From Sphingomonas edaphi (GTDB lineage Bacteria; Pseudomonadota; Alphaproteobacteria; Sphingomonadales; Sphingomonadaceae): 64,000 nucleotides of DNA. Shown one piece after another: positions 1-64,000 of this stretch. The position numbers were made by a program, and so were the translations under genes. Where the stretch lies: NCBI RefSeq assembly GCF_003583725.1, contig NZ_QXTF01000001.1:1178001-1242000 (forward strand). The letters run 5' to 3'. Numbering within the stretch: the first letter of the stretch is position 1; each line of letters starts with the position of its first letter. The notes under the pieces were generated by a model. It made no database searches. It had not been told where the DNA came from and was given only the letters and a program-made list of their open reading frames with translations.

Positions 1-1
1 G

Positions 2-304
2 GGTTTCGCGGCCATAGTAAAGTCGCGGCTATTGCACCGCATCCTTGGCCATCCCGTCTCTGGCTGGCGCTGGCCCCTCATCTGGGCGGCCGCGGCCGCG
101 ATGGCCATCGGCCAGCTGGTCATCATGCTCCCTGAATGGGCGGAACTTGTGATCGGGATCCCCGCCATTCTCGCGGCCTTCGGCGCGGTTATGTGGGTCA
201 AGGGATTCGGTCCGCAGGACCGCGAGCTGTTCAAGATGCGCAAAGCTGACATCGACGAACTGTCGCTGCCCGACCCCAGCACGGGCGGGGACGCGCCGAG
301 GTAG
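2..304 (+). CDS. C-terminal end of an integral membrane protein, possibly a polysaccharide flippase (partial)
   Basis: The reading frame is open from the window edge to a TAG at 302-304, so only the last ~100 residues are present; a TTG at 32 is available but need not be the start. Two hydrophobic stretches are visible (around WPLIWAAAAAMAIG and VIGIPAILAAFGAVMW), followed by a charged cytosolic tail with GFGPQDRELF and an acidic end. This kind of tail resembles the C-terminus of sphingomonad polysaccharide flippase (Wzx-like) proteins, but that is recall rather than a motif match. It converges on purH with an 18-base gap. The function is uncertain. Confidence 0.5.
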   Translation, partial: GFAAIVKSRLLHRILGHPVSGWRWPLIWAAAAAMAIGQLVIMLPEWAELVIGIPAILAAFGAVMWVKGFGPQDRELFKMRKADIDELSLPDPSTGGDAPR

Positions 305-322
305 GTTCGCCTCACCTGCCAG

Positions 323-1912
323 CTAGTGGCGGAAGTGGCGCATCCCGGTGAAGACCATCGCCAGCCCCGCCTCATCGGCGGCGGCGATCACCTCGTCGTC
401 ACGGATCGAGCCGCCCGGCTGGATGACCGCCGTGGCGCCTGCCTCGACCGTGGCGAGCAGACCGTCGGCAAAGGGGAAAAATGCGTCGGATGCGACGGCC
501 GATCCTAGCGTCCGCGGATTGGCCCAGCCATATTTCTCTGCTGCCTCTCGCGCCTTGATCGCGGCGATCCGTGCGGAATCGCGCCGGTTCATCTGGCCGG
601 CACCGATGCCGGCGGTGATACCATTCTTGGCATAAACGATGGCGTTCGACTTCACATGTTTGGCGACGGTCCAAGCGAAAAGGCAATCTTCGAATTCTTG
701 TTCGGTCGGGGCTCGCCTTGTGACGACCTTCAGCATGTCGCGGGTGACATGACCATTGTCACGGTCCTGGACCAAGATGCCGCCGGCGATGACGGCAATC
801 GACTGGCCCGGCCGCTTGGGATCGGGCAAGCCGTCGGTAAGTAGCAGACGCAGATTCTTCTTGCGCGCAAACACGGCCTTCGCGCCGTCGCTGGCACCCG
901 GGGCGACCACCACCTCGGTGAAGATGTCAGCGATCGCCTCAGCGGTTTCCTCGTCAAGCGGCCGGTTAACGGCGACGATCCCGCCGAAGGCCGAAACACT
1001 GTCGCATTCCAGCGCACCCCGCCATGCATCGATCAGGCTGTCGCCGCTCGCCACACCGCACGGGTTGGCGTGCTTGACGATAACCACGGTCGGCGGGCCG
1101 TCCCGGAACTCCGCCGCCAGTTCCAGCGCAGCGCTAGCATCGTTAAGGTTGTTGTAGCTGAGCTCCTTGCCCTGCACTTGCTCGGCCTGCGCGATGCCTG
1201 CCGAGTGCGGCCCCGCCGGAATGTAGAGCGCGGCCTGCTGATGCGGGTTTTCGCCGTAGCGAAGCGGCATGACAAGCTTGCTGGAGCTGGCCCACAGCTT
1301 CGGCCAGCGCTCGCCCTGGTCGGCATAGGCGAACCATTGCGAAATCATGGCGTCATAAGCGGCGGTCAGCGCATAGGCCTTGGCCGCCAGTTTCCGGCGG
1401 AAATCAAGGCTGGTTCCGCCCCGACCGTTCACTTCCTCGATCAATTCGGCATAGTCACTAGGATCGGTAACGATCGCGACATGGGCATGGTTCTTGGCGG
1501 CGGAGCGGACCATCGACGGGCCGCCGATGTCGATATTCTCGATGATCTCGTCACGCGGCGCGCCCTTCGCCACGGTGGATTCGAACGGGTAAAGATTGAC
1601 CACGACCAGATCGATGGCGGCGATGGCATGCTCTTCCATCGCGGCGACATGCTCGGCATTGTCGCGCACCGCCAGCAGGCCGCCGTGGACCTTGGGGTGG
1701 AGTGTCTTCACCCGCCCGTCCATCATCTCCGGAAAGCCGGTGAGGTCGCTGATATCGCGAACCTCAACGCCGAGTTCGCGCAGCTTCGCCGCCGTTCCGC
1801 CGGTAGAGACGATTTCTACCCCAGCCCGGCCGAGGGCCGCGGCCAGTTCATCCAGCCCAGATTTGTCGGAAAGCGAAATAAGAGCCCGGCGGATGGGCAC
1901 GATCGCGGTCAT
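323..1912 (-). CDS. purH: Bifunctional AICAR transformylase / IMP cyclohydrolase
   Basis: Catalyses the last two steps of de novo purine synthesis, formylation of AICAR and ring closure to IMP, in the cytosol. The 529-residue product matches the usual family length. The N-terminal cyclohydrolase (MGS-like) domain carries [13 protein letters not shown] and [15 protein letters not shown] (residues 64-78). The C-terminal transformylase domain carries VKHANPCG, with the catalytic Lys280-His281 pair, and [10 protein letters not shown] near the end. The frame stays open upstream to 2092, but the ATG at 1912 gives the canonical N-terminus [17 protein letters not shown]. It lies 13 bases downstream of the heparinase-like gene and is probably co-transcribed with rpe. 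Confidence 0.97.
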
Positions 1913-1925
1913 TGGAATAGTCCTT

Positions 1926-3560
1926 TTAGCTGGAGCGGCGGAACTGCCAGGCGATTTCCCCGCCGACGCCGGAGATCTCCCCGACAACGACAAGCTGAAG
2001 CGTCGGCACGGGCTGCCCCCGGCCATCAATGAACAGGCTTTCCTCGACCTGCAGCATGGCGCCGCGGCAGCGGAAATTCCAAGGCGGCGCACCGGTCGAG
2101 CGGAGAATGGCGCCCATGCCGTCGGCGGTCACGGTCGCCTCGACGCCCGGCGCGAGGTGGAAGCGTATGGCGTAGGGCGCGGCCTCTCGAATCTTGCGGC
2201 GGCCGCGGGCCACCAGCCGGTCTTCGCCGCGCAGTTCCTTACCATCGTTGCCTAGGCTGATGCGACGCTGATGGATCAATCCGAACCCTTTGACATAGCC
2301 GTCGTGCGACGCCTCAAGGCGCGAGCAGTCATTATCCTCGCTGCGCTCGATGCCGACGTCGGCGACCCCTTTGCCGAGGCTGCCGTCGGGCAGAATCGCG
2401 GTCGAATTGGTGTCACTGAGCACTAAGGTCGAGTGGGCAGCGGTGGTGCGCAGCGCCTGCACGAGCTCGTCCGGAAGCTCCGTCGGCACAGGACCTGGGC
2501 CCCCGCAATTGACCACCATCCGCTGCGCGCCGTCGCTCATTTCAAGGGCAAGAGTGGAGGCGCAGCCCATCGCTGCCATTTTTGGCGGGGGGGGCGGCGC
2601 AGCATCGACGACGACGATGGTGCCGAGCGCGCTGAGCCGATGATACCCCCAGCCCCGGGCCGCGCGTAGCGGGCGGGCGCGCATGCCGCAGCCTTCAACC
2701 AGCGCCGAAAGCCGCGCAGAATCGCCTGGGTTGCCGCCCTGCCAGCTGGACAGCGCATTGTCGCCCATGGTGACGCCGTGAAGCGCGGCCAGGGCGGCTG
2801 CTGCGGTGTTCTCAAGCGATTCCGGCGGCGCCTGCTTCGCCGCGAAATAGGCGGCGCGGACGAGACCCAGCCGGTCGACCAGCAGCATCTGTTCCAGCGG
2901 CGAGCGGCTCATCAGCCCGCCGTCCTCGAACTGGGCGCCGGACAATGACCGCATCAACCCGGATTCGCTTCGTGACAAGCGACCAAGGCCGCCCTGCAGC
3001 GTCAGCGATCCCACCACCGCGCCAGCCCAGGCCGTGATGCGGTGAAGGCCCGGCGGTGCCTTGTCGGCATGCGCGTCGAGATGGCGCGCTCCCTTCGCCA
3101 GTGTGTTGAGTAGGGCCGAGCGATAACCACCGTCGCGGCTTGAAAGGATGTAGGGCGCATAGGCAGTCCAGAAAAGGATCCGCTCGCCCCACAATTCGGG
3201 CGCCCAGGCGTTATCGATGCGAGTGCCATGGGCAATTAGCCAGCGGCCGGCGATTGCCTCGGCCAGCCGGGCTCCGCGCTCGCGGCTGGTCGAGGCGGCA
3301 AGGTCCCGCAGCCAGGAAAAGCTCTGGATCTCGCGCGCCAGCGGACCGTGGGTGCCAACTTCGGCGAAATCGATTTCGTTGAGCGCGACGGTGTCGCTAC
3401 CGAGCAGAAACCGCCCGGCCAGCAGCGCGTCGCCGCGGGCGCGATCGCCGATGACATGGTCGCGCGGCACAGCCACGAGCCGGAGCGGCTGGCGCCCCTG
3501 CCCGAACAGGCGCGAGAAGAATGAGCCTCTGGCGAGTTTTCCGACGACGTCGCCGCTCAT
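1926..3560 (-). CDS. Heparinase II/III family protein
   Basis: The 544-residue protein has an alpha-helical N-terminal half ([44 protein letters not shown]) and a beta-rich C-terminal half ([34 protein letters not shown]). This layout is typical of the heparinase II/III-like polysaccharide lyase family. No obvious signal peptide is present. The gene sits between rpe and purH, an arrangement I associate with sphingomonads. Its ATG overlaps the rpe stop in an ATGA quartet (3557-3560), indicating translational coupling. The substrate cannot be inferred; an activity on uronic-acid-containing glycans is only the family prior. Confidence 0.8.
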
Positions 3561-4219
3561 GCCCCTCCCCGGAGAGCAGCGATGTTGGCGGCATACTGAT
3601 CGGAACCGCCACGGAAGGCTGCTGTGCCGGCGACCAGCGCCGTGGCCCCCGCATCGATCGCCTGCGGCGCTGTCGCGGGATCGATGCCGCCATCGACCTC
3701 GATATCGACGACCAAGTCCTTCTTGGCGACCTGGTTGGCGATCGCCTCGATCTTACGCAGCTGACTAGCGATGAACTTCTGCCCACCGAAGCCCGGATTG
3801 ACGCTCATGACGAGGACCAGATCGATCTCTTCGAGCACATAATCCAGCATCTTGGCCGGCGTTGCCGGGTTGAGTGAAACACCCGCCTTCTTGCCGAGCG
3901 CCTTGATGCGCTGGATCGTCCGATGAAGGTGCGGTCCGGCCTCCGGGTGAACCGTGATGATGTCCGCACCGGCCTCCGCGAACGCGTCGAGAAAATTGTC
4001 CACCGGCGAAATCATCAGATGGACGTCGAACGGCTTGTCGCTGTGCGGGCGAAGCGCTTTCACTACCGCCGGCCCGATCGTCAGGTTCGGCACGAAATGG
4101 CCGTCCATCACATCGATGTGGATCCAGTCGGCCCCCGCCCCATCGATCGCTCGTACTTCTTCGCCAAGCTTGGCGAAATCAGCAGACAGGATCGACGGAG
4201 AGATGATGGGAGCGGCCAT
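3557..4219 (-). CDS. rpe: Ribulose-phosphate 3-epimerase
   Basis: Interconverts ribulose 5-phosphate and xylulose 5-phosphate in the pentose phosphate pathway. TIM-barrel signatures are clear: [16 protein letters not shown] at the N-terminus, [17 protein letters not shown] with the metal-ligand His and Asp, [13 protein letters not shown], and VDGGI near the phosphate-binding end. From the ATG at 4219 the product is 220 residues; an in-frame ATG at 4228 would add three residues, and a longer open frame to 4297 is unlikely. No strong Shine-Dalgarno sequence separates the two. It is first in the leftward unit rpe, heparinase-like, purH and is divergent from the serine hydrolase. Confidence 0.95.
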
Positions 4220-4272
4220 GTGGGCCATTAGACGGGATAATGCCCGTTGGACAAGGTGGCGGCATCGCTCGC

Positions 4273-4301
4273 TTGACCGAATGCGTATTGTTCGCATAAC
4301 A
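4273..4301 (+). promoter_or_regulatory. Candidate sigma-70-like promoter for the serine hydrolase gene
   Basis: TTGACC at 4273-4278 is followed after 17 bases by ATAACA at 4296-4301, placing a start point only about 20 bases before the ATG at 4327. The -35 is good and the -10 is poor. The Shine-Dalgarno AGGAAGGA at 4313-4320 would be in the leader. Confidence 0.3.
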
Positions 4302-4326
4302 CACCTCCCGACAGGAAGGACCGATT

Positions 4327-5976
4327 ATGAAGAGCTTGGCGATGGCCGCCTCGGCGGCACTGACAATGGCCTCACCGGCGGACGCGGTGCCGGCAGATTT
4401 CGCGAAAAAGGCCGAGGCGCTGCTCAACCATTCCTATCCGGCGGACGGACCCGGCGCGGCGGTGATCGTCGTTGATGAAGGCAAGACGGTATTCGCATCG
4501 GGCCGCGGGCTCGCCGACGTCGAGGGGAAAAAGCCGATCGGTACAGGCACGGTCTTTCGCATGGGATCGATCACCAAGCAGTTCAGCGCCGCGATCATCC
4601 TGCAGCTGGCGGCCGAGGGTAAGTTGTCGCTGGACGACAAGCTATCGAAGTACCTGCCCGATTATCCCATGCCGGGCGCCAATGCGACGGTGACGCAGCT
4701 GCTGAACCACACGGTCGGCGTGCAGTCCTACACCGGAATCCCGGGCTGGATGTCGGAAAAGAACACGGCGAGGGAATTTACGACGGAGCAAATGATCGCC
4801 GAGTTCAGCAACCTGCCGTCGCCGTCGAAGCCCGGTGAGCGGTTCGACTATAACAACAGCGGTTATGTGCTCGTCGGCGCGATCATCGAGAAGGTGACCG
4901 GCAAGCCCTGGCACCGGGCGGTGGAGGAGCGGATCGCCAAGCCGCTGGGCCTAAGTACCATCCGGTATGGGGTGCTGGAAAGCCAGACCTCTGCCATGTC
5001 GAAAGGCTACACCACACGCGATGCGAAGCTTGCCCCGGCGCAGGTCATACACATGAGCGTACCGCATGCAGCCGGCGCGCTGATCGGATCGGTCGAGGAC
5101 CTGGCGAAATGGAATGCCGCGCTTCACGCCGGTAAGGTGGTGCCGAAACCCTATTATGAGCGCATGATCGCGCCGACCAAGTTAGCGTCGGGAGACAGCC
5201 CGTATGGCTTCGGCTTGGCTAATCGCGAGGTGCGCGGACACAAGGCCGTCGGCCATGGCGGCGGGATCTTCGGCTTCTCCACGGATAGCCTCTATCTGCC
5301 CGACGACGACCTGTTCGTCGCGGTGTTCGCTAATAGCGACGAACCGCAGACCAACCCGGAAATGATGGCGATGCAGCTGGCGGCGCTGGCCATCGGATCG
5401 CCATACCCCGCTTTCCAGCCGGCCAGCATCGACCCCAGCTCTATCGAGGACTGGGTGGGAGTCTATGCCATCGACAATGGCGAGCGGCGCTTCGTTGCGC
5501 GCGAAGGCAAATATTATACACAACGCACCGGCGGGTCGGAACTGGAGGTGATCCCTGCCGGCAACAACCGCTTCTTCTACCGCGACAGTCTGACTTGGTT
5601 TGAGCTGACCAAAGACAAGTCGGGTGCGCCCACGATGTCGATGTACCAGCAAGGTGCGTTGAAGCCGGAGATATCGAGCCGCAGCGGCCCGATACCGCCA
5701 CCAGTTGCGGCGGTCATGGTGCCGAGGGCGACGCTACAGCGATATGCGGGAACCTATTCGTCTCCGATTGGCGCCTTTACTGTCATGTTGCCCGAGGAGG
5801 GGCCAATGATGGTCCAACTGGCAGGACAAAAGCCGATCCCAGTCGAGGCGGTCAGCGAGACCGAGTTTCGCACGGTCGGGGTCGATGCCCGGATAGCATT
5901 TCAGGTCGACGGCCATAAGGTCAGCGGGCTAACGCTTAAGCAGGGTGGCCGCGAGCTTCCTGCAAAGCGCGACTAG
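4327..5976 (+). CDS. Secreted serine hydrolase of the class C beta-lactamase / AmpH-like family
   Basis: A short signal peptide (residues 1-20, ending SPADA) precedes a beta-lactamase-family domain. Visible motifs are the nucleophile motif Ser81-Ile-Thr-Lys84 in MGSITKQF, Tyr175-Asn-Asn177 in FDYNNSGY in place of the usual YxN, and His310-Gly-Gly-Gly in GHGGGIFGF as the third box. A C-terminal region from about residue 370 (EDWVGVYAIDNGERRF, LQRYAGTYSSPIG) looks like the beta-barrel extension found in many periplasmic serine hydrolases. Start is ATG with AGGAAGGA six bases upstream. It is monocistronic, convergent with rsmB, sharing a CTAG for both stops. Peptidase or esterase activity is more likely than antibiotic resistance, but that is inference. 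Confidence 0.85.
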   Translation: MKSLAMAASAALTMASPADAVPADFAKKAEALLNHSYPADGPGAAVIVVDEGKTVFASGRGLADVEGKKPIGTGTVFRMGSITKQFSAAIILQLAAEGKLSLDDKLSKYLPDYPMPGANATVTQLLNHTVGVQSYTGIPGWMSEKNTAREFTTEQMIAEFSNLPSPSKPGERFDYNNSGYVLVGAIIEKVTGKPWHRAVEERIAKPLGLSTIRYGVLESQTSAMSKGYTTRDAKLAPAQVIHMSVPHAAGALIGSVEDLAKWNAALHAGKVVPKPYYERMIAPTKLASGDSPYGFGLANREVRGHKAVGHGGGIFGFSTDSLYLPDDDLFVAVFANSDEPQTNPEMMAMQLAALAIGSPYPAFQPASIDPSSIEDWVGVYAIDNGERRFVAREGKYYTQRTGGSELEVIPAGNNRFFYRDSLTWFELTKDKSGAPTMSMYQQGALKPEISSRSGPIPPPVAAVMVPRATLQRYAGTYSSPIGAFTVMLPEEGPMMVQLAGQKPIPVEAVSETEFRTVGVDARIAFQVDGHKVSGLTLKQGGRELPAKRD

Positions 5977-7229
5977 GAGCGGACGAGGCGGGCGACGAAA
6001 AAGCCATCGAGCCCGCCTTGGTCCGCCAGCATGCCCGGCAAAACGCGCAGCCAGCCGCGTGCATGTGGCGTCACGCCTTCAACCAATTGCGGCGCGGGCT
6101 CCAGCCGATAGTCGGTCCGCCCGACGAGGAAGGCATCGATGCGTTCCTCGCCTTCCTGGGGCTCGAGGCTGCACACCGCGTATACAAGCGAACCGCCCGG
6201 CCTTACCCAGTCGGCCGCCCGGTCTAGTAGCTTGGCCTGCAGGTCGGCGCTTGCGGCGATGATCGACGGGCGAGCGCGATAGAGGACTTCGGGATGGCGG
6301 CGGAAGGTGCCGGTCGCCGAGCAGGGAGCGTCCAGAAGGACGGCGTCGAATGCCTCCGACGGCTGCCAGTCTAAGGCGTCGGCAACTACGGTTTCCGCCT
6401 TGAGACCCGTCCGTGAAAGATTGGCGGCCAGTCGTGCCAGACGACTTTCCGAGCGGTCCAGTGCAATCACGTCGTGCCCGGCGGCGGCCAGCTGCATCGT
6501 CTTACCGCCCGGAGCGGCGCACGCGTCCAATACCCGCACCGCGGCCGCTGGAACGAGCCGCGCGGGTATCGAGGACGCGAGGTCCTGCACCCACCAGCCG
6601 CCATCGCCGAAGCCCGGCAAGTCAGTCACCGCGCCATGATGGTTGAGGCGGCGATGGCGCGGCGCGAGTGGGATTCCTAGCGGATAGGAGTCGCAGACTG
6701 CGTCGCTTGCGAAGCTGAGATCGAGCGCCGGGCGGTGGGCAATCGCGCTCCGAGCGGCCATTACGACCTCTTCGCCCCAGGCGGCTCCCCAGCGCTGCTC
6801 GACCGCCGCCGGCAGGCGAGGCTCGGTGAGTTCGGGCAATCCCTTTCTGAGCAGGGTGCCGAGGACGCCGTGCACCAAACGGCGCGGACCGCCGTCGACC
6901 AGGGGGAGCGCGGTCGCCACCAACGCATGGTCCGGGGTGTCGAGCCCAACCTTTTGCGCAAGCGCGAGCCGCAACACCATGCGCGCCTTGCTGTCTTCCG
7001 GAAGTGGCTGACGGGTGACGCCGTCGATCAGTTCATCAAGGTTCGGAAGGCGTCGAAGCGTCTCGCCCGCAATGGCGCTTGCCAACGCAGCGTCCGCGGG
7101 AGGGAGGCCGCGCGCATGCTGGGCCGCATTGTCCATCGTCTGCGCCTTTCGCAGGACGGAATCGAGGATGCGAAGCGCGGCCCTGCGAGCGGCGAGTCCT
7201 TCGGTCGAGTTGCTGTCCGGGCTTGGCAC
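5973..7229 (-). CDS. rsmB: RsmB/NOP-family rRNA (cytosine-C5) methyltransferase
   Basis: The 418-residue protein has an N-terminal NusB-like helical domain (residues 15-150) followed by a Rossmann methyltransferase domain. SAM-binding motif I is DACAAPGGKT at residues 235-244. Motif IV is LLDAPCSATGT with Asp300 and Cys303. Motif VI is AVCSLEPQEGEE with the nucleophile Cys353. In Escherichia coli the family enzyme methylates C967 of 16S rRNA. The end RLVRS is short compared with enterobacterial RsmB but normal for this branch. It is divergent from the DUF1674 gene, with about 30 bases for both promoters. Confidence 0.92.
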   Translation of the reverse strand: MPSPDSNSTEGLAARRAALRILDSVLRKAQTMDNAAQHARGLPPADAALASAIAGETLRRLPNLDELIDGVTRQPLPEDSKARMVLRLALAQKVGLDTPDHALVATALPLVDGGPRRLVHGVLGTLLRKGLPELTEPRLPAAVEQRWGAAWGEEVVMAARSAIAHRPALDLSFASDAVCDSYPLGIPLAPRHRRLNHHGAVTDLPGFGDGGWWVQDLASSIPARLVPAAAVRVLDACAAPGGKTMQLAAAGHDVIALDRSESRLARLAANLSRTGLKAETVVADALDWQPSEAFDAVLLDAPCSATGTFRRHPEVLYRARPSIIAASADLQAKLLDRAADWVRPGGSLVYAVCSLEPQEGEERIDAFLVGRTDYRLEPAPQLVEGVTPHARGWLRVLPGMLADQGGLDGFFVARLVRS

Positions 7230-7258
7230 GGCGCCCTTTACGCATCATTTGCGCGGAT

Positions 7259-7423
7259 ATGAAACGGCCATCGCATGTGAAGCCGCCGGCGTACCTGACC
7301 AAGTCGCCACCGGTGCCCCAACCTCAGCGGTGCGACTCGCCACCGCCGGCGGGCGAGGAAGATAAGGTCGATCCCACGCGCTACGGCGATTGGGAGAAGA
7401 AGGGTATCGCGGTCGACTTCTAG
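7259..7423 (+). CDS. DUF1674 / succinate dehydrogenase assembly factor 4-like small protein
   Basis: A 54-residue protein that is easily missed because an upstream frame extension hides it. The ATG at 7259 gives MKRPSHVKPP..., and the C-terminus VDPTRYGDWEKKGIAVDF is the diagnostic DUF1674 signature. The family includes mitochondrial SDHAF4, which binds flavinylated SdhA before complex II assembly; that role here is inferred from homology. No sdh genes are in the window. The N-terminal half is proline-rich and low complexity. It is divergent from rsmB, and its TAG shares a CTAG with the gpsA stop. Confidence 0.88.
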   Translation: MKRPSHVKPPAYLTKSPPVPQPQRCDSPPPAGEEDKVDPTRYGDWEKKGIAVDF

Positions 7424-8409
7424 GAGTCTTCGGCGCGCAGCGGGCGGCTGAGCAAAGCTTCGAGGATGGCGTCGACCCCGGCGTCCCCTTTTAGCAGCGC
7501 AGTGACCGCGGCTACGATCGGCATGTCGATCCCGCGTTCATTGGCGATTCGATGCAGGACAGGCGCGGTATGCGCGCCTTCCGCTACCGTGCGGCGATCG
7601 GCCATCAGGTCGGCAGCGCGGCGGCCTTCGCCGATCGCCTTACCGAGCGAGAAGTTGCGGCTGCTGGTCGATGAGCAGGTCAGCACGAGGTCGCCCAAGC
7701 CCGACAGGCCAGCCAGCGTTTCACGCCGCGCGCCCATCGCTAGACCGAAGCGCGTCATTTCCGCGAACCCCCGCGCGATCAGCGCTGCCCTGGCATTTTG
7801 TCCAAGCGCACGCCCCTCGACCACGCCGCAGGCTATGGCGAGGACGTTCTTGACCGCGCCGCCCACTTCGGCTCCGGTGACGTCATCCGTTAGGTAGGTG
7901 CGGAACGTCGGCTGGGTAATGCGTTCGCGCAGCCCTTCGCAGATAATTCCTTCCGCGCAGGCCAGCGTAACGGCTGTCGGCAGCCCAGCGGCAACTTCAT
8001 GGGCGAAGGTCGGGCCGGACAGGACGGCAACCGGTGAGGACGGACAGACTTCGTGCACCACGTCATGGAGCATTTTGCCCGACGATTCCTCGATCCCCTT
8101 GGAGCAGAGCACGAGCGGCATTCCGGGACAGGGCGCCCGGCCGAGCACTGCGCGCATATGCTGCGCTGGAGTTACCACCAGCCAGGCGTCGGCGTCGGAA
8201 AGGTCGGAGAAACTGCTGGTCGCGCGGATCGCAGGGTTGAGTTTCAGGCCCTTAAGGTAAACCGGGTTTTCGTTGATGCGGTTCACCGCCGCCACGACGT
8301 CATCCTCCATCGCCCAGAGAATGGTTTCGCGGCCGCCGGTCGACACGACTTGGGCCAGCGCGGTCCCCCAGGCGCCGCCGCCGATCACCGCCAGCTTCTC
8401 GATGGTCAT
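7420..8409 (-). CDS. gpsA: NAD(P)-dependent glycerol-3-phosphate dehydrogenase
   Basis: Makes sn-glycerol 3-phosphate from dihydroxyacetone phosphate for phospholipid synthesis. The 329-residue product starts with the dinucleotide fold IGGGAWGTALAQV, continues with VVTPAQHMRAVL and LCSKGIEESSG, and carries GAVKNVLAIACGVVEG with the catalytic lysine, then TCSSTSSRNFSLG. All are typical of GpsA. The start ATG overlaps the tsaD stop by four bases (8406-8409), so the two are one operon, tsaD upstream. It converges on DUF1674, sharing the CTAG stop quartet. Confidence 0.95.
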   Translation of the reverse strand: MTIEKLAVIGGGAWGTALAQVVSTGGRETILWAMEDDVVAAVNRINENPVYLKGLKLNPAIRATSSFSDLSDADAWLVVTPAQHMRAVLGRAPCPGMPLVLCSKGIEESSGKMLHDVVHEVCPSSPVAVLSGPTFAHEVAAGLPTAVTLACAEGIICEGLRERITQPTFRTYLTDDVTGAEVGGAVKNVLAIACGVVEGRALGQNARAALIARGFAEMTRFGLAMGARRETLAGLSGLGDLVLTCSSTSSRNFSLGKAIGEGRRAADLMADRRTVAEGAHTAPVLHRIANERGIDMPIVAAVTALLKGDAGVDAILEALLSRPLRAEDS

Positions 8410-9437
8410 GCCTTGGCCCCTGCCCCCCTTACCTTTTCACCCGCCGGATCGAGGGGCCATCGCGCGCGGGCCGGGACGTCCAGCCCGTCGGTCAGTCCCG
8501 CGGCGAGCCGCTCCGCGCCGGCCCAGCCAATCATTGCCGCATTGTCGGTGCACAGCCAGCCAGGCGGAACGGAGAAACGGCGCCCCTCCTCCTCGGCCAG
8601 TTTGCGCAGTGCTTCGCGCACGCTGCTGTTTGCCGCAACGCCGCCCGCGACAACCAGCGCAGGCGCATTAGATACTTCGAGCGCGCGCCGCGTGCGGTCA
8701 ACGAAACAATCGACCACGGCTTGCTGGAAACTGGCGGCAATATCTTCCGGACGATGATCGCCGGTCGCAACCACCCGCTGCACGGCGGCCTTCAGACCCG
8801 CGAAACTGAAATGCGGTTCCTTCGAGCCGACCAGAGGGCGGGGTAATGACACCGCCGCAGGATCACCGTCCTTAGCAAGTGCCTCGACCGCTGGACCGCC
8901 GGGATAGCCGAGGCCGAGCAGCTTGGCCGCCTTGTCGAAAGCTTCGCCCGCGGCATCGTCGATCGTCGTAGCAAGCCGTCGGTATTCGCCGACGCCGCGA
9001 ACCTCGAGCAGCTGGCAATGACCGCCGCTGGCGAGGAGCAGCAGGTAGGGGAAGGCGAGTTGCTTATCGACCAGGCGCGGACTGAGCGCATGGCCTTCGA
9101 GATGATTGACCGCAATCAGCGGCTTTGCAGCCGACAGCGCCAAGCCCTTCCCCGCAAGCAGCCCGACCATGACGCCGCCGATCAGCCCGGGGCCAGCGGT
9201 TGCGGCGATTGCGTCCACTTCGCCGATTGCAATGTCGGCTTCATGCAGCACCTGGCGGACCAGACCCGGTAGGATTTCGATATGCGCGCGGGCGGCGATT
9301 TCGGGAACCACGCCGCCGAACGGCCGGTGCGCATCGTTCTGGCTGACTACTGCCTGCGCAAGGATCTGGCGGTTGCTGTCGACTAATGCGGCAGCGCTGT
9401 CGTCGCACGAGGATTCAAGGGCAAGAATGAGCGCCAT
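8406..9437 (-). CDS. tsaD: tRNA N6-adenosine threonylcarbamoyltransferase
   Basis: TsaD transfers threonylcarbamoyl from TC-AMP to A37 of ANN-decoding tRNAs, with TsaB and TsaE as partners (neither is in this window). The 343-residue product has the ASKHA fold: LALESSCDDSAAAL at the N-terminus, GGVVPEIAARAHIE, the metal-binding AVNHLEGHALSP with two histidines, LLASGGHCQLLEV, and VAGGVAANSSVREAL. The open frame extends to 9617, but the ATG at 9437 gives the canonical start and leaves 49 bases to divergent hemC. It is coupled to gpsA by a 4-base overlap. Confidence 0.95.
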   Translation of the reverse strand: MALILALESSCDDSAAALVDSNRQILAQAVVSQNDAHRPFGGVVPEIAARAHIEILPGLVRQVLHEADIAIGEVDAIAATAGPGLIGGVMVGLLAGKGLALSAAKPLIAVNHLEGHALSPRLVDKQLAFPYLLLLASGGHCQLLEVRGVGEYRRLATTIDDAAGEAFDKAAKLLGLGYPGGPAVEALAKDGDPAAVSLPRPLVGSKEPHFSFAGLKAAVQRVVATGDHRPEDIAASFQQAVVDCFVDRTRRALEVSNAPALVVAGGVAANSSVREALRKLAEEEGRRFSVPPGWLCTDNAAMIGWAGAERLAAGLTDGLDVPARARWPLDPAGEKVRGAGAKA

Positions 9438-9486
9438 CGGACAAGGCCTTTGCCTGAAACCCCGGCTTTGCGCTAGCGCGGGCGCC

Positions 9487-10410
9487 ATGACCGGACGGCC
9501 ACTGACAATCGGAACGCGCGGATCGCCGCTCGCGCTTGCCCAGGCGAGGATGACGGCGAGCGCGCTTGAGCAGGCGCATGGCTGGGCGCCGGGCAGCGTG
9601 ACGATCATTCCGGTCAAGACCAGCGGCGACCGTATTCAGGACCGGCCGCTGGCCGAGGTCGGCGGCAAGGCGCTTTGGACCAAGGAACTGGACCTTGCCC
9701 TGCTGACGGGTGAGACCGACTGTTCGGTCCATTCGATGAAGGACGTTGAGAGCGAGCGGCCGAAGACGCTTGCCATCGCCGCGATGCTGCAGAGGGCGGA
9801 TGCGCGAGACAGGCTGATCGGCGCAGGGTCGATCCAGGCGCTGCCCGAGCGCGCGGTTGTGGGGACCAGTTCTCCTCGACGCAAGGCGCAGCTGCTGCGG
9901 CTTCGTCCCGACCTCGACATCGTCTCCATTCGCGGCAACCTCGACACTCGGCTGGGCAAGCTGCAGGCCGGTGATGTGTCCGCGACGCTCCTAGCGGCTG
10001 CGGGCCTTGACCGGCTGGGCCGCGCGGAAACGGGAACCGCCATTGCCTTGAATGAGATGATACCGGCTCCCGCGCAGGGGGCGATCGGCATCGAATGCCG
10101 CGCCGACGACGCCGTGACGGCAGCATGGCTTCGAGCGATCGATCATGAGGAAACGCATGCCGCGGTGCTTACCGAGCGCGCGTTCGTCCGCGCACTCAAC
10201 GGAACCTGCCATTCGCCGATCGGCGCCCATGCGGTGATCGAGGGCGGCCGCATTCGTTTTACTTGTGAGATTTTGAGTGAGGATGGGGGCGAGCGCGTTG
10301 TCGATTGCGCTGTCTTCGCGGTCGGCGACCTCGACACGCCAGCTGAAATGGCCCGAGCCATGCTGGCGGGCGCGCCGGACAGCATTCGCCACCTGTTCGA
10401 CGCTGCATGA
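9487..10410 (+). CDS. hemC: Porphobilinogen deaminase (hydroxymethylbilane synthase)
   Basis: Polymerises four porphobilinogens to hydroxymethylbilane in tetrapyrrole synthesis. The 307-residue protein opens with LTIGTRGSPLALAQA and carries KDVESERP, VGTSSPRRKAQL, RGNLDTRLGKL and PAPAQGAIGIECR. The dipyrromethane cofactor attachment Cys241 lies in LNGTCHSPIGAHA. The ATG at 9487 gives the canonical N-terminus, although the frame is open further upstream. It is the first gene of hemC, hemD and a membrane protein, joined by ATGA overlaps. hemE and hemJ are 35 kb away in this window. Confidence 0.96.
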   Translation: MTGRPLTIGTRGSPLALAQARMTASALEQAHGWAPGSVTIIPVKTSGDRIQDRPLAEVGGKALWTKELDLALLTGETDCSVHSMKDVESERPKTLAIAAMLQRADARDRLIGAGSIQALPERAVVGTSSPRRKAQLLRLRPDLDIVSIRGNLDTRLGKLQAGDVSATLLAAAGLDRLGRAETGTAIALNEMIPAPAQGAIGIECRADDAVTAAWLRAIDHEETHAAVLTERAFVRALNGTCHSPIGAHAVIEGGRIRFTCEILSEDGGERVVDCAVFAVGDLDTPAEMARAMLAGAPDSIRHLFDAA

Positions 10411-11066
10411 GAAAGTTGTTGCTCGTGAGGCCCGAGCCGGGACTTTCGGCCAGCGCCGCCCGCGCGCAGACCCTTGGGATGGAAACGATCGGCTGTCCGC
10501 TGTTCGAGGTCGAAGCGGTTGGTTGGACACTGCCAGACGCGCGGCAGTTCGATGCACTGCTGCTGACCAGTGCCAATGCCGTTCGCCATGCCGGCGTGCA
10601 GTTGCAGGCGCTTGCCCGCTTGCCGGTCTATGCGGTTGGCGGAGCGACGGCCGATGCGGCCAATGCCGCGGGATTGAGCGTTGCGGCCACAGGAAACCGC
10701 GATGTCGAGGCGCTTCTCTCCACGATGCCTGCTCGTCTTCGATTGCTCCACTTGGCGGGCGAAGACCGGATCGACACCAGCCGCCGCAATATGACCTCTG
10801 TGACCGTCTACAGGTCGCGCGCGATCGAACATCCCGCCCTTCCAGACACGGACGATCTCGTGATCGCCTTGCACAGCCCGCGCGCAGCAAGGAGGCTGAC
10901 CGAGCTGGTGGGTCGCCGTTACCGGACCCGCCTCGCTGCGATCAGCAAGGCGGCCGCAGACGCTGCCGGATGCGGCTGGGAGGAGGTGGGCGTGGCCGAA
11001 ATGCCCGCCGACGACAGTCTTCTGGCCCTTGCAGCGATGCTGTGTCACAAACCGGACCAATCATGA
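10407..11066 (+). CDS. hemD: Uroporphyrinogen-III synthase
   Basis: Closes and inverts ring D of hydroxymethylbilane. The 219-residue protein begins LLLVRPEPGLSASAARAQ and shows the weakly conserved two-lobed fold: LLTSANAVRHAG, PVYAVGGATADAA, RLLHLAGEDR, IALHSPRAARRL, and AAISKAAADAAG. The family is poorly conserved in sequence, so assignment depends strongly on the 4-base ATGA overlap with hemC (10407-10410). It is followed by another ATGA overlap with the membrane-anchored partner gene. Confidence 0.92.
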   Translation: MRKLLLVRPEPGLSASAARAQTLGMETIGCPLFEVEAVGWTLPDARQFDALLLTSANAVRHAGVQLQALARLPVYAVGGATADAANAAGLSVAATGNRDVEALLSTMPARLRLLHLAGEDRIDTSRRNMTSVTVYRSRAIEHPALPDTDDLVIALHSPRAARRLTELVGRRYRTRLAAISKAAADAAGCGWEEVGVAEMPADDSLLALAAMLCHKPDQS

Positions 11067-11887
11067 GCCCGACCTATTCCCGACAAGGCAGCAACTGGAC
11101 GGCCCGTATTGCCTGGTCGCTGCTGCTGCTGGTCGCCGGCGCGGCGCTGGCAACTTGGGGACTGTCTCGCTGGGACGCGGGCGCGCGCTTCTTCGGCGTG
11201 GAGCCGCGCCAGCCGCTGCAGATCGTCCGGCAACCAGCTCCGGTACGCCCTGTGCAGCCGCAACCTGCTATTCCGACCATGCCTGCGGCAGATGCGGCCC
11301 GCATCGGTGCTCTGGAGGCGCGGCTCGCCAGCTTGGAAAGCGCGACGCAGGCCGCGGCGGGTTCGGCTGGCCGTGCCGACGCCATGTTGGTTGCCTTCGC
11401 TGCTCGTCGCGCCATCGATCGAGGCGTCGCTCTTGGTTATCTGGAACCGCTGCTGGTCCAGCGCTTCGGACCGCAGCATCAGGCGGCGGTCGCGACCGTC
11501 ATCACTGCGTCGCGCGACCCGGTCCGCCTCGACAGTCTGATCGCGGACTATGAGTCGCTCGGCGCGTCGCTGCGCGGCGGCGGCCCCGACGAGGGATGGT
11601 GGGATGCGTTCCGGCGGGAGCTTGGCACGATCGTCTCCGTCCACCGCGCCGACACGCCTTCGCCGCAGCCGCAGGCCCGCTATGACCGCGCGCTCACCAA
11701 GCTGAAGGCCGGCGAGGTGGATTCCGCCCTAGCTGAAACGATGAGGCTGCCCGGCGCGGCCAACGCCAGCCGCTGGATCGTCCGGGCCCGCCGCTACATC
11801 GCCGCCCATCGCGCACTAGACGAAATCGAGTCCGGAGCGCTGCTTGGAGGTGGCACGACGGCCACAGTCGCACCCCCAGCCCGCTAG
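11063..11887 (+). CDS. Membrane-anchored mitofilin-like protein of the hemCD operon
   Basis: The 274-residue protein has a single N-terminal transmembrane helix (about residues 16-34, WSLLLLVAGAALATWGL), a proline-rich linker (PAPVRPVQPQPAIP), a short coiled coil (IGALEARLASLESATQ), and a helical C-terminal domain (VALGYLEPLLVQRFG, ALTKLKAGEVDSALAE). This matches alphaproteobacterial COG4223-like proteins that follow hemD and share remote similarity with mitofilin and enterobacterial HemX. The start overlaps the hemD stop in ATGA (11063-11066). The function is unknown. The 112 bases after it show no convincing terminator. Confidence 0.75.
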   Translation: MSPTYSRQGSNWTARIAWSLLLLVAGAALATWGLSRWDAGARFFGVEPRQPLQIVRQPAPVRPVQPQPAIPTMPAADAARIGALEARLASLESATQAAAGSAGRADAMLVAFAARRAIDRGVALGYLEPLLVQRFGPQHQAAVATVITASRDPVRLDSLIADYESLGASLRGGGPDEGWWDAFRRELGTIVSVHRADTPSPQPQARYDRALTKLKAGEVDSALAETMRLPGAANASRWIVRARRYIAAHRALDEIESGALLGGGTTATVAPPAR

Positions 11888-11999
11888 AGGGTTGGCAAAC
11901 CGAATCGGATTTGCGAGGCTCGCCACTGCCAGCCGGGGTTCAGCCTCCTGTGGCTAAGGCTTTGGCGCAATTATCTAAGTATCTGGGGGATATGACGCC

Positions 12000-13079
12000 A
12001 TGACGTCCGTTTCGTACCGTTTCCTGTTCGGGCTCGGGCTCGCCACCGCGGCCGGCCTTGCGAGCAGCCAGCCGGTGCGGACTGACCCGTTGGCACCGCT
12101 TCCTCCCGGCAGCGTCCGGCCTCAAGTCACTTCGACGACGCGCGCTGCGCCCGCGAGCCTCGCCGCTCAGATCAACGCCATCGGCCGCGGCTTTAACGGC
12201 ATCGTCGGCGTCTCGGTCGTTTCGCTGCGCGACAACTGGCAAGCCGACTACAACGCGACCCGGCTGTTCCCCCAACAGAGCTGTTCCAAGCTGTGGGTTG
12301 CGGTCGCTGCGATGGACGCGGTCGACAAAGGTCGTGTCAGCCTCAACGACAAGGTCACGCTGGGCCGCAGCGACCTGACACTCTTCCACCAGCCGATCCG
12401 TTCGAAAGTCCTGGGCGGCGGCCACACGACGACGCTGGGGTCGCTGCTGTTTACCGCCATCACGCAGAGCGACAATACGGCCAACGACAAGCTGATGCGC
12501 TCCATCGGCGGCCCCGAAGCAGTACGGAATATGATCGAGGCGAAGAATCTCGGCTCGATCCGCTTTTACGATGGGGAGCGCGCGCTTCAGTCGCGCATCG
12601 CCGGCCTGATCTGGAGCCAGAGCTATTCGATCGGCGATGCCTTCTACAAGGCGCGTTCGGCGCTGCCGACGTCGGTGCGCAAGGCCTCGTTCGAGCGGTA
12701 CATCCGCGATCCCTACGACGGCGCCGCGCCTCGTGCCGTAGCGGAGGGTTTGGCGCGGCTGCAGAAGGGCGAGTTGCTCTCGCCCGGATCCACTCGGCGA
12801 CTGCTCTCGATCATGGCATCGACCAAGACCGGGGGCCTGCGCGTACGCGCGGCCCTGAAGCCTGGCTGGGAATGGAGCCACAAGACCGGCACCGGCCAAA
12901 ACTTCCAGGGTCGCATCGGCGGCATCAACGATATCGGCATTCTCACCGCGCCTGACGGGACTGCCTATGCAATGGCGATCATGACCATCCCTAACAAGTC
13001 GGACGGCGGCGCGCAGGAACTGATGCGCGAGGTCACCAAGGCTGTAATCGCCAACCATGAAGCGCGCCGTGGGGGCTGA
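12000..13079 (+). CDS. Secreted class A beta-lactamase-like serine hydrolase
   Basis: The 359-residue protein has a signal-like N-terminus (residues 5-23) and a proline/threonine-rich linker. The fold motifs of class A beta-lactamases are visible: Ser94-Cys-Ser-Lys97 (SxxK), Ser157-Asp-Asn159 (SDN), and Lys295-Thr-Gly297 in HKTGTG. A Glu193-Arg-Ala-Leu-Gln197 stretch lies where the omega-loop ExxLN would be, with Gln replacing Asn. The segment between it and KTG is about 30 residues longer than in true class A enzymes. RBS GGGGGA at 11985-11990. A penicillin-interacting peptidase or relative is as likely as a lactamase. The dioxygenase gene follows directly. Confidence 0.85.
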   Translation: MTSVSYRFLFGLGLATAAGLASSQPVRTDPLAPLPPGSVRPQVTSTTRAAPASLAAQINAIGRGFNGIVGVSVVSLRDNWQADYNATRLFPQQSCSKLWVAVAAMDAVDKGRVSLNDKVTLGRSDLTLFHQPIRSKVLGGGHTTTLGSLLFTAITQSDNTANDKLMRSIGGPEAVRNMIEAKNLGSIRFYDGERALQSRIAGLIWSQSYSIGDAFYKARSALPTSVRKASFERYIRDPYDGAAPRAVAEGLARLQKGELLSPGSTRRLLSIMASTKTGGLRVRAALKPGWEWSHKTGTGQNFQGRIGGINDIGILTAPDGTAYAMAIMTIPNKSDGGAQELMREVTKAVIANHEARRGG

Positions 13080-13080
13080 T

Positions 13081-13698
13081 ATGGACCCGGCCACCCGACT
13101 GCGGTCGGCGCCGGGAACCCAGCGCGTCCCCTTGCGCGAGCTCGACCTGTTCATCTACCGCAACTTCCTGGGCGAAGCGGAGTGCGCCTTGCTTCGCGAC
13201 CTGATCGATGAGCGGCGCCGGCCCTCGACTATCGCCGACGACCAGGGCGATGCCCGGTTCCGCACCAGCGAGACCTGCGACCTCGATGGGGATCATCCGC
13301 TGGTCGCCGCCGTCGTCGCGAAGCTGTCCGATCTCACCGGCATCCCTGCCAGCCATGGCGAGCCAATCCAGGGACAACGCTACGCGCCGGGGCAGGAATT
13401 CAAGCCGCATACCGACACGTTCAACCCGGGCGGCGCCGACTATTTCGAACATTGCGCCGACAGCGGCCAGCGAACCTGGACCGCCATGCTCTACCTTAAC
13501 CAGCCCGATGACGGCGGCGCGACCCGCTTCAAGACGATCGGCAAGACAGTGCAGCCGGAAACGGGCAAGCTGCTGGTGTGGAACAACTTATCCGCCAACG
13601 GCACGCCCAACCCGGCGACGCTTCACCAAGGGATGAAGGTGCGCAAGGGCACCAAATATATCCTTACCCAGTGGTACCGAGAACGTCCGGTCGGTTAG
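13081..13698 (+). CDS. Prolyl 4-hydroxylase-like 2-oxoglutarate/Fe(II) dioxygenase
   Basis: The 205-residue protein has a double-stranded beta-helix domain. The iron ligands are visible as His110-Thr-Asp112 in FKPHTDTF and His182 in ATLHQGM, and the 2-oxoglutarate-binding Lys192 is in KGTKYILTQWYR. RYAPGQEF and TAMLYLNQPDDGGATRF are typical of P4H-alpha-type enzymes. An in-frame ATG at 13057 lies inside the preceding gene; the ATG at 13081 has GGGGG six bases upstream and is preferred. It is co-transcribed with the beta-lactamase-like gene. Its last 35 bases overlap the convergent GMC oxidoreductase gene. The substrate is unknown. Confidence 0.85.
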   Translation: MDPATRLRSAPGTQRVPLRELDLFIYRNFLGEAECALLRDLIDERRRPSTIADDQGDARFRTSETCDLDGDHPLVAAVVAKLSDLTGIPASHGEPIQGQRYAPGQEFKPHTDTFNPGGADYFEHCADSGQRTWTAMLYLNQPDDGGATRFKTIGKTVQPETGKLLVWNNLSANGTPNPATLHQGMKVRKGTKYILTQWYRERPVG

Positions 13699-15304
13699 CG
13701 CCGGTCGCAGCGGCTGGCGCCTGAAGCTGGTCCGCCATCCGGTCCGCGGTGCGAAGCGCCATGGCCAGAATTGTCAGCGTCGGGTTGGCCCAGCCGCCTG
13801 TCGGGAAGAGCGAGCTTCCGGCGATGTGAAGGTTGGCCACGCCATGCACCCGGCCCCATCCATCTGTAACGCCGAAATGGGGATCGTCGGCCATCCGGGT
13901 GGTTCCCATATGATGAAAGCCGCCCAGGGGATGTGCGCTGATCAAGTCGTCGGAGACCCAGTGTTTCGCCGGATCGGATAACCAGTTCGCGGCTTCGACC
14001 GCGCCGAGACCGAGCCGCCGCGATTCGCGATCGAGTGCTGCGACAAGGCCGGCGACGCTGTCGACGTCGATCGGCGAAAGGCGCCAGTCGAGCTTTACGC
14101 GCCGCATGCCGGTTCCGTCCGCCTGCTCACCAAGCATGACCCGGCTATGCGGATTAGGCGCCTGCTCGGCCCTTAGTACGAGCGCGAGATCGAGGCCACG
14201 GGCGCGCTTAAGCAACCAAGGATGAAGCGGACCGACCATCCCGGTGTAAGCGCGCACCAAGTGCCGCGTCACCTTCCACAGCCCTCGCCCGCGACGCGTC
14301 GGCGCGGTCCGGTGTTTCACATGAAGATAGGCGCGCTTGACCAGCGCGTGACTGCCGGTCACCGCCGGCCGGACCGCGACGGTCAGCGCGCTGTTGAGGA
14401 GGCCCTCGCGCCGCTGCAACGATTCTGACGGCGTCACGGTCGGCGCGACGTCGATGCCATTGAATCGCCGCTTGCGGAATGCATCGAGCCAGCGCCAGTC
14501 GGCCTGGCCGATGATTCGGCCGCCACGGCCATGCGGATGCTCCATGAAGAAACGACCCACGAGGTCGTGCTCGTTGCCGACGCCGGCCGGAGCGATTGAG
14601 TTGGAGGCCAGCAGGATGCGCGGGTTCTCGATCCCGCCGGCGGCCAGCAGGAACTGGCGCGCGCGGATGTCGATGCGCTGCCCGCCGGGCGCGACGACAT
14701 CCAGCCGTTCGACCGAGTGACCGTCGGCGGCGAGCACGACCTCCCGCACCGTGGCGTGAAGCATTATGGTGCAGCGGGTATGCAGGTCGAGGTCACCTGA
14801 CCGGTCGATTGTGAACCGGTCGAACAGGGGATCGAACGCCCACCAGCGAACCGCCAGTTCGCTGGGCGAGAGACGATCCAATACTCCTGGACTCGGAATA
14901 TCGTCCGGTGCAGCACCTTCGATCTGCAGAATCCTGCGGGCTTCGTCGAGGTGTGATGCGATATCGGCGGCGCCGATCGGCCAGCCGCTGTGCGCCACCC
15001 ATTCGCGACGCTCGAAATCGATCGGATCCAACTCGGCGCAGCGGCCGCCCCAGATCGCGGTCGTGCCGCCGAAGAAGCGCAGCCGGCTATGGTCGAGCGG
15101 ATGGTAAGGCTGGCCGACAACGTCGCCGCGGTTGAGGTCGGCGGTCGCCGGCTCATGATCCGTTCCGCCGCTTTCGATAAGCACGACGCTGTAACCACGC
15201 GCCAGGAGGCGCCTGGCGGCAGCTTGACCGGCGGCGCCGGAACCGACGATGGCAACGTCGGCGGTGACCGCCTCGGGCGCTTCAAGGGCGCAATCTATTC
15301 GCAT
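13664..15304 (-). CDS. GMC-family FAD-dependent oxidoreductase
   Basis: The 546-residue protein starts with an FAD-binding Rossmann motif, ADVAIVGSGAAGQAAARR (Gly21, Gly23, Gly26). It continues with RFFGGTTAIWGGRC and AAGGIENPRILLASNS, and ends with the GMC C-terminal signature: HPLGGFHHMGTTRM followed by NLHIAGSSLFPTGGWANPT. The two histidines around HHMG are candidates for the catalytic base. No signal peptide is evident. Related enzymes oxidise alcohols or sugars, but the substrate is not deducible. It stands alone on the minus strand, converging with the dioxygenase by a 35-base overlap. Confidence 0.85.
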   Translation of the reverse strand: MRIDCALEAPEAVTADVAIVGSGAAGQAAARRLLARGYSVVLIESGGTDHEPATADLNRGDVVGQPYHPLDHSRLRFFGGTTAIWGGRCAELDPIDFERREWVAHSGWPIGAADIASHLDEARRILQIEGAAPDDIPSPGVLDRLSPSELAVRWWAFDPLFDRFTIDRSGDLDLHTRCTIMLHATVREVVLAADGHSVERLDVVAPGGQRIDIRARQFLLAAGGIENPRILLASNSIAPAGVGNEHDLVGRFFMEHPHGRGGRIIGQADWRWLDAFRKRRFNGIDVAPTVTPSESLQRREGLLNSALTVAVRPAVTGSHALVKRAYLHVKHRTAPTRRGRGLWKVTRHLVRAYTGMVGPLHPWLLKRARGLDLALVLRAEQAPNPHSRVMLGEQADGTGMRRVKLDWRLSPIDVDSVAGLVAALDRESRRLGLGAVEAANWLSDPAKHWVSDDLISAHPLGGFHHMGTTRMADDPHFGVTDGWGRVHGVANLHIAGSSLFPTGGWANPTLTILAMALRTADRMADQLQAPAAATGANRPDVLGTTG

Positions 15305-15446
15305 TTACCCCCCATTTAATGACGATATAGCGGTTCCGTTCGGCCGTTTCACGCGCCGCTGCGTTTTTTTCGGCAACTCTGTGGCGTTTGGTCCTCAGTC
15401 CGGGGCGGCGACCAGATGTGAGCGAGTTGCCGGCAGATGACTCTCC

Positions 15447-15475
15447 TTGCCAAGCCGCGCACCGCCGCTTATAGG
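15447..15475 (+). promoter_or_regulatory. Candidate promoter of rpmI-rplT
   Basis: TTGCCA at 15447-15452 and TATAGG at 15470-15475 are separated by 17 bases. A start near 15482 would give a leader of about 95 bases. The 273-base gap 15305-15577 otherwise shows a T7 run at 15364-15370 and no coding sequence I would support. Confidence 0.5.
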
Positions 15476-15548
15476 CCGCCCGCTTCCAAATCATTGGAAA
15501 GACGAACGGCCCGGCCAGTTAGGGCTGCCGTGGCTGTTCGAAAACGTC

Positions 15549-15562
15549 GTCCCCGTGGGGAC
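15549..15562 (+). promoter_or_regulatory. Palindrome in the rpmI leader next to the ribosome binding site
   Basis: GTCCCCGTGGGGAC is a perfect 14-base palindrome ending four bases before the AAGGAGA Shine-Dalgarno sequence (15566-15572) of rpmI. In the transcript it could fold as a short hairpin beside the ribosome site. A role in L20-type autoregulation is speculation. Confidence 0.35.
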
Positions 15563-15577
15563 TACAAGGAGACGAAA

Positions 15578-15781
15578 ATGCCCAAGCTGAAGACCAAGAG
15601 CGGCGTAAAGAAGCGCTTCAAGCTCACGGCCACCGGCAAGATCAAGCATGGTGTCGCTGGCAAGCGCCACCGGCTGATCAGCCACAACGCCAAATATATT
15701 CGCCAGAACCGCGGCACCGAAGTGCTTGCCGACGCCGATACGGCGCGCGTCAAGCTCTGGGCCCCTTACGGCCTCAACTAA
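15578..15781 (+). CDS. rpmI: 50S ribosomal protein L35
   Basis: The 67-residue basic protein begins [20 protein letters not shown] and contains [16 protein letters not shown], both hallmarks of L35. The start ATG at 15578 has AAGGAGA five bases upstream; longer upstream reading in frame is not needed. It is followed 14 bases later by rplT. infC, which often precedes rpmI in other bacteria, is not upstream here: the neighbour is a GMC oxidoreductase on the other strand. Confidence 0.98.
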
Positions 15782-15795
15782 GGAGCTAGCGAGAC

Positions 15796-16170
15796 ATGGC
15801 ACGCGTCAAAAGAGGTGTAACCACCCGTTCGAAGCACAAGCGGATCTTGGAAAATGCGAAGGGCTATTATGGCCGCCGCAAGAACACGATCCGTATCGCC
15901 CGCCAAGCCGTCGAAAAGGCCGGGCAGTACGCCTATCGCGATCGCAAGGTGAAGAAGCGGAGCTTCCGCGCCCTGTGGATCCAGCGCATCAACGCCGCGG
16001 TCCGCGCCGAAGGCCTGACCTATGGCCAGTTCATGCACGCGCTGAAGCTTGCGAACATCGATCTTGACCGGAAGGTCTTGGCCGACATCGCGATGCACGA
16101 AGCCGACGCCTTCAGCGCGATTATTGCGCAGGCCAAGGCCGCGCTGCCGAAGGAAGCCAAGGCGGCGTAA
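15796..16170 (+). CDS. rplT: 50S ribosomal protein L20
   Basis: The 124-residue L20 has the conserved start [19 protein letters not shown] followed by [31 protein letters not shown] and YGQFMHALK. It binds 23S rRNA early in 50S assembly and in other bacteria represses its own operon; no such element can be proved here. The usual downstream pheST is present in the window but about 5.7 kb away, separated by the glyoxylate block and its regulator. A strong terminator follows at 16213. Confidence 0.98.
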
Positions 16171-16212
16171 GCCATCGTTCCCACGCAGGTGGGGATCGGG
16201 CAATTGAAACAA

Positions 16213-16239
16213 GGGCGCCGGAGCGATCCGGCGCCCTTT
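16213..16239 (+). terminator. Rho-independent terminator after rplT
   Basis: A perfect 10-base-pair stem GGGCGCCGGA / TCCGGCGCCC with a GCGA (GNRA-type) tetraloop is followed by TTT. A smaller hairpin, CCCAC-GCAG-GTGGG at 16180-16193, lies just upstream. The rest of 16240-16339, between this and the end of aceB, shows nothing recognisable. Confidence 0.85.
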
Positions 16240-16339
16240 ATCATGTCCGGTGTGGGTGAAATCGCAAACTATTCGGGCATAATGGGTGACGAAGTTGGCG
16301 GTATTCGACCCCTCGTTTGATTGATCGAGGTTGAAAACT

Positions 16340-17908
16340 TCAGTCCAGACATTCGTACGCCGGCAAGGTCAGAAACTCCTGGAATCGATCCGCAGTGACC
16401 AGTTCGTGCAACAGCCGGGCGGCGGACTTGAGGTTGGGAACCGAACCGAGCGCCCCGATCTCTTCAGCCAGCCAATCCTCGAACAGGTCGTGGCTAAATC
16501 GGCGGTCGTCGTCGAACGACGCTCCGAACCGCAGCCATTGCCATAGCTGGGCGCGGCAGATTTCCGCCGTCGCGGCGTCTTCCATCAGGTTATACAGGGG
16601 CACCGCGCCGCGCCCGCCGAGCCAGGCGGCGATATACGGGATGGCCACGCGGATATTCTCGCGCGCTCCGGCCTCAGTCCTCGCGCCTCGGTGAAGTTCC
16701 AGCATCTCGTCGCGGCCGGGGACGCGGTCGGGCATATTGTGGAGCTGGTTGGGGCCTTTCATCGCTGCAAAAGCTTCCATCGCTGGGCGAACCAGCGCCG
16801 GGTGCGCGACCCAGGTTCCGTCATGCCCATTGCAGACCTCGCGCAGCTTGTCGGAGCGGACCTTGTTCATTGCCGCATGGTTTGCCGCCTCGTCGCCTTT
16901 GACCGGAATGAACGCCGACATTCCGCCCATCGCGAAGGCGCCGCGGCGGTGGCAGGTGGCGACTAACCGCAACGAGTAGGCAGCCAGGAAAGCCTTATCC
17001 ATGGTCATCGCCGAGCGGTCGGGCGTCAGCCGGTCGGACGACCGGCCAAGGCGCTTAATGTACGAGAAGATATAGTCCCAGCGGCCACAGTTGAGGCCGA
17101 CGATGTTTCGACGCAGCTCGTAGAGAATCTCGTCCATCTCGAACGCGGCCGGCAGCGTTTCGATCAGCACCGTAGCCTTGATAGTGCCGCGCTCAAGCCC
17201 GAGCCAATCCTCGGCGAATTCGAAAACGTCGTTCCATAGTGCGGCTTCATGCCGGCTCTCCAGCTTGGGCAAGTAGAAATAAGGTCCGCTGCCCATGTCG
17301 AGCGCCACGTGGGCATTGTGGAAGAGGTACAGCCCGAAATCGAACAAGGCGCCACTGACCGGCTTCCCGTCCACGATCGCGTGCTTCTCCTCCAGATGCC
17401 AACCACGAGGGCGGACGATCAGCACCGCCGGATCGGGGCCAAGCGCATAATGCTTGCCCGTCGACGGATCGGTGAAATCGAGCGTACCGAGCCAGCGATT
17501 GCGAAGGTTGATCTGCCCCTGAACCAGTTCGTCCCACACCGGCGAAGTCGCGTCTTCGAAATCGGCCATGAAAACCCGCGCGCCGCTATTGAGCGCATTG
17601 ATCACCATTTTGGCGTTGGGCGGCCCCGTTATTTCGACCCGCCGATCCTGCAGATCAGCCGGAATGGTGCCGACCTTCCAGTCGCCCTCGCGGATATGCT
17701 GAGTATCTGCCGGAAAATCGGGCAATTCACCCGCGTCTATGCGCTCTTGTCGCTCGATCCGCGCCGCAAGCAGCGAGCGACGCCGGTCATCGAATCGTTC
17801 GTGAAGCTCGGCGACGAAACCCAGAGCCTCGCTGGTCAGGACAGCCTCGGCACCTTCGAGATACGTCGGCGCGGAAACCGCTATCGGCCGATCCAGAACA
17901 CTACTCAT
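16340..17908 (-). CDS. aceB: Malate synthase A
   Basis: Condenses glyoxylate with acetyl-CoA to malate, the second step of the glyoxylate shunt. The 522-residue product is the length of the A isoform. Motifs include RVEITGPPNAKMVINAL, VFMADFEDATSPVWDEL with acidic active-site residues, PRGWHLEEKHAIVDG, ATVLIETLPAAFEMDEI, CGRWDYIFSYIKRLG, GMSAFIPVKGD and DGTWVAHPALV. The start ATG at 17908 overlaps the DUF4170 stop (17905-17908); the frame continues upstream to 17953 without homology. It is the last gene of aceA, DUF4170, aceB. Confidence 0.96.
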   Translation of the reverse strand: MSSVLDRPIAVSAPTYLEGAEAVLTSEALGFVAELHERFDDRRRSLLAARIERQERIDAGELPDFPADTQHIREGDWKVGTIPADLQDRRVEITGPPNAKMVINALNSGARVFMADFEDATSPVWDELVQGQINLRNRWLGTLDFTDPSTGKHYALGPDPAVLIVRPRGWHLEEKHAIVDGKPVSGALFDFGLYLFHNAHVALDMGSGPYFYLPKLESRHEAALWNDVFEFAEDWLGLERGTIKATVLIETLPAAFEMDEILYELRRNIVGLNCGRWDYIFSYIKRLGRSSDRLTPDRSAMTMDKAFLAAYSLRLVATCHRRGAFAMGGMSAFIPVKGDEAANHAAMNKVRSDKLREVCNGHDGTWVAHPALVRPAMEAFAAMKGPNQLHNMPDRVPGRDEMLELHRGARTEAGARENIRVAIPYIAAWLGGRGAVPLYNLMEDAATAEICRAQLWQWLRFGASFDDDRRFSHDLFEDWLAEEIGALGSVPNLKSAARLLHELVTADRFQEFLTLPAYECLD

Positions 17909-18102
17909 CCGCGTAGCGCCTCCTGCGTGATGACATATCGGGTCGTGGCGCACAGCCGGTCACGGAAGGTCAGTCGCTGCCATTCCAGCCGCGCCCGGGT
18001 CGCGTCGGGATAGGGTCCGCTGATTTCCTCGGTTCCCGGAACGACTTGGTCGAACTGGCAGTCGCGATACTCACCGCCGATTATCCAGTACCGATGCGTC
18101 AT
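17905..18102 (-). CDS. DUF4170 small protein between aceA and aceB
   Basis: A 65-residue protein beginning MTHRYWIIGGEYRDCQF and containing VVPGTEEISGPYPDATRA, a pattern I recognise as DUF4170 of alphaproteobacteria. No catalytic motif or membrane segment is seen; the compact alpha/beta pattern resembles single-domain small proteins. It sits 13 bases after the aceA stop and overlaps aceB by four bases, so it is co-expressed with the glyoxylate enzymes. The function is unknown. Confidence 0.82.
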   Translation of the reverse strand: MTHRYWIIGGEYRDCQFDQVVPGTEEISGPYPDATRARLEWQRLTFRDRLCATTRYVITQEALRG

Positions 18103-18115
18103 GGTCTTGCTCCCT

Positions 18116-19390
18116 TCAGGCGTGGGCGAACTGCGCCGCCTCGGTGGATTCGGCGAGCGCGACGGTGGACGCTTGGCCGGCCGAAATGGCGTTGGCTATG
18201 GCGTCAAAATAGCCGGTACCGACCTCCCGCTGGTGGCGGGTCGCCGTGTAGCCTAGCGGCTCGCTGGCGATTTCGGCCTGTTGAAGGCGGGAATAGGCGG
18301 CCATGCCCTCGTCGCGATAGCCGCGGGCCAGCTCGAACATGGAGTGGTTGAGGCTGTGAAAGCCCGCCAGCGTGACGAACTGGAACTTGTAGCCCATCGC
18401 GCCCAACTCCCGCTGAAACCTTGCGATGGTCGCCTCGTCCAGCTTGGCCTTCCAATTGAAACTGGGTGAGCAATTATAAGCCAGCAGCTTGCCCGGATGG
18501 ACGCGGTGAATGGCTTCCGCGAAAATTCGCGCTTCTTCCAGGTTAGGATGGCTGGTTTCCCACCACAACAGGTCGGCATGGGCCGCGAACGCCAGCCCGC
18601 GGGCGATGCAGTGGCCCAAGCCGGTGCCTTCCTCCAACCGGAAGAATCCCTCGGCCGTGCGCTCGCCGGTGAGAAACTGCCGGTCGCGTTCGTCGACGTC
18701 GCTCGTGATGAGCCGCGCACTTTCCGCGTCGGTACGTGCGACGAGAACGGTCGGCACTCCGCTAACGTCGGCCGCGAGGCGCGCCGCGTCGAGGTTACGG
18801 ACGGCCGCCTGCGTCGGAATCAGCACCTTACCGCCGAGGTGGCCGCACTTCTTTTCGGCCGCCAGCTGGTCTTCGAAATGGACGCCGGACACGCCCGCTT
18901 CGATATAGGCCTTCGTAATCTCGAAGCAGTTTAGCGGACCGCCGAACCCGGCCTCCGCGTCGGCGATGATCGGCGCGAACCAGTCGCGTTTCGAGCCGCC
19001 CTCCATATGCTCGATCTGGTCGGCGCGCTGCAGCGTCCTGTTAATCTTTCGGGCCAATTCGGGGCCGGTGTTGGCCGGATAAAGCGACTGGTCCGGGTAC
19101 ATGGCGCCCGCGGTGTTGGCGTCGGCCGCCGCCTGCCACCCGCTTAGGTAGATAGCTTCCAGACCCGCGCGGACCATCTGCATTGCTTGGTTCCCGGTCA
19201 CCGCTCCGAGCGCCCGGACGGGATCGTCACGCTTCAGCATTTCCCACAGCCGCAAAGCCCCGCGTCGGGCCAAACTATGTTCGACCGGTACCGACCCACG
19301 CAAGCGGAGTACGTCGACGGCGCTGTAGGGGCGCTCGATTCCGTCGAAGCGGCCGGGCGGGGCCGGGACGCATTGGTCAAAATTTGTCAT
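18116..19390 (-). CDS. aceA: Isocitrate lyase
   Basis: Splits isocitrate into glyoxylate and succinate. The 424-residue product carries the catalytic signature Lys180-Lys181-Cys182-Gly-His184 in [12 protein letters not shown], the metal-binding [33 protein letters not shown], and [12 protein letters not shown]. The ATG at 19390 (MTNFDQ) has GGAG about nine bases upstream; the frame is open to 19438 but without family similarity. It starts a leftward operon divergent from the XRE-type regulator, 136 bases away start to start, which suggests direct control by it. Confidence 0.96.
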
Positions 19391-19519
19391 CGAGGATTCT
19401 CCGACTGAAAACGACAGCTCTGACGAACTATCCACCATGGGATCCGCGTTTAGGCATCGGCAAATAGCGTCAGAGTGTCATAAATTGACTTGTGATGGTT
19501 GGGCGCAATTGACAAATTT
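19380..19519 (+). promoter_or_regulatory. Divergent control region between aceA and the XRE-family regulator
   Basis: The 10-mer TGACAAATTT occurs in inverted orientation at both ends: on the minus strand at 19389-19380, inside the first codons of aceA, and on the plus strand at 19510-19519, eight bases before the regulator ATG. Between them GTCATAAATTGAC at 19477-19489 is a near-palindrome with GTCA/TGAC arms. These are candidate operator half-sites for the adjacent regulator; no clear -10/-35 pair was found for either gene. Confidence 0.45.
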
Positions 19520-19526
19520 CTCTCCC

Positions 19527-20927
19527 ATGACCGCCAAACTGTTCCTCGGCCACCGCCTGCGCCGCCTTCGCCGCGATCACGAACTGTCGCAAACGGACAT
19601 GGCCGCGCGGCTCGGCATCAGCCCAAGCTATCTCAACCATCTCGAGCGCAATCAGCGGCCGGTTACCGCAGCGCTGCTGCTCAAGCTGGCCGAACTTTAC
19701 GAGGTCGACATCCGCACCTTCGCGAATGGCGGCGGACACCGCACCGGGCCGGACGAACTCGCGGAAATATTCTCCGACTTGTTGCTGAGCGACCTTGGCG
19801 TACCGCGCTACGAACTGGCGGAACTGGCAAACAATGCCCCGTCGGTCGCCGATGCCATCGCCCGGCTTTACGCCGCGCTGAGGGAGGCGAACCGCGAGGG
19901 TGGCGTGGCGGCTGGCGGCGATGCGCGGGCGCTGGTCACGCCCGAAAATTGGGTGCGTGACTATATCCAAGCGCACCGCAACTATTATCCCGCGCTGGAA
20001 GAAGCCTGCGAAACGCTGGGCGGGGCGCTGAGCCACCCGCTGTCGATGACCGAGCCGATGCGGCGGAGGCTCAAGGACGCGTGGGGTGTCACCGCCAAGG
20101 CGGTGCCGCAGGCCGAGCTAGGCAATATCAGCCAGCTCTACGACCGCGAACGGCGGCTCTTCCTGCTGTCTAGCGAGCTGAAGAGCGAGAATCGCACCTT
20201 CGCTCTCGCCTATCAGCTTGCGCTGCTCGAGCTGGCGCCGCTGCTTGACCGCATGGTGGCCGAGGCCAATGCACCGGACGAGGGCATTGCCCAGCTGCTC
20301 CACATGCACCTGGCGAACTATGCGGCGGGGGCGATCATGATGCCCTATGGCCGCTTCTTGAGCGCCTGCGAGGATATGCGCTATTCAATTGATCGCTTGA
20401 GCGGCGAATTCGGAGCCAATGTTGAGCAGGTGTCGCATCGCTTCACCACGCTCAACCGGCCGGGCCAGCGTGGGGTGCCGTTCTTCATGCTACGCGTCGA
20501 TCCGGCCGGAAATATCTCGAAGCGCTATGCCGGCGACCAGTTTCCCTTCTCCCGCTTCGGCGGCACCTGCCCACGCTGGAACCTGCATGCCGCGTTCCAG
20601 GCGGCGGGGCAGGTGGTGACGCAGTTGATCGAGACGCCCGATGGCCAGCGCTTCTTTACCGTTGCCAGAACCATCGAGCGGCCGATCAAGACGGAGCTGG
20701 GCGGCGGACTGCTGGCGATCGGGCTAGGCTGCCCGATCGAGCATGCGCACAAGCTGCATTGCGCCGAGGGGTATGATCTCGATAAAGCACCCGTGACGCC
20801 GGTCGGGCCAGCTTGCGCGCTCTGTCCCCGGCAGGACTGCGGCTATCGCGCGACACCGCCGGCGGGGCGGATGCTGGCTGTCGATCGGACGAAGAAGACG
20901 ATCTCGCCCTATCCCTTCGTCGCCTAG
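19527..20927 (+). CDS. RamB/ScfR-like short-chain fatty acyl transcriptional regulator
   Basis: The 466-residue protein has an N-terminal XRE helix-turn-helix (about residues 5-65: QTDMAARLGISPSYLNHLER). A long central region follows (IrrE/DUF955-like), where HMHLANYAAGAIMMPYG replaces a proper HExxH zinc motif. The C-terminal domain has FPFSRFGGTCPRWNLH and a Cys-containing tail, CALCPRQDCGYR. This is the architecture of RamB-type regulators, which in Corynebacterium control aceA and aceB. Divergence from aceA fits control of the glyoxylate shunt by acetate or short acyl-CoA status (inference). Its stop shares CTAG with the DUF5996 gene. Confidence 0.88.
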   Translation: MTAKLFLGHRLRRLRRDHELSQTDMAARLGISPSYLNHLERNQRPVTAALLLKLAELYEVDIRTFANGGGHRTGPDELAEIFSDLLLSDLGVPRYELAELANNAPSVADAIARLYAALREANREGGVAAGGDARALVTPENWVRDYIQAHRNYYPALEEACETLGGALSHPLSMTEPMRRRLKDAWGVTAKAVPQAELGNISQLYDRERRLFLLSSELKSENRTFALAYQLALLELAPLLDRMVAEANAPDEGIAQLLHMHLANYAAGAIMMPYGRFLSACEDMRYSIDRLSGEFGANVEQVSHRFTTLNRPGQRGVPFFMLRVDPAGNISKRYAGDQFPFSRFGGTCPRWNLHAAFQAAGQVVTQLIETPDGQRFFTVARTIERPIKTELGGGLLAIGLGCPIEHAHKLHCAEGYDLDKAPVTPVGPACALCPRQDCGYRATPPAGRMLAVDRTKKTISPYPFVA

Positions 20928-21841
20928 GGCGCGACGGGGTCCCGCTCCAGCGCCTCGCGGTCCCAGGCACCTAGAGTCGCCGCCGCTTCATAGGTCGACT
21001 GGAGGAAGGTCGTCAGTTCGCCTTCGGGATTCGCGGCGGCTCGGACTGCCGAATAGGGCAGGACAAATTCGCCGAGGCCAGAATCGAAGCGAGCTGCGGC
21101 CGGTCTGATCTTTACGCTGCGGAAGCCGGCGGGCTCCGGATAGGCATAGCTGTAAAAAATTGGGTCCGCTTCAACGACGCCACCCGGCCAAAAGCCAGCA
21201 CTCGACACCTCATGGCTGTAAGCCTCGCGGGTAACGCGGTCGGGAAGGCCCGGAACGCCGCCCGGGTGCTCCGGGGCCTTTCGCCCCGAAAAACGGGTAA
21301 CGGCGAGGTCGAAGCTGCCCCAGAAGAAATGGACCGGGCTGCACTTGCCGGTGAAGCCCGCTCGAAAGCGCTCAAACACCGGCTCGATACAACACAGTGC
21401 CGACAGGAGCCGCTCGGCGGAATCAGGACGGTATTCGCGTGAGGCCACGTCCTCGGCGAAGGGCAAGGCATCGGCGATTTCGTTCGGCCGTCCGTGGAAG
21501 CTGGACGGCAAGCCGTGCGCGTCGAGCATGGCGACGAGGTTGTGGTGGAGCGCGGCGATGCTGCCAAGGTCGATCGGCAGTTGGTCGACCTCTCCGTCCC
21601 CTACATGGAGGATGATCGCATGGCGGGTTAGGTCCATCGACAAGGAGAAGCTGGTCCCATTGGCGGCGATCGGCTCGATCGCTAGTCCTTCGGGAACGGG
21701 ATGAAGCGTGACGTGCCAGCCATGATTGACCCACGTCGAATGTGCGACCCGGAGCTTTCCCAACATCTGGCTGGCAACGTGCAGCAGCGCGAAGGTGGGC
21801 GAGTCGCGTTTGGTATCAAACTCTGGCCAGCTTTCGGTCAT
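20924..21841 (-). CDS. DUF5996 family protein
   Basis: The 305-residue protein carries [15 protein letters not shown]-like text near residues 18-32, then [46 protein letters not shown] and FWPGG followed by [14 protein letters not shown]. Together these match the DUF5996 family as I know it. The many aromatic and histidine residues suggest a binding pocket, but no catalytic triad can be named. The ATG at 21841 leaves 70 bases to divergent pheS. It converges on the regulator gene with a shared CTAG stop. The function is unknown. Confidence 0.75.
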
Positions 21842-21911
21842 CGTGCGCCTCCTTGCGCTTTGCCCCCAAAGCCTGCTTAAGCCCGCCGACACCGGAACCC
21901 AAGGACGTACC

Positions 21912-22982
21912 GTGACCAGCCACCCGCTTGCCGCCCGTTTCGAGGCCGACATCGCCGCCGCGACCGATCTTGCCGCGCTCGACGCCGTTCGCGTCGCTGC
22001 ACTCGGCAAGTCTGGCGAGGTGACGCAGTTGCTGAAATCGCTTGGCGCGATGGATGCCGAGACGCGCAGTGCTGAGGCACCTAAGATCCATGCGCTGCGC
22101 GAGGCCATCGCCAATGGCCTGGCCGAGAAGAAGGATGAGCTGGAGTCCGCCGAACTCGAGCGGCGGCTGGCGACCGAGCGGGTCGATCTTTCCCTCCCGG
22201 TGTCCGAAACACCCATGGGTTCGATCCACCCGGTTAGTCAGGTGATGGACGAACTCGCCGAAATCTTTGCCGACCTTGGCTTTGCTGTCGCGGAGGGGCC
22301 CGAGATCGAGGACGACTGGCACAACTTCACTGCACTCAACATCCCCGAGACGCACCCCGCGCGGGCAATGCACGACACATTCTATGTGGATGGCGAACAT
22401 GAGCGGCCGATGGTCCTGCGCACCCACACATCGCCGGTCCAGATTCGCGCGATGCAAGGCAGCACGCCCCCGCTGCGCATCATTGCGCCGGGCCGAGTGT
22501 ATCGCAGCGACAGCGACGCGACCCACACGCCGATGTTCCATCAGATCGAGGGACTGGTGATCGATCGGAACATCACCATGGGCCATTTGAAATGGACACT
22601 CGAAACCTTCCTTAAGGCATTTTTCGAACGCGATGACGTCGTGCTGAGGATGCGGCCGAGCTATTTTCCCTTCACCGAACCGTCGGCCGAAGTGGACGTC
22701 GGCTGGTCGATGGAAAAAGGCCGCCGCGTCGTCGGCGGCAGTGAGGGCTGGATGGAAGTGCTGGGGAGCGGCATGGTCCACCCGCGGGTTATCGCCAACT
22801 GCGGGCTGGACCCCGACGAGTGGCAGGGCTTCGCATTCGGCACCGGAGTCGACCGGCTGGCGATGCTCAAATATGGGATGGACGATTTGCGCGCCTTCTT
22901 CGACGGCGATCTTCGCTGGATGAAGCACTATGGCTTCCGCTTCCTCGACGTACCCACTCTGTCAGGCGGAGTCGGCGCATGA
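21912..22982 (+). CDS. pheS: Phenylalanine--tRNA ligase alpha subunit
   Basis: The catalytic subunit of the (alpha-beta)2 synthetase, 356 residues. Class II motifs are visible: [37 protein letters not shown] (motif 2 region), [29 protein letters not shown]-type [14 protein letters not shown], and [18 protein letters not shown] (motif 3). The start is a GTG at 21912 with AAGGA (21901-21905) six bases upstream; no ATG gives a canonical N-terminus. A hairpin GCTTTG-CCCC-CAAAGC at 21857-21872 lies in the leader but lacks a U-run. pheT follows with a 4-base overlap. Confidence 0.96.
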
Positions 22983-25333
22983 AGTTCTCGCTTTCCTGGC
23001 TGAAGGACCACCTCGACACCCCTGCGGATGCATTGGCGATCGCCGATGCGCTGACCCGTATCGGAATCGAAGTCGAGGATGTGCACAATCCGGCGGAGGC
23101 GCTGAAGCCATTCCGCGTCGCAAAAGTGCTAACCGCCGAGCGTCACCCGCAGGCCGACAAGCTGCAAGTGCTGAGCGTTGATGTGGGCCACGGCACGCCA
23201 TTGCAGGTTGTTTGCGGCGCGCCGAATGCGCGGGCCGGACTCGTCGGCGTGTTCGGAGGTGCCGGCACATACGTTCCAGGCAGCGACTTCACCCTGAAGA
23301 AGGCGGCGATCCGTGGCGTCGAATCCAACGGCATGATGTGTTCCTCACGCGAGTTGCAGCTGGGCGACGACCATGAGGGCATCATTGAGCTTTCCGCCGA
23401 TGCACCGGTCGGAACGAGCTTCGCCGATTATGCTGGCTTGGACGACCCGGTGTTCGATGTCGCCATAACCCCCAACAGGCAGGATTGCATGGGTGTTCGC
23501 GGCATTGCGCGCGACTTGGCCGCCGCAGGGGTGGGAACGCTCAAAGCACTCGACGTGCCTACGATCGAAGGCAGCTTCGACAACCCGGTCGAGATTCGTA
23601 TCGAGGATGCCGAAGGCTGTCCGGCGTTCTTCGGGAGGGTCGTTCGCGGCCTGACCAACCGCACCAGCCCGGACTGGATGCAGCGGCGATTGAAGGCCGC
23701 GGGACAGCGGCCGATATCGGCACTGGTCGATATTACCAATTATGTGATGCTCGACCTTGGCCGGCCAAGCCACTCCTATGACCTGAAGGAATTGACCGGA
23801 GCAGTCAGCGCCCGTCGGGCGATTGAGGGCGAGACGGTCATCGCCTTGAACGAAAAGGAATATAAGCTCGACCCGTCAATGACGGTTATCGCCGACGAAC
23901 GTCAGGTTCACGACATCGGCGGCATCATGGGCGGCGAGCATAGCGGCGTCAGCGACACGACCACCGAGACGCTATTGGAGGTCGCCTACTTTACGCCGGA
24001 GCGGATTGCCCGCACCGGACAGAAATTGCAGCTGACCAGCGACGCGCGCAGCCGTTTTGAGCGCGGTGTCGACCCGGCGTTCTTGGACGATGGACTGGCC
24101 GTGCTAACCGGTCTGATCCTCGACATCTGCGGCGGCGAGGCGAGCCGGGTGTCTCGCGCTGGCCAGCCGCCGGTTGAGGCGCGGCGCGTTACCTTCGATC
24201 CGGCGCGGACCCTATCGCTGGGTGGAATCGACGTGCCCGAACGCGAGCAGATCTCAATCCTGCAAAGCCTGGGCTTCCAGTTCGAGGGCAGGGACGCAGT
24301 AGTGCCCAGTTGGCGCCGGGACGTCGACGGACCCGCCGACCTCGTCGAGGAAGTCACGCGCATCGTTGGCTATGACTCTATTCCCTCGACTCCGCTGCCG
24401 CGTCGAGAGGGTGTTGCACGTCCGACTGCGACGCGCAGCCAGATGATCGAGCGCAGGGCGCGTCGCGCGGCCGCGGCGCGCGGACTAGATGAAGCGGTCA
24501 CGTGGAGCTTCATCAGCGAGGGGGAAGCCGGCCTGTTCGGCGGGGCAGCCCACATGCTGGCCAATCCGATCAGCGAAGAGATGAAATATATGCGACCGTC
24601 GCTTATCCCCGGACTGGTCGCGGCCGCGCGGCGCAACGTCGATCGCGGCGCGGCGAGCGTGAGGTTGTGCGAGGTCGGTCGCCGTTATCTGACCGATGCA
24701 GAGAGGCCGACGGTCGGCATCGTGCTCGTCGGCGAGAAGCAGCCGCGCAGCTGGCAGTCCGGCAAGGCGCGACTGTTCGACGCGTTCGATGCCAAGGCCG
24801 ACGTGCTCGCGCTGCTCGAGGCGGCCGGGGCCCCCGTCGCCAATCTGCAGCTTGTCACGGGCGCGGGAGAAACTTGGCATCCGGGCCGGTCGGGGACGCT
24901 TGGCCTTGGACCCAAGACCATCCTGGCCGCGTTTGGCGAACTGCATCCGCGCGTCGCAAAGGCACTCGATGCGCCAACGGGAACAATTGTCGCGGAAATC
25001 TACCTCGACGCCATCCCCGTGCCGCGTTCCGTCGAGCGCGCCCGTCCCGCCTTCAAGCCGCCAGCGCTTCAGGCGGTTACGCGCGACTTTGCATTCATGG
25101 TACCGGTCGGCCTGGCCGCCGACGCGCTAACCCGGGCCGTTCGCAGTGCAGATAAACAGTTGATTACCGAAGCACGGATCTTCGACCGCTACGAAAGCGA
25201 AGCGGGCCTGAGCCTTGCGCTTGAAGTGACACTGCAGCCCGGTGATAAGAGCTTCACTGAAGCCGAAATCGTCGAAGTATCGAAGAAGATCGTCGCTGCC
25301 GCGGAAAAGCTGGGCGCGGCCCTTAGGGGGTAA
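22979..25333 (+). CDS. pheT: Phenylalanine--tRNA ligase beta subunit
   Basis: The 784-residue beta subunit. Domains in order: an N-terminal fragment [13 protein letters not shown], a tRNA-binding OB fold (about residues 40-150: [34 protein letters not shown]), the B3/B4 editing region with [16 protein letters not shown], a B5 domain, the catalytic-like core, and a C-terminal anticodon-binding FDX-ACB domain (RDFAFMVP through [20 protein letters not shown]). The ATG at 22979 overlaps the pheS stop. Its 3' end overlaps the convergent plsC gene by 11 bases. Confidence 0.96.
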
Positions 25334-26006
25334 GTGCGTTAATCGCGGCGTGGACCCGGGCCTCAACCTCGGGACGTTTGAGTCCGGCCGGAATTACCTC
25401 GCCTACCTTAAAATGAACCGTGCCACTGCGTTTAACGAAGCCCCTGTTCCACAGGCGGCCCACGTCATGCGACACGGGCACGACAGGCAAGCCGAGGGCG
25501 CGATACAGTCCGGCAAATCCGGGTCGAAGCTCGGGTCGATCGCCATAAGGAACCCGGGTTCCTTCGGGGAAAATGATGATCGGCCTGCCCTTGGCGACTG
25601 CCGCCCTGGCCTCCGTCATCATAGTGCGCAGTGCCGCCGCACCGGCGTCGCGGTCGACGCCAATTACGCCATAGCGACGCGTGACCCAACCGAACAATGG
25701 GATCACGGTGAGCTCGCGCTTCATCACGACGACCGGCGTCCGCGCAAAATGAAGCGTATCGACCGCTTCCATCATCGATTGGTGCTTTACGGCGATCAGA
25801 TAGGCACCCTCGGGAATCTCCCCATCCCATTCGATGCGGATCTTAAGGATGTTGCGAACCAGCCAGTTGTGAAAGGACGACCAAGCGTGGACGACACGCT
25901 GTACGGGCGCGTCGCCGATCGGCGAAACGGCAATCACGGTGAGCACGTAGAGCAGGGTGCCGGGGTAGAAGAGCAGCGCAAACAGTGCGGAGCGAAGCGC
26001 GTCCAT
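25323..26006 (-). CDS. plsC: 1-acyl-sn-glycerol-3-phosphate acyltransferase
   Basis: Acylates lysophosphatidate to phosphatidate at the inner membrane. The 227-residue protein has an N-terminal hydrophobic segment (FALLFYPGTLLYVLTVIAVSP) and the acyltransferase blocks: VKHQSMMEAVD, in which His75 is followed by Glu80 (HX4E instead of the common HX4D), and IIIFPEGTR at residues 143-151, then a proline-rich block near LGLPVVPVSHD. The last gene of the leftward run ftsE, ftsX, ydcF-like, plsC. Its start shares one base with the upstream stop (TGATG). Confidence 0.9.
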   Translation of the reverse strand: MDALRSALFALLFYPGTLLYVLTVIAVSPIGDAPVQRVVHAWSSFHNWLVRNILKIRIEWDGEIPEGAYLIAVKHQSMMEAVDTLHFARTPVVVMKRELTVIPLFGWVTRRYGVIGVDRDAGAAALRTMMTEARAAVAKGRPIIIFPEGTRVPYGDRPELRPGFAGLYRALGLPVVPVSHDVGRLWNRGFVKRSGTVHFKVGEVIPAGLKRPEVEARVHAAINALTP

Positions 26007-26542
26007 CAGATATCCAACCAGACGCTGAGGCGCCGAAGCAGATATTTATTATATTCGGCGAACAAGGTCGTGAAGCCGGGCTCGGTCCGCACGGCGTCGG
26101 GAACGATAGTCGTGTTACTGTCGAATTGGCGATTAAATTCATAGCGCGCGCGCCGCATGTGCCAGTCGCTGGTCACCAGCCGCATGCTGGCGAACTGGCG
26201 CCGCTCCATCCAGCGTTTCGCTTCTTCGGCGTTGGATCGCGTATCGACTGATTCAGAACCGAGGTCGACACAGCAATCGAATAACTTCCGCTTGCCACCT
26301 AGGCGAGCAACGAGGTCGGCCTTGCGCACGGAGGGATCGGCGCCGGCAATCAGCAACCGCTTGCCCTTGCCGTCGGCAAGCAGCCGGATTGCTTGTTCGA
26401 TGCGCCCCTTCCCGCCCGTAATGACTACGATTGCGTCAACCTTCGCCGCATCGGCGGGCGCCGGCGTGCCCAGCGTCACCGCGAACAGGGCAAAGCTGAG
26501 CACGTACAGGATGGCGGTGAAGGCGAGCAGTCGGGCAATCAT
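26006..26542 (-). CDS. YdcF family (DUF218) membrane-anchored protein
   Basis: The 178-residue protein has one N-terminal transmembrane helix (LLAFTAILYVLSFALFAVTL) and a DUF218 domain: VDAIVVITGGKGRIEQAIRLLADG, RLLIAGAD, CVDLGSESVDTRSNAEEAKRWM and VTSDWHMRRARYEFNRQ. Family members such as SanA and ElyC act on envelope or lipid carrier biology; the exact role is unknown. The frame is open to 27106 but that upstream part is the shadow of ftsX; the ATG at 26542 overlaps the ftsX stop by four bases. Confidence 0.85.
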   Translation of the reverse strand: MIARLLAFTAILYVLSFALFAVTLGTPAPADAAKVDAIVVITGGKGRIEQAIRLLADGKGKRLLIAGADPSVRKADLVARLGGKRKLFDCCVDLGSESVDTRSNAEEAKRWMERRQFASMRLVTSDWHMRRARYEFNRQFDSNTTIVPDAVRTEPGFTTLFAEYNKYLLRRLSVWLDI

Positions 26543-27405
26543 AGTCGCTCGCGCAATGCCCTGACGAGGGCGCTCCTTGCAACAACCGTCGCGAGCAAGG
26601 CGACGGCAACGGGCAGCAGCGCCAGGAGCACCGCGTCCTTCCACTGCAAGGGCGGGGCACCCGCAAGACTGGTAGCGAAGCCGGCACCGCCGAGGATCAG
26701 GCCAAGGATGGTTCCTGCAACCGCTGCGCCTGCTAACCCGCCGAGCAAAGCCTCTGACGCGATCTGGCGGAGGAACAGGCGCGCGACCTGACCGTCGGTC
26801 GCGCCGATGCCGTGCATCACCTCGATGGTTGCACGATGCGTGTCGAGGGCACCTCGTGCGGCCAGGATGATTGCAGCCGCGCTGGCCATGGCGATGAGCA
26901 AAACCAATCCGAACGCAAGGATGGTGAGGCCATTCAGCGCTTTCAAGAGTGGCGCAAGACTGGACCGGTGCGCAACGAACGCGGCGTTCGGCGCCGTGCG
27001 GGAGATAGCTGACGAAACCACGCGGACATCGGCGCCCGGCTTGAGATCGACGTCGATAATGACGGGAATCGGCAGGTCGGCTTCGGCGCCGACCGGTCCA
27101 AGCCAACGTTCCAGCGTCAGGCGCAACTCCGCCGGCGGGACTTGCTCGGCGCGGGAGACGCCGGTTGCGGCGCGAGCGGCGGCGAGGACCGCTGGGGCCT
27201 TGGCCGCCCCATCGGCGATCTGGATGGAGTAACGGCTTTCAACTCCACCGCGCACCACCGATGCAGTATTGGCGAGCGCCAGACCAGCAGCCGCGACAAC
27301 GACCATGACGAAGGTCATGATCGCAATCAGCAGAGGCACCGGCCCGCGAAGCCCGCTGGCTGGGATCAGTCGGCGGTCCGGTTCCGAGACGAAGAAAAAG
27401 CTCAT
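26539..27405 (-). CDS. ftsX: Cell division protein FtsX (ABC-type permease)
   Basis: The 288-residue membrane protein has four hydrophobic segments: LLIAIMTFVMVVVAAAGLAL near the N-terminus, then ILAFGLVLLIAMASAAAIIL, EALLGGLAGAAVAGTILGLIL and AVLLALLPVAVALLATVVA. They frame a periplasmic loop of about 100 residues. VMHGIGATDGQVARLFLRQ is the typical FtsX coupling region. With FtsE it signals to periplasmic peptidoglycan hydrolases during division. Both ends overlap neighbours by four bases (ftsE upstream, YdcF downstream). Confidence 0.9.
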   Translation of the reverse strand: MSFFFVSEPDRRLIPASGLRGPVPLLIAIMTFVMVVVAAAGLALANTASVVRGGVESRYSIQIADGAAKAPAVLAAARAATGVSRAEQVPPAELRLTLERWLGPVGAEADLPIPVIIDVDLKPGADVRVVSSAISRTAPNAAFVAHRSSLAPLLKALNGLTILAFGLVLLIAMASAAAIILAARGALDTHRATIEVMHGIGATDGQVARLFLRQIASEALLGGLAGAAVAGTILGLILGGAGFATSLAGAPPLQWKDAVLLALLPVAVALLATVVARSALVRALRERL

Positions 27406-28142
27406 GCGCCTTGCTCCGCAGGCCGTCCCGGCGGATTGCGCAGGGCGCCAGTCGGATCGACCAGAGCGCCGTTTTCCAATCGGATCAGCTGCGCCCCAGG
27501 CGTCGCGGCGATCAGGCCGAGATCATGGGTAGCGACGATAACCGTCGTTCCCAGCCGGTTCATTGCCGTCAACAGGTGAAGGATGCGCTGAGCCATTGCC
27601 GCATCGACGTTGCCGGTCGGCTCGTCGGCGATGAGAAGTTCCGGACGGGCGATGACGGCGCGGGCAATGGCAACGCGCTGCTGCTCGCCGCCCGACAGGG
27701 TTGGCGGGCGCGCGCTTGCCCGGTCTGCCAGGCCAACCCAAGCGAGCATTTCCCGAACCGGCCCCTCCACCTCTGCCTCGCCATGACCCGCGATCCGGAG
27801 CGGAAGCGCGACGTTGTCGAACGCCGACAAGTGGCGGATCAGCCGGAAGTCTTGGAAAACGACACCGATGCGGCGGCGGTAGAGCGGCAACGCTTCGCGG
27901 GGGGCATGCGCGAGCTCGTCACCGAACACCGACATGCGACCGCGCGTCGGTCGTTGCGCGAGGTAGAGCAGCTTGAGAAGTGATGTTTTACCCGCGCCGG
28001 ACGGCCCAGTCAGGAAATAAAAGCCGCCCTCGTTCAGGCGGAAGTCGAGGTCGCGCAGCACCTCGGCACCTGTGCCGTAGCGCAACCCAACCCGATCGAA
28101 TTCGACGATCGTACCCGCCAAACGCTGCTCCCTTCCCCGCAT
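27402..28142 (-). CDS. ftsE: Cell division ATP-binding protein FtsE
   Basis: The 246-residue ABC ATPase has Walker A GPSGAGKT (residues 46-53), a Q-loop in [18 protein letters not shown], the signature [14 protein letters not shown], Walker [10 protein letters not shown] and the switch [14 protein letters not shown] is typical of FtsE. The ATG at 28142 was chosen over an open extension to 28187. It leads the leftward operon ftsE-ftsX-ydcF-plsC, divergent from the zinc-ribbon gene by 87 bases. Confidence 0.93.
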
Positions 28143-28229
28143 CCATGCTGTGGCACGGCGCGGCCCGCCTTGCCAAGGCACGAGCATTGCTGTTTATCCA
28201 TGTTAACTGTTCCGGGAGAGCCCGCCCAC

Positions 28230-29129
28230 ATGATCCTGACCTGCCCAGCCTGTGACACCAAATATGTGGTGAAGGACGGCGCCATCCCTGCGGGAGGCCG
28301 CCAGGTCCGCTGCGCGTCTTGCAAGCATAGCTGGCACCAGGATCCTGAAGCCGCGGTCGAAGAGAGCGATCAGGTTCCCGCAGGCAACGGTGGAGGACCG
28401 CTATCTTCCCCGATGGTCGAGCCTGAGGCCGAGGCTGTCGCGAATCCTGCGCACGACGGACCTTCGGAAACCACCATGTCCGAAACGCCGCAGCCGGTCG
28501 CTGGAGAACATTCGGAAGCCGAGTGGGAGGGGATCGACGAACCGGCGCGAGCGTCGACTACGGAACCTCCCGGCGATTATGAAGCCACGCCTGCGCCGGT
28601 GGCCGAGGATAGGCCGCCAGCTGATGAGATGTCCCGCTGGCAGGCGCCATCCGTCGCGGAAGAAGACGAGTTCGTCGGCTACGCTCCGATCGGCGGTGAA
28701 GTCGAGTATGAGAAGCGGCGCTGGCCGTTATGGCTCGCGCTTGTCCTCCTCATTGCGGCCGCCGCAGCGGCCTTCTGGTTTCTGGCTCCGTCGGAATGGA
28801 AGGCGCGTGCAGGCATCGCCGAAGCGTCCGCTACGCCATTGCAACTAATGATCACCACGCGTGAACGCCAACCCATGCAGAGCGGACAAGAACTCGTGCT
28901 TCTAGGGGGCCGGATCATCAATCCGACTGAAAAGACGCAGCGAGTGCCGCCGATCCAAGTCCAGCTGCGCGACCCGCTAAGCAAAACCGTGCTTCACAAA
29001 TGGACGATTACGCCGCCGCGCAATGAGCTTGGGCCGGGCGAGAGCACCAATTTTAACAGTGCCGAAGTCGACAAGCAGCGCGACGGCGAGCAACTGGTGG
29101 ACATCGCCCTCCGCCAAGGACCGGCTTAA
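28230..29129 (+). CDS. Zinc-ribbon (MJ0042-type) membrane protein with DUF3426-like C-terminus
   Basis: The 299-residue protein starts with a zinc ribbon, CPACDTKY and CASCKHSW (Cys5, Cys8, Cys28, Cys31). A long acidic, proline-rich disordered linker follows (about residues 35-165). One transmembrane helix comes next (WPLWLALVLLIAAAAAAFWFL), then a periplasmic beta domain (VLLGGRIINPTEKTQRVPPIQVQLRD, ELGPGESTNF). Such proteins are common next to ftsEX in alphaproteobacteria; the function is unknown. The start ATG at 28230 has GGGAG upstream. Confidence 0.85.
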   Translation: MILTCPACDTKYVVKDGAIPAGGRQVRCASCKHSWHQDPEAAVEESDQVPAGNGGGPLSSPMVEPEAEAVANPAHDGPSETTMSETPQPVAGEHSEAEWEGIDEPARASTTEPPGDYEATPAPVAEDRPPADEMSRWQAPSVAEEDEFVGYAPIGGEVEYEKRRWPLWLALVLLIAAAAAAFWFLAPSEWKARAGIAEASATPLQLMITTRERQPMQSGQELVLLGGRIINPTEKTQRVPPIQVQLRDPLSKTVLHKWTITPPRNELGPGESTNFNSAEVDKQRDGEQLVDIALRQGPA

Positions 29130-29130
29130 C

Positions 29131-29397
29131 CTACTGAAATTCCAGGATTTCAGCCGGATGGAACGTTCCGTCCTGGCCCATTATGTGCGCCTCGCGGAGG
29201 CTTGCGCCCACAGCTTCGGTCCTGTGGCTTTGGCCAAACGACACTCCGGCCAGGATCCGGACGCTGGCGCGGGCCCGGGCCGTCACGGCGCTACTCGGCC
29301 GAAAGTCGGCACCTCGGGTCCGGGCCGGTTCAACCGGTCCGTCACCGGCCGAAATCGCCGCCAAAAACAACAGGGCAGGACCCAACATCGCAGTCAC
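29131..29397 (-). CDS. Small exported protein of unknown function (start uncertain)
   Basis: The frame encodes about 88 residues: a hydrophobic N-terminus (MLGPALLFLAAISAG), then VTARARASVRILAGVSFG and a C-terminus DGTFHPAEILEFQ. Small exported proteins with ATARASVRI-like cores are common in sphingomonads. The GTG at 29397 is the first standard start. A strong Shine-Dalgarno AAGGAGG (minus strand, 29431-29425) lies about 28 bases further upstream, followed at 29419 by an ATG in another frame that gives only 25 codons. In the main frame only a CTG at 29415 would suit it. Either a rare start or a one-base error or frameshift is possible. Confidence 0.55.
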   Translation of the reverse strand: MTAMLGPALLFLAAISAGDGPVEPARTRGADFRPSSAVTARARASVRILAGVSFGQSHRTEAVGASLREAHIMGQDGTFHPAEILEFQ

Positions 29398-29468
29398 GAT
29401 AACAAACTTGCACAGACATGGTTACCTCCTTGTTAAGCATTGTCCCGAAATGGATCGATTGTTCGGCG

Positions 29469-29497
29469 TTGCCAGCGTCATCACGCTTTGCTAGGGG
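29469..29497 (+). promoter_or_regulatory. Weak candidate promoter for tRNA-Leu
   Basis: TTGCCA at 29469-29474 and TAGGGG at 29492-29497, 17 bases apart, lie about 50 bases before the tRNA. The -10 matches poorly. Confidence 0.25.
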
Positions 29498-29549
29498 CCG
29501 CGTCCTACCTAGGGCAGCGGGCCGACGGCCGCGCTGCTTTTTCACGAGT

Positions 29550-29636
29550 GCGGTCGTGGCGGAACTGGTAGACGCGCAACGTTGAGGTCGTTGTGGGCGA
29601 AAGCCCGTGGAAGTTCGAGTCTTCTCGACCGCACCA
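29550..29636 (+). tRNA. tRNA-Leu (anticodon GAG)
   Basis: An 87-base class II tRNA including an encoded CCA. The acceptor stem is GCGGTCG (29550-29556) with CGACCGC (29626-29632), discriminator A at 29633. The anticodon stem is CAACG/CGTTG with loop TTGAGGT and anticodon GAG at 29584-29586. A long variable arm (GGGCGAAAGCCC) and a T loop TTCGAGT fit leucine. It reads CUC and CUU codons. Confidence 0.96.
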
Positions 29637-29691
29637 ATTTTCTGAGAGAATTGAAAAGCTTGCCTTCGGGCACCCTGCCCGGGCGGGCCCG

Positions 29692-29713
29692 AAAGTCGCG
29701 CGAGACGACTTTT
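29692..29713. other. Stem-loop between tRNA-Leu and the usher-like gene
   Basis: AAAGTCG-CGCGAGA-CGACTTT is a perfect 7-base-pair inverted repeat directly after the usher-like stop and downstream of the tRNA. There is only a short T-run on the plus strand, so termination in either direction is possible but unproved. Confidence 0.4.
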
Positions 29714-29715
29714 GG

Positions 29716-32445
29716 TTAACGCGCGCTACCCGGCAAACTCGCCTCAGGAGCGACCAGTGCCAGTGTATCCGCTTTCATCAAACGGATCGCACCGAGCCGG
29801 ATAACGGTCCGTTCCGGACCAATCTCGATCAGTTTGTCGATGGCCTGAGCCACCCCGGCTACCTTGGCCGAGCCTGCCGTGAGGCGCAGGGTGTAGCGGC
29901 CGTAGGCGACGCGCTCGAACAGGATAAATCCGTCATAGTCGCTACGGACAACGGCGACCGGCTTCCCCTCGGCATCGAGTAGCTCCACGTCTAGGCCTTC
30001 GAAGCCACGTCCGTCTTGCCGGACCATGATCGCCTCGATGTCGCCCGACCCGACTAGGCCGATCTCGAGCTTGGCTGCCACGCCTGGCCGCGGAACGATA
30101 ATCTGCAGTGCCTTGCGCGGCGCAAGCGATGGGTCGTCCAAGGTGGACGCGTCGATGCCGATCGCAACGGGCGTGAACGGTTGAAGGCCGCCAATGCGAA
30201 CCTTGCCCTCGGCATTGGTCAAATCTTCCGAGACGCGTTGTCCAGTTGTGATTGATGCACCCTGCTGCCAGGGCTCACTTTCATCGCGCAGGCCATTGTC
30301 GTTAAGGTCGCGATAGACGCGCGCTTCGACTATGCCGGTGCTTGCCAGCTTCTGACTAGTGAAGCGCATAGCCCCCGCGCTGGCGTCGAGCGAGAAATTG
30401 AGATTGATGCCCGCTGCGAAGCTTCCGTCGGTACCGGCTTCTAACGAGGCCGCTGCAGCGACAGCATTGAACCGCCGGATATGCGACACGCGCGCCCGGC
30501 CACGCTTATACACGGCGTCGTAACCAATGGCGCCTTCCCAGTCGGCTTTGTCCGATGCTGACCAATAGGCTGACAGTTCCGCGTTTCGGAATCGCTTTTC
30601 AGGTTTAATGTCCCACGACGCTTCGCCGCGCAGGCGAACATCGCCAACGCGGCCGGTACCGATCAAGCCGACATCGAGATGATCCGGCGGCGATCCCCCG
30701 GACTCGCCAAGCCGTCGCTGCCAATTGATCATGCTGGTCAGGTTGAACCCGTTGAAATTGGTCGACAGCCTGCCGCGGGCATCCAGCGTCCGGTCTGCGC
30801 GGCCGCGATCGACGAGGCGAACGTCACCGTGTGCCGAAAACTGCTGACGACCAACCTTGAGCGGCGCATCGATCGACAAGCGGGTATCGCGGTAGCGCCC
30901 TTCGCGGCGGCCATTGAGCGTGAAATCATTGGCGATCAACGTTTCCGCGCTGATGTTAACCGATCCGATCTTTGCAATGGCCTGTGCGCGCGCTGCCACC
31001 CCGCCGTTGCTGTCGCGCGCGACGGCGGCCTCGACCAGAGCGGGACCGATAGAGCGCCGGACTGACCCCTCGACGAAGGTTAGCCGCTCGTTATTGGCAA
31101 GCAACGCCGTGGCCAGCAGGCCGACGGACGTGCGTTTGTCGATGCCATGTTCAATCTGGACCGCGGCCTGAAGGTCCGGCCGGATGAATTCCGAAGGAGG
31201 TGGACCGCCCCCATCGTCGCGCCCAACGATGTCGCTCAATAGGTTCCGCCCAGGCTGGCTGACTCCTGCCCAATACCAGGTCTTACCGCCGGGAACCTGG
31301 TTCTGGCCGACATTGATGGTTTCGAGGCGGCTACGCCGTTGACCCTGAGGACCGTAGAGGATGACTTCGAAGCGGTTGTCTCCATAGACCATGGGCACGT
31401 CGTCAAAGACATAGCGAGCGGTGCCGTCCGAACGGCTAAATGCAAGCAATTCACCATTGCGATAAAGCTCTGCATCCCATCCAGCTGGCAGGTCGCCTTC
31501 AAAGCGTGTGCGGTCGAAGGCGACGGGGTTGAATAGCGGACGGTTAGTGACTTCTACGCCCCGACCACTTGCCGCGCCAACCAGCCTGCTCGACAGGCCA
31601 TTGACGTCGCCAACCGCAAAATGGGTCGCATGCAACGGTCCAAGTAATTCCCCATCCGGATCCGAGCGATAAGCGCGCAGGCGAAGCGACTGGGGGCGGC
31701 CCTTGCTGTCGCTTGTTAACATCGCATCGTAGGATAGCCGCGCGATTTCACCCGCGGCGGCAACCGAGGCGCCGCGGTCGACGCGCATGCCGTTCGACGC
31801 CTGGTATGTAACGCCGGCGTTGACGATGAAGTCGAGCGATGGCGCACGCCACATGCGGTATGGCAGTTTGACGCGCGGGAAGCCTTCCAGCGGCATGGAC
31901 GCTTTTTGGAGGCGGGCCGCGCGCTGCTCACGCTCGCGCGCCAGCTCGACCGGCAATTTGGCTTCGGACTCAAGCAGGAGGATCGACCCCGCCGTCTGTG
32001 GCGTGATGCCAATACCGAACCAACGGGCAAGTGATGCGCTATCGACGCACCACCCTTCCGGCGATTCGCTGATCGCGCCGTCGGCAATCCGCTCCTGTTG
32101 CTTGCCGAATTTGGCGACGCCCACCGCCCGGTCGATTTCGATGCGGTTTTCTTCGCGGAACGCCCAACCGGACGCCTTTTTGGATTGAAGATCGATCTTC
32201 ATCGGCATGTCGAGCGTCGTCAGGAAGTCGCCAAACACGATGCAGGTGCCTCGGGGCGTCTGGTAAGCGCGCACTCCATCACCCAATCGGAGCTGGCGGA
32301 TATTCACGTCGAGCAGGAATTGTTCTTCTGGATTGGCGGTCCATGAGGACGTGACTGGACTGGCCGCCCACGCGCCAATGGCACCCGCTGCGGCGAGCGC
32401 CATCGACGCTAGCGCGCCGCGCATCCAGCCTAACGGCCTCCGCAA
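29716..32445 (-). CDS. Outer-membrane usher-like protein of a DUF4402 chaperone/usher-type locus
   Basis: The 909-residue protein has a signal peptide (residues 1-28). The long middle part is beta-rich, with alternating strands: LRLRAYRSDPDGELLGP, FRNAELSAYWSASDKADWEG, RARVSHIRRFNAVAAAASLE. VEVTNRPLFNP and DAELYRNGELLAF are typical of usher plug/barrel regions, as in ushers where a donor strand subunit passes through. The C-terminal third has an EF-hand-like YRDLNDNGLRDESEPW and two carboxypeptidase-regulatory/SdrB-like beta domains (TNAEGKVRIGGLQPF, RSDYDGFILFERVAYGRYTLRL). It is last in the order DUF4402, DUF4402, chaperone, usher. I am sure of the locus logic, less of the usher subtype. 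Confidence 0.7.
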   Translation of the reverse strand: MRRPLGWMRGALASMALAAAGAIGAWAASPVTSSWTANPEEQFLLDVNIRQLRLGDGVRAYQTPRGTCIVFGDFLTTLDMPMKIDLQSKKASGWAFREENRIEIDRAVGVAKFGKQQERIADGAISESPEGWCVDSASLARWFGIGITPQTAGSILLLESEAKLPVELAREREQRAARLQKASMPLEGFPRVKLPYRMWRAPSLDFIVNAGVTYQASNGMRVDRGASVAAAGEIARLSYDAMLTSDSKGRPQSLRLRAYRSDPDGELLGPLHATHFAVGDVNGLSSRLVGAASGRGVEVTNRPLFNPVAFDRTRFEGDLPAGWDAELYRNGELLAFSRSDGTARYVFDDVPMVYGDNRFEVILYGPQGQRRSRLETINVGQNQVPGGKTWYWAGVSQPGRNLLSDIVGRDDGGGPPPSEFIRPDLQAAVQIEHGIDKRTSVGLLATALLANNERLTFVEGSVRRSIGPALVEAAVARDSNGGVAARAQAIAKIGSVNISAETLIANDFTLNGRREGRYRDTRLSIDAPLKVGRQQFSAHGDVRLVDRGRADRTLDARGRLSTNFNGFNLTSMINWQRRLGESGGSPPDHLDVGLIGTGRVGDVRLRGEASWDIKPEKRFRNAELSAYWSASDKADWEGAIGYDAVYKRGRARVSHIRRFNAVAAAASLEAGTDGSFAAGINLNFSLDASAGAMRFTSQKLASTGIVEARVYRDLNDNGLRDESEPWQQGASITTGQRVSEDLTNAEGKVRIGGLQPFTPVAIGIDASTLDDPSLAPRKALQIIVPRPGVAAKLEIGLVGSGDIEAIMVRQDGRGFEGLDVELLDAEGKPVAVVRSDYDGFILFERVAYGRYTLRLTAGSAKVAGVAQAIDKLIEIGPERTVIRLGAIRLMKADTLALVAPEASLPGSAR

Positions 32446-32472
32446 TCGAGCGCCCCCGCCCCGTCCTTCGCC

Positions 32473-33291
32473 CTAGCGGAGAACTGCGTTGGTTTCGGCC
32501 AGCATCACCGGACCTGTATCGGTCGGTTCGATATATTGAACCGTGACCTGGCCATTGGCGTCGGAGAGATGCGCGGGATCGATCGGTACTGTCACGGACC
32601 GCTGTCCCAGTTCCGTATAGACCGCGACGCCGCGAACGATGGCAATCGGGTCGGAAATTCCAGCCTTGAGCACCCGCACCTCGCCAAAGGTTGAGCGGTC
32701 GCCCGATCGGCTGATGTCCAGCGCGATCGCCGGCTTTCCGCCATCGGACACCTTCCGAATATTTGCGAGGCCGGCCTTTGCCTCGAGGTTGCCGAGGCGG
32801 ACGATAACCGGGATGGTCACGCCGTAAATTGGCGTTAGCTGGAAGGCGACACCGTCGATCTTCTGCGGCGCGACAGCCGGGCGAGGCGGCGGGACTGCCC
32901 GAAACAGCATGTGCACCCGGTACTCCCCATCGGCGATTCCTGCTGGCGCCCGCGCGTTAAGGCGAATCGTCTGCGGCTGGTTGGGGGGAAGTGTGACGCG
33001 GCGCGGCGCGTAGAGAATCATCTCCTGTGCCGCTTTTTCTGTATCGGACGGGGCCTCAACATCCACTAAGCGACCTTCGGGCGTCATGCGCCTGAGTTCC
33101 ACTGACACACGATAAGTCGCGACATCGTCTCCGATGTTGTTGAGGATGATCTCCGTACCGCGGCGACCATCAAGCACGATTCGCGTCGGCGCAACTAGCA
33201 GGTCGCCCACGCCCGCACGCGCGGGAGCCGCCGTCATCATCAATGCCGGCGCAAGTAGGGCGAGGCGGGACAGGCGAAACGGCAGGGACAT
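32473..33291 (-). CDS. PapD-like periplasmic pilus chaperone
   Basis: The 272-residue protein has a signal peptide ending near AAPARA (residue 26), then an immunoglobulin-like domain starting GDLLVAPTRIVLDGRRGTEIILNN. The F1-G1 region and following strand, RVTLPPNQPQTIRLNARAP and DGEYRVHMLFRAVPPP, look like fimbrial chaperones. The second half (DISRSGDRSTFGEVRV) is a second beta domain. The ATG at 33291 has GGAGG seven bases upstream; a TTG at 33297 is too close to it. It lies 27 bases before the usher-like gene and downstream of a terminator that separates it from the main DUF4402 gene. Confidence 0.78.
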   Translation of the reverse strand: MSLPFRLSRLALLAPALMMTAAPARAGVGDLLVAPTRIVLDGRRGTEIILNNIGDDVATYRVSVELRRMTPEGRLVDVEAPSDTEKAAQEMILYAPRRVTLPPNQPQTIRLNARAPAGIADGEYRVHMLFRAVPPPRPAVAPQKIDGVAFQLTPIYGVTIPVIVRLGNLEAKAGLANIRKVSDGGKPAIALDISRSGDRSTFGEVRVLKAGISDPIAIVRGVAVYTELGQRSVTVPIDPAHLSDANGQVTVQYIEPTDTGPVMLAETNAVLR

Positions 33292-33372
33292 GAGCAAACC
33301 TCCAGAACTGTTTGGAGGAATATCCGTCCGAAATGGTTAGCATTCAGCTAACCATGAACAAAGAAAGGGCAG

Positions 33373-33402
33373 AAAAAAGGGCCGCCGGAGAACCGACGAC
33401 CC
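33373..33402 (-). terminator. Rho-independent terminator between the DUF4402 gene and the chaperone
   Basis: On the minus strand a 10-base-pair stem GGGTCGTCGG / CCGGCGGCCC (two G-U pairs) with a TTCT loop is followed by six T. It lies 33 bases after the DUF4402 stop and 80 bases before the chaperone start, so it can limit read-through into chaperone and usher. Confidence 0.75.
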
Positions 33403-33434
33403 TTCTCCTATCTCCGGCGGACCGGGAAGTGGTC

Positions 33435-33956
33435 TTAGTAATCGACAGTGACGGTGATGTCGCCGACGTACAGACCGCCCACAGTCGTGTCGGCGATGGT
33501 GATCGAGCCGCCCACTTCAAAATCGACACCAACGGCACCCGAATTGGCAAGGGCAACCGTAGCTGGAGCATTCGGAGTAAACGCCAGCGTTTCGCTACCA
33601 CCCGATGTCGTATTGATCAGGTTCGACCCGAGCGACGCAACGGTCACTGTCATGTTGTTAGTGCCGGTAACCTTGTACTGGGCTGACGTGGTAGTGCCTG
33701 AGCAAACTACAACCGAAGCATCGCAACCGGACAGCACGCCGGCCTGCGAGACGCTCAGGACGCGCGTGCCGCCAGTGGCAAGGCCATTGACGATTGTGCC
33801 GAAGTTAAGATCACGCTGGGCAGTCAGCGTCAGCGGTTTCACGATCTTGGCTGAGGCCTTCGCCTTAGGAGTGGCACCGACCGGTCCCGCAACGGCCGGC
33901 GTCGCGACGAGGGAGGTAGCGACGGCCAGCGCCGCCAGACGAACGAACTTGGTCAT
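33435..33956 (-). CDS. DUF4402 domain protein, candidate major pilin-like subunit
   Basis: The 173-residue exported protein has a signal peptide (cleavage near AVAGP, residue 23). The DUF4402 pattern follows: ASAKIVKPLTLTAQRDLNFGTIV with the conserved NFG, a Cys pair in SGCDASVVVCSG that could form a disulphide, and a C-terminal GLYVGDITVTVDY. The strand-rich, Gly/Thr-rich body with a C-terminal aromatic resembles donor-strand-exchange pilins. It is followed by a terminator and then by a chaperone and usher, the usual arrangement for an abundant subunit. Its own promoter probably lies in 33957-34113. Confidence 0.82.
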   Translation of the reverse strand: MTKFVRLAALAVATSLVATPAVAGPVGATPKAKASAKIVKPLTLTAQRDLNFGTIVNGLATGGTRVLSVSQAGVLSGCDASVVVCSGTTTSAQYKVTGTNNMTVTVASLGSNLINTTSGGSETLAFTPNAPATVALANSGAVGVDFEVGGSITIADTTVGGLYVGDITVTVDY

Positions 33957-34113
33957 GTAGTATCCCCTGGTTCCATAAATAGGGCGGCTGGTCCGAGCAG
34001 TCGCCGTCCATCCGTGGGGTCCCTATTAACCCTGCCTGCTTACGGCTTTGCTCAGCGCTATGGTTACCAGCACCTTAAGCTTCCTCCGTTTCGGAGCAGC
34101 TTTCGAGAGGCAC

Positions 34114-34644
34114 TCAGAAATATTCGACGTCGATCGGCACGTCGCCGCGAAACTCTCCGTCCAGATCGCCGGTGATTCTCAAAATGCCTCCGAATCGGAA
34201 CGAAAGGCGCCCGTTACTGTCCAACCTTGGCATGGGCGGCAGGTCGGACTGGATGGATTCGAGCCGGATCGACCCTCCGGCCAGACCGTAGAGTTCAATC
34301 CGGGCTGGCAAGCCGACGCGAACGATGCGCCCCGGTTCTCCACGAACAGTGACTTCGCCGACCATAGCGCGTGCGCCGATCGCGGAGATCGAACCGGCAA
34401 CTGTCCGCGACCCGTCGGGAGAGAGCGTTGCGCTGCCGTCGCCAGCGCCCGCAAGAATCAGCCTGTCGAAGTTCAGGCTGGCCTCGACGTCCAAGGTGAC
34501 CGGAGTGGTGGGCTTGGATTCCGTGGGTTCGACAGATTTACACAGGCGGCAGGGGGCGCTCGCGCCTTGCGGCAGTGCAGGCGCGGCTATCCCCATGGCG
34601 CCGATTAGCGCGAGGGTTGCAAGGGCTGATGGCCGGCCCAACAT
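34114..34644 (-). CDS. Second DUF4402-like exported protein
   Basis: The 176-residue protein has a signal peptide ([19 protein letters not shown]), then a Cys pair PCRLCKS. A DUF4402-like body follows with [16 protein letters not shown], where NFD replaces [23 protein letters not shown] and a C-terminus [14 protein letters not shown]. The ending VDVEYF matches TVTVDY of the neighbour. It could be a minor or tip subunit. The ATG at 34644 has no strong Shine-Dalgarno sequence. A short hairpin CTCCG-TTT-CGGAG at 34084-34096 follows the stop without a T-run. It is divergent from msrB. Confidence 0.72.
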
Positions 34645-34720
34645 GGCAACTACGCTAGGGATGCGGCGTTGCAACAAGGTTAACGCCGCTTTCACCTGCT
34701 TGGAAGAAGGGCCGGAAGAT

Positions 34721-35146
34721 ATGACTGACCAGCGCAAGAGCGAGTCCGAGTGGCGCGACAAACTGACGCCTGAACAATATCGCATCCTTCGCGAAGCGGG
34801 CACCGAACGTCCCTTCACCGGCGATCTTTTAAATAACAAGGACAAGGGCACGTATCGCTGCGCGGCGTGCGGCGAACCACTTTTCGACAGCGAATCCAAA
34901 TATGACAGCGGATCCGGTTGGCCCAGCTTCACCGCTCCTGTGGGCGGGGAGTCGGTAGCGGAACATACAGATCATAGTCACGGGATGACGCGCACCGAAG
35001 TCCGCTGCGCGAAGTGCGAAGGTCATCTCGGCCATGTGTTCCCCGATGGTCCGGGACCCGCCGGCCTTCGCTATTGCATCAACAGCGCGTCGCTCGATTT
35101 CAAGAAAGGCGCCGACGAGCCGAAGGACGATGGAGAACGACCTTGA
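34721..35146 (+). CDS. msrB: Peptide-methionine (R)-S-oxide reductase
   Basis: Reduces the R epimer of methionine sulphoxide in proteins. The 141-residue cytosolic protein has two zinc CxxC pairs (Cys47/Cys50 in YRCAACGEP and Cys96/Cys99 in VRCAKCEGH), the signature [22 protein letters not shown], and the catalytic Cys119 in [13 protein letters not shown] at 34721 follows a GGAAG. It is divergent from the DUF4402 genes, 76 bases apart, and precedes the penicillin-binding protein gene by 48 bases. Confidence 0.95.
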
Positions 35147-35194
35147 ATGACGCGCTTGTGAAGGTGGCCAGCAACCAATAGGGATTGGTCACCG

Positions 35195-37288
35195 ATGGCC
35201 AGTCCTGCCCCTTCCCGCTTCAAGACGATCAGCCTGTCGATCATCAAATGGGGACTTGCGCTTGGTGCGCTGGGTCTGCTGGCGCTAGGCATTGCGGTGG
35301 CAGTCGCGATGGCATCGCTTCCCGACTATCAGCAGCTCACCCGCCGTTCAGACCTTGGCCAGATGGTCCGCGTGCGGGCCGCCGACGGAACGCTGTTGGT
35401 TTCGCTCGGCCCGAGTTTTGGGCGGTGGCTAGAATATGAACAGATCCCCGCGACGATGCGCACCGCGATGATCGCGGTCGAGGACCGCCGCTTCCGAAGC
35501 CACCTAGGCGTTGATCCGATCGGTGTCGCGCGTTCAATCAAGGTTAGATTCGATACGGGCAGCTGGCGGCAGGGCGGTTCCACAATCACGCAGCAGCTGG
35601 CCCGCAACATCTTCCTAACCAACAGCCGGACTTTCGGGCGCAAGATTAAGGAAGCGGTGCTGGCGCTGGCGATCGAGCGGAAGTTCAGTAAGGACCAGAT
35701 CCTCGAGCTATACCTGAACCGCGTCTATTTCGGCGGCGGAGCCTATGGCATCGACGCGGCCAGCCGGACCTTTTTTGGCCATGGCGCCGAGCGGCTGAGC
35801 CTGGGTGAAGCAGCGATTATCGCCGGCCTGGTCAAGGCCCCGTCCAACTATTCGCCGACGGCCGACGTCGAGGCAGCCCGTGACCGCGCGTCAGTGGTGC
35901 TGAACTCAATGGTTCAGAACGGATTCCTGCCGGCTTCGGCCGCCGCAAGCGTCGATGCCGCCGAGATCAAGGTCCAGCCCGCTGCCAAGCAGAACAGCGT
36001 TCGATACTTTACCGACTGGGCACTGCCCCAACTCGACACGCTGATCGACGAGACGAGCGAGCCGATTGACGTATACACCACGCTGGATCCGGGCATGCAG
36101 TCCGCCGCCAACCGCGCCATTAACGCCAATACGCCGGGCGGCGCGCAGGGGGCGCTTGTAGCAATCGACCGTGACGGCGCAGTACGCGCCATGATCGGCG
36201 GTCGCGATTATGTTGATTCCATCTACAATCGCGCAACCCAGGCCGAACGCCAACCTGGATCGGCTTGGAAACTGTTCGTGTACCTATCCGCTCTGGAGTC
36301 GGGCATGAAACCCGAGGATACGGTCGTCGACGAGCCCGTTACGATTGGGGGTTGGACGCCGCGAAACTCGACGCGGACCTATGCCGGGCCGGTTACGCTG
36401 CGCGAAGCGTTCGCGCGGTCGATCAACACGATCAGCGCCAAGATTGGCGATGCGCTGGGCTTCGGCACCATTGCCGACATGGCGCGGCGCTTCGGCATTT
36501 CCGGCAATATCTCGACCTATCCGTCGATGGTTCTGGGAACGAGCGAGGTTCGGTTGATCGATATGACCCGCGCGTTCGCATCCGTCCAGAATCGCGGCGT
36601 TAGCGTCATGCCCTACGCGATTCGCAAGGTCGTCACAGCAGATGGCCGCCTCCTCCACCAACACCAGTCGACCGAGCAGCGCGTGCTGGTCGCCCCTTGG
36701 GTTGCAGCGGAGATGACCGACCTTCTGCAATCGGCGGTATTGTCCGGAACAGGTCGGGCGGCGCAGATCGGTCGTCCCGTCGCCGGCAAGACCGGCACCA
36801 CTTCGTCAAACAAGGATGGCTGGTTTATCGGCTTTTCGAGCGGTCTCACGACTGGCGTCTGGATGGGACGTGACGATGCTCGCACGGTCGGGGGGCTTCA
36901 GGGCGGCACCGCCCCGGCACGCGCCTTTTCGGATTTCATGAAGGTGGCCGTGGCCAAGCGCCCGGTCGAGCAGTTCGAAACGCAGGCGCCGCTTCCGGAT
37001 TGGCAATTGGAGCCAGACGAAGAAGCGTGGGGCTATAATTTGGAGGAGAGCGCCCCGCTGGTTGACGCGGACGGCAATCCGATCGGAACTCAGCCCATCG
37101 ATCCGTTGGGCCCGGAACAACCACAACCGCAACCCGATCCGGGTGCGCAGGTCGATCAGCAGTGGTTGGACGAAGTGCTCAATCGCAATCCCCAGAACCG
37201 GCCTCCTGCGCAGCCGGCGACGCGGGCCCCGCCACCTAGGCAACCGCAATCAGAGCGGGCGGCCGACCCGCTTCAGCCGCGGCCCTAG
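35195..37288 (+). CDS. Class A penicillin-binding protein (glycosyltransferase/transpeptidase)
   Basis: The 697-residue bifunctional peptidoglycan synthase has an N-terminal membrane anchor (LALGALGLLALGIAVAVAM). A GT51 domain follows with catalytic Glu96 in IAVEDRRFRSH and GGSTITQQLARN. The transpeptidase domain has Ser356-Ala-Trp-Lys359, Ser409-Ile-Asn411 and Lys532-Thr-Gly. The C-terminal 110 residues are a proline/glutamine-rich tail. It resembles the PBP1A/Pbp1C-like proteins of sphingomonads, without a clear OB insertion. ATG at 35195. It overlaps the convergent DUF45 gene by 39 bases. Confidence 0.92.
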   Translation: MASPAPSRFKTISLSIIKWGLALGALGLLALGIAVAVAMASLPDYQQLTRRSDLGQMVRVRAADGTLLVSLGPSFGRWLEYEQIPATMRTAMIAVEDRRFRSHLGVDPIGVARSIKVRFDTGSWRQGGSTITQQLARNIFLTNSRTFGRKIKEAVLALAIERKFSKDQILELYLNRVYFGGGAYGIDAASRTFFGHGAERLSLGEAAIIAGLVKAPSNYSPTADVEAARDRASVVLNSMVQNGFLPASAAASVDAAEIKVQPAAKQNSVRYFTDWALPQLDTLIDETSEPIDVYTTLDPGMQSAANRAINANTPGGAQGALVAIDRDGAVRAMIGGRDYVDSIYNRATQAERQPGSAWKLFVYLSALESGMKPEDTVVDEPVTIGGWTPRNSTRTYAGPVTLREAFARSINTISAKIGDALGFGTIADMARRFGISGNISTYPSMVLGTSEVRLIDMTRAFASVQNRGVSVMPYAIRKVVTADGRLLHQHQSTEQRVLVAPWVAAEMTDLLQSAVLSGTGRAAQIGRPVAGKTGTTSSNKDGWFIGFSSGLTTGVWMGRDDARTVGGLQGGTAPARAFSDFMKVAVAKRPVEQFETQAPLPDWQLEPDEEAWGYNLEESAPLVDADGNPIGTQPIDPLGPEQPQPQPDPGAQVDQQWLDEVLNRNPQNRPPAQPATRAPPPRQPQSERAADPLQPRP

Positions 37289-37936
37289 CGCCCGCAATTC
37301 AGCCCGCGCGGGGCGTGGATCCGCGCCATAAAGTTCGGCTTCGAGTGCTTTGAACGCCGGACCGTGATTCATGTGCCGCAAGTGCGCGACTTCGTGCGCA
37401 ACGACCCAGCGCGACAGGTGGAGGGGAGCGAGGACGAGCCGCCAATTATAGCGAATTGCGCCACTTGATGAGCAACTGCCCCATCGACTCGACGCATCGC
37501 CCACGGCTACGGATCGGACAGACAAGCCGGCGTCGTGGGCAATTTGCCGGGTAAGTTTACTCAAACGATCTCGCGCCTCTCGCCTTAAAAAACGTTCGAC
37601 CCTTCCCGAAAAGGATTGGGCAGATCCGCCACATTGCAGCCGTCCCTCGGTGAGAGCGGGGCCACGGGGTAAAGCCTCCTCCCAATGAAGCATGATTTCC
37701 GCCCCCTCAAAGGGAATCGCGGTGCCCGCCGCGAACGGCTCGGCCGGCGCGATGCGCGCAAGCTGCGCTTCAACCCATCCCCCCTGCCCTGCGGCCCAGT
37801 CGAGCGCCGCGCGGCGGCTCGTGCGGCGGGGGCAGGTCAGGGCCAGCACACCTCGTGCTTCATCAAGGCGAAGTCGGAGAGAGCGAGCGCGGGGGTGAAC
37901 GCGCAATTCGACGGGCCAGCCCAGACCCGGCAGCAT
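37250..37936 (-). CDS. YgjP/DUF45-type zinc metallopeptidase
   Basis: The 228-residue protein carries HPRARSLRLRLDEARG, WGSCSSSGAIRYNWRLVLAP and the zinc motif VVAHEVAHLRHMNHG (His181, Glu182, His185, with a further His191), the DUF45 (M48-related) signature. Two starts are possible: ATG 37936, seven bases after the upstream stop, and ATG 37987, which would overlap the upstream gene by 44 bases. Neither has a good Shine-Dalgarno sequence; I prefer 37936. Substrates of this family are largely unknown. Confidence 0.85.
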   Translation of the reverse strand: MLPGLGWPVELRVHPRARSLRLRLDEARGVLALTCPRRTSRRAALDWAAGQGGWVEAQLARIAPAEPFAAGTAIPFEGAEIMLHWEEALPRGPALTEGRLQCGGSAQSFSGRVERFLRREARDRLSKLTRQIAHDAGLSVRSVAVGDASSRWGSCSSSGAIRYNWRLVLAPLHLSRWVVAHEVAHLRHMNHGPAFKALEAELYGADPRPARAELRALGPRLKRVGRPL

Positions 37937-37943
37937 CAAAGGC

Positions 37944-38381
37944 TCAGAGCGGACGGTCGACAAGATGCCATTCCAGGTCCCCGGCATCGACTTCGCTAAC
38001 GGTCCAGCCGCGCGTCGACTGCCCGCACTCGTGGACGGTCTCGCGGCTGCCGGAGATCAGGTAATGCCATTCGGGCAACGGCTGCCCTTCGGATCGTAGC
38101 CGATAAGCACAAGTCGATGGAAGCCATTCTAGCTCGTCGAGCTTTTTTGGATCGAGCTTTACGCAATCCGACACCAATTTCTTGCGATTGGCATAGTCGG
38201 AACACAGACCCGTCCGACGGTCGAGGAGTTTGCAGGCGACATTCGTCGGAAACAACTCTCCCGTGTCATCATCTTCCAGCTTGTGCAGGCAACACCGGCC
38301 GCAACCGTCACAAAGCGCTTCCCATTCCCCTCGGTCGAGTGAGGCCAAGGGCTTTTCCCAGAATGGTTTTGCGCTATTCAT
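37944..38381 (-). CDS. YcgN family cysteine-cluster protein (UPF0260)
   Basis: The 145-residue protein carries [15 protein letters not shown] (Cys24, Cys27, Cys30, Cys31) and [18 protein letters not shown] with further cysteines, then STCAYRL. This is the Fe-S or zinc cluster pattern of the UPF0260/YkgJ group. The function is unknown. The ATG at 38381 ([12 protein letters not shown]) is typical; the upstream extension to 38420 lacks similarity. It precedes the DUF45 gene and is divergent from the ankyrin gene. Confidence 0.88.
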
Positions 38382-38445
38382 GACTGACTCAGCCTTGATG
38401 CGCCAATGCGCCCAGATCAAGGCAGCATTTCAAGGGGATGGGAAG

Positions 38446-39048
38446 ATGCGAGTTTGGGCGAAGCTGGGCATCGCGCTCGCGGTAGGAATTCTGTCCGTGC
38501 AGGCGGGTGCGCAGGCGACTGGCGGTTCTGAAGGCGAAGCTTTTCTGAAAGCAGTCACTGATGGCGACAGCGCCAAGGCCATTCCGATGGCGGAAATGCC
38601 AGGAACGCACGTCATCAACTATCGCGGCTATTCGGGTGACACCGCGTTGCACATTGTAACGCGCAATCGCGAAGCCGACTGGGTCGGATTTCTCCTAAAC
38701 AAAGGTGCTAGCCCCGATATCGGGGACAAGCAGGGCGATACCCCCCTGATGATCGCCGCTCGCATCGGCTTCGATACCGCTGCTGACTATATGATTCGCA
38801 TGGGCGCGAACGTGAACTTGACCAATCGAAGAGGCGAATCCGCATTGATCATTGCCGTGCAGCAGCGCCAACCCGAGGTTGTCAGCCTGCTGTTGAAGGC
38901 GGGCGCCGATCCGGACAAACCCGATCATGCCGCCGGCTATTCGGCCCGCGATTACGCGAAACGCGATACCCGTAACCGTGAGTTGCTTCGCCTGATTGAG
39001 ACGGTGAAGTCGAGCCGCAAGCAGGTGGCCGGACCGAGCATCAACTAG
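38446..39048 (+). CDS. Exported ankyrin-repeat protein
   Basis: The 200-residue protein has a signal peptide (LGIALAVGILSVQAGAQA). Four or so ankyrin repeats follow: NYRGYSGDTALHIVTRNREADWVGFLLNKGASPD, then DKQGDTPLMIAARIGF, NRRGESALIIAVQQRQ and the partial last repeat ending ADPDKPDH. Ankyrin repeats bind proteins; the partner is unknown. The ATG at 38446 has AAGGGG eight bases upstream and gives a proper signal peptide; an ATG at 38380 would add 22 residues. Its TAG shares CTAG with the mmcB stop. Confidence 0.85.
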   Translation: MRVWAKLGIALAVGILSVQAGAQATGGSEGEAFLKAVTDGDSAKAIPMAEMPGTHVINYRGYSGDTALHIVTRNREADWVGFLLNKGASPDIGDKQGDTPLMIAARIGFDTAADYMIRMGANVNLTNRRGESALIIAVQQRQPEVVSLLLKAGADPDKPDHAAGYSARDYAKRDTRNRELLRLIETVKSSRKQVAGPSIN

Positions 39049-39530
39049 AAGGACTCTCCCAGCGACGGGTCGATTTGCGCCGACAGGCGGCGGGCAGCGC
39101 GGCGGGCAAAGCGCAGCGTCTCCGCCTTCCGCCGCGCTGGAGCGAGCGGTCGTGTTGACGGCTCTCGAACTACGGCAGCGTCATATCGATCGGCTACAAG
39201 CAAGCCTGCGTCTTGCGGGAGGAACCGGTCCTGCTCCAGTAATGGCGCGAGCAATTGCGGCACCGCCCAGAAGAACCGGTCGCAGTAATCGAGGTAATCG
39301 GTCCATTTCTGGTCGCCTAACAGGTCTGCGCGGCTGATCTTGATCTCGACGATCGTCAGTTCCCCCTTCGCGCCGATCGCCATCAGGTCTGCGCGCCGTC
39401 CGTTTGGCAGCGGCACTTCGCACATCGCGAACAGGTCATGACGACAGAATAGCCTGGTGACACCACGCGCCACTTCGGCTGCGATCGGGGGTGCATCGAG
39501 GAAGCAATCGGGAATCGGGCTGCTCGCCAT
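39045..39530 (-). CDS. mmcB: MmcB family DNA repair protein
   Basis: The 161-residue protein has a PD-(D/E)XK nuclease-like core: GRRADLMAI with Asp48, and LTIVEIKISRADLLGDQKW with Glu62 and Lys64. YLDYCDRFFWAVP and GLLVADRYDA also match MmcB, a LexA-controlled alphaproteobacterial repair protein described in Caulobacter for mitomycin C damage. I did not identify a convincing LexA box upstream. It converges with the ankyrin gene, and a terminator of the upstream hydrolase gene precedes it. Confidence 0.88.
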   Translation of the reverse strand: MASSPIPDCFLDAPPIAAEVARGVTRLFCRHDLFAMCEVPLPNGRRADLMAIGAKGELTIVEIKISRADLLGDQKWTDYLDYCDRFFWAVPQLLAPLLEQDRFLPQDAGLLVADRYDAAVVREPSTRPLAPARRKAETLRFARRAARRLSAQIDPSLGESF

Positions 39531-39546
39531 GGATTACCGATAGAAC

Positions 39547-39578
39547 AAAAGGGGACTGCCGACTAGGCAATCCCCTTT
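39547..39578 (-). terminator. Terminator after the SleB-type hydrolase gene, possibly bidirectional
   Basis: On the minus strand a 10-base-pair stem GGGGATTGCC / GGCAGTCCCC (one G-U pair) with a TAGTC loop is followed by TTTT. AAA precedes it, so it could also act on the plus strand. It ends the 39602-40255 transcript before mmcB. Confidence 0.8.
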
Positions 39579-39601
39579 GCGGTCACCGATTTTCGCGGCG
39601 A

Positions 39602-40255
39602 CTAACGATAGAAGACGTGGTTACCCAGCGTTGCAACCCGCGTTAGGCGCCAGCCCGGCGATACGCGTCGGGCGTGAAAAAAGAGCGCCTTGCCAACCGG
39701 TGATGGACGAAGCTCCCGATCGACAATCTTGGCGATGGCCACTGCTTCCTTCCAGTCGCGGCTGGCGCGAGGGATGGGGGGCATCGACTTGCCGCGAACG
39801 AAGCTGAACTGACTGCGCTGGTAGACGACGCCGCAATAGCTCGACGGGAAACGGCCCGATGCCGCGCGATTGGCGATCACGTGGCCAACCGCAAGTTGAC
39901 CCTGCAGGCTCTCGCTCTTGGATTCGAAATAGATGGCGCCGGCGAGACATTCGAGCTCGCGGCTCCCCGCCTCCGTGCTGGCAAGTTGCGCGACGGCCTC
40001 GGAAAGCGAAGCGCCCGGGGCGACATCGTCGTCGGCTTCTGCATTCGCTGAGGCGGTCGGAAGGTTGGCCTCCGGCGCGTTCAACAGGTCGGAAGCAACC
40101 TCGGCGGGAATGGGAATTGCGGCAACGGCCGCGGGAATGGCATTCGAACCTTCGGCGATGAGCGGCTCGGCGGCCGGATTGACCTTGGCCGGGGCGACCG
40201 ACGAAGCGGTCAAAGCAGCAATCACCAGGAACGTGGTACGAAGCGACACGAACAT
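39602..40255 (-). CDS. SleB-type cell wall hydrolase
   Basis: The 217-residue protein has a signal peptide (LRTTFLVIAALTASSVAPA). An Ala/Pro/Glu-rich linker leads to a C-terminal hydrolase_2 (SleB) domain: LECLAGAIYFESKSESLQGQLAVGHVIANR with the catalytic Glu, SYCGVVYQRSQFSFV and ALFFHARRVSPGW. SleB-like enzymes are lytic transglycosylases; in non-sporulating bacteria they remodel peptidoglycan. The ATG at 40255 was chosen over an extension to 40303. The 170 bases upstream (40256-40425) hold only a weak stem-loop at 40408-40420. Confidence 0.88.
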   Translation of the reverse strand: MFVSLRTTFLVIAALTASSVAPAKVNPAAEPLIAEGSNAIPAAVAAIPIPAEVASDLLNAPEANLPTASANAEADDDVAPGASLSEAVAQLASTEAGSRELECLAGAIYFESKSESLQGQLAVGHVIANRAASGRFPSSYCGVVYQRSQFSFVRGKSMPPIPRASRDWKEAVAIAKIVDRELRPSPVGKALFFHARRVSPGWRLTRVATLGNHVFYR

Positions 40256-40425
40256 GCAAACCGTAATCTGTGCGGTGAACCGACCCTTTGGCGATTGCTG
40301 CAATACAAGCAGCGCTCGCCGAGGGTGATTCCCCGACTGCGTGGCACCTCTGCGGCGTCATTTGCCGATGCGGATGCCCCCCGCGTGGTCGTTACGGTTG
40401 CTAATTTCGGAATGGTTCCGCCGGG

Positions 40426-40767
40426 TCAACCTTCAGAGGTCGTTTCAGCGATGAATCGTTGCGGGTCCGGGATATCTAGTTCTATTAACCATAAATCCTC
40501 ATCGAACCGGACGCGCTTCGAAGTCCATTCCGCAAGCGATTGCGCATCCACTCCAGCGGCTGGTCCCACAGCTTGCCAAGCGTAGCCGGTCGGTCCCAAG
40601 GCCCTTTCCAGGCATGCACAATGAACGCCCCGAGACGCGATGAGCAGCAGAAGAGATCCGCGATCGGCATCTCCCTTATGCAAGATCATACCGAAACCCC
40701 TCTCTGCCTCCGCACGACGGAGCAGGGACGACGCTTCGAGGTGCGCCGGGAGCCGGCCGTCACTCAT
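40426..40767 (-). CDS. DUF1491 family protein
   Basis: The 113-residue protein carries GRLPAHLEASSLLRRAEAE, MILHKGDADRGSLLLLIASRG and DLWLIELDIPDPQRFIAET, which match the small alphaproteobacterial DUF1491 family. No known activity. The ATG at 40767 overlaps the thioesterase stop by four bases (40764-40767), so it is the last gene of hpf, ptsN, thioesterase, DUF1491. Confidence 0.85.
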   Translation of the reverse strand: MSDGRLPAHLEASSLLRRAEAERGFGMILHKGDADRGSLLLLIASRGVHCACLERALGPTGYAWQAVGPAAGVDAQSLAEWTSKRVRFDEDLWLIELDIPDPQRFIAETTSEG

Positions 40768-41228
40768 CCGGCGCGGTAACCGTCGAGTCCGGACAGGGCG
40801 ATGTGGGACCTCATGAAGGTGCCGGTACCTCTCGCACATTCCTCGCCATCGGCGTCCACGATCCGCGCCTCCGCTACAAACACACGGCGCCTGCCCGATA
40901 CCCAGCGCCCTTCGGCGCGGGCATCGCCACTGCGCATCGGCTTGGTGAAATGCAGGTTGAAGGCGGTTGTTAGCAGGAAGCGGTCGCTGACCAAACTGTT
41001 CGCGGCATAGAACGCGGCATCGTCGAGCATCTTGAAATAGAGGGTTCCGTGCGCCGCGCCCGCAGCGTGAAAGCTATCGGGTTGGACGGTGAAGCGGATG
41101 ATGCTCTGCCCGGCTTCTGGGAGGGAAAGGGTGGATCGAAACAAGCCGTTGATCGGTGCTGCATCGTATAGCGCCTCGAGTGCGCGCAGATGCGCTTCCT
41201 CCCCCGTCGGCGCGGGCTCAGGCGGCAT
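40764..41228 (-). CDS. PaaI-type hotdog-fold thioesterase
   Basis: The 154-residue protein has the hotdog pattern: LSLPEAGQSIIRFTVQPDSFHAAGAAHGTLYFKMLDDAAFYAANSL, where HAAGAAHGT corresponds to the family's HxxxxxHGG-type active-site loop, then FNLHFTKPMRSGDARAEGR. Probably hydrolyses acyl- or aryl-CoA; the substrate is unknown. The ATG at 41228 lies 11 bases inside the end of ptsN. Coupled to DUF1491 downstream. Confidence 0.82.
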   Translation of the reverse strand: MPPEPAPTGEEAHLRALEALYDAAPINGLFRSTLSLPEAGQSIIRFTVQPDSFHAAGAAHGTLYFKMLDDAAFYAANSLVSDRFLLTTAFNLHFTKPMRSGDARAEGRWVSGRRRVFVAEARIVDADGEECARGTGTFMRSHIALSGLDGYRAG

Positions 41229-41682
41229 CCCGTTCCTCAGCGCCGAGCAGGACTGCGGCCAGAGCGTCCCGGCTTCGGGCGCCGCGCATCTTCTCGAGGG
41301 TGGTCCCATTCCGGACCAGCCGGCTGACCGCTGCCAGCGCCTTCAAATGCTCGGCGCCGGCATCCGGAGGCGACAACAGGAGGAACACAAGATCGACCGG
41401 CGCTCCATCGATTGCCTTATAGTCGAGCGGCGCCGCCAGACGCGCGACGAGCGCATAGACACGATCGAGCTGCGGTAACTTTCCGTGCGGGATCGCCACT
41501 CCGCCGCCGAAACCGGTCGACCCGAGCCGCTCCCGCTCCGCGATCGAATCGGCGATGGCGGAGGGATCGACTGAAAGGCGAGCAGCCGCGATCTGCGACA
41601 GCTGGTTGAGCAGCTGGCGCTTGTTGCCGGCGGAAAGGTCGACCCGAATGGCGTCGAAATCGAGGAACTGGGAGAGCTGCAT
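41218..41682 (-). CDS. ptsN: PTS IIA-like nitrogen-regulatory protein
   Basis: The 154-residue EIIA(Ntr) carries the phosphorylated His66 in GGGVAIPHGKLP, preceded by ERERLGSTGF and followed by LDRVYALVARLAAP and DLVFLLLSPPDAGAEHLKALA. It regulates potassium and nitrogen or (p)ppGpp pathways in other proteobacteria. The ATG at 41682 gives the usual start; the frame is open to 41796. It follows hpf by 76 bases. rpoN, commonly upstream of this pair, is absent here. Confidence 0.93.
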   Translation of the reverse strand: MQLSQFLDFDAIRVDLSAGNKRQLLNQLSQIAAARLSVDPSAIADSIAERERLGSTGFGGGVAIPHGKLPQLDRVYALVARLAAPLDYKAIDGAPVDLVFLLLSPPDAGAEHLKALAAVSRLVRNGTTLEKMRGARSRDALAAVLLGAEERDAA

Positions 41683-41758
41683 TTTCGTACGGGATTCCAG
41701 GACAGGCAGGACGCGCGGACCAGACAGACAGGTCGTTAGCCGACCGAACCGATCTTTG

Positions 41759-42325
41759 TCACTTGGAGGACGGTTCGACCCAGCCGATGGTTCCATCGTC
41801 CCGGCGATAGACCATGTTGAAATCGCCGCTCTTCGGATTGCGAAACATCAACGCGTTGGTGTTACGCAGGTCCAGCATCATGACGGCGTCCGACACGCTG
41901 GCTTCGGGAATATCGACCCGCGTCTCAGCAACGATGGCAGGTGCGGGCGGCATGGGCTCCTCGACGTTCTGCGGCGGGGCGAAGACGGTATAGGCGGCAT
42001 TTTCGGCCACCTCGCCATTGGGTTCGCCGCGGCGCTCGCGCAGTCGGCTCATATAGCGCTTGAGCTGCCGCTCGATCTTGTCGGCCGCGCCTTCGAAGGC
42101 GACGTGCGCGTCATTGGCGCGATTAGATGACTTGAGCACTACGCCCTGTGAAACGGGAGCGACGATATCGCAGGTGAAATCATCGTACGGCCCGCGGCCA
42201 AACGTTACATTCGCTCCTACCGCGCGGGAGAAGTAGCGGTCGGCCATTGCCGACAGCCGATCGGAAACATGGGAACGCAGCGCCTCGCCGGTGTCGACCT
42301 GGTGACCCGAGACCCTGATATCCAT
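41759..42325 (-). CDS. hpf: Long-form ribosome hibernation promoting factor
   Basis: The 188-residue protein has an N-terminal S30AE/HPF domain (MDIRVSGHQVDTGEALRSHV, VTFGRGPYDDFTCDIV, DAHVAFEGAADKIERQLKRY), a linker, and the C-terminal dimerisation domain (VSDAVMMLDLRNTNALMFRN, FNMVYRRDDGTIGWVEP). The long form dimerises ribosomes into 100S particles by itself. It is transcribed with ptsN. The 44 bases between it and dnaQ show no terminator. Confidence 0.94.
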   Translation of the reverse strand: MDIRVSGHQVDTGEALRSHVSDRLSAMADRYFSRAVGANVTFGRGPYDDFTCDIVAPVSQGVVLKSSNRANDAHVAFEGAADKIERQLKRYMSRLRERRGEPNGEVAENAAYTVFAPPQNVEEPMPPAPAIVAETRVDIPEASVSDAVMMLDLRNTNALMFRNPKSGDFNMVYRRDDGTIGWVEPSSK

Positions 42326-42369
42326 GCTGGCTCTCCTTCTTTCTTAAATGGGCGCCGCCGCGAAATGCG

Positions 42370-43086
42370 TCAGGCCGCGCCACGTTCCGAAGTGGGGGCG
42401 AGAAAGCGCTCCCACAAGGGATTGGCGATCGTCGCCAAAAAGGCGCGGTGGCGCGCGACCTCTGCTCCGCTGGCCCGATGCGGCCGCGGTTCGCGCATCG
42501 GTCGTTCGGCCGCGGCAATGCTCGATGCCGCGGTTGCCACCGCAGGCGCGTCAGCGACCAGGCCGAGCCCGATCTGCCGTCCGCCGGTCAGTTCGACATA
42601 GACCTGGGCGAGTAACTGCGCATCTAGCAGAGCACCATGCTTGATCCGCTGGGATCGGTCGACGCCAAACCGCGTGCACAGCGCATCAAGGCTGTGCTTG
42701 GCACCAGGGTGACGCGTTCGGGCCAGGACGAGCGTGTCGATCATCCGGGTCATGCAGACGTGCGGGCGGCCGCAGCGTTCCAATTCGTGATTCAAAAAGC
42801 CGAAGTCGAAGCTGGCGTTGTGCGCCACCAAGGGGGCATCGCCAATGAAATCGATAATTTCGTCGACCTTGTCGGCGAAGCGCGGTTTATCGGACAGGAA
42901 GATGTCCGACAGTCCGTGAACGGCCTCCGCCTCGCTCGGCATCGGGCGTTCGGGGTTGAAATAGCAATGATAGTGGCGCCCGGTCTCGACCCGCCCGATC
43001 ATTTCGATGCAACCGATTTCGACCATGCGGTCACCGCCCGCCGGGGATAAGCCCGTGGTCTCCGTGTCAAAGACGATTTCGCGCAT
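42370..43086 (-). CDS. dnaQ: DNA polymerase III epsilon subunit
   Basis: The 238-residue 3'-5' proofreading exonuclease has Exo [13 protein letters not shown] (Asp7, Glu9), Exo [19 protein letters not shown], and Exo [22 protein letters not shown]-terminal tail (PTSERGAA at the end) would contact the alpha subunit. The ATG at 43086 gives [12 protein letters not shown]; an upstream start at 43101 would overlap coaE. It is the last gene of the maf, aroE, coaE, dnaQ run leading away from the origin. Confidence 0.95.
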
Positions 43087-43093
43087 GGTTTCC

Positions 43094-43687
43094 TTAAACA
43101 CCCGTGGCGAGGCCGAGACAAGTGAGGATATCCTTCACCTGCTTTCGCGTGTCCTCAAGCGGGCCCGACGTATCGATAATGAAATCGGCTCGCGCGCGCT
43201 TTTCTTGGTCGGGCATTTGCCGGCCCATAATCTGTTCGAACTTTTCAGGGGTCATGCTGGCGCGTCGCATGACTCGCTCGCGCTGCATGGCGGCGGGCGC
43301 AGACACCACGATCACCTTGTCGAAGGCGGCATCGCCACCGGTTTCGAAGAGAAGGGGGATGTCGAACAATAGTGCGGGTGCATCCCCATGCTCGACTATA
43401 AAGCGTGTCCGCTCATGATGAACCGCCGGGTGGACGATGGATTCCAGAGCTGCAAGCTCATCGGGATCGCCGAGCACCGCAGCCGACAATGCGTCGCGGT
43501 CGACGGCGCCTTCCCTTGTAGTCCCGGGAAACCGCTTTTCGATCGCCGGTACCAGCCGGCCACCCGGCCCCTGCAGGCGGCGCACGGTCGCATCCGCGTC
43601 GAAGATGGGGATGCCGGCTTCAGCGAACATCGACGCTACCGTCGATTTTCCCATGCCGATCGACCCGGTCAGGGCCAAGGTGATCAT
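43094..43687 (-). CDS. coaE: Dephospho-CoA kinase
   Basis: Phosphorylates dephospho-CoA, the last step of CoA synthesis. The 197-residue protein has the P-loop [13 protein letters not shown] (residues 6-18), [35 protein letters not shown] and [30 protein letters not shown], all typical of CoaE. Its ATG overlaps the aroE stop by four bases (43684-43687). Confidence 0.95.
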
Positions 43688-44505
43688 CGACCGAGCTTCT
43701 GCCAGAGTTCGGCGTCACGGTCACGTGGCGCATCTGCTTCGAAGAACAGCTTGAAGCTGGCCGCCGCCTGCTCGACGAGCATGTCGATGCCGGTGACGAC
43801 GGCCAAACCGCGCCCACGCGCATCGGCTACCAGCGCCGTTTCTGCTGGCTGCGTCACCATGTCGAACACCCAGCCATTGGCAGGCAGCGGCGACAGGTCG
43901 CAGCCGATACGCGGATAGTCGGACATGCCAAGCGGCGTCGCGTTGATCAGCCCATCGCCTCCGATCGGTGCAGTGAATGGCGCGGGATTGGCCTCTAAAC
44001 CGAACTCCACCGCGAGCTTCGCCGCCTCGGCCATATTGCGCGCCTGGATCCGAACCGCAGGAATGCCGACGGTTTTGAGCGCGACCAAGGCGGCCCGCGC
44101 GGCACCGCCTGTTCCCAACAACGTCACGCCCCGCATCGGGGCGCCCCCCTTGTGGAGCCGGCCAAGCAATGAGACGATGGCGCCGACATCCGTGTTGGCG
44201 GCCACGAGCCGACCTTCGCGCATCATCAACACGTTAGCAGCCCCGGCAGCGACGGCGCGATCGGTTGCCTCATCGGCCAATGCAACCGCGTCGAGTTTGA
44301 GTGGCATGGTCACGTTGGATCCTCGCCATGCAGCATTGCCGCGCCGCTCTGAGAGATAGCCGGGCAGATCGGCGCGCGTAACGCGGCGGCGGACGTAGCT
44401 TCCCTCGATAGCTAGAACTTCGAGCCAATAGCCATGGATTAGCGGCGAAAGGCTGTGATTGATCGGGTCGCCGATCACCTCGGCGAAGGGCACAGTTGGC
44501 GTCAT
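43684..44505 (-). CDS. aroE: Shikimate dehydrogenase
   Basis: Reduces 3-dehydroshikimate with NADPH in aromatic amino acid synthesis. The 273-residue protein has the substrate-binding INHSLSPLIHGYW, SNVTMPLK with catalytic Lys70, ANTDVGAI with catalytic Asp106, the nucleotide-binding TLLGTGGAARAALVAL, INATPLGMSDYP, and the end DMLVEQAAASFKLFF. The ATG at 44505 overlaps the maf stop in ATGA (44502-44505). The frame continues to 44658 inside maf. Confidence 0.95.
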   Translation of the reverse strand: MTPTVPFAEVIGDPINHSLSPLIHGYWLEVLAIEGSYVRRRVTRADLPGYLSERRGNAAWRGSNVTMPLKLDAVALADEATDRAVAAGAANVLMMREGRLVAANTDVGAIVSLLGRLHKGGAPMRGVTLLGTGGAARAALVALKTVGIPAVRIQARNMAEAAKLAVEFGLEANPAPFTAPIGGDGLINATPLGMSDYPRIGCDLSPLPANGWVFDMVTQPAETALVADARGRGLAVVTGIDMLVEQAAASFKLFFEADAPRDRDAELWQKLGR

Positions 44506-45083
44506 GACGGCAGGATCCCGTTGACCCGAAGAGCAGCAAGCAAGGGCAGGAGCGGCATTCCCAGAACGGTGAAATAGCTCCCTCTGATCTCGTCGAACAG
44601 CTGGACCCCGCGTCCCTCCATGCGGAACACACCGACGCAGTAGCCGACTTCCGGCCACTCGGCGTCGAGATACGAAGAGATATATTCTTCGCTGAGCGGA
44701 CGCACGGACAGGAGTGTCTCCTCGGCGTGACTCCAGGCCAGTTCACCGCCGTTGGCCAAGGCAACTGCGCTCGACAGGATCATCTCCTGCCCGGAGAAAG
44801 CCCGGAGGTGGACGGCTGCCTCGTCGCGATCCCGCGGTTTGGAGTATCGCTGACCGCCAACCTCGACCACGCTATCACTGCCAACCACCCAATCGTCAGG
44901 ATCAGCAGAAACCGAAAGAGCCTTACCCTCGGCAAGACGTAAAGCGAGACTGCAGCCATCCCCGCGATGCGCATTCTGCACCGGTTTTTCGTCATAATCG
45001 GGTGAGCGGACGACGAAATCGACGCCCGCCTGCTCAAGCATTGAGCGCCGGATTGAGCTGTTACTGGCCAATATCAACGACAT
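44502..45083 (-). CDS. maf: Maf-like nucleotide pyrophosphatase
   Basis: The 193-residue protein starts MSLILASNSSIRRSMLEQAGV, the Maf signature with SNSSxRR, and has WVVGSDSVVEVGGQRYSKP, HLRAFSGQEMILSSAVAL and EVGYCVGVFRMEGRGVQLFDEIRGSYFTVLGMPL. Maf proteins hydrolyse non-canonical or canonical NTPs (dTTP/UTP or m7GTP); the subclass is not decided from sequence alone. It is the first leftward gene beside the putative origin and begins the four-gene unit maf, aroE, coaE, dnaQ. Confidence 0.92.
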   Translation of the reverse strand: MSLILASNSSIRRSMLEQAGVDFVVRSPDYDEKPVQNAHRGDGCSLALRLAEGKALSVSADPDDWVVGSDSVVEVGGQRYSKPRDRDEAAVHLRAFSGQEMILSSAVALANGGELAWSHAEETLLSVRPLSEEYISSYLDAEWPEVGYCVGVFRMEGRGVQLFDEIRGSYFTVLGMPLLPLLAALRVNGILPS

Positions 45084-45104
45084 ATTGCCTCTGGTGGACA
45101 AGTC

Positions 45105-45113
45105 TGTGGATAA
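45105..45113 (-). promoter_or_regulatory. Perfect DnaA box
   Basis: TGTGGATAA on the plus strand is TTATCCACA on the minus strand, an exact match to the DnaA-box consensus. Confidence 0.85.
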
Positions 45114-45196
45114 ACCGGGGTGACGGCGACCGACAGTCCGGTGGACGAAAGTTCGGCGGGATTCCGCCCCGCGAGGTTCTTGGCGGATTCGAGACT

Positions 45197-45205
45197 CTAT
45201 CCACA
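45197..45205 (+). promoter_or_regulatory. One-mismatch DnaA box
   Basis: CTATCCACA differs from TTATCCACA only at the first base. Confidence 0.7.
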
Positions 45206-45294
45206 AGGGAATTTGGAAATGCGCAGACTGTGAATCATGGGAGATTCTCATCGCGACTCGTGAAACAGCGGCGATTCGCGCCGACTCGGGGCCT

Positions 45295-45335
45295 GTTGGC
45301 AAAGTCGGGACAGGGCCTTAAGTCCCGCTGCCAAC
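45295..45335. repeat. Nested inverted repeat in the origin region
   Basis: Outer arms GTTGGCA (45295-45301) and TGCCAAC (45329-45335) and inner arms GGGAC (45307-45311) and GTCCC (45322-45326) form a two-part stem with a 10-base loop. It lies about 10 bases before the AT-rich tract. Confidence 0.7.
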
Positions 45336-45388
45336 GTCCCATCTACATCATCAACTTTTGAATCTTAATTTATAAGAGAAAGAAGAAA

Positions 45389-46432
45389 GTGGCCGCCCCC
45401 GTGCCCGATCACTTCACTGACAAGCCGCTGCTTTCCGTCCTTCGTGGTGAACGGCGCGATCCGCCGCCGATGTGGCTGATGCGCCAGGCAGGACGCTACC
45501 TTCCCGAGTATCGGACTCTCCGGGAAACCAAGGGCGGCTTTCTCGACATGGCTTATGATCCGGAGGCCGCCGCCGAGATCACGTTGCAGCCATTGCGCCG
45601 TTTCCCATTCGACGGCGCGATCCTTTTTTCCGACATCCTCATTGTGCCGCACGCGATTGGCCAGGAGTTGACCTTTGTCGCCGGTGAGGGCCCTCGGCTA
45701 TCTCCCCCGCTTTCAGATGCGTCGCTCGGCGGTCTCCAGCCGGTGCTACAGCACCTCGAGACGATCTGGGCGACCGTGAGGCGGGTGAAAGCTCAATTGG
45801 CGCCACAGACGACCTTCTTGGGCTTCGCGGGAAGTCCATGGACTGTCGCGACCTACATGGTCGCGGGTCAAGGCAGCCGCGAGCAGGCGGAGGCTCGCAG
45901 CCTGGCCTATCAGGACCCCAGCAAGTTTGAGGCGATTATCCGGCGGATCGAGGAAGTTACGCTCGATTATCTCACTGGCCAGGTGGAGGCGGGCGTGGAT
46001 GCCATTCAGTTGTTCGACAGCTGGGCAGGCAGCCTCGCCCCGGCGGAATTCGAGCGCTGGGTCATCGCCCCTACCGCGCGTATTGTGTCGGCCTTCCGGG
46101 CCCGTCATCCTGAGACACCGGTTATCGGTTTTCCCAAGGGAGCCGGCGGGAAACTTCGCGCTTACGCCGCCGAAACCTCGGTCGATGCGATCGGTCTCGA
46201 CGAAACGGTCGACCCCCATTGGGCGGCGAAGGAGTTGCCGGACACACTTCCGGTGCAAGGCAATCTCGACCCGTTGGCGCTTATAGCGGGCGGAGGGGTA
46301 TTGCGTGAGGCCGTGTCCCGCATCCTTGACGCATTTGCCGACCGGCCCCACATCTTCAACCTGGGTCACGGTATCCAGCAGACTACGCCGATCGCGCATG
46401 TCGAGGAGTTGGTTTCGCTGGTGAAGGGCTAG
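45389..46432 (+). CDS. hemE: Uroporphyrinogen decarboxylase
   Basis: Removes the four acetate carboxyls of uroporphyrinogen III. The 347-residue protein has PPMWLMRQAGRYLPEYR, with the substrate-binding motif, FDGAILFSDILIVPHAIG with the catalytic Asp, FAGSPWTVATYMVAGQ, LFDSWAG, and FNLGHGIQQTTP at the C-terminus. The start is a GTG at 45389, preceded by AGAAGAAAG, a weak Shine-Dalgarno sequence. The GTG follows the AT-rich tract of the putative origin directly, so hemE transcription would cross the unwinding zone. hemJ follows by two bases. Confidence 0.95.
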   Translation: MAAPVPDHFTDKPLLSVLRGERRDPPPMWLMRQAGRYLPEYRTLRETKGGFLDMAYDPEAAAEITLQPLRRFPFDGAILFSDILIVPHAIGQELTFVAGEGPRLSPPLSDASLGGLQPVLQHLETIWATVRRVKAQLAPQTTFLGFAGSPWTVATYMVAGQGSREQAEARSLAYQDPSKFEAIIRRIEEVTLDYLTGQVEAGVDAIQLFDSWAGSLAPAEFERWVIAPTARIVSAFRARHPETPVIGFPKGAGGKLRAYAAETSVDAIGLDETVDPHWAAKELPDTLPVQGNLDPLALIAGGGVLREAVSRILDAFADRPHIFNLGHGIQQTTPIAHVEELVSLVKG

Positions 46433-46434
46433 GG

Positions 46435-46902
46435 ATGGGGGCTCCGATTTTAGCCGAATATCAAGGGTTCCTGGGCGCCGCCTATCTGTGGGTCAAAGCC
46501 GCGCATGTGACCTTCGTGATTTTCTGGATCGCGGGGCTGTTCATCGTTCCGCGCTATTACATCCATCATCAGGCGACGACGCCGGGGTCGGCCGAAGACC
46601 GGGCTTGGATCCAGCGGGAGGATCGTGCGCGAACGATCATCCTGACGCCGGCGATGCTGATTACCTGGATTCTCGGCTTGATGTTGGCGGTCCATCTTGG
46701 CATTTTCGGGCAGCATTGGTTTTCGGCGAAGCTGTTCTTCGTCCTCCTGCTTACGGGCTACCAAGGTTGGATATCCTCCTACGGCCGCAAGCTCGGCAAC
46801 GGTCACCGCGATCTTGAAGACAAGCGGCTTCGCTTCATGAACGAAGTTCCGGGCATCCTAACCGCCCTGATTGTCGTGCTGGTAATCGTCCGGCCGTTTT
46901 AA
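46435..46902 (+). CDS. hemJ: HemJ-type protoporphyrinogen oxidase (CopD/UPF0093 family)
   Basis: The 155-residue membrane protein has four predicted transmembrane helices. The first includes LWVKAAHVTFVIFWIAGLFIVPRYYI with His24 and Arg40, which match the heme-ligand and conserved residues of HemJ. KLFFVLLLTGYQGW and LRFMNEVPGILTALIVVLVI follow. HemJ oxidises protoporphyrinogen IX in many alphaproteobacteria that lack HemG and HemY; adjacency to hemE supports it. The ATG at 46435 is two bases after the hemE stop. Confidence 0.9.
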   Translation: MGAPILAEYQGFLGAAYLWVKAAHVTFVIFWIAGLFIVPRYYIHHQATTPGSAEDRAWIQREDRARTIILTPAMLITWILGLMLAVHLGIFGQHWFSAKLFFVLLLTGYQGWISSYGRKLGNGHRDLEDKRLRFMNEVPGILTALIVVLVIVRPF

Positions 46903-47117
46903 CGCGGTAACGCCCGCCGGTTTGTCCCTATGGTTCAACCGAAAATGTAGGTGTCGCGAAGGCAATTGACTTTGGCCCGCGCGGGGCCTTAGGGCGAGGC
47001 AAAGGCGGCTGCATCGGCCGATCCCTTTCTTTGCCGGTGCGACCCATTGTCGTCCCATTTCCACGGCGTCCTGCCGTGAGTGCAAATTTCAGCTTTTCCG
47101 TTCGAAAGACCAATTCA
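46903..47117 (+). promoter_or_regulatory. Leader and promoter region of rho
   Basis: A 215-base gap before rho. TTGACT at 46966-46971 with a weak TTAGGG 17 bases later (46989-46994) is the best promoter candidate. A long untranslated leader would fit the known autoregulation of rho by premature termination, but no specific element was recognised. Confidence 0.35.
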
Positions 47118-48374
47118 ATGCATCTCAAGGACCTTAAGCAGAAGACCCCCGCGGACCTCGTCGCGCAAGCCGAGGAGATGGGGATCGAGGGCGCATCGAC
47201 GATGCGCAAGCAGGACCTGATGTTCTCCATCCTCAAGGTGCGCGCGGAAAGCGGCGCCGAAATCATGGGCATGGGCACAATCGAAGTGCTCAATGACGGG
47301 TTCGGCTTCCTCCGCAGCCCTGAGGCCAATTACCTGGCCGGCCCCGACGATATATATGTCGCACCGAACATCGTTCGCCGTTTCGGCCTTCGAACCGGTG
47401 ACACGGTCGAGGGCGAAATCCGCGCGCCGAAGGATGGCGAGCGCTATTTCGCGCTGACAAAGGTCAACCAGATCAATTACGACGAACCCGATGCCGTCCG
47501 GCACCGGGTCAACTTTGACAACCTCACGCCGCTCTACCCGGACGAGAAGCTGAAGCTCGACACGCTCGATCCCACGATTAAGGATAAGAGCGCCCGGGTG
47601 ATTGACATCGTCGCACCGCTTGGCAAGGGGCAGCGCGCGCTGATCGTCGCGCCGCCGCGCACCGGTAAGACCGTGCTGCTTCAGAATATTGCCCGCGCCA
47701 TCACCGACAATAATCCCGAAGTATTCCTGATCGTTCTGCTGATCGACGAGCGCCCGGAAGAAGTCACCGATATGCAGCGCAGCGTGAAGGGCGAGGTGAT
47801 CTCTTCCACCTTCGACGAACCCGCGTCGCGCCACGTGCAGGTCGCCGAAATGGTGATCGAAAAGGCCAAGCGCCTGGTCGAGCATAAGAAGGATGTCGTG
47901 ATTCTCCTCGACTCCATCACTCGCCTCGGCCGCGCCTACAACACCGTGGTTCCGAGCTCGGGCAAGGTGCTGACCGGCGGTGTCGACGCCAATGCCCTGC
48001 AGCGCCCGAAGCGGTTTTTCGGTGCTGCACGCAACATCGAGGAAGGTGGCTCGCTTTCGATCATCGCTACCGCTCTTATCGATACCGGTTCAAAGATGGA
48101 CGAAGTCATCTTCGAAGAGTTCAAGGGCACCGGTAACAGCGAAATCGTTCTCGACCGTAAGGTCGCCGACAAGCGCATTTTCCCGTCGCTAGATGTCGGC
48201 AAGTCTGGCACCCGCAAGGAAGAGCTGCTGGTCGACCAAGCCGTACTGTCGAAGATGTGGGTCCTCCGTCGCATCCTGATGCAAATGGGCACCATCGACG
48301 CGATGCAGTTCCTGCTCGACAAGATGAAGGACGCCAAGTCCAACGAAGACTTCTTCGCCTCGATGAACCAGTAA
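47118..48374 (+). CDS. rho: Transcription termination factor Rho
   Basis: The 418-residue RNA-dependent ATPase has an N-terminal helical domain ([20 protein letters not shown]) and a cold-shock-like RNA-binding fold ([20 protein letters not shown]). The ATPase carries Walker [10 protein letters not shown] (residues 178-185), [32 protein letters not shown] (Walker B), and the Q/R loops in [13 protein letters not shown]. The ATG at 47118 is canonical; an extension to 47031 is open but not conserved. It is in the rightward unit beside the origin, as in many alphaproteobacteria (with mnmE, mnmG, parAB). Confidence 0.97.
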
Positions 48375-48438
48375 AATCGCTTAGGGAACAAATGCGTCGT
48401 TAGCGACTTGGCCCGCTGAACGACCTTAGGGGATGATG

Positions 48439-49167
48439 ATGATCGAGAATCTGCTGGCCGCCGCGGCCGCGACGACCGGACTGGGCTTTGGCGGACCCGC
48501 CGATATTTGGGCAGCCATCGTTAAGGACTTCTCCAACATCGGCGAGCCCGCGGCCTTTGCCGCGTTCCTGCAGGTCTTGGCGATTGATCTTGTATTGGCC
48601 GGCGATAATGCGATCGTTGTCGGCGCGCTGGCGGCAGGCCTTCCTCCCGAACAGCGGCGCAAAGTCATCGTGCTTGGCGTGTTGGCCGCGCTTGTTCTAC
48701 GTATCCTCTTCGCGCTCATCGTCACCCAGCTCCTGCAGATCATTGGCCTCATTTTGGTAGGCGGCCTGCTCCTGCTTTGGGTCGCGTGGAAAATGTGGCG
48801 AGAGCTTCGCCACACCGGCGAAAGCCATGGCTCGCCCGAAATTTACGGCGACGAGCATAGCGGTCTCCGGCCCGCCAAGAGCTTTGCCGCGGCCGCCTGG
48901 GCCGTTGCCATCGCCGACGTCAGCATGAGCCTCGACAATGTGCTCGCAGTCGCCGGGGCCGCGCGCGACCACCCTGGCATCCTGATAGTCGGTTTGGTCT
49001 TCGCGGTTGCCTTGATGGGTATCGCAGCCAATATCATTGCCAAATACATCGAGCGTTACCGCTGGATCGCCTACGTGGGCTTGGCGGTTATCCTGTGGGT
49101 CGCGGTCAAGATGATCTACGACGGCTGGGTTGATCCGCAGGTTGGGCTCGGCCGCCTATTCGCCTGA
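48439..49167 (+). CDS. TerC family integral membrane protein
   Basis: The roughly 242-residue protein has seven or so membrane helices and the two TerC acid motifs, AIDLVLAGDNAIVVG and IADVSMSLDNVLAV, each with paired Asp and Asn. This group (YjbE-like) is linked to manganese or calcium metalation of exported proteins; the ion here is not known. Three consecutive ATGs occur at 48433, 48436 and 48439; AGGGG at 48428-48432 is best spaced for the third. It shares one base with mnmE (TGATG at 49165-49169). Confidence 0.9.
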   Translation: MIENLLAAAAATTGLGFGGPADIWAAIVKDFSNIGEPAAFAAFLQVLAIDLVLAGDNAIVVGALAAGLPPEQRRKVIVLGVLAALVLRILFALIVTQLLQIIGLILVGGLLLLWVAWKMWRELRHTGESHGSPEIYGDEHSGLRPAKSFAAAAWAVAIADVSMSLDNVLAVAGAARDHPGILIVGLVFAVALMGIAANIIAKYIERYRWIAYVGLAVILWVAVKMIYDGWVDPQVGLGRLFA

Positions 49168-50456
49168 TGGCGTTAGGTGCTGGTGATACGATCGTCGCCT
49201 TGTCGAGCGGGCGGCCACCTGCCGCCATTGCCGTCGTACGAACAAGCGGTCCGCGCGCGTCCGCTTTGGCTCAACAGGTGGCGGGATCGCTGCCACCTGC
49301 AAGGCAAGCGACCCTGCGGCGCCTGATTGATCCCACCGACGGCAACATTATTGATGACGCTCTGGTCATTCGCTTTGCCGGTCCGCACAGCGCGACCGGC
49401 GAAGATGTTGTCGAATATCAATGTCACGGCGGGCGCGCGACTGTCGACGCTCTGATCGCCGTGCTTGTCAGGGAGTCCGGCGTTCGCCTGGCCGAGCCCG
49501 GTGAATTTACTCGCCGTGCGCTTGCCAATGGACGGCTTGACCTCACCGAAGCCGAAGGCCTCGCGGACCTCCTAGCGGCTGAGACCGACTTACAGCGTCG
49601 CTCGGCCATGGTGAGAGCGGGGGGTGGGCTCCGCGTGCGGCTAGACCGCTGGCGTGAACAACTGCTGTCGCTGTCCGCCCGGGCGGAAGTGGCGATCGAC
49701 TATGCCGACGAGGAAGACGGCAGTCTTGACAACGATTTGAGCGGCGCACTTGGGGATCTGTCGACGGAAATTCGAATGCTTGCAGAAAGCCCTCGCGTGG
49801 AGCCGCTGCGCGATGGCATCCGGGTTGTGCTGGCCGGTCCGCCAAATGCAGGAAAATCGAGCCTTCTCAATGCCTTGGTCCAAGCTGAACGAGCTATAGT
49901 CACGCCAATTGCCGGGACCACTCGGGACGTGATCGAAGTCCCCGTGTCGATTTCCGGGATCCCGTTCGTTCTGGTGGATACGGCTGGCCTTCACGAATCC
50001 GACGATGAGGTAGAAGCAATCGGTATCGCACGCGCGCGTCAGGAAACTTCGAGTGCCGACATCCTTTTGTGGCTGGGCGCCGCGGAGGCGACACCAGTTC
50101 ACGAACGCTTGATTGTCCTACTTCCGAAGAGCGATATTCCGCGAGACGAGGCAAGCAACCACGCATTGCCTGTGTCATCTCATACCGGCCAGGGCATTCC
50201 GGAATTGTCGACTAAGTTAGTCGGGCTTGCTCTGAAGCTACTGCCGCGGAAGGACGAAATTGCGCTGGTTCGGCGGGAGCGCGACTTGCTGGCAGAGGCT
50301 TCAGACGCACTTGCCCGCGCCGCGTCGTTAACGGACCCCGTCTTGGTTGCGGAAGAGTTACGCGTTGCACGAACCGCCATTGACCGGATAGCCGGCAGAG
50401 CCGGCGTAGAAGATCTTCTCGATACGCTGTTCGGACGGTTCTGTCTCGGCAAGTAA
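49167..50456 (+). CDS. mnmE: tRNA modification GTPase MnmE
   Basis: With MnmG it makes the 5-carboxymethylaminomethyl group on wobble U34. The 429-residue protein has an N-terminal folate-binding domain (DTIVALSSGRPPAAIAVVR, FTRRALANGRLDLTEAEG). The G domain has GPPNAGKSSLLNAL (residues 224-237), AGTTRD and DTAGLHESDDEVE. The C-terminal FCLGK carries the conserved Cys426. It starts one base inside the terC stop and lies just before a parS site and mnmG. Confidence 0.95.
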   Translation: MALGAGDTIVALSSGRPPAAIAVVRTSGPRASALAQQVAGSLPPARQATLRRLIDPTDGNIIDDALVIRFAGPHSATGEDVVEYQCHGGRATVDALIAVLVRESGVRLAEPGEFTRRALANGRLDLTEAEGLADLLAAETDLQRRSAMVRAGGGLRVRLDRWREQLLSLSARAEVAIDYADEEDGSLDNDLSGALGDLSTEIRMLAESPRVEPLRDGIRVVLAGPPNAGKSSLLNALVQAERAIVTPIAGTTRDVIEVPVSISGIPFVLVDTAGLHESDDEVEAIGIARARQETSSADILLWLGAAEATPVHERLIVLLPKSDIPRDEASNHALPVSSHTGQGIPELSTKLVGLALKLLPRKDEIALVRRERDLLAEASDALARAASLTDPVLVAEELRVARTAIDRIAGRAGVEDLLDTLFGRFCLGK

Positions 50457-50460
50457 CGAG

Positions 50461-50476
50461 TGTTTCACGTGAAACG
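50461..50476. promoter_or_regulatory. parS: parS centromere-like site, upstream of mnmG
   Basis: TGTTTCACGTGAAACG matches the consensus TGTTTCACGTGAAACA at 15 of 16 positions. It lies between mnmE and mnmG, about 5 kb right of the putative origin, and is the expected binding site of the ParB encoded at 53707. Confidence 0.9.
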
Positions 50477-50517
50477 AGTGAATTGTGCGAGGCCGTCCTC
50501 CGAGGTAAGGGCAGCCG

Positions 50518-52320
50518 ATGTTCGACGTTCTGGTCATTGGTGGAGGCCATGCGGGCTGCGAAGCTGCCTGCGCTGCCGCGCGCCGCGGCGCTCGAACCGT
50601 CCTTGTAACCTATCGCAGTGATGATTTGGGCCAGATGTCCTGCAATCCGTCGATCGGCGGTGTAGGCAAGGGCCATCTTGTTCGCGAAGTCGATGCGATG
50701 GGTGGGATTATGGCCATCGCGGCAGACCGGGCCGCGATTCACCGTCGGATGTTGAACGCGAGCAAGGGAAGCGCAGTTCGCGGTCCACGCGTCCAAGCTG
50801 ACCGAAGAGCTTATCGACTGGCCATACAATCGCTTGTCGCCGCATCAGGCGTCGAAGTGATGGAGGGGGAAGTCTCGAGCCTTCGGTTTTCGGGCACCGG
50901 GGTCGATGGGGTGGAGCTGTCCGACGGCCTTTTTGTATCGGCAAGGACGGTGATCGTTACGACTGGAACCTTCCTCGCTGCGACGATGTTTCGCGGGGAT
51001 GAACGCTGGGCAGGCGGACGGCAAGGTTCGAATGCGGCGAATCGCCTAGGTGCCCAAGTACGCGAATTAGGGCTTGCACAAGGGCGGTTGAAGACGGGTA
51101 CACCGCCCCGCCTCGACGGCCGGACGATTGACTGGGCTGCAACTCAGCCCCAGCCAAGTGATGGTGTGGCATGGAACATGGCCCTTGCTGGCAACGATGC
51201 GCCGCTTCCCCAACTTGCTTGCGCGATTACGCGGACGAATGTGCGAAGTCATGAGGTCATCCGTCGGGGCCTCGAAAGTTCTCCGTTGTTTTCCGGATCA
51301 ATTGAAGGGAGGGGCCCTCGGTATTGCCCGTCGATTGAAGACAAAGTTCATCGCTTCGGCGAGCGTGACGGACATCAGGTCTTTTTGGAACCTGAAGGCA
51401 TAAACGACCACCTTGTCTATCCCAATGGAATTTCGACTTCGCTAGCGCGGGACGTTCAGCAGGATTTAGTCCGGTCTATCGTGGGACTAGAGAGGGCCGA
51501 GATCGTTCAGTTCGGCTATGCCGTTGAGTATGAGTTCGCCGATCCGCGTCGGCTCGATGCGTCACTGCAGCATCGCGATGTGCCGGGCTTGTACTTTGCC
51601 GGGCAAATCAACGGCACCACGGGATATGAGGAGGCATCGGCGCAAGGGTTAGTCGCGGGGCTTAACGCGGCGGCGGAATCAATCGGATTGGTTGCGGCGC
51701 ATTTCGACCGCGGAGAAAGCTATATTGGCGTCATGGTCGACGACCTGACTCTCCAAGGGGTGACGGAGCCGTATCGAATGCTCACGGCTCGTTCGGAATA
51801 TCGTCTTTACCTGCGCGCCGACAATGCGGTTACGCGACTTGGACCGATGGCTATTGAGTTGGGTACTCTCCGAGGTCCGCAGGAAACGCTAGTTCGTTCG
51901 CATCTCGAGGGGAAGGCGAAAGCAAGCGCCGCACTCGCGCAGCTCGTGTCCGGCGAGCAGCTCGGCGTGGCGGATAAAGCTCGGAAGCCCTTATTTGAGT
52001 GGGTAAGGCGAGATGACCTCATGGACAGTGTGCGGTCCATGCTTCCAAGCTCTCCCGCCGTTGATGAGGCGATTGATGACGCCGTCTATGCTCCGTATCT
52101 TCACCGGCAGCGCGTAGAGCTCGCGGTCCGTCAGCGCGACCGGGAGACCGCCATCCCCGGCGATTTCGATTTCGCGTCGGTACCTGGCATGTCCACTGAA
52201 ATGCAGGAGCGCTTCATTGCAGCGTCGCCGGCGGATCTCGACCAAGCGTCGCGCATAGCCGGCGTGACTCCTGCGGCGCTGTCGGCGCTGCATTTTGCGC
52301 TCGCGCGCCGTGCCGCATGA
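50518..52320 (+). CDS. mnmG: tRNA uridine-5-carboxymethylaminomethyl(34) synthesis enzyme MnmG
   Basis: The FAD partner of MnmE, 600 residues. FAD-binding VIGGGHAGCEAACAAARRG at residues 6-24, GQMSCNPSIGGVGKGHLVREVDAMGG, RTVIVTTGTFLA, KTGTPPRLDGRTIDW and GLYFAGQINGTTGYEEASAQG are diagnostic. A helical C-terminal domain follows (MLTARSEYRLYLRADNA). The ATG at 50518 is 41 bases after the parS site. It overlaps rsmG by four bases (52317-52320). Confidence 0.96.
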   Translation: MFDVLVIGGGHAGCEAACAAARRGARTVLVTYRSDDLGQMSCNPSIGGVGKGHLVREVDAMGGIMAIAADRAAIHRRMLNASKGSAVRGPRVQADRRAYRLAIQSLVAASGVEVMEGEVSSLRFSGTGVDGVELSDGLFVSARTVIVTTGTFLAATMFRGDERWAGGRQGSNAANRLGAQVRELGLAQGRLKTGTPPRLDGRTIDWAATQPQPSDGVAWNMALAGNDAPLPQLACAITRTNVRSHEVIRRGLESSPLFSGSIEGRGPRYCPSIEDKVHRFGERDGHQVFLEPEGINDHLVYPNGISTSLARDVQQDLVRSIVGLERAEIVQFGYAVEYEFADPRRLDASLQHRDVPGLYFAGQINGTTGYEEASAQGLVAGLNAAAESIGLVAAHFDRGESYIGVMVDDLTLQGVTEPYRMLTARSEYRLYLRADNAVTRLGPMAIELGTLRGPQETLVRSHLEGKAKASAALAQLVSGEQLGVADKARKPLFEWVRRDDLMDSVRSMLPSSPAVDEAIDDAVYAPYLHRQRVELAVRQRDRETAIPGDFDFASVPGMSTEMQERFIAASPADLDQASRIAGVTPAALSALHFALARRAA

Positions 52321-52925
52321 CCGGAGACAACCGGGGCCTCGGACCAACTGTTTCACGTGAAACATTAGAAAAGCTTGACGCTTTCGTCGGTCTTCTATTG
52401 CACGAAAATCAGAAGCAGAACCTGATTTCACCGGACAGTGTCGAACATCTCTGGGATCGGCACATTCTCGACGGCGCTCAACTGTTCACCTTGGCGGGGC
52501 GGGCGGGCCGTTGGGCAGACATAGGATCAGGACCCGGTTTGCCCGGAATGGTCATCGCCATTCTGGGGGGCACACCCATGACACTGATCGAACCCCGTAA
52601 GCTAAGAGCCGATTTTCTGCGTAGGTGCGTCTCCGAGCTCGGAATGACCGAAGTGAAGGTCGCCGATACCAAGGTTGAGCGCCTCGGGGCAAAGTTCGAC
52701 ATCATTACTGCCCGGGCAGTCGCCAAGCTGGACCGACTGTTCGAAATGGCGGGCCATTTGGCCCATGATAAGACGAAATGGGTGCTTCCGAAGGGCCAGT
52801 CGGTGAAATCGGAACTGGATGAGGCGCGCCGGACGTGGCAGGGTGAATTTCGTCTGGTGCCGAGCCAGACGCATCCTGATGCGGCCATCGTCGTTGCCGA
52901 ACACGTCAGGCGGAGGGGGAAGTGA
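52317..52925 (+). CDS. rsmG: 16S rRNA (guanine527-N7) methyltransferase RsmG
   Basis: The 202-residue protein has a Rossmann methyltransferase core: NLISPDSVEHLWDRHILDGAQL, WADIGSGPGLPGMVIA with SAM motif I, MTLIEPRKLRADFLR and FDIITARAVAKLDRL. It methylates G527 of 16S rRNA. The codons for TVSRET (52347-52364) contain a perfect parS, so this segment is constrained by both translation and ParB binding. It is coupled to mnmG upstream and parA downstream. Confidence 0.95.
   Translation: MTGDNRGLGPTVSRETLEKLDAFVGLLLHENQKQNLISPDSVEHLWDRHILDGAQLFTLAGRAGRWADIGSGPGLPGMVIAILGGTPMTLIEPRKLRADFLRRCVSELGMTEVKVADTKVERLGAKFDIITARAVAKLDRLFEMAGHLAHDKTKWVLPKGQSVKSELDEARRTWQGEFRLVPSQTHPDAAIVVAEHVRRRGK
52349..52364. 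promoter_or_regulatory. parS: Perfect parS site inside the rsmG coding sequence
   Basis: TGTTTCACGTGAAACA is an exact 16-base match. It encodes part of TVSRET near the RsmG N-terminus and lies about 560 bases before parA. Confidence 0.95.
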
Positions 52926-53710
52926 TGATCCGCATTGCTGTCGCCAACCAAAAGGGTGGGGTGGGCAAGACAACCACCGCCATCAACCTCGCGACGGCGT
53001 TGGCAGCGATCGGCTGGAAGGTTCTGCTCGTCGACCTCGATCCCCAGGGAAATGCTTCGACGGGCCTCGGCATTGGCCAGGCAGCCCGCGAACGATCCAG
53101 CTATGACGTTCTGATAGGCGAGGCAACGATCACTGAGGCCGCAGTTGCGACCAAGGTGCCGCGCCTCGACATTCTGCCGGCAACGGTCGACTTGTCGGGT
53201 GCTGAAGTCGAAATGGTGGGCATGGAAGATCGCACGCATCGCCTTGCCCAGGCGTTTGACGAAGTGCCCGCCGGGCGCTGGGATATCTGCTTACTCGATT
53301 GCCCGCCGTCGTTGGGGTTGCTGACCGTCAACGCGCTCGTGGCCTCACGGCAGCTGCTCGTGCCGCTGCAGTGCGAATTCTTTGCGCTGGAAGGGTTGAG
53401 CCAGCTTCTTCAAACGGTGGAACGCATCCGGGTTGCCTTCAATCCAGGGCTATCGATCCTCGGCGTTGCGCTGACCATGTTCGACCGCCGCAACAATTTG
53501 TCGCAGCAGGTTGCGGAGGATGTCCGCGCCTGCCTCGGCACGTCGGTGTTCGAGACGGTGGTACCCAGGAATGTGCGCCTGTCGGAGGCGCCAAGCCATG
53601 GGTTGCCTGCCCTGATCTACGATTTGAAATGCCCGGGTTCTGAAGCCTATATCCGGCTCGCCAGGGAAATTCTGGCGCGCTTGCCACAACTCGCCGCGGA
53701 GGCAGCATGA
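52925..53710 (+). CDS. parA: Chromosome-partitioning ATPase ParA
   Basis: The 261-residue Walker-type ATPase starts MIRIAVANQKGGVGKTTTAIN, with the deviant Walker A KGGVGKTT at residues 10-17. It has LLVDLDPQGNASTGLG, WDICLLDCPPSLGLL and VPLQCEFFALEGLSQL. ParA moves the origin by a gradient mechanism with ParB. A GTG at 52922 is also in frame; the ATG at 52925 has GGAGG eight bases upstream. It overlaps parB by four bases. Confidence 0.96.
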   Translation: MIRIAVANQKGGVGKTTTAINLATALAAIGWKVLLVDLDPQGNASTGLGIGQAARERSSYDVLIGEATITEAAVATKVPRLDILPATVDLSGAEVEMVGMEDRTHRLAQAFDEVPAGRWDICLLDCPPSLGLLTVNALVASRQLLVPLQCEFFALEGLSQLLQTVERIRVAFNPGLSILGVALTMFDRRNNLSQQVAEDVRACLGTSVFETVVPRNVRLSEAPSHGLPALIYDLKCPGSEAYIRLAREILARLPQLAAEAA

Positions 53711-54576
53711 AGAAGGCCACCGGGCTGGGCAGGGGACTCAGTGCGTTGATCGACGATGCAGTTCGGCCCGCGAAACCGGAGACCGCATCGGGTGCCGGCG
53801 TGCGCGAAATCGAAGTCGGTCGAATTCGCCCTAACCCCTTACAGCCGCGCAAGAATTTCGACGAAGCCGCAATTGACGAGCTTGCAGCTTCGATCCGGGA
53901 ACGAGGCCTGTTGCAGCCCATCCTCATTCGTGCCGTGGACGGCGGTTTTGAAATTATTGCCGGCGAGCGGCGCTGGCGGGCCGCGCAGAAGGCGCAGCTT
54001 CATCAAATCCCGGCAATCGTCCGGGAATTCGATGAATCCGTCACCGCTGAGATTGCGCTAATCGAGAATATCCAGCGCCAAGATCTCAATGCGATTGAGG
54101 AAGCAGAGGGCTACAAGCAACTTATCGGTCGCTATGGCCACAGCCAAGACGCGGTTGGGAAGCTCGTTGGCAAGTCGCGGAGCCATGTAACAAACCTGCT
54201 TCGCCTGCTTGATCTGCCGGATGGCGTAAAACAGATGCTGTTGCGAGGCGATATCAGCATGGGCCACGCCCGAGCAGTCGCATCCGCGCCTGACGCCGAA
54301 CAGCTTGCAAGCCAAATTGTGCGTGGCGGGTTGTCGGTCCGCCAAGCGGAGCAATTGGCAAAGCAGGGAAAGTCCGCTGCCGCCAAATCCGTCCCTGCAC
54401 CGGACGGTCGGCCGGTGGACGCCGATCTGGCGGCGCTCGAGCGTCAGTTGGGCGACTTGCTTGGCCTTCGGGTCAAGGTAGCGCACGGCAAGGCTGGTGG
54501 GACGGTGGCGCTTCACTACAGCTCGCTCGATCAGCTTGACCTGATCTGCCAGCGGCTCAGCGGCGAGCCAATCTGA
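53707..54576 (+). CDS. parB: Chromosome-partitioning protein ParB
   Basis: The 289-residue CTPase clamp has a ParA-interacting N-terminus (KKATGLGRGLSALID). The CTP-binding box GERRWRAAQ (Gly86-Arg89) and IENIQRQDLNAIEEAEGYKQLI follow. A helix-turn-helix then recognises parS (VGKLVGKSRSHVTNLLRLLDLP), and a C-terminal dimerisation domain ends the protein. Both parS sites in this window are within 3.3 kb. It converges with holA across nine bases without a clear terminator. Confidence 0.96.
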   Translation: MKKATGLGRGLSALIDDAVRPAKPETASGAGVREIEVGRIRPNPLQPRKNFDEAAIDELAASIRERGLLQPILIRAVDGGFEIIAGERRWRAAQKAQLHQIPAIVREFDESVTAEIALIENIQRQDLNAIEEAEGYKQLIGRYGHSQDAVGKLVGKSRSHVTNLLRLLDLPDGVKQMLLRGDISMGHARAVASAPDAEQLASQIVRGGLSVRQAEQLAKQGKSAAAKSVPAPDGRPVDADLAALERQLGDLLGLRVKVAHGKAGGTVALHYSSLDQLDLICQRLSGEPI

Positions 54577-54585
54577 CTTGACGCC

Positions 54586-55608
54586 TTAGCGCCGCCGGGC
54601 ACCTGCCCGAGCAAGCGTGATCATCGTTTCGCCCAACGCCGTCTCTGTATCCACACCACTGAAGATCAGCTGCCGTTCAAGGGTTGCGACGCGCGACGCC
54701 GCCTCCGCGATGCGGGCAGCTGACCAATTAGTCAGGAGCCGCTGGAGTAATGGTTTATCCTTCCAGAACAACGATTTACCCATTGACGTCAAGGCGGCAT
54801 CGATACTCTCGCCTTGCTCCACCCGGGTCCGCAAGGGCGCGATCATAAGCAATCGCCGCTGCAATGCGCGGAGCGCCGGTATAGCTTCCCCGCCACCTTG
54901 AGGCATGCGTGCCAACTCGTCGAGCAGCTCTTCCATCTTCCCGCCGAGCGCGAGATCGCCGAGCTTCATGAGGTTACCCTCCGCGCTGTCTGCGCCGAGC
55001 AGGTCGATCGTCAAATGATCAAGTTCCATTTGTTCGACGGGCGACGCGCCCAGAAACAGGGCGAACTTTTTAATCTCTTGAGCGGCGATGGCTTGGTTGC
55101 TGTTGGACGCCGACGCGATCCGTTGGGCGACATCCGGGCTGGCCCGCAGCCCGGCTTGGTGCGCCAGTTCCGCGACCACCCGCTCCATGTCACGGCCCTC
55201 TGGGACATACGAGATATGCGACAAGGCCAGCCGATGAGACTCAGCCAATTTCAACAAGGGGGAAGACTTCCGCAGCTGGCCAGCCAGCGCGATTACTGCG
55301 CTTTCACTTGCAGGCGTTTCCAGCAGTGCTTCAACGCCCTCCGAAATCTCATCGCCGGCTGGCTCGATCCAGATAGCGCGCTTGCCCCCGAATAATGCCA
55401 TCGCGCCCGCCTCATCGGCCAGCGCTGCGGGGTCCGACTTCACGGCCTGCCCCATGACGATGAACTTCTCCGCGTCTCCAAGGCCTTTAAGCAATTGGAT
55501 AGCAAGCGAACGAGACCCTGCTTCATCGGGTCCATGGAACAAGTAGAAGCGGATCGCCGGGTCCGGCCGATCGAGCGCGCGAGACAGGTTGGCCTTGACG
55601 GCCTTCAT
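54586..55608 (-). CDS. holA: DNA polymerase III delta subunit
   Basis: The clamp-loader subunit that opens the sliding clamp. The 340-residue protein is typical of alphaproteobacterial HolA: IRFYLFHGPDEAGSRSLA at the N-terminus, ALFGGKRAIWIEPAG, SRLEALE-like helical regions such as RIASASNSNQAIAAQEIKKFALFLG, and GMLTALQ-type C-terminal helices. Its ATG overlaps the lptE stop by four bases; it is the last gene of leuS, lptE, holA. Confidence 0.9.
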   Translation of the reverse strand: MKAVKANLSRALDRPDPAIRFYLFHGPDEAGSRSLAIQLLKGLGDAEKFIVMGQAVKSDPAALADEAGAMALFGGKRAIWIEPAGDEISEGVEALLETPASESAVIALAGQLRKSSPLLKLAESHRLALSHISYVPEGRDMERVVAELAHQAGLRASPDVAQRIASASNSNQAIAAQEIKKFALFLGASPVEQMELDHLTIDLLGADSAEGNLMKLGDLALGGKMEELLDELARMPQGGGEAIPALRALQRRLLMIAPLRTRVEQGESIDAALTSMGKSLFWKDKPLLQRLLTNWSAARIAEAASRVATLERQLIFSGVDTETALGETMITLARAGARRR

Positions 55609-56099
55609 CGTCCCGGTGCGCGATTGCGCATGAACAGCGCTAGACGCGCGACCATCTGGTCGGCAACGACTTGCGACAGCCGCTCCTGAGCGGTCTGCTC
55701 GGCGGCAACCGTCGCATATTCGCTGCTGACTACGTCGATCCCCGCGTCCGAGCCGGCAGTCGCGTCGAGCACCACCTCACCGGTCGACAGTTTGACCAGG
55801 CGGTAGCGGGCGCGCAATGTTCGGCGCTCCCGCGAGACGGAACTGTCGCCGCGTATGCCAAAGCCGGTCAAATCGTCGTCGAGCTCGACATCCAGGCGGT
55901 ATGCCGCGCTAACGGGCTCGCCGCCCAACCGGTCAACTAGTGCATTGCGGACAAGCCAGCCGGCCCGCTCGGGAATCGGTGCGACCTGCACCGCCGACAG
56001 GCTCGTCGCAACAACACCGGTCGATCCTCCCGCATACATCGGCTGGAGGCCGCATCCCCCGAGCGTCAGCAAGGCAGCAAGAGCGAGTACGCGGGTCAT
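55605..56099 (-). CDS. lptE: LPS-assembly lipoprotein LptE
   Basis: The 164-residue lipoprotein has a lipobox [12 protein letters not shown] with the acylated Cys16, then a conserved alternation of strands ([50 protein letters not shown]). LptE plugs the LptD barrel for outer-membrane LPS insertion. Assignment rests on the lipobox, the YAGG opening and its usual place between leuS and holA. It overlaps leuS by four bases. Confidence 0.88.
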
Positions 56100-58621
56100 G
56101 TGACGATATTGACCAAGCGGTCAGGAACCACAATCACCTTGCGCGGGCTTGCACCGTTCAGCTGCGACTGCACCTTTGGCAAGGCCAGCGCCAATGCCTC
56201 GGCCTCGTCCCTTGGAAGGCCCCTCGGCGCGGCCAGCGTATCGCGCAGCTTGCCGTTAATCTGCACGGCGATGGTCACTTCCTGTTCGACTAGCAACGCC
56301 GGGTCGAAGACAGGCCACGTCGCATCGGCGATCATGCCCTGTTCGCCGCGTGCGGCCCAAGCTTCCTCGGCAAGGTGCGGCGCACCTGGCGCGACTAGCA
56401 ACAACAAGGTGCGGATCGACTCGTCGCGGGTAGCGGACGGTTTTGCCTTCTCGATGGCGTTGGTCAGCTCGTACAGTGCGGCGACCGACTTGTTGAATTG
56501 CAGGCCCTCGAATGCCTCGCCGACGGCGGCCACCGTGCGATGGCGCTTTCGCTGTAGGGCTTTGTCCTCGCCTTGATTGCCGGTCGGGGCCATGGCTAGC
56601 CGCCAAACGCGCTGGACGAAACGCGCCGCGCCTTCGATGCCACCTTCGGACCACTCAAGATCACGTTCCGGCGGTGAATCCGACAGCATGAACCAGCGAA
56701 CCGCGTCGGCGCCGTAGCGCGCCAGTATGGGCTCCGGATCCACCGTGTTCTTTTTCGATTTGGACATTTTCTCGACGCGGCCGCGGGTAACGCCCGCGCC
56801 TGTTGCCCGCTCGATCAGCGTACCGCCTTCACCGACATCGATCTCTTCGGGATTGAGCCAGCGGCCGTCGGCGCTCTGGTAGGTTTCGTGAGTCACCATC
56901 CCTTGAGTGAAGAGCCCGCGGAACGGTTCCTTGACCGAAATCTTACCCATCCGCTGCAGCGCACGGGTCCAGAAGCGCGCGTAGAGCAAATGAAGAATCG
57001 CGTGCTCCACGCCGCCGATATACTGGCCGACAGGGAGCCATTTCTCTGCCTCGGCCCGGTCGAACGGAAGGTCGGTAGGTTGGCTGGCGAATCGGATAAA
57101 GTACCAGCTGGAATCGACGAAAGTGTCGAGAGTGTCGGTCTCGCGCCGGGCCCGAGTCCCGCAACGCGGGCAATCGACCCTGCCCCAAGTCGGGTGCCGG
57201 TCGAGCGGGTTGCCCGGAATATCGAAGGCAACGTCCTCGGGCAGGACAACCGGCAATTGCTCACGCGGGACGCCGACCGGCCCGCAGGATTCGCAATGAA
57301 TAACAGGGATCGGCGTCCCCCAGTAACGCTGTCTCGAAACACCCCAGTCGCGCAGGCGATACTGCACCTTGCCTTGGCCCCAGCCTGCGGCTTCGGCGCG
57401 CCGCACGATTTCGGCGGTGGCCTGTGCGGTGGTGAGCCCGTCGAGGAATTGCGAATTGACCGCTATGCCGTCGCCGCCCTCGGCCTCGACGACCGGCGCG
57501 TTCGCATCGTCGATCGACGCCGCGACGACGCGACGGATCGGCAAATGATACTTCTTGGCAAATTCGAAATCGCGCGCGTCATGGGCGGGTACGCCGAACA
57601 GCGCGCCGGTGCCGTAATCCATCAGCACGAAGTTTGCGATCCACACAGGCAGGCGCCAGTCGGGATCCAGCGGGTGGATGACTTCCAGTCCGGTATCGAA
57701 GCCCAGCTTCTCCGCCGTTTCGACCTCGGCGGCGCTCGTCCCACCGGCCCGCGCCTTGCGGACGAAATTGGCAACTGCGGGATTGTCCGCGGCAAGAGCC
57801 TCGGCAATCGGATGCCCCGGTGAAATGGCGACGAAGCTTGCACCGAAAATGGTGTCTGGACGCGTGGTGAAGACATCGACGTCGCAATTCGCGCCGCCAG
57901 GCGGGTTGCCGGCAAGGCGGAAGCAGAATTGCAGCCCCTGGCTACGGCCGATCCAGTTTTCCTGCATCAGCCGGACCTTGTCGGGCCACTCGTCGAGCGT
58001 TTTCAGCCCGTCGAGCAACTCCTCGGCGAAATCGGTTATCTTCAGGAACCACTGGCTCAGCTTCTTGCGTTCGACCGGCGCCCCGGATCGCCAGCCCTTG
58101 CCGTCGATCACCTGCTCGTTGGCCAGCACGGTCATGTCAACCGGGTCCCAGTTGACCTCGCTTTCCTTGCGGAAGACCAGGCCGTGCTCCATCAGGTCCA
58201 GAAACAGCGCTTGCTCGTGGCCGTAGTAATCAGGTTCGCAGGTCGCCAGTTCGCGGCTCCAGTCGAGCGCAAAGCCGATCCGCTGCAGCTGCTCGCGCAT
58301 CGCGGCGATGTTGGCGCGGGTCCAGGTGCCCGGATGCACCTTCTTCTCCATCGCGGCGTTTTCGGCAGGCATGCCGAATGCGTCCCAGCCCATCGGGTGC
58401 AACACCTCAAATCCCTGCATCCGGCGAAACCGGGCCAGCACGTCGCCCATCGTGTAGTTGCGGACATGGCCCATATGGATGCGCCCCGACGGATAGGGAA
58501 ACATCTCCAGCACATAGGATTTGGGCTTGGGCGAATTGCTGTCGGCATGAAAACTCCCGGCATCCGCCCAGCGCTGCTGCCAGCGCCGGTCGGCAACCGC
58601 CGGGTCGAAGCGGTCGGTCAT
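56096..58621 (-). CDS. leuS: Leucine--tRNA ligase
   Basis: The 841-residue class I synthetase has the HIGH-type motif [14 protein letters not shown] (residues 47-60), FAMPAENAA-like [12 protein letters not shown], a CP1 editing insert ([33 protein letters not shown]), and [12 protein letters not shown]. The C-terminal anticodon-binding and leucyl domains follow, ending VNIVT. It leads leuS-lptE-holA, all coupled by ATGA overlaps, 12 bases downstream of the DUF3576 gene. Confidence 0.97.
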
Positions 58622-58633
58622 GGTTGCGACGCC

Positions 58634-59068
58634 TTACCCGCCGACGGTCGTGCGGCGAAGGTCGCGAGCGCGGGTCAGGATGATGTCTTCAAGCTTCTGT
58701 ACGGTTGCCGCTGCGACCGGCGCATCGACCCACGAGCCGCCCTGATTGACTTGGCGGCTAGCCGCGACGCGAAGCGCATCGGCGCGCAGGTCCTGGTCGA
58801 GGATCGAAACAGTCAGCTTGACGCGCTCGCCGGGGGTGCGCGGATTGCTATACCAGTCGGTCACGATGACCCCGCCGTTGGAATCGGCCGTCACTAGCGG
58901 AGCGAAGGACAGCGTGTCGACTGCGGCTCGCCACAGGTAGCTGTTCACGCCGATCATCGTCATCTTCGACGGCGCCAGCTGGGTCGGGACGTCCCGGTTC
59001 TTCGAACAACCGGTCAGGGCAACGCCGGCAGCGATCACGGCGGCGACGGTAAAGGTGAGGCGGGACAT
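58634..59068 (-). CDS. DUF3576 lipoprotein
   Basis: The 144-residue lipoprotein has a signal peptide with lipobox VALTGCSKN and a DUF3576 body: IGVNSYLWRAAVDTLSFAPL, GGVIVTDWYSNPRTPGER, VKLTVSILDQDLRADALRVA, and the Gly/Thr-rich end RRTTVGG. The ATG at 59068 has AGAGAG upstream; the frame is open to 59209. The function is unknown. Placement directly upstream of leuS-lptE suggests an envelope role (inference). Confidence 0.88.
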   Translation of the reverse strand: MSRLTFTVAAVIAAGVALTGCSKNRDVPTQLAPSKMTMIGVNSYLWRAAVDTLSFAPLVTADSNGGVIVTDWYSNPRTPGERVKLTVSILDQDLRADALRVAASRQVNQGGSWVDAPVAAATVQKLEDIILTRARDLRRTTVGG

Positions 59069-59252
59069 GCGGTCTCTCTTCGATGTGAGGCTCTTCGTAG
59101 AGGCGTTATAGATGCTAGCCCCGTCCCGGCAAGCGACAGATTTTAGGACAGTGGCGGACTCGTTTGTGGACTCTCGGCAACAGGCGTATGCTGAATCGAC
59201 TCCGGTCATGGAACCGACAGGTTCCCGGGGCTATATCCCCAGGCGAACGGGA

Positions 59253-59978
59253 GTGTGTTTTACGGTGTTCAGCAGGGTGGCAACATCGGGAGGGAAGGCG
59301 GCGCTGGCGCTTGCAACCATGGCGTTCGTCATGACTCCCGCTATCGGACTTGCCGCCGCCGCAAAGAACCGTCCGCCTGCCATCGCGTTGAGTTTCGACA
59401 AGATTTCGTCCTTCACTCCCGCCGGGGCCGACCCGCGTCTGGCCGCGATGTTTGCGGGACGAGAGTCGTCGATGTCCGATTTCCGCTTCACGCCCGCCGC
59501 GGCCAAGGGGCGTCCGAGCCAGCTGCGAGTCGCGGTGCGGGCCAGCGGTCCGACGAGGCCGGCCCGTCCGGTCGATGTTGCGGTAGCGGCTCCGCTCAGC
59601 AGTCTAGCACCGACCCGTTATGACCTTGGCATGGCGGTCGGCTGGAAACGGCTCGCGGTTTCTGGTGACGTTTCGCGCACCAGCAGTCCGGATCCAGTGA
59701 TCGGTACGCGGGAAAGCGCGATCGTCGGAGTTAGCTACAATCTCAAGAAGTTCACTGGCCGCGTCGCGGTCGGGGGCGAGCGCAACGATAGCCGAGTTGC
59801 TGCCCTGACTCGGCCGGACAGCGTGTCGGTCGATGTCGGTGGCGCCTACAGCATAAGTCGCAACATCGCGCTAACCGGCGGCGTCCGTTACAAGATCGAA
59901 CGCGACCAGGTCCCGGCGCTTGCCGACGACCATCGCGACAGTAAGGCCGTCTACGTCGGCACGGCATTCAAGTTTTAA
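59253..59978 (+). CDS. Outer-membrane beta-barrel-like exported protein
   Basis: About 241 residues from a GTG at 59253; other starts are the GTG at 59265 and an ATG at 59208, so the N-terminus is uncertain. A hydrophobic signal (AALALATMAFVMTPAIGLAAA) is followed by a linker rich in Ala and Pro, then alternating strands (YDLGMAVGWKRLAVSGDVSR, IVGVSYNLKKFTGRVAVGGE, ISRNIALTGGVRYKIER) and a terminal Phe in AVYVGTAFKF. The aromatic C-terminus suits BAM-dependent insertion. The function is unknown. Its TAA shares TTAA with the convergent thiE-like stop. Confidence 0.65.
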   Translation: MCFTVFSRVATSGGKAALALATMAFVMTPAIGLAAAAKNRPPAIALSFDKISSFTPAGADPRLAAMFAGRESSMSDFRFTPAAAKGRPSQLRVAVRASGPTRPARPVDVAVAAPLSSLAPTRYDLGMAVGWKRLAVSGDVSRTSSPDPVIGTRESAIVGVSYNLKKFTGRVAVGGERNDSRVAALTRPDSVSVDVGGAYSISRNIALTGGVRYKIERDQVPALADDHRDSKAVYVGTAFKF

Positions 59979-60532
59979 TACTGGCCGTTGGTCTGGCTCA
60001 GCCAGGCATCAATCCCCGCCCAACCGTAGAAGCCCGCTTGCTCGCTTTGTAAGAAGAGTGCCCGGTTCATCCCGCCCAGTGCAATCACCCGGGCCGGGCA
60101 GTCGGCCAAAATCCGCCTGACCTCCTCGGGCGCTAACGGCGCACGATCGGGATGGGACCGCGTTGGAAAAATCGGCGAGAGAAAGATGAGCGATGCGCCG
60201 GCCCGGACCGCATCGCGGACTTCTTCCTCTGAGTGCGCAGAGCGCGAAAAGGATCGGTTTCCAGGGTCTCTGGCTGGATTGTGAATCAAGACGGCGCCGA
60301 CTTCGTCGCCCAGCACAACGTCTTCAGCCACCGCCATCTGCAAGTCGCGTTTCCTAGCGGCGGCCGCGATCTCATGCGCCAATTGCCGCCGCCGCTCCGC
60401 CCCAAGCCCGTAATGGCGGAAGACGATCCCCCCGCCTCGCGGCATCCGGCCGATGGCTTCGAACAGCCGGTCGCCCATCCGCTCGTCGGTCATCAGCCAT
60501 TCGCTCGGCCATCGGGGCTGGTTCGCTGCCAT
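59975..60532 (-). CDS. Divergent thiamine phosphate synthase / TenI-like protein
   Basis: The 185-residue protein resembles the ThiE/TenI fold: GIVFRHYGLGAERR, HSEEEVRDAVRAGASLIFLSPIFPTRSHPDR and RVIALGGMNR. The pyrophosphate-binding HxGQ motif of true ThiE is replaced by IHNPARD, so catalysis of thiamine phosphate synthesis is doubtful; TenI-like aromatase or a structural role is possible. It is monocistronic, divergent from the yggS-like gene by 22 bases. Confidence 0.72.
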   Translation of the reverse strand: MAANQPRWPSEWLMTDERMGDRLFEAIGRMPRGGGIVFRHYGLGAERRRQLAHEIAAAARKRDLQMAVAEDVVLGDEVGAVLIHNPARDPGNRSFSRSAHSEEEVRDAVRAGASLIFLSPIFPTRSHPDRAPLAPEEVRRILADCPARVIALGGMNRALFLQSEQAGFYGWAGIDAWLSQTNGQY

Positions 60533-60554
60533 GCGACTTTCTATAGCGCCCCCG

Positions 60555-61211
60555 ATGACCGATGCTGCAACCCGCCTCGCCGAAGTCCGCGATCAGATCG
60601 CGCGCGCGGCCAGAGCCGCCCAGCGCAATGCCGGGGACGTCACGCTAGTTGCCGTCAGCAAGCGGCACAACGTAGCGGCGATCGAGGACCTGATTGCGAG
60701 GGGCGTGACTGACTTTGGCGAGAACCGGGTTGCCGAAGCGGCGGAGAAATGGCCCGCGCTTCGGCAGGCGCATCCGGGAATCCGGTTGCACATGATCGGA
60801 CAACTGCAGTCGAACAAGGCTGCGGAGGCGGTCGAGTTGTTCGATGTCATTCATTCGCTCGACCGCGCATCCTTGCTCGAGGCGCTCGTCGCGGCCGGTG
60901 CGAAGGCAGGGCGCTATCCCATCGTTTATGTGCAGGTGAATATCGGTGGAGAGGGGCAGAAAGGCGGCGTAGCGATCGGCGGGCTCGGCGACCTGCTAGA
61001 CGCCGTTCGTGCCTCGCAGCTACCGCTCGCCGGCCTCATGGCCATGCCGCCTAAAGACTTGGAACCCGGACCTTTTTTTGCCCTGCTAGCCGATCTCTCG
61101 CGGCGTCATGGCGTCAAGGGGCTAAGCATGGGCATGTCGGGCGACTATCCGGTTGCGGTCATGCTCGGCGCAACTGCTGTCCGCGTCGGATCGGCGCTTT
61201 TCGGTGACTGA
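60555..61211 (+). CDS. YggS family pyridoxal phosphate homeostasis protein
   Basis: The 218-residue alanine-racemase-fold protein carries VTLVAVSKRHN with the PLP-binding Lys36, DFGENRVAEAAEKWPAL, LHMIGQLQSNKAAEAVELFDVIHSLDR, VNIGGEGQKGG and LSMGMSGDYPVAVMLGATAVRVGSALFG. YggS members bind PLP and tune its supply; no enzymatic activity is established. The ATG at 60555 is chosen over an extension to 60453. It converges with ribA with three bases between stops. Confidence 0.93.
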   Translation: MTDAATRLAEVRDQIARAARAAQRNAGDVTLVAVSKRHNVAAIEDLIARGVTDFGENRVAEAAEKWPALRQAHPGIRLHMIGQLQSNKAAEAVELFDVIHSLDRASLLEALVAAGAKAGRYPIVYVQVNIGGEGQKGGVAIGGLGDLLDAVRASQLPLAGLMAMPPKDLEPGPFFALLADLSRRHGVKGLSMGMSGDYPVAVMLGATAVRVGSALFGD

Positions 61212-61214
61212 TCG

Positions 61215-62258
61215 CTAGGCCAAGTGGCCGCTCCGGTCCTGCTTGGTCGCGATATAATCGGCGTTGTGCGGATTGACCGGCATGTGGTGCGCCACCCGCT
61301 CGACCACCTCAATTCCGTGATCGCCAAGCCCGGTCAATTTGTTGGGATTGTTGGTCAGTAGCCGCACTTGGTCGATGCCTAGTGCGCGCAGGATCGCTGC
61401 CGCCATGCCATAGCCCCGCTCATCGTCGGCGAAGCCCAGCCGTCGATTGGCATCTACCGTGTCGAGTCCGCGATCCTGTAGCGCATAGGCGCGAAGCTTG
61501 TTGGCCAGCCCGATCCCGCGCCCTTCCTGACGCAGGTACAGCAACACTCCGCCGCCTTCCGCGCCAATGATGCGCAGTGCTTCCTTCAATTGCGGTCCGC
61601 AATCGCATTTCAGGCTGCCGAACACGTCGCCAGTCAGGCATTCGCTGTGCAACCGAACAAGCGGCGGCTTCCCGTCGAATGCCCCGACGACCAGCGCGAC
61701 ATGTTCCTCGCCGCTTGCCGAATCGCGGAACGCGACCATCTGACTGGGCGGCAAATCGTCGAGCGGCAGCCGGGCGCGCGCAACGATCATCGCTTCGGGC
61801 CGTGCGACCGCCCCGGCAATATCGGCGGGCAGCAAGGAGACGGCGGAAGCATCGTCTATCAGCCACAGCGCAGGCAGAAGTCCGGCTAGGCGCGCCAGCG
61901 TAAGCGCCGCCTGCGCCTCGTCCGGCTTTTCCACGGCAATGGCGGTCAGCGGCCCGATCGGCTCCCGGTCGAAATCGAGCCCAGGGTCGGCCAGCCGGCG
62001 CGCGGCATCCCGATCGAGCCATTCGCAATGACTGATCTCGACCGGCCCGTCGCGCGCCGCCTCGCGTTCGTTGCCGAGACCGAGCGCATGAGCGCGCTGC
62101 GCACTGATCAGCATCGGTGCGCGGCCCTTGGCATCGAGGAGATCGAGCGTCGCCTGGGTTGCAGTCTCGACCGGAAGGATGGTGCTCGACCCGACGGTCA
62201 CCGCGCGGCCGGCGCGAAGCGCGGCAATTGCCTGCTCGATGGCTGGGGCCGCCGTCAA
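61215..62258 (-). CDS. ribA: GTP cyclohydrolase II with a degenerate RibB-like N-terminal domain
   Basis: Starts riboflavin synthesis from GTP. From the TTG at 62258 the protein has 347 residues. The C-terminal RibA domain has [21 protein letters not shown] with zinc Cys207, Cys218 and Cys220, [21 protein letters not shown], and [12 protein letters not shown]. The first ~165 residues resemble a RibB domain but lack its acidic catalytic loop, so this is not a working RibBA fusion (inference). The TTG overlaps the xth stop as TTGA, a coupled rare start. Confidence 0.9.
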
Positions 62259-63046
62259 ACCTCGAGCTCGACGACCAGCGGGACATGGTCCGATGGCCGC
62301 TCCGAGCCGCGGCACGGCTCCAGCACGCGATGCGCGACCGCCTGTTCCGCCAGAGTCGGACTGGCCCAGATATGGTCGAGCCGCCGTCCCCGATCGCTCG
62401 CCGCCCAGTCCTGCGCCCGATAGCTCCACCAAGTGAAGTTGCGCTCGGGCGCCGGGATGAACTTGCGGCCTAAGTCGACCCAGTCATGTGCCTGCCGGAG
62501 CCGTTCCAGCGTCTCGACCTCGACGGGCGTATGGCTGACCACGTCCAGCAGCGCCTTGTGGCTCCACACGTCGCATTCCAGCGGGGCAATATTAAAATCG
62601 CCAACGATTAAAGTCGGCTCAGCCAACTTTTCAGACCAGCGCGTCATGCGCTCGATGAAGTCGAGCTTCTGTCCGAACTTGGGGTTGAGCGTCCGATCGG
62701 GGATATCGCCGCCCGCCGGGATGTAGACATTCTCCAGGCGGATACCGCAGTTTAGGCGCGCGCCGACGTGCCGCGCCTCACCATTGTCCTGCCAGTCGTG
62801 CCGCCCGCTGTCCTGTAGCGGCAGGCGCGACAAGATTGCGACGCCATGATGCATCTTCTGGCCATTAAGTTCGTGATGAACATAGCCGCGCGCATGGAAA
62901 AGCGCGGCCGGAAAGACGATGTCCTGTGCCTTGGTTTCCTGAAGACAGAGGATGTCCGGTTGCTCCTCGTCGAGGAACCGCTCGACGATATGCGCACGGG
63001 CACGAACGCTGTTGATGTTCCAGGAGGCGATCTTGAGCTTGGTCAC
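62255..63046 (-). CDS. xth: Exodeoxyribonuclease III / AP endonuclease
   Basis: The 263-residue endonuclease/exonuclease/phosphatase-fold enzyme carries [13 protein letters not shown] (Asn10), [12 protein letters not shown] (Glu37), [38 protein letters not shown] with catalytic Asp and Asn, RRLDHIWAS and [11 protein letters not shown] with the final Asp-His. It repairs abasic sites in base-excision repair. The GTG at 63046 gives [10 protein letters not shown]; a TTG at 63091 would add residues without similarity. It is coupled to ribA. Confidence 0.93.
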
Positions 63047-63142
63047 GTTATTGCCGGTAGCGGAGTTTTTGTCCGTTGCAAAAGTCCCCAAGTGGCTCCG
63101 CGCACGGCGCGCCTACTCGCATCGCTCCTCCGGATTGATACG

Positions 63143-63178
63143 AAAAGGCCCTTGCTCCGGGGGCATGGAGCAAGGGCC
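63143..63178 (-). terminator. Rho-independent terminator after lolA
   Basis: On the minus strand a perfect 12-base-pair stem GGCCCTTGCTCC / GGAGCAAGGGCC with an 8-base loop is followed by TTTT. It lies about 130 bases after the lolA stop and before xth. The rest of 63047-63306 shows no gene. Confidence 0.85.
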
Positions 63179-63306
63179 GACCAAGCGTTCGTCACGCAAG
63201 GCGATCATTGCGTAACCCGGGTAACAGGGGGAAACCCCGGCGGACAACGATCTAGCCTGACGGATAGCTCAACGAAGCTGTCGCCAAGCTTAACCGTTTT
63301 CGATTG

Positions 63307-63930
63307 CTACGCTTTTTTGCGCTTCGGCTCCGCATAGTTAAACGCGCTATCCGGTACCCCGACGTTGTAGCGCTGGTTGGAGAGGCGTACCGTCGTCTTC
63401 TTGTTCTGCGCGTCGATCGCCGTCCAGCCTTCGAGGCGGAGGCCGCCCGGTGCGCCCGGCGAGCGCTGGAAGGCGAGCACCAGCGTGCCGAATTCCGGCC
63501 GGCGCGCATCGCGAGCGCGAACGACTACGACCTGCGGGCTATCGCTTGGCTGGATGCGCGCGATTCGGCCCAGGTCCGGATTGGGCGACAGCAGGACGGC
63601 GAGCGGTGACTTGGAAATCGGCCAGCTCGACTTCTGCCCGACGTCATAATCAATGAAGCTCAGTGTCTTGCCATTGGCGACCAGCAGCATATTGACCCCG
63701 CCGCCATATGCGAATCGGATCTTGCCCGGGCGCTTGAGTTGCAGGGTTCCGGCCATTTGCCGGCCCTTGCCGTCGGTCTGAAGGAAGTTGGCGGTCATCG
63801 ACGTCGTCGCCGCAAGGCTCGCCTCGACCATCTTGAGGTCGGCCGAATTCGCTGCGGGGGCGGGCGCCGCCACGGTCGCGACCAGCGCTATCGGTATGAA
63901 GGCGCGCGCGAAGTTGGTGGCAAAACTCAT
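63307..63930 (-). CDS. lolA: LolA-family outer-membrane lipoprotein carrier
   Basis: The 207-residue periplasmic protein has a signal peptide ending near APAPAANS and the LolA pattern: MTANFLQTDGKGRQMAGTLQLKRPGKIRFAYGGG, VANGKTLSFIDYDVGQKSSWPI and LRLEGWTAIDAQNKKTTVRLSN. It would ferry lipoproteins from LolCDE to the outer membrane; lolA without lolB is usual in alphaproteobacteria. Transcribed leftward; a terminator follows. Confidence 0.88.
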   Translation of the reverse strand: MSFATNFARAFIPIALVATVAAPAPAANSADLKMVEASLAATTSMTANFLQTDGKGRQMAGTLQLKRPGKIRFAYGGGVNMLLVANGKTLSFIDYDVGQKSSWPISKSPLAVLLSPNPDLGRIARIQPSDSPQVVVVRARDARRPEFGTLVLAFQRSPGAPGGLRLEGWTAIDAQNKKTTVRLSNQRYNVGVPDSAFNYAEPKRKKA

Positions 63931-63961
63931 GTCATTCTCCGTCAGGTTCGATTGTCGCCCG

Positions 63962-64000
63962 TCATGGCGCTCGGGCCTTGAATGCCTCCTGAACCCATGG
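63962..64000 (-). CDS. Possible C-terminal end of a gene running past the window edge (partial)
   Basis: A minus-strand frame is open from the window edge to a TGA at 63964-63962, giving PWVQEAFKARAP. Only 12 codons are visible; it may be the end of the gene upstream of lolA. No family can be recognised. Confidence 0.35.
   Translation of the reverse strand, partial: PWVQEAFKARAP

Follow-up and report, generated by a model that had tools for sequence, protein, structure and literature searches.

Replication origins linked to hemE are an already published type. Such origins, with a putative DUE besides conserved DnaA boxes, were published for Sphingopyxis and are predicted in DoriC for most Sphingomonadaceae (PMC4741004), and a position of dnaA near the origin is described as not conserved in Sphingomonadales (PMC8116508). 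The motif GANTC was reported to rise in frequency around the origin in four orders, Sphingomonadales among them, with bins of 1/100 of the chromosome (PMC9836097). The intergenic gap between maf and hemE that we analysed is the place expected for the family, and we regard it as an ordinary, well-supported origin; the part of it that is worth testing is a dense, partly conserved cluster of methylation sites. Below, the window is the whole stretch of DNA analysed (64,000 nucleotides), and positions given without a contig refer to it. The features of the gap and its surroundings are collected in Table 1.

Table 1. Positions of the features in and around the maf-hemE gap, with the basis of each assignment.
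Feature	Position	Strand	Basis and conservation
Intergenic gap maf/hemE, proposed replication origin	45084..45388		Gene starts and conserved neighbourhood
Weak DnaA-box-like site, two mismatches	45093..45101	-	Mismatch count
Perfect DnaA box TTATCCACA (box 1)	45105..45113	-	Box scan; TGTGGA at most 4 bp from the aligned place in 109/122 family origins
Very weak DnaA-box-like site, three mismatches	45140..45148	-	Mismatch count
Three GANTC sites (45160, 45186, 45193)	45160..45197		Within 3 bp in 26, 7 and 29 of 122; poorly conserved
One-mismatch DnaA box CTATCCACA (box 2)	45197..45205	+	Box scan; TCCAC[AC] near the place in 39/122
Decayed copy of an inverted DnaA-box pair	45217..45237		Right arm 45229-45237, TGTGAATCA, two mismatches; left arm barely recognisable
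GANTC site	45243..45247		Within 3 bp in 21/122
Most conserved GANTC, inside GcrA-type YGAKTCG (45254-45260)	45255..45259		Within 3 bp in 95/122; exact column in 90; YGAKTCG in 61/122
Two GANTC, each inside YGAKTCG (45272-45278, 45282-45288)	45273..45287		Within 3 bp in 56 and 35 of 122
Inferred promoter-like pair TTGGCA-N17-TAAGTC before hemE	45296..45324	+	TTGGCA-N17-TA at the place in 78/122
AT-rich tract, candidate unwinding element	45353..45388		81% AT; AT-richest 36 bp of the window; contains GANTC 45360
parS-like site, one mismatch	50461..50476 (contig 1 1,228,461)		parS search
Perfect parS TGTTTCACGTGAAACA	52349..52364 (contig 1 1,230,349)		parS search
parA and parB	52922..54576	+	Gene identification

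The maf-hemE gap, its DnaA boxes and other elements

The gap spans 305 bp (contig 1: 1,223,084-1,223,388) and is flanked divergently by maf, which starts at 45083 and runs leftward, and by hemE, which starts with a GTG at 45389 and runs rightward. Around it we identified coaE, aroE, maf, hemE, hemJ, rho, mnmE, mnmG, parA and parB, together with a DnaQ-like exonuclease, TerC and RsmG/GidB; the neighbours named in the original prediction were recovered. To compare the locus with those of relatives we used 80 hemE loci chosen by hemE similarity, whose titles are nearly all those of sphingomonads. Four of these had no usable pair of maf and hemE and were left out, and the 77 rows of the maf-hemE comparison represent 76 loci and the window. 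The family alignment comprises 122 distinct origins (125 less three duplicates). Twenty order relatives were examined of the 30 with a hemE match, and 40 class genomes, most of them listed first, of the 98 (among 115) with such a match. In the lineage of the window maf directly adjoins the origin: the distance between maf and hemE is about 0.3 kb in five of the 77 loci (the window, L006, L007, L008 and L014), about 1.0-1.5 kb in 72, and, wherever maf was found among the same-genus loci (47 of them), 290-365 bp. At L016, the one locus checked that has a gene between maf and hemE, this gene is ppsR (Kinase-PPPase, PF03618), for which the genome of the window gave no match.

A scan for DnaA boxes recovered both the perfect box 1 and the one-mismatch box 2 where they had been predicted, and the two weaker copies named along with them are present with two and three mismatches. 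A further box had been predicted at the right arm of the decayed inverted pair with one mismatch; its sequence TGTGAATCA, on the plus strand, has two, although the position itself holds up as a conserved box position and is box-like in 100 of the 122 family origins (TGTGGA, TGTGAA or TGGGGA within 4 bp of the aligned position). The inverted pair as such occurs in part of the relatives, with the left arm, TCCACAG, in 35/122 and the right arm, by this relaxed definition, in the same 100/122. A GANTC at 45232 overlaps the right arm of the decayed pair.

The number of boxes with at most one mismatch in the 64-kb window, five, is about at chance level (shuffle mean 4.18); in the 305-bp gap there are two such boxes against roughly 0.02 expected by arithmetic from the shuffle mean. 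The 2.37-Mb genome has five perfect DnaA boxes, and that of the gap is the sole one with a second box (at most one mismatch) inside 300 bp, none being found within this distance of the other four. As a separate observation, a further perfect DnaA box, at L005, is accompanied inside 300 bp by six GANTC but by no second box (at most one mismatch). A comparison of the gap among relatives had been proposed as a check of the original prediction, and it points to conserved box positions: a box with at most one mismatch is held by 74 of the 77 maf-hemE intervals, the window included, and by 46 of 48 same-genus regions before hemE (360 bp; 323 bp in one), and the place of box 1 is kept in the family alignment (109/122). 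No such box was found at L006 and L088, whose hemE is 85% identical to that of the window. Box loss as a mark of the closest relatives was considered and rejected, since the closest by hemE identity, L087 (86%), has three boxes with at most one mismatch.

The AT-rich tract just before the hemE GTG, also part of the original prediction, proved to be richer in AT than any other 36 bp of the window. By its base composition it is a candidate unwinding element, and its melting is putative. We also looked for the BUS/DnaA-trio unwinding system, defined as a DnaA box, a spacer of 0-16 bp and at least three NAN triplets (PMC8287927), and set it aside, the pattern being absent from the origin of the window. 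Among the 122 family origins the pattern was found in 29 (forward) and 26 (reverse) against shuffle means of 7.2 and 3.4, counts to which inverted boxes can contribute, as an inverted box can itself yield NAN triplets. An origin of the CtrA-controlled Caulobacter type was likewise rejected: Caulobacter Cori has CtrA sites, and a full-site search of the gap for the CtrA motif TTAA-N7-TTAA found none with at most one mismatch. A search of the window against Rfam at gathering scores gave no match. When 45270-45390 was folded as DNA, a potential single-stranded-DNA hairpin appeared at about 45294-45337 (z -3.26). No consensus structure was predicted for it from the family alignment of the 82 origins with TTGGCA, and GTTGG...CCAAC is found in 48 of the 86 origins having GTTGG; the hairpin is probably due to chance.

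Chromosome-scale signals and the probable place of the origin

Searching the genome with what we take to be the parS consensus, we obtained only two matches with at most two mismatches; both lie rightward of the gap, at distances of 5 and 7 kb, near parAB. As a second chromosome-scale signal we examined strand-biased octamers, presuming GGGNAGGG to be the KOPS motif and GGGCAGGG its C variant. Among the matches listed for contig 1, GGGCAGGG is found 10 times on the plus and 61 times on the minus strand from 190 kb to the gap, and 10 times on the plus and five times on the minus strand to the right of the gap; the 21 sites in the contig-1 DNA examined directly all agree with the listed matches. 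Fitted to these listed matches, a model with two switches of polarity beats a model with one by 5.9 lnL units. Its best interval for the origin, 1,215,782-1,231,727 of contig 1, contains the gap, and its best interval for the terminus is 181,254-211,154. The placement of the origin is loose, with 2 lnL units covering 1.033-1.298 Mb. Inside the terminus interval, at contig 1 190,704 (L194), lies a 28-mer that agrees in 19 of 28 positions with what we take to be the dif sequence of E. coli, no more than 15 being reached elsewhere in those 10 kb; lying where the octamers switch, this dif-like sequence probably marks the terminus.

Composition was less telling. GC skew, which had been proposed as a check of the original prediction, is uninformative here: the window and 16 sampled stretches gave no signal that could be used and showed no switch, and among ten relatives GC skew rises across the gap in seven. 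TA skew rises across it in the window and in all ten relatives, but this may be no more than an effect of the way the genes run. For ten relatives we counted GGGNAGGG in flanks of 20 kb and found it 15 times on the plus and 16 times on the minus strand to the left and 13 and eight times, respectively, to the right; the sites are too few, and no clear switch is seen.

The conserved neighbourhood, the conserved box positions, the nearby parS sites, the GGGCAGGG switch and the AT-rich element converge on the gap and support the original prediction of an origin here. The locus shows what is found at hemE-type origins: a place beside hemE in the maf-hemE-mnmE-mnmG-parAB neighbourhood, DnaA boxes at positions conserved in relatives, and parS close by. 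From these sequence features, it is very probable that the chromosome has its DnaA-dependent origin (oriC) at 45084-45388. Several points weigh against it: two strong boxes are few, L006 and L088 have no box with at most one mismatch, GC skew shows no switch, the DnaA-trio pattern was not found in the gap, the polarity fit is loose, and the GGGNAGGG counts in the flanks of relatives are indecisive. The main rival place is the dnaA locus, at contig 1 391,793 and about 0.83 Mb from the gap, and in the 4.3 kb scanned there we found no box with at most one mismatch.

Another reading of the same elements takes the gap as nothing but the divergent promoter region of maf and hemE, where DnaA and GcrA/CcrM, acting through the boxes and the GANTC sites, would regulate the transcription of hemE, and places the start of replication at another site. 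It can draw on the promoter-like TTGGCA-N17-TA, conserved in 78 of the 122 family origins, on the three YGAKTCG sites upstream of this pair, and on the generally higher frequency of GANTC in intergenic DNA of Alphaproteobacteria (PMC3973325). A generic sigma-70 promoter scan of 44900-45500 found none. It is opposed by the genome's only parS matches, which lie next door, by the GGGCAGGG polarity switch, whose best interval contains the gap, by the other four perfect boxes, which have no second box (at most one mismatch) within 300 bp, by the dnaA locus, where no box with at most one mismatch was found, and by the oriC that has been predicted beside hemE in Sphingomonadaceae (PMC4741004). We consider a promoter role alone highly improbable.

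With the gap taken as the origin, its position and its sites can be read from the DNA itself, and what happens there we infer by analogy with known DnaA origins. DnaA-ATP would load on box 1 and then on box 2 and the weaker sites, the DnaA filament would melt the AT-rich tract beside the start of hemE, and replication would depart from the gap in both directions. ParB, bound at the two parS sites 5-7 kb rightward, would segregate the origin.

The GANTC cluster before hemE

The gap contains nine copies of GANTC, the CcrM methylation motif, between 45160 and 45364, against 0.73 expected from the density in the window; the original prediction did not mention them. Methylation sites are clustered at the probable origin, as they are where Dam and SeqA act. 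None of 5000 shuffles of the gap reached nine sites (mean 2.2, maximum 8), and in the 393 kb of the genome's own DNA that were scanned the gap is the densest 300 bp for GANTC, with nine sites and the next with six. The 90 other intergenic stretches in this sample have 0.75 GANTC per 305 bp, as called by a rough reading-frame method that does not list the gap itself, probably because chance frames cover most of it, so that other intergenic DNA will have been missed too. Of YGAKTCG, the extended GcrA motif (PMC7987155), the gap has three copies, and 78 of the 122 family origins have one or more; ccrM, gcrA and dnaA are all present in the genome.

We dropped the idea that this density is unique genome-wide, as the dnaA locus, which lies outside the scanned sample, has seven GANTC in about 355 bp and the scan covered 393 kb of 2.37 Mb. 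The seven sites at dnaA (L235 267-621) form a second GANTC group. Seven further sites were noted within 552 bp (L170 3023-3574) before a large reading frame that, named by eye, is flavoprotein-like.

The 122 family origins have 4.8 GANTC on average (range 1-12), in total 584, against 223, 84 and 67 for three rearranged palindromes. Over the 77 loci, the 320-bp segment ahead of hemE has an average of 4.66 GANTC and strictly outranks all other windows in 57; these other windows, 3689 in number and coding as well as non-coding, average 0.58. Among the single sites, the one at 45255 stands out, being matched within 3 bp in 95 of the 122 origins (mean over positions, 13), matches that are not independent events since the family sequences are related. 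This GANTC and the right-arm box were both found in 87 origins, and in 57 of these the GANTC follows the box start at a distance of 25-26 bp. The 20 order relatives, which are more distant, together have 29 GANTC in the 320 bp ahead of hemE, ten of them in one genome, whereas their own density would give about 8.7; eight of the 20 have no GANTC there, and seven of these eight genomes have ccrM. In the 40 class genomes, 104 GANTC were found in the 400 bp before hemE against 24.8 expected, and 11 of the 40 have four or more. From these counts in order and class relatives, GANTC enrichment before hemE is therefore class-wide on average, and the dense form with a position-conserved site is seen in Sphingomonadaceae, site conservation having been assessed within the family alone. 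Among the titles and abstract openings listed, none concerned a conserved GANTC at the Sphingomonadaceae oriC.

As to function, CcrM would methylate the cluster, and its sites would stay hemimethylated after passage of the fork. The hemimethylated cluster would then mark the newly copied origin, gate the hemE promoter through GcrA, or both. Our hypothesis is that the cluster reports replication status, either via GcrA at the promoter-like TTGGCA-N17-TA or via DnaA, and it might in this way link copying to the cell cycle.

The chances are about even, in our judgement, that the gap is indeed the origin and that the cluster has nothing to do with replication, its sites being either a stack of promoter elements that respond to GcrA/CcrM or drift that is tolerated at a non-coding place free of selection against GANTC. 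The deletion of ccrM in Caulobacter, which left replication control unchanged (PMC3973325), is in line with this, as are the eight distant order relatives without GANTC in the 320 bp before hemE, seven of them with ccrM, and the weak conservation of most single GANTC positions. Drift alone, however, hardly explains one site kept in 95 of 122 origins, or nine sites in a genome whose other intergenic DNA, sampled in 90 stretches, has 0.75 per 305 bp.

Rather unlikely is a role like that of the GATC cluster at the E. coli oriC, in which the sites, hemimethylated after firing, would block the rebinding of DnaA in a sequestration-like manner and allow initiation once per cycle. The density of GANTC in the gap, the spacing of 25-26 bp after the right-arm box start in 57/87 origins and the one GANTC that overlaps the decayed box in this genome would all suit such a block, and a comparable role was proposed for ori2, a secondary origin of Agrobacterium (PMC11514494). 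The result of the ccrM deletion in Caulobacter (PMC3973325) and the relatives that have ccrM yet no cluster argue against it.

A more specific possibility, which we hold to be quite unlikely, is that the main DnaA origin of Sphingomonadaceae carries a conserved CcrM-methylation switch, centred on the GANTC about 25 bp from the conserved DnaA-box position, and that this switch ties re-initiation to the pulse of CcrM that comes once per cycle. It would be an alphaproteobacterial counterpart of GATC/SeqA control, absent or lost in Caulobacter. The ccrM deletion in Caulobacter spoke against methylation control of a main origin (PMC3973325), while CcrM does affect the secondary origin ori2 in Agrobacterium (PMC11514494). 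The conserved GANTC beside the DnaA-box position offers a base-level target for asking if a main origin in Alphaproteobacteria is under the control of adenine methylation.

Comparison with known origins

Closest to the gap are the hemE-linked oriC of Sphingopyxis and other Sphingomonadaceae, which likewise lie near hemE and have conserved DnaA boxes and a putative unwinding element (PMC4741004). Within the family, the gap differs in that maf abuts the origin, whereas 72 of the 77 loci have the two genes about 1.0-1.5 kb apart, with ppsR between them in L016. The Cori of Caulobacter crescentus resembles the gap in lying in the hemE gene cluster (Brassinga 2001, cited in PMC4741004) and in having several GANTC sites (PMC3973325). 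It differs in that the gap is without a CtrA site and dnaA is far away here. With the E. coli oriC and its Dam/SeqA control the gap shares the clustering of a methylation motif at a DnaA origin (PMC3973325, PMC2865523), but the motif here is GANTC instead of GATC and the enzyme CcrM instead of Dam. The repABC-type ori2 of Agrobacterium, finally, also has GANTC at the origin and responds to CcrM (PMC11514494); it uses RepC, whereas the gap has DnaA boxes.
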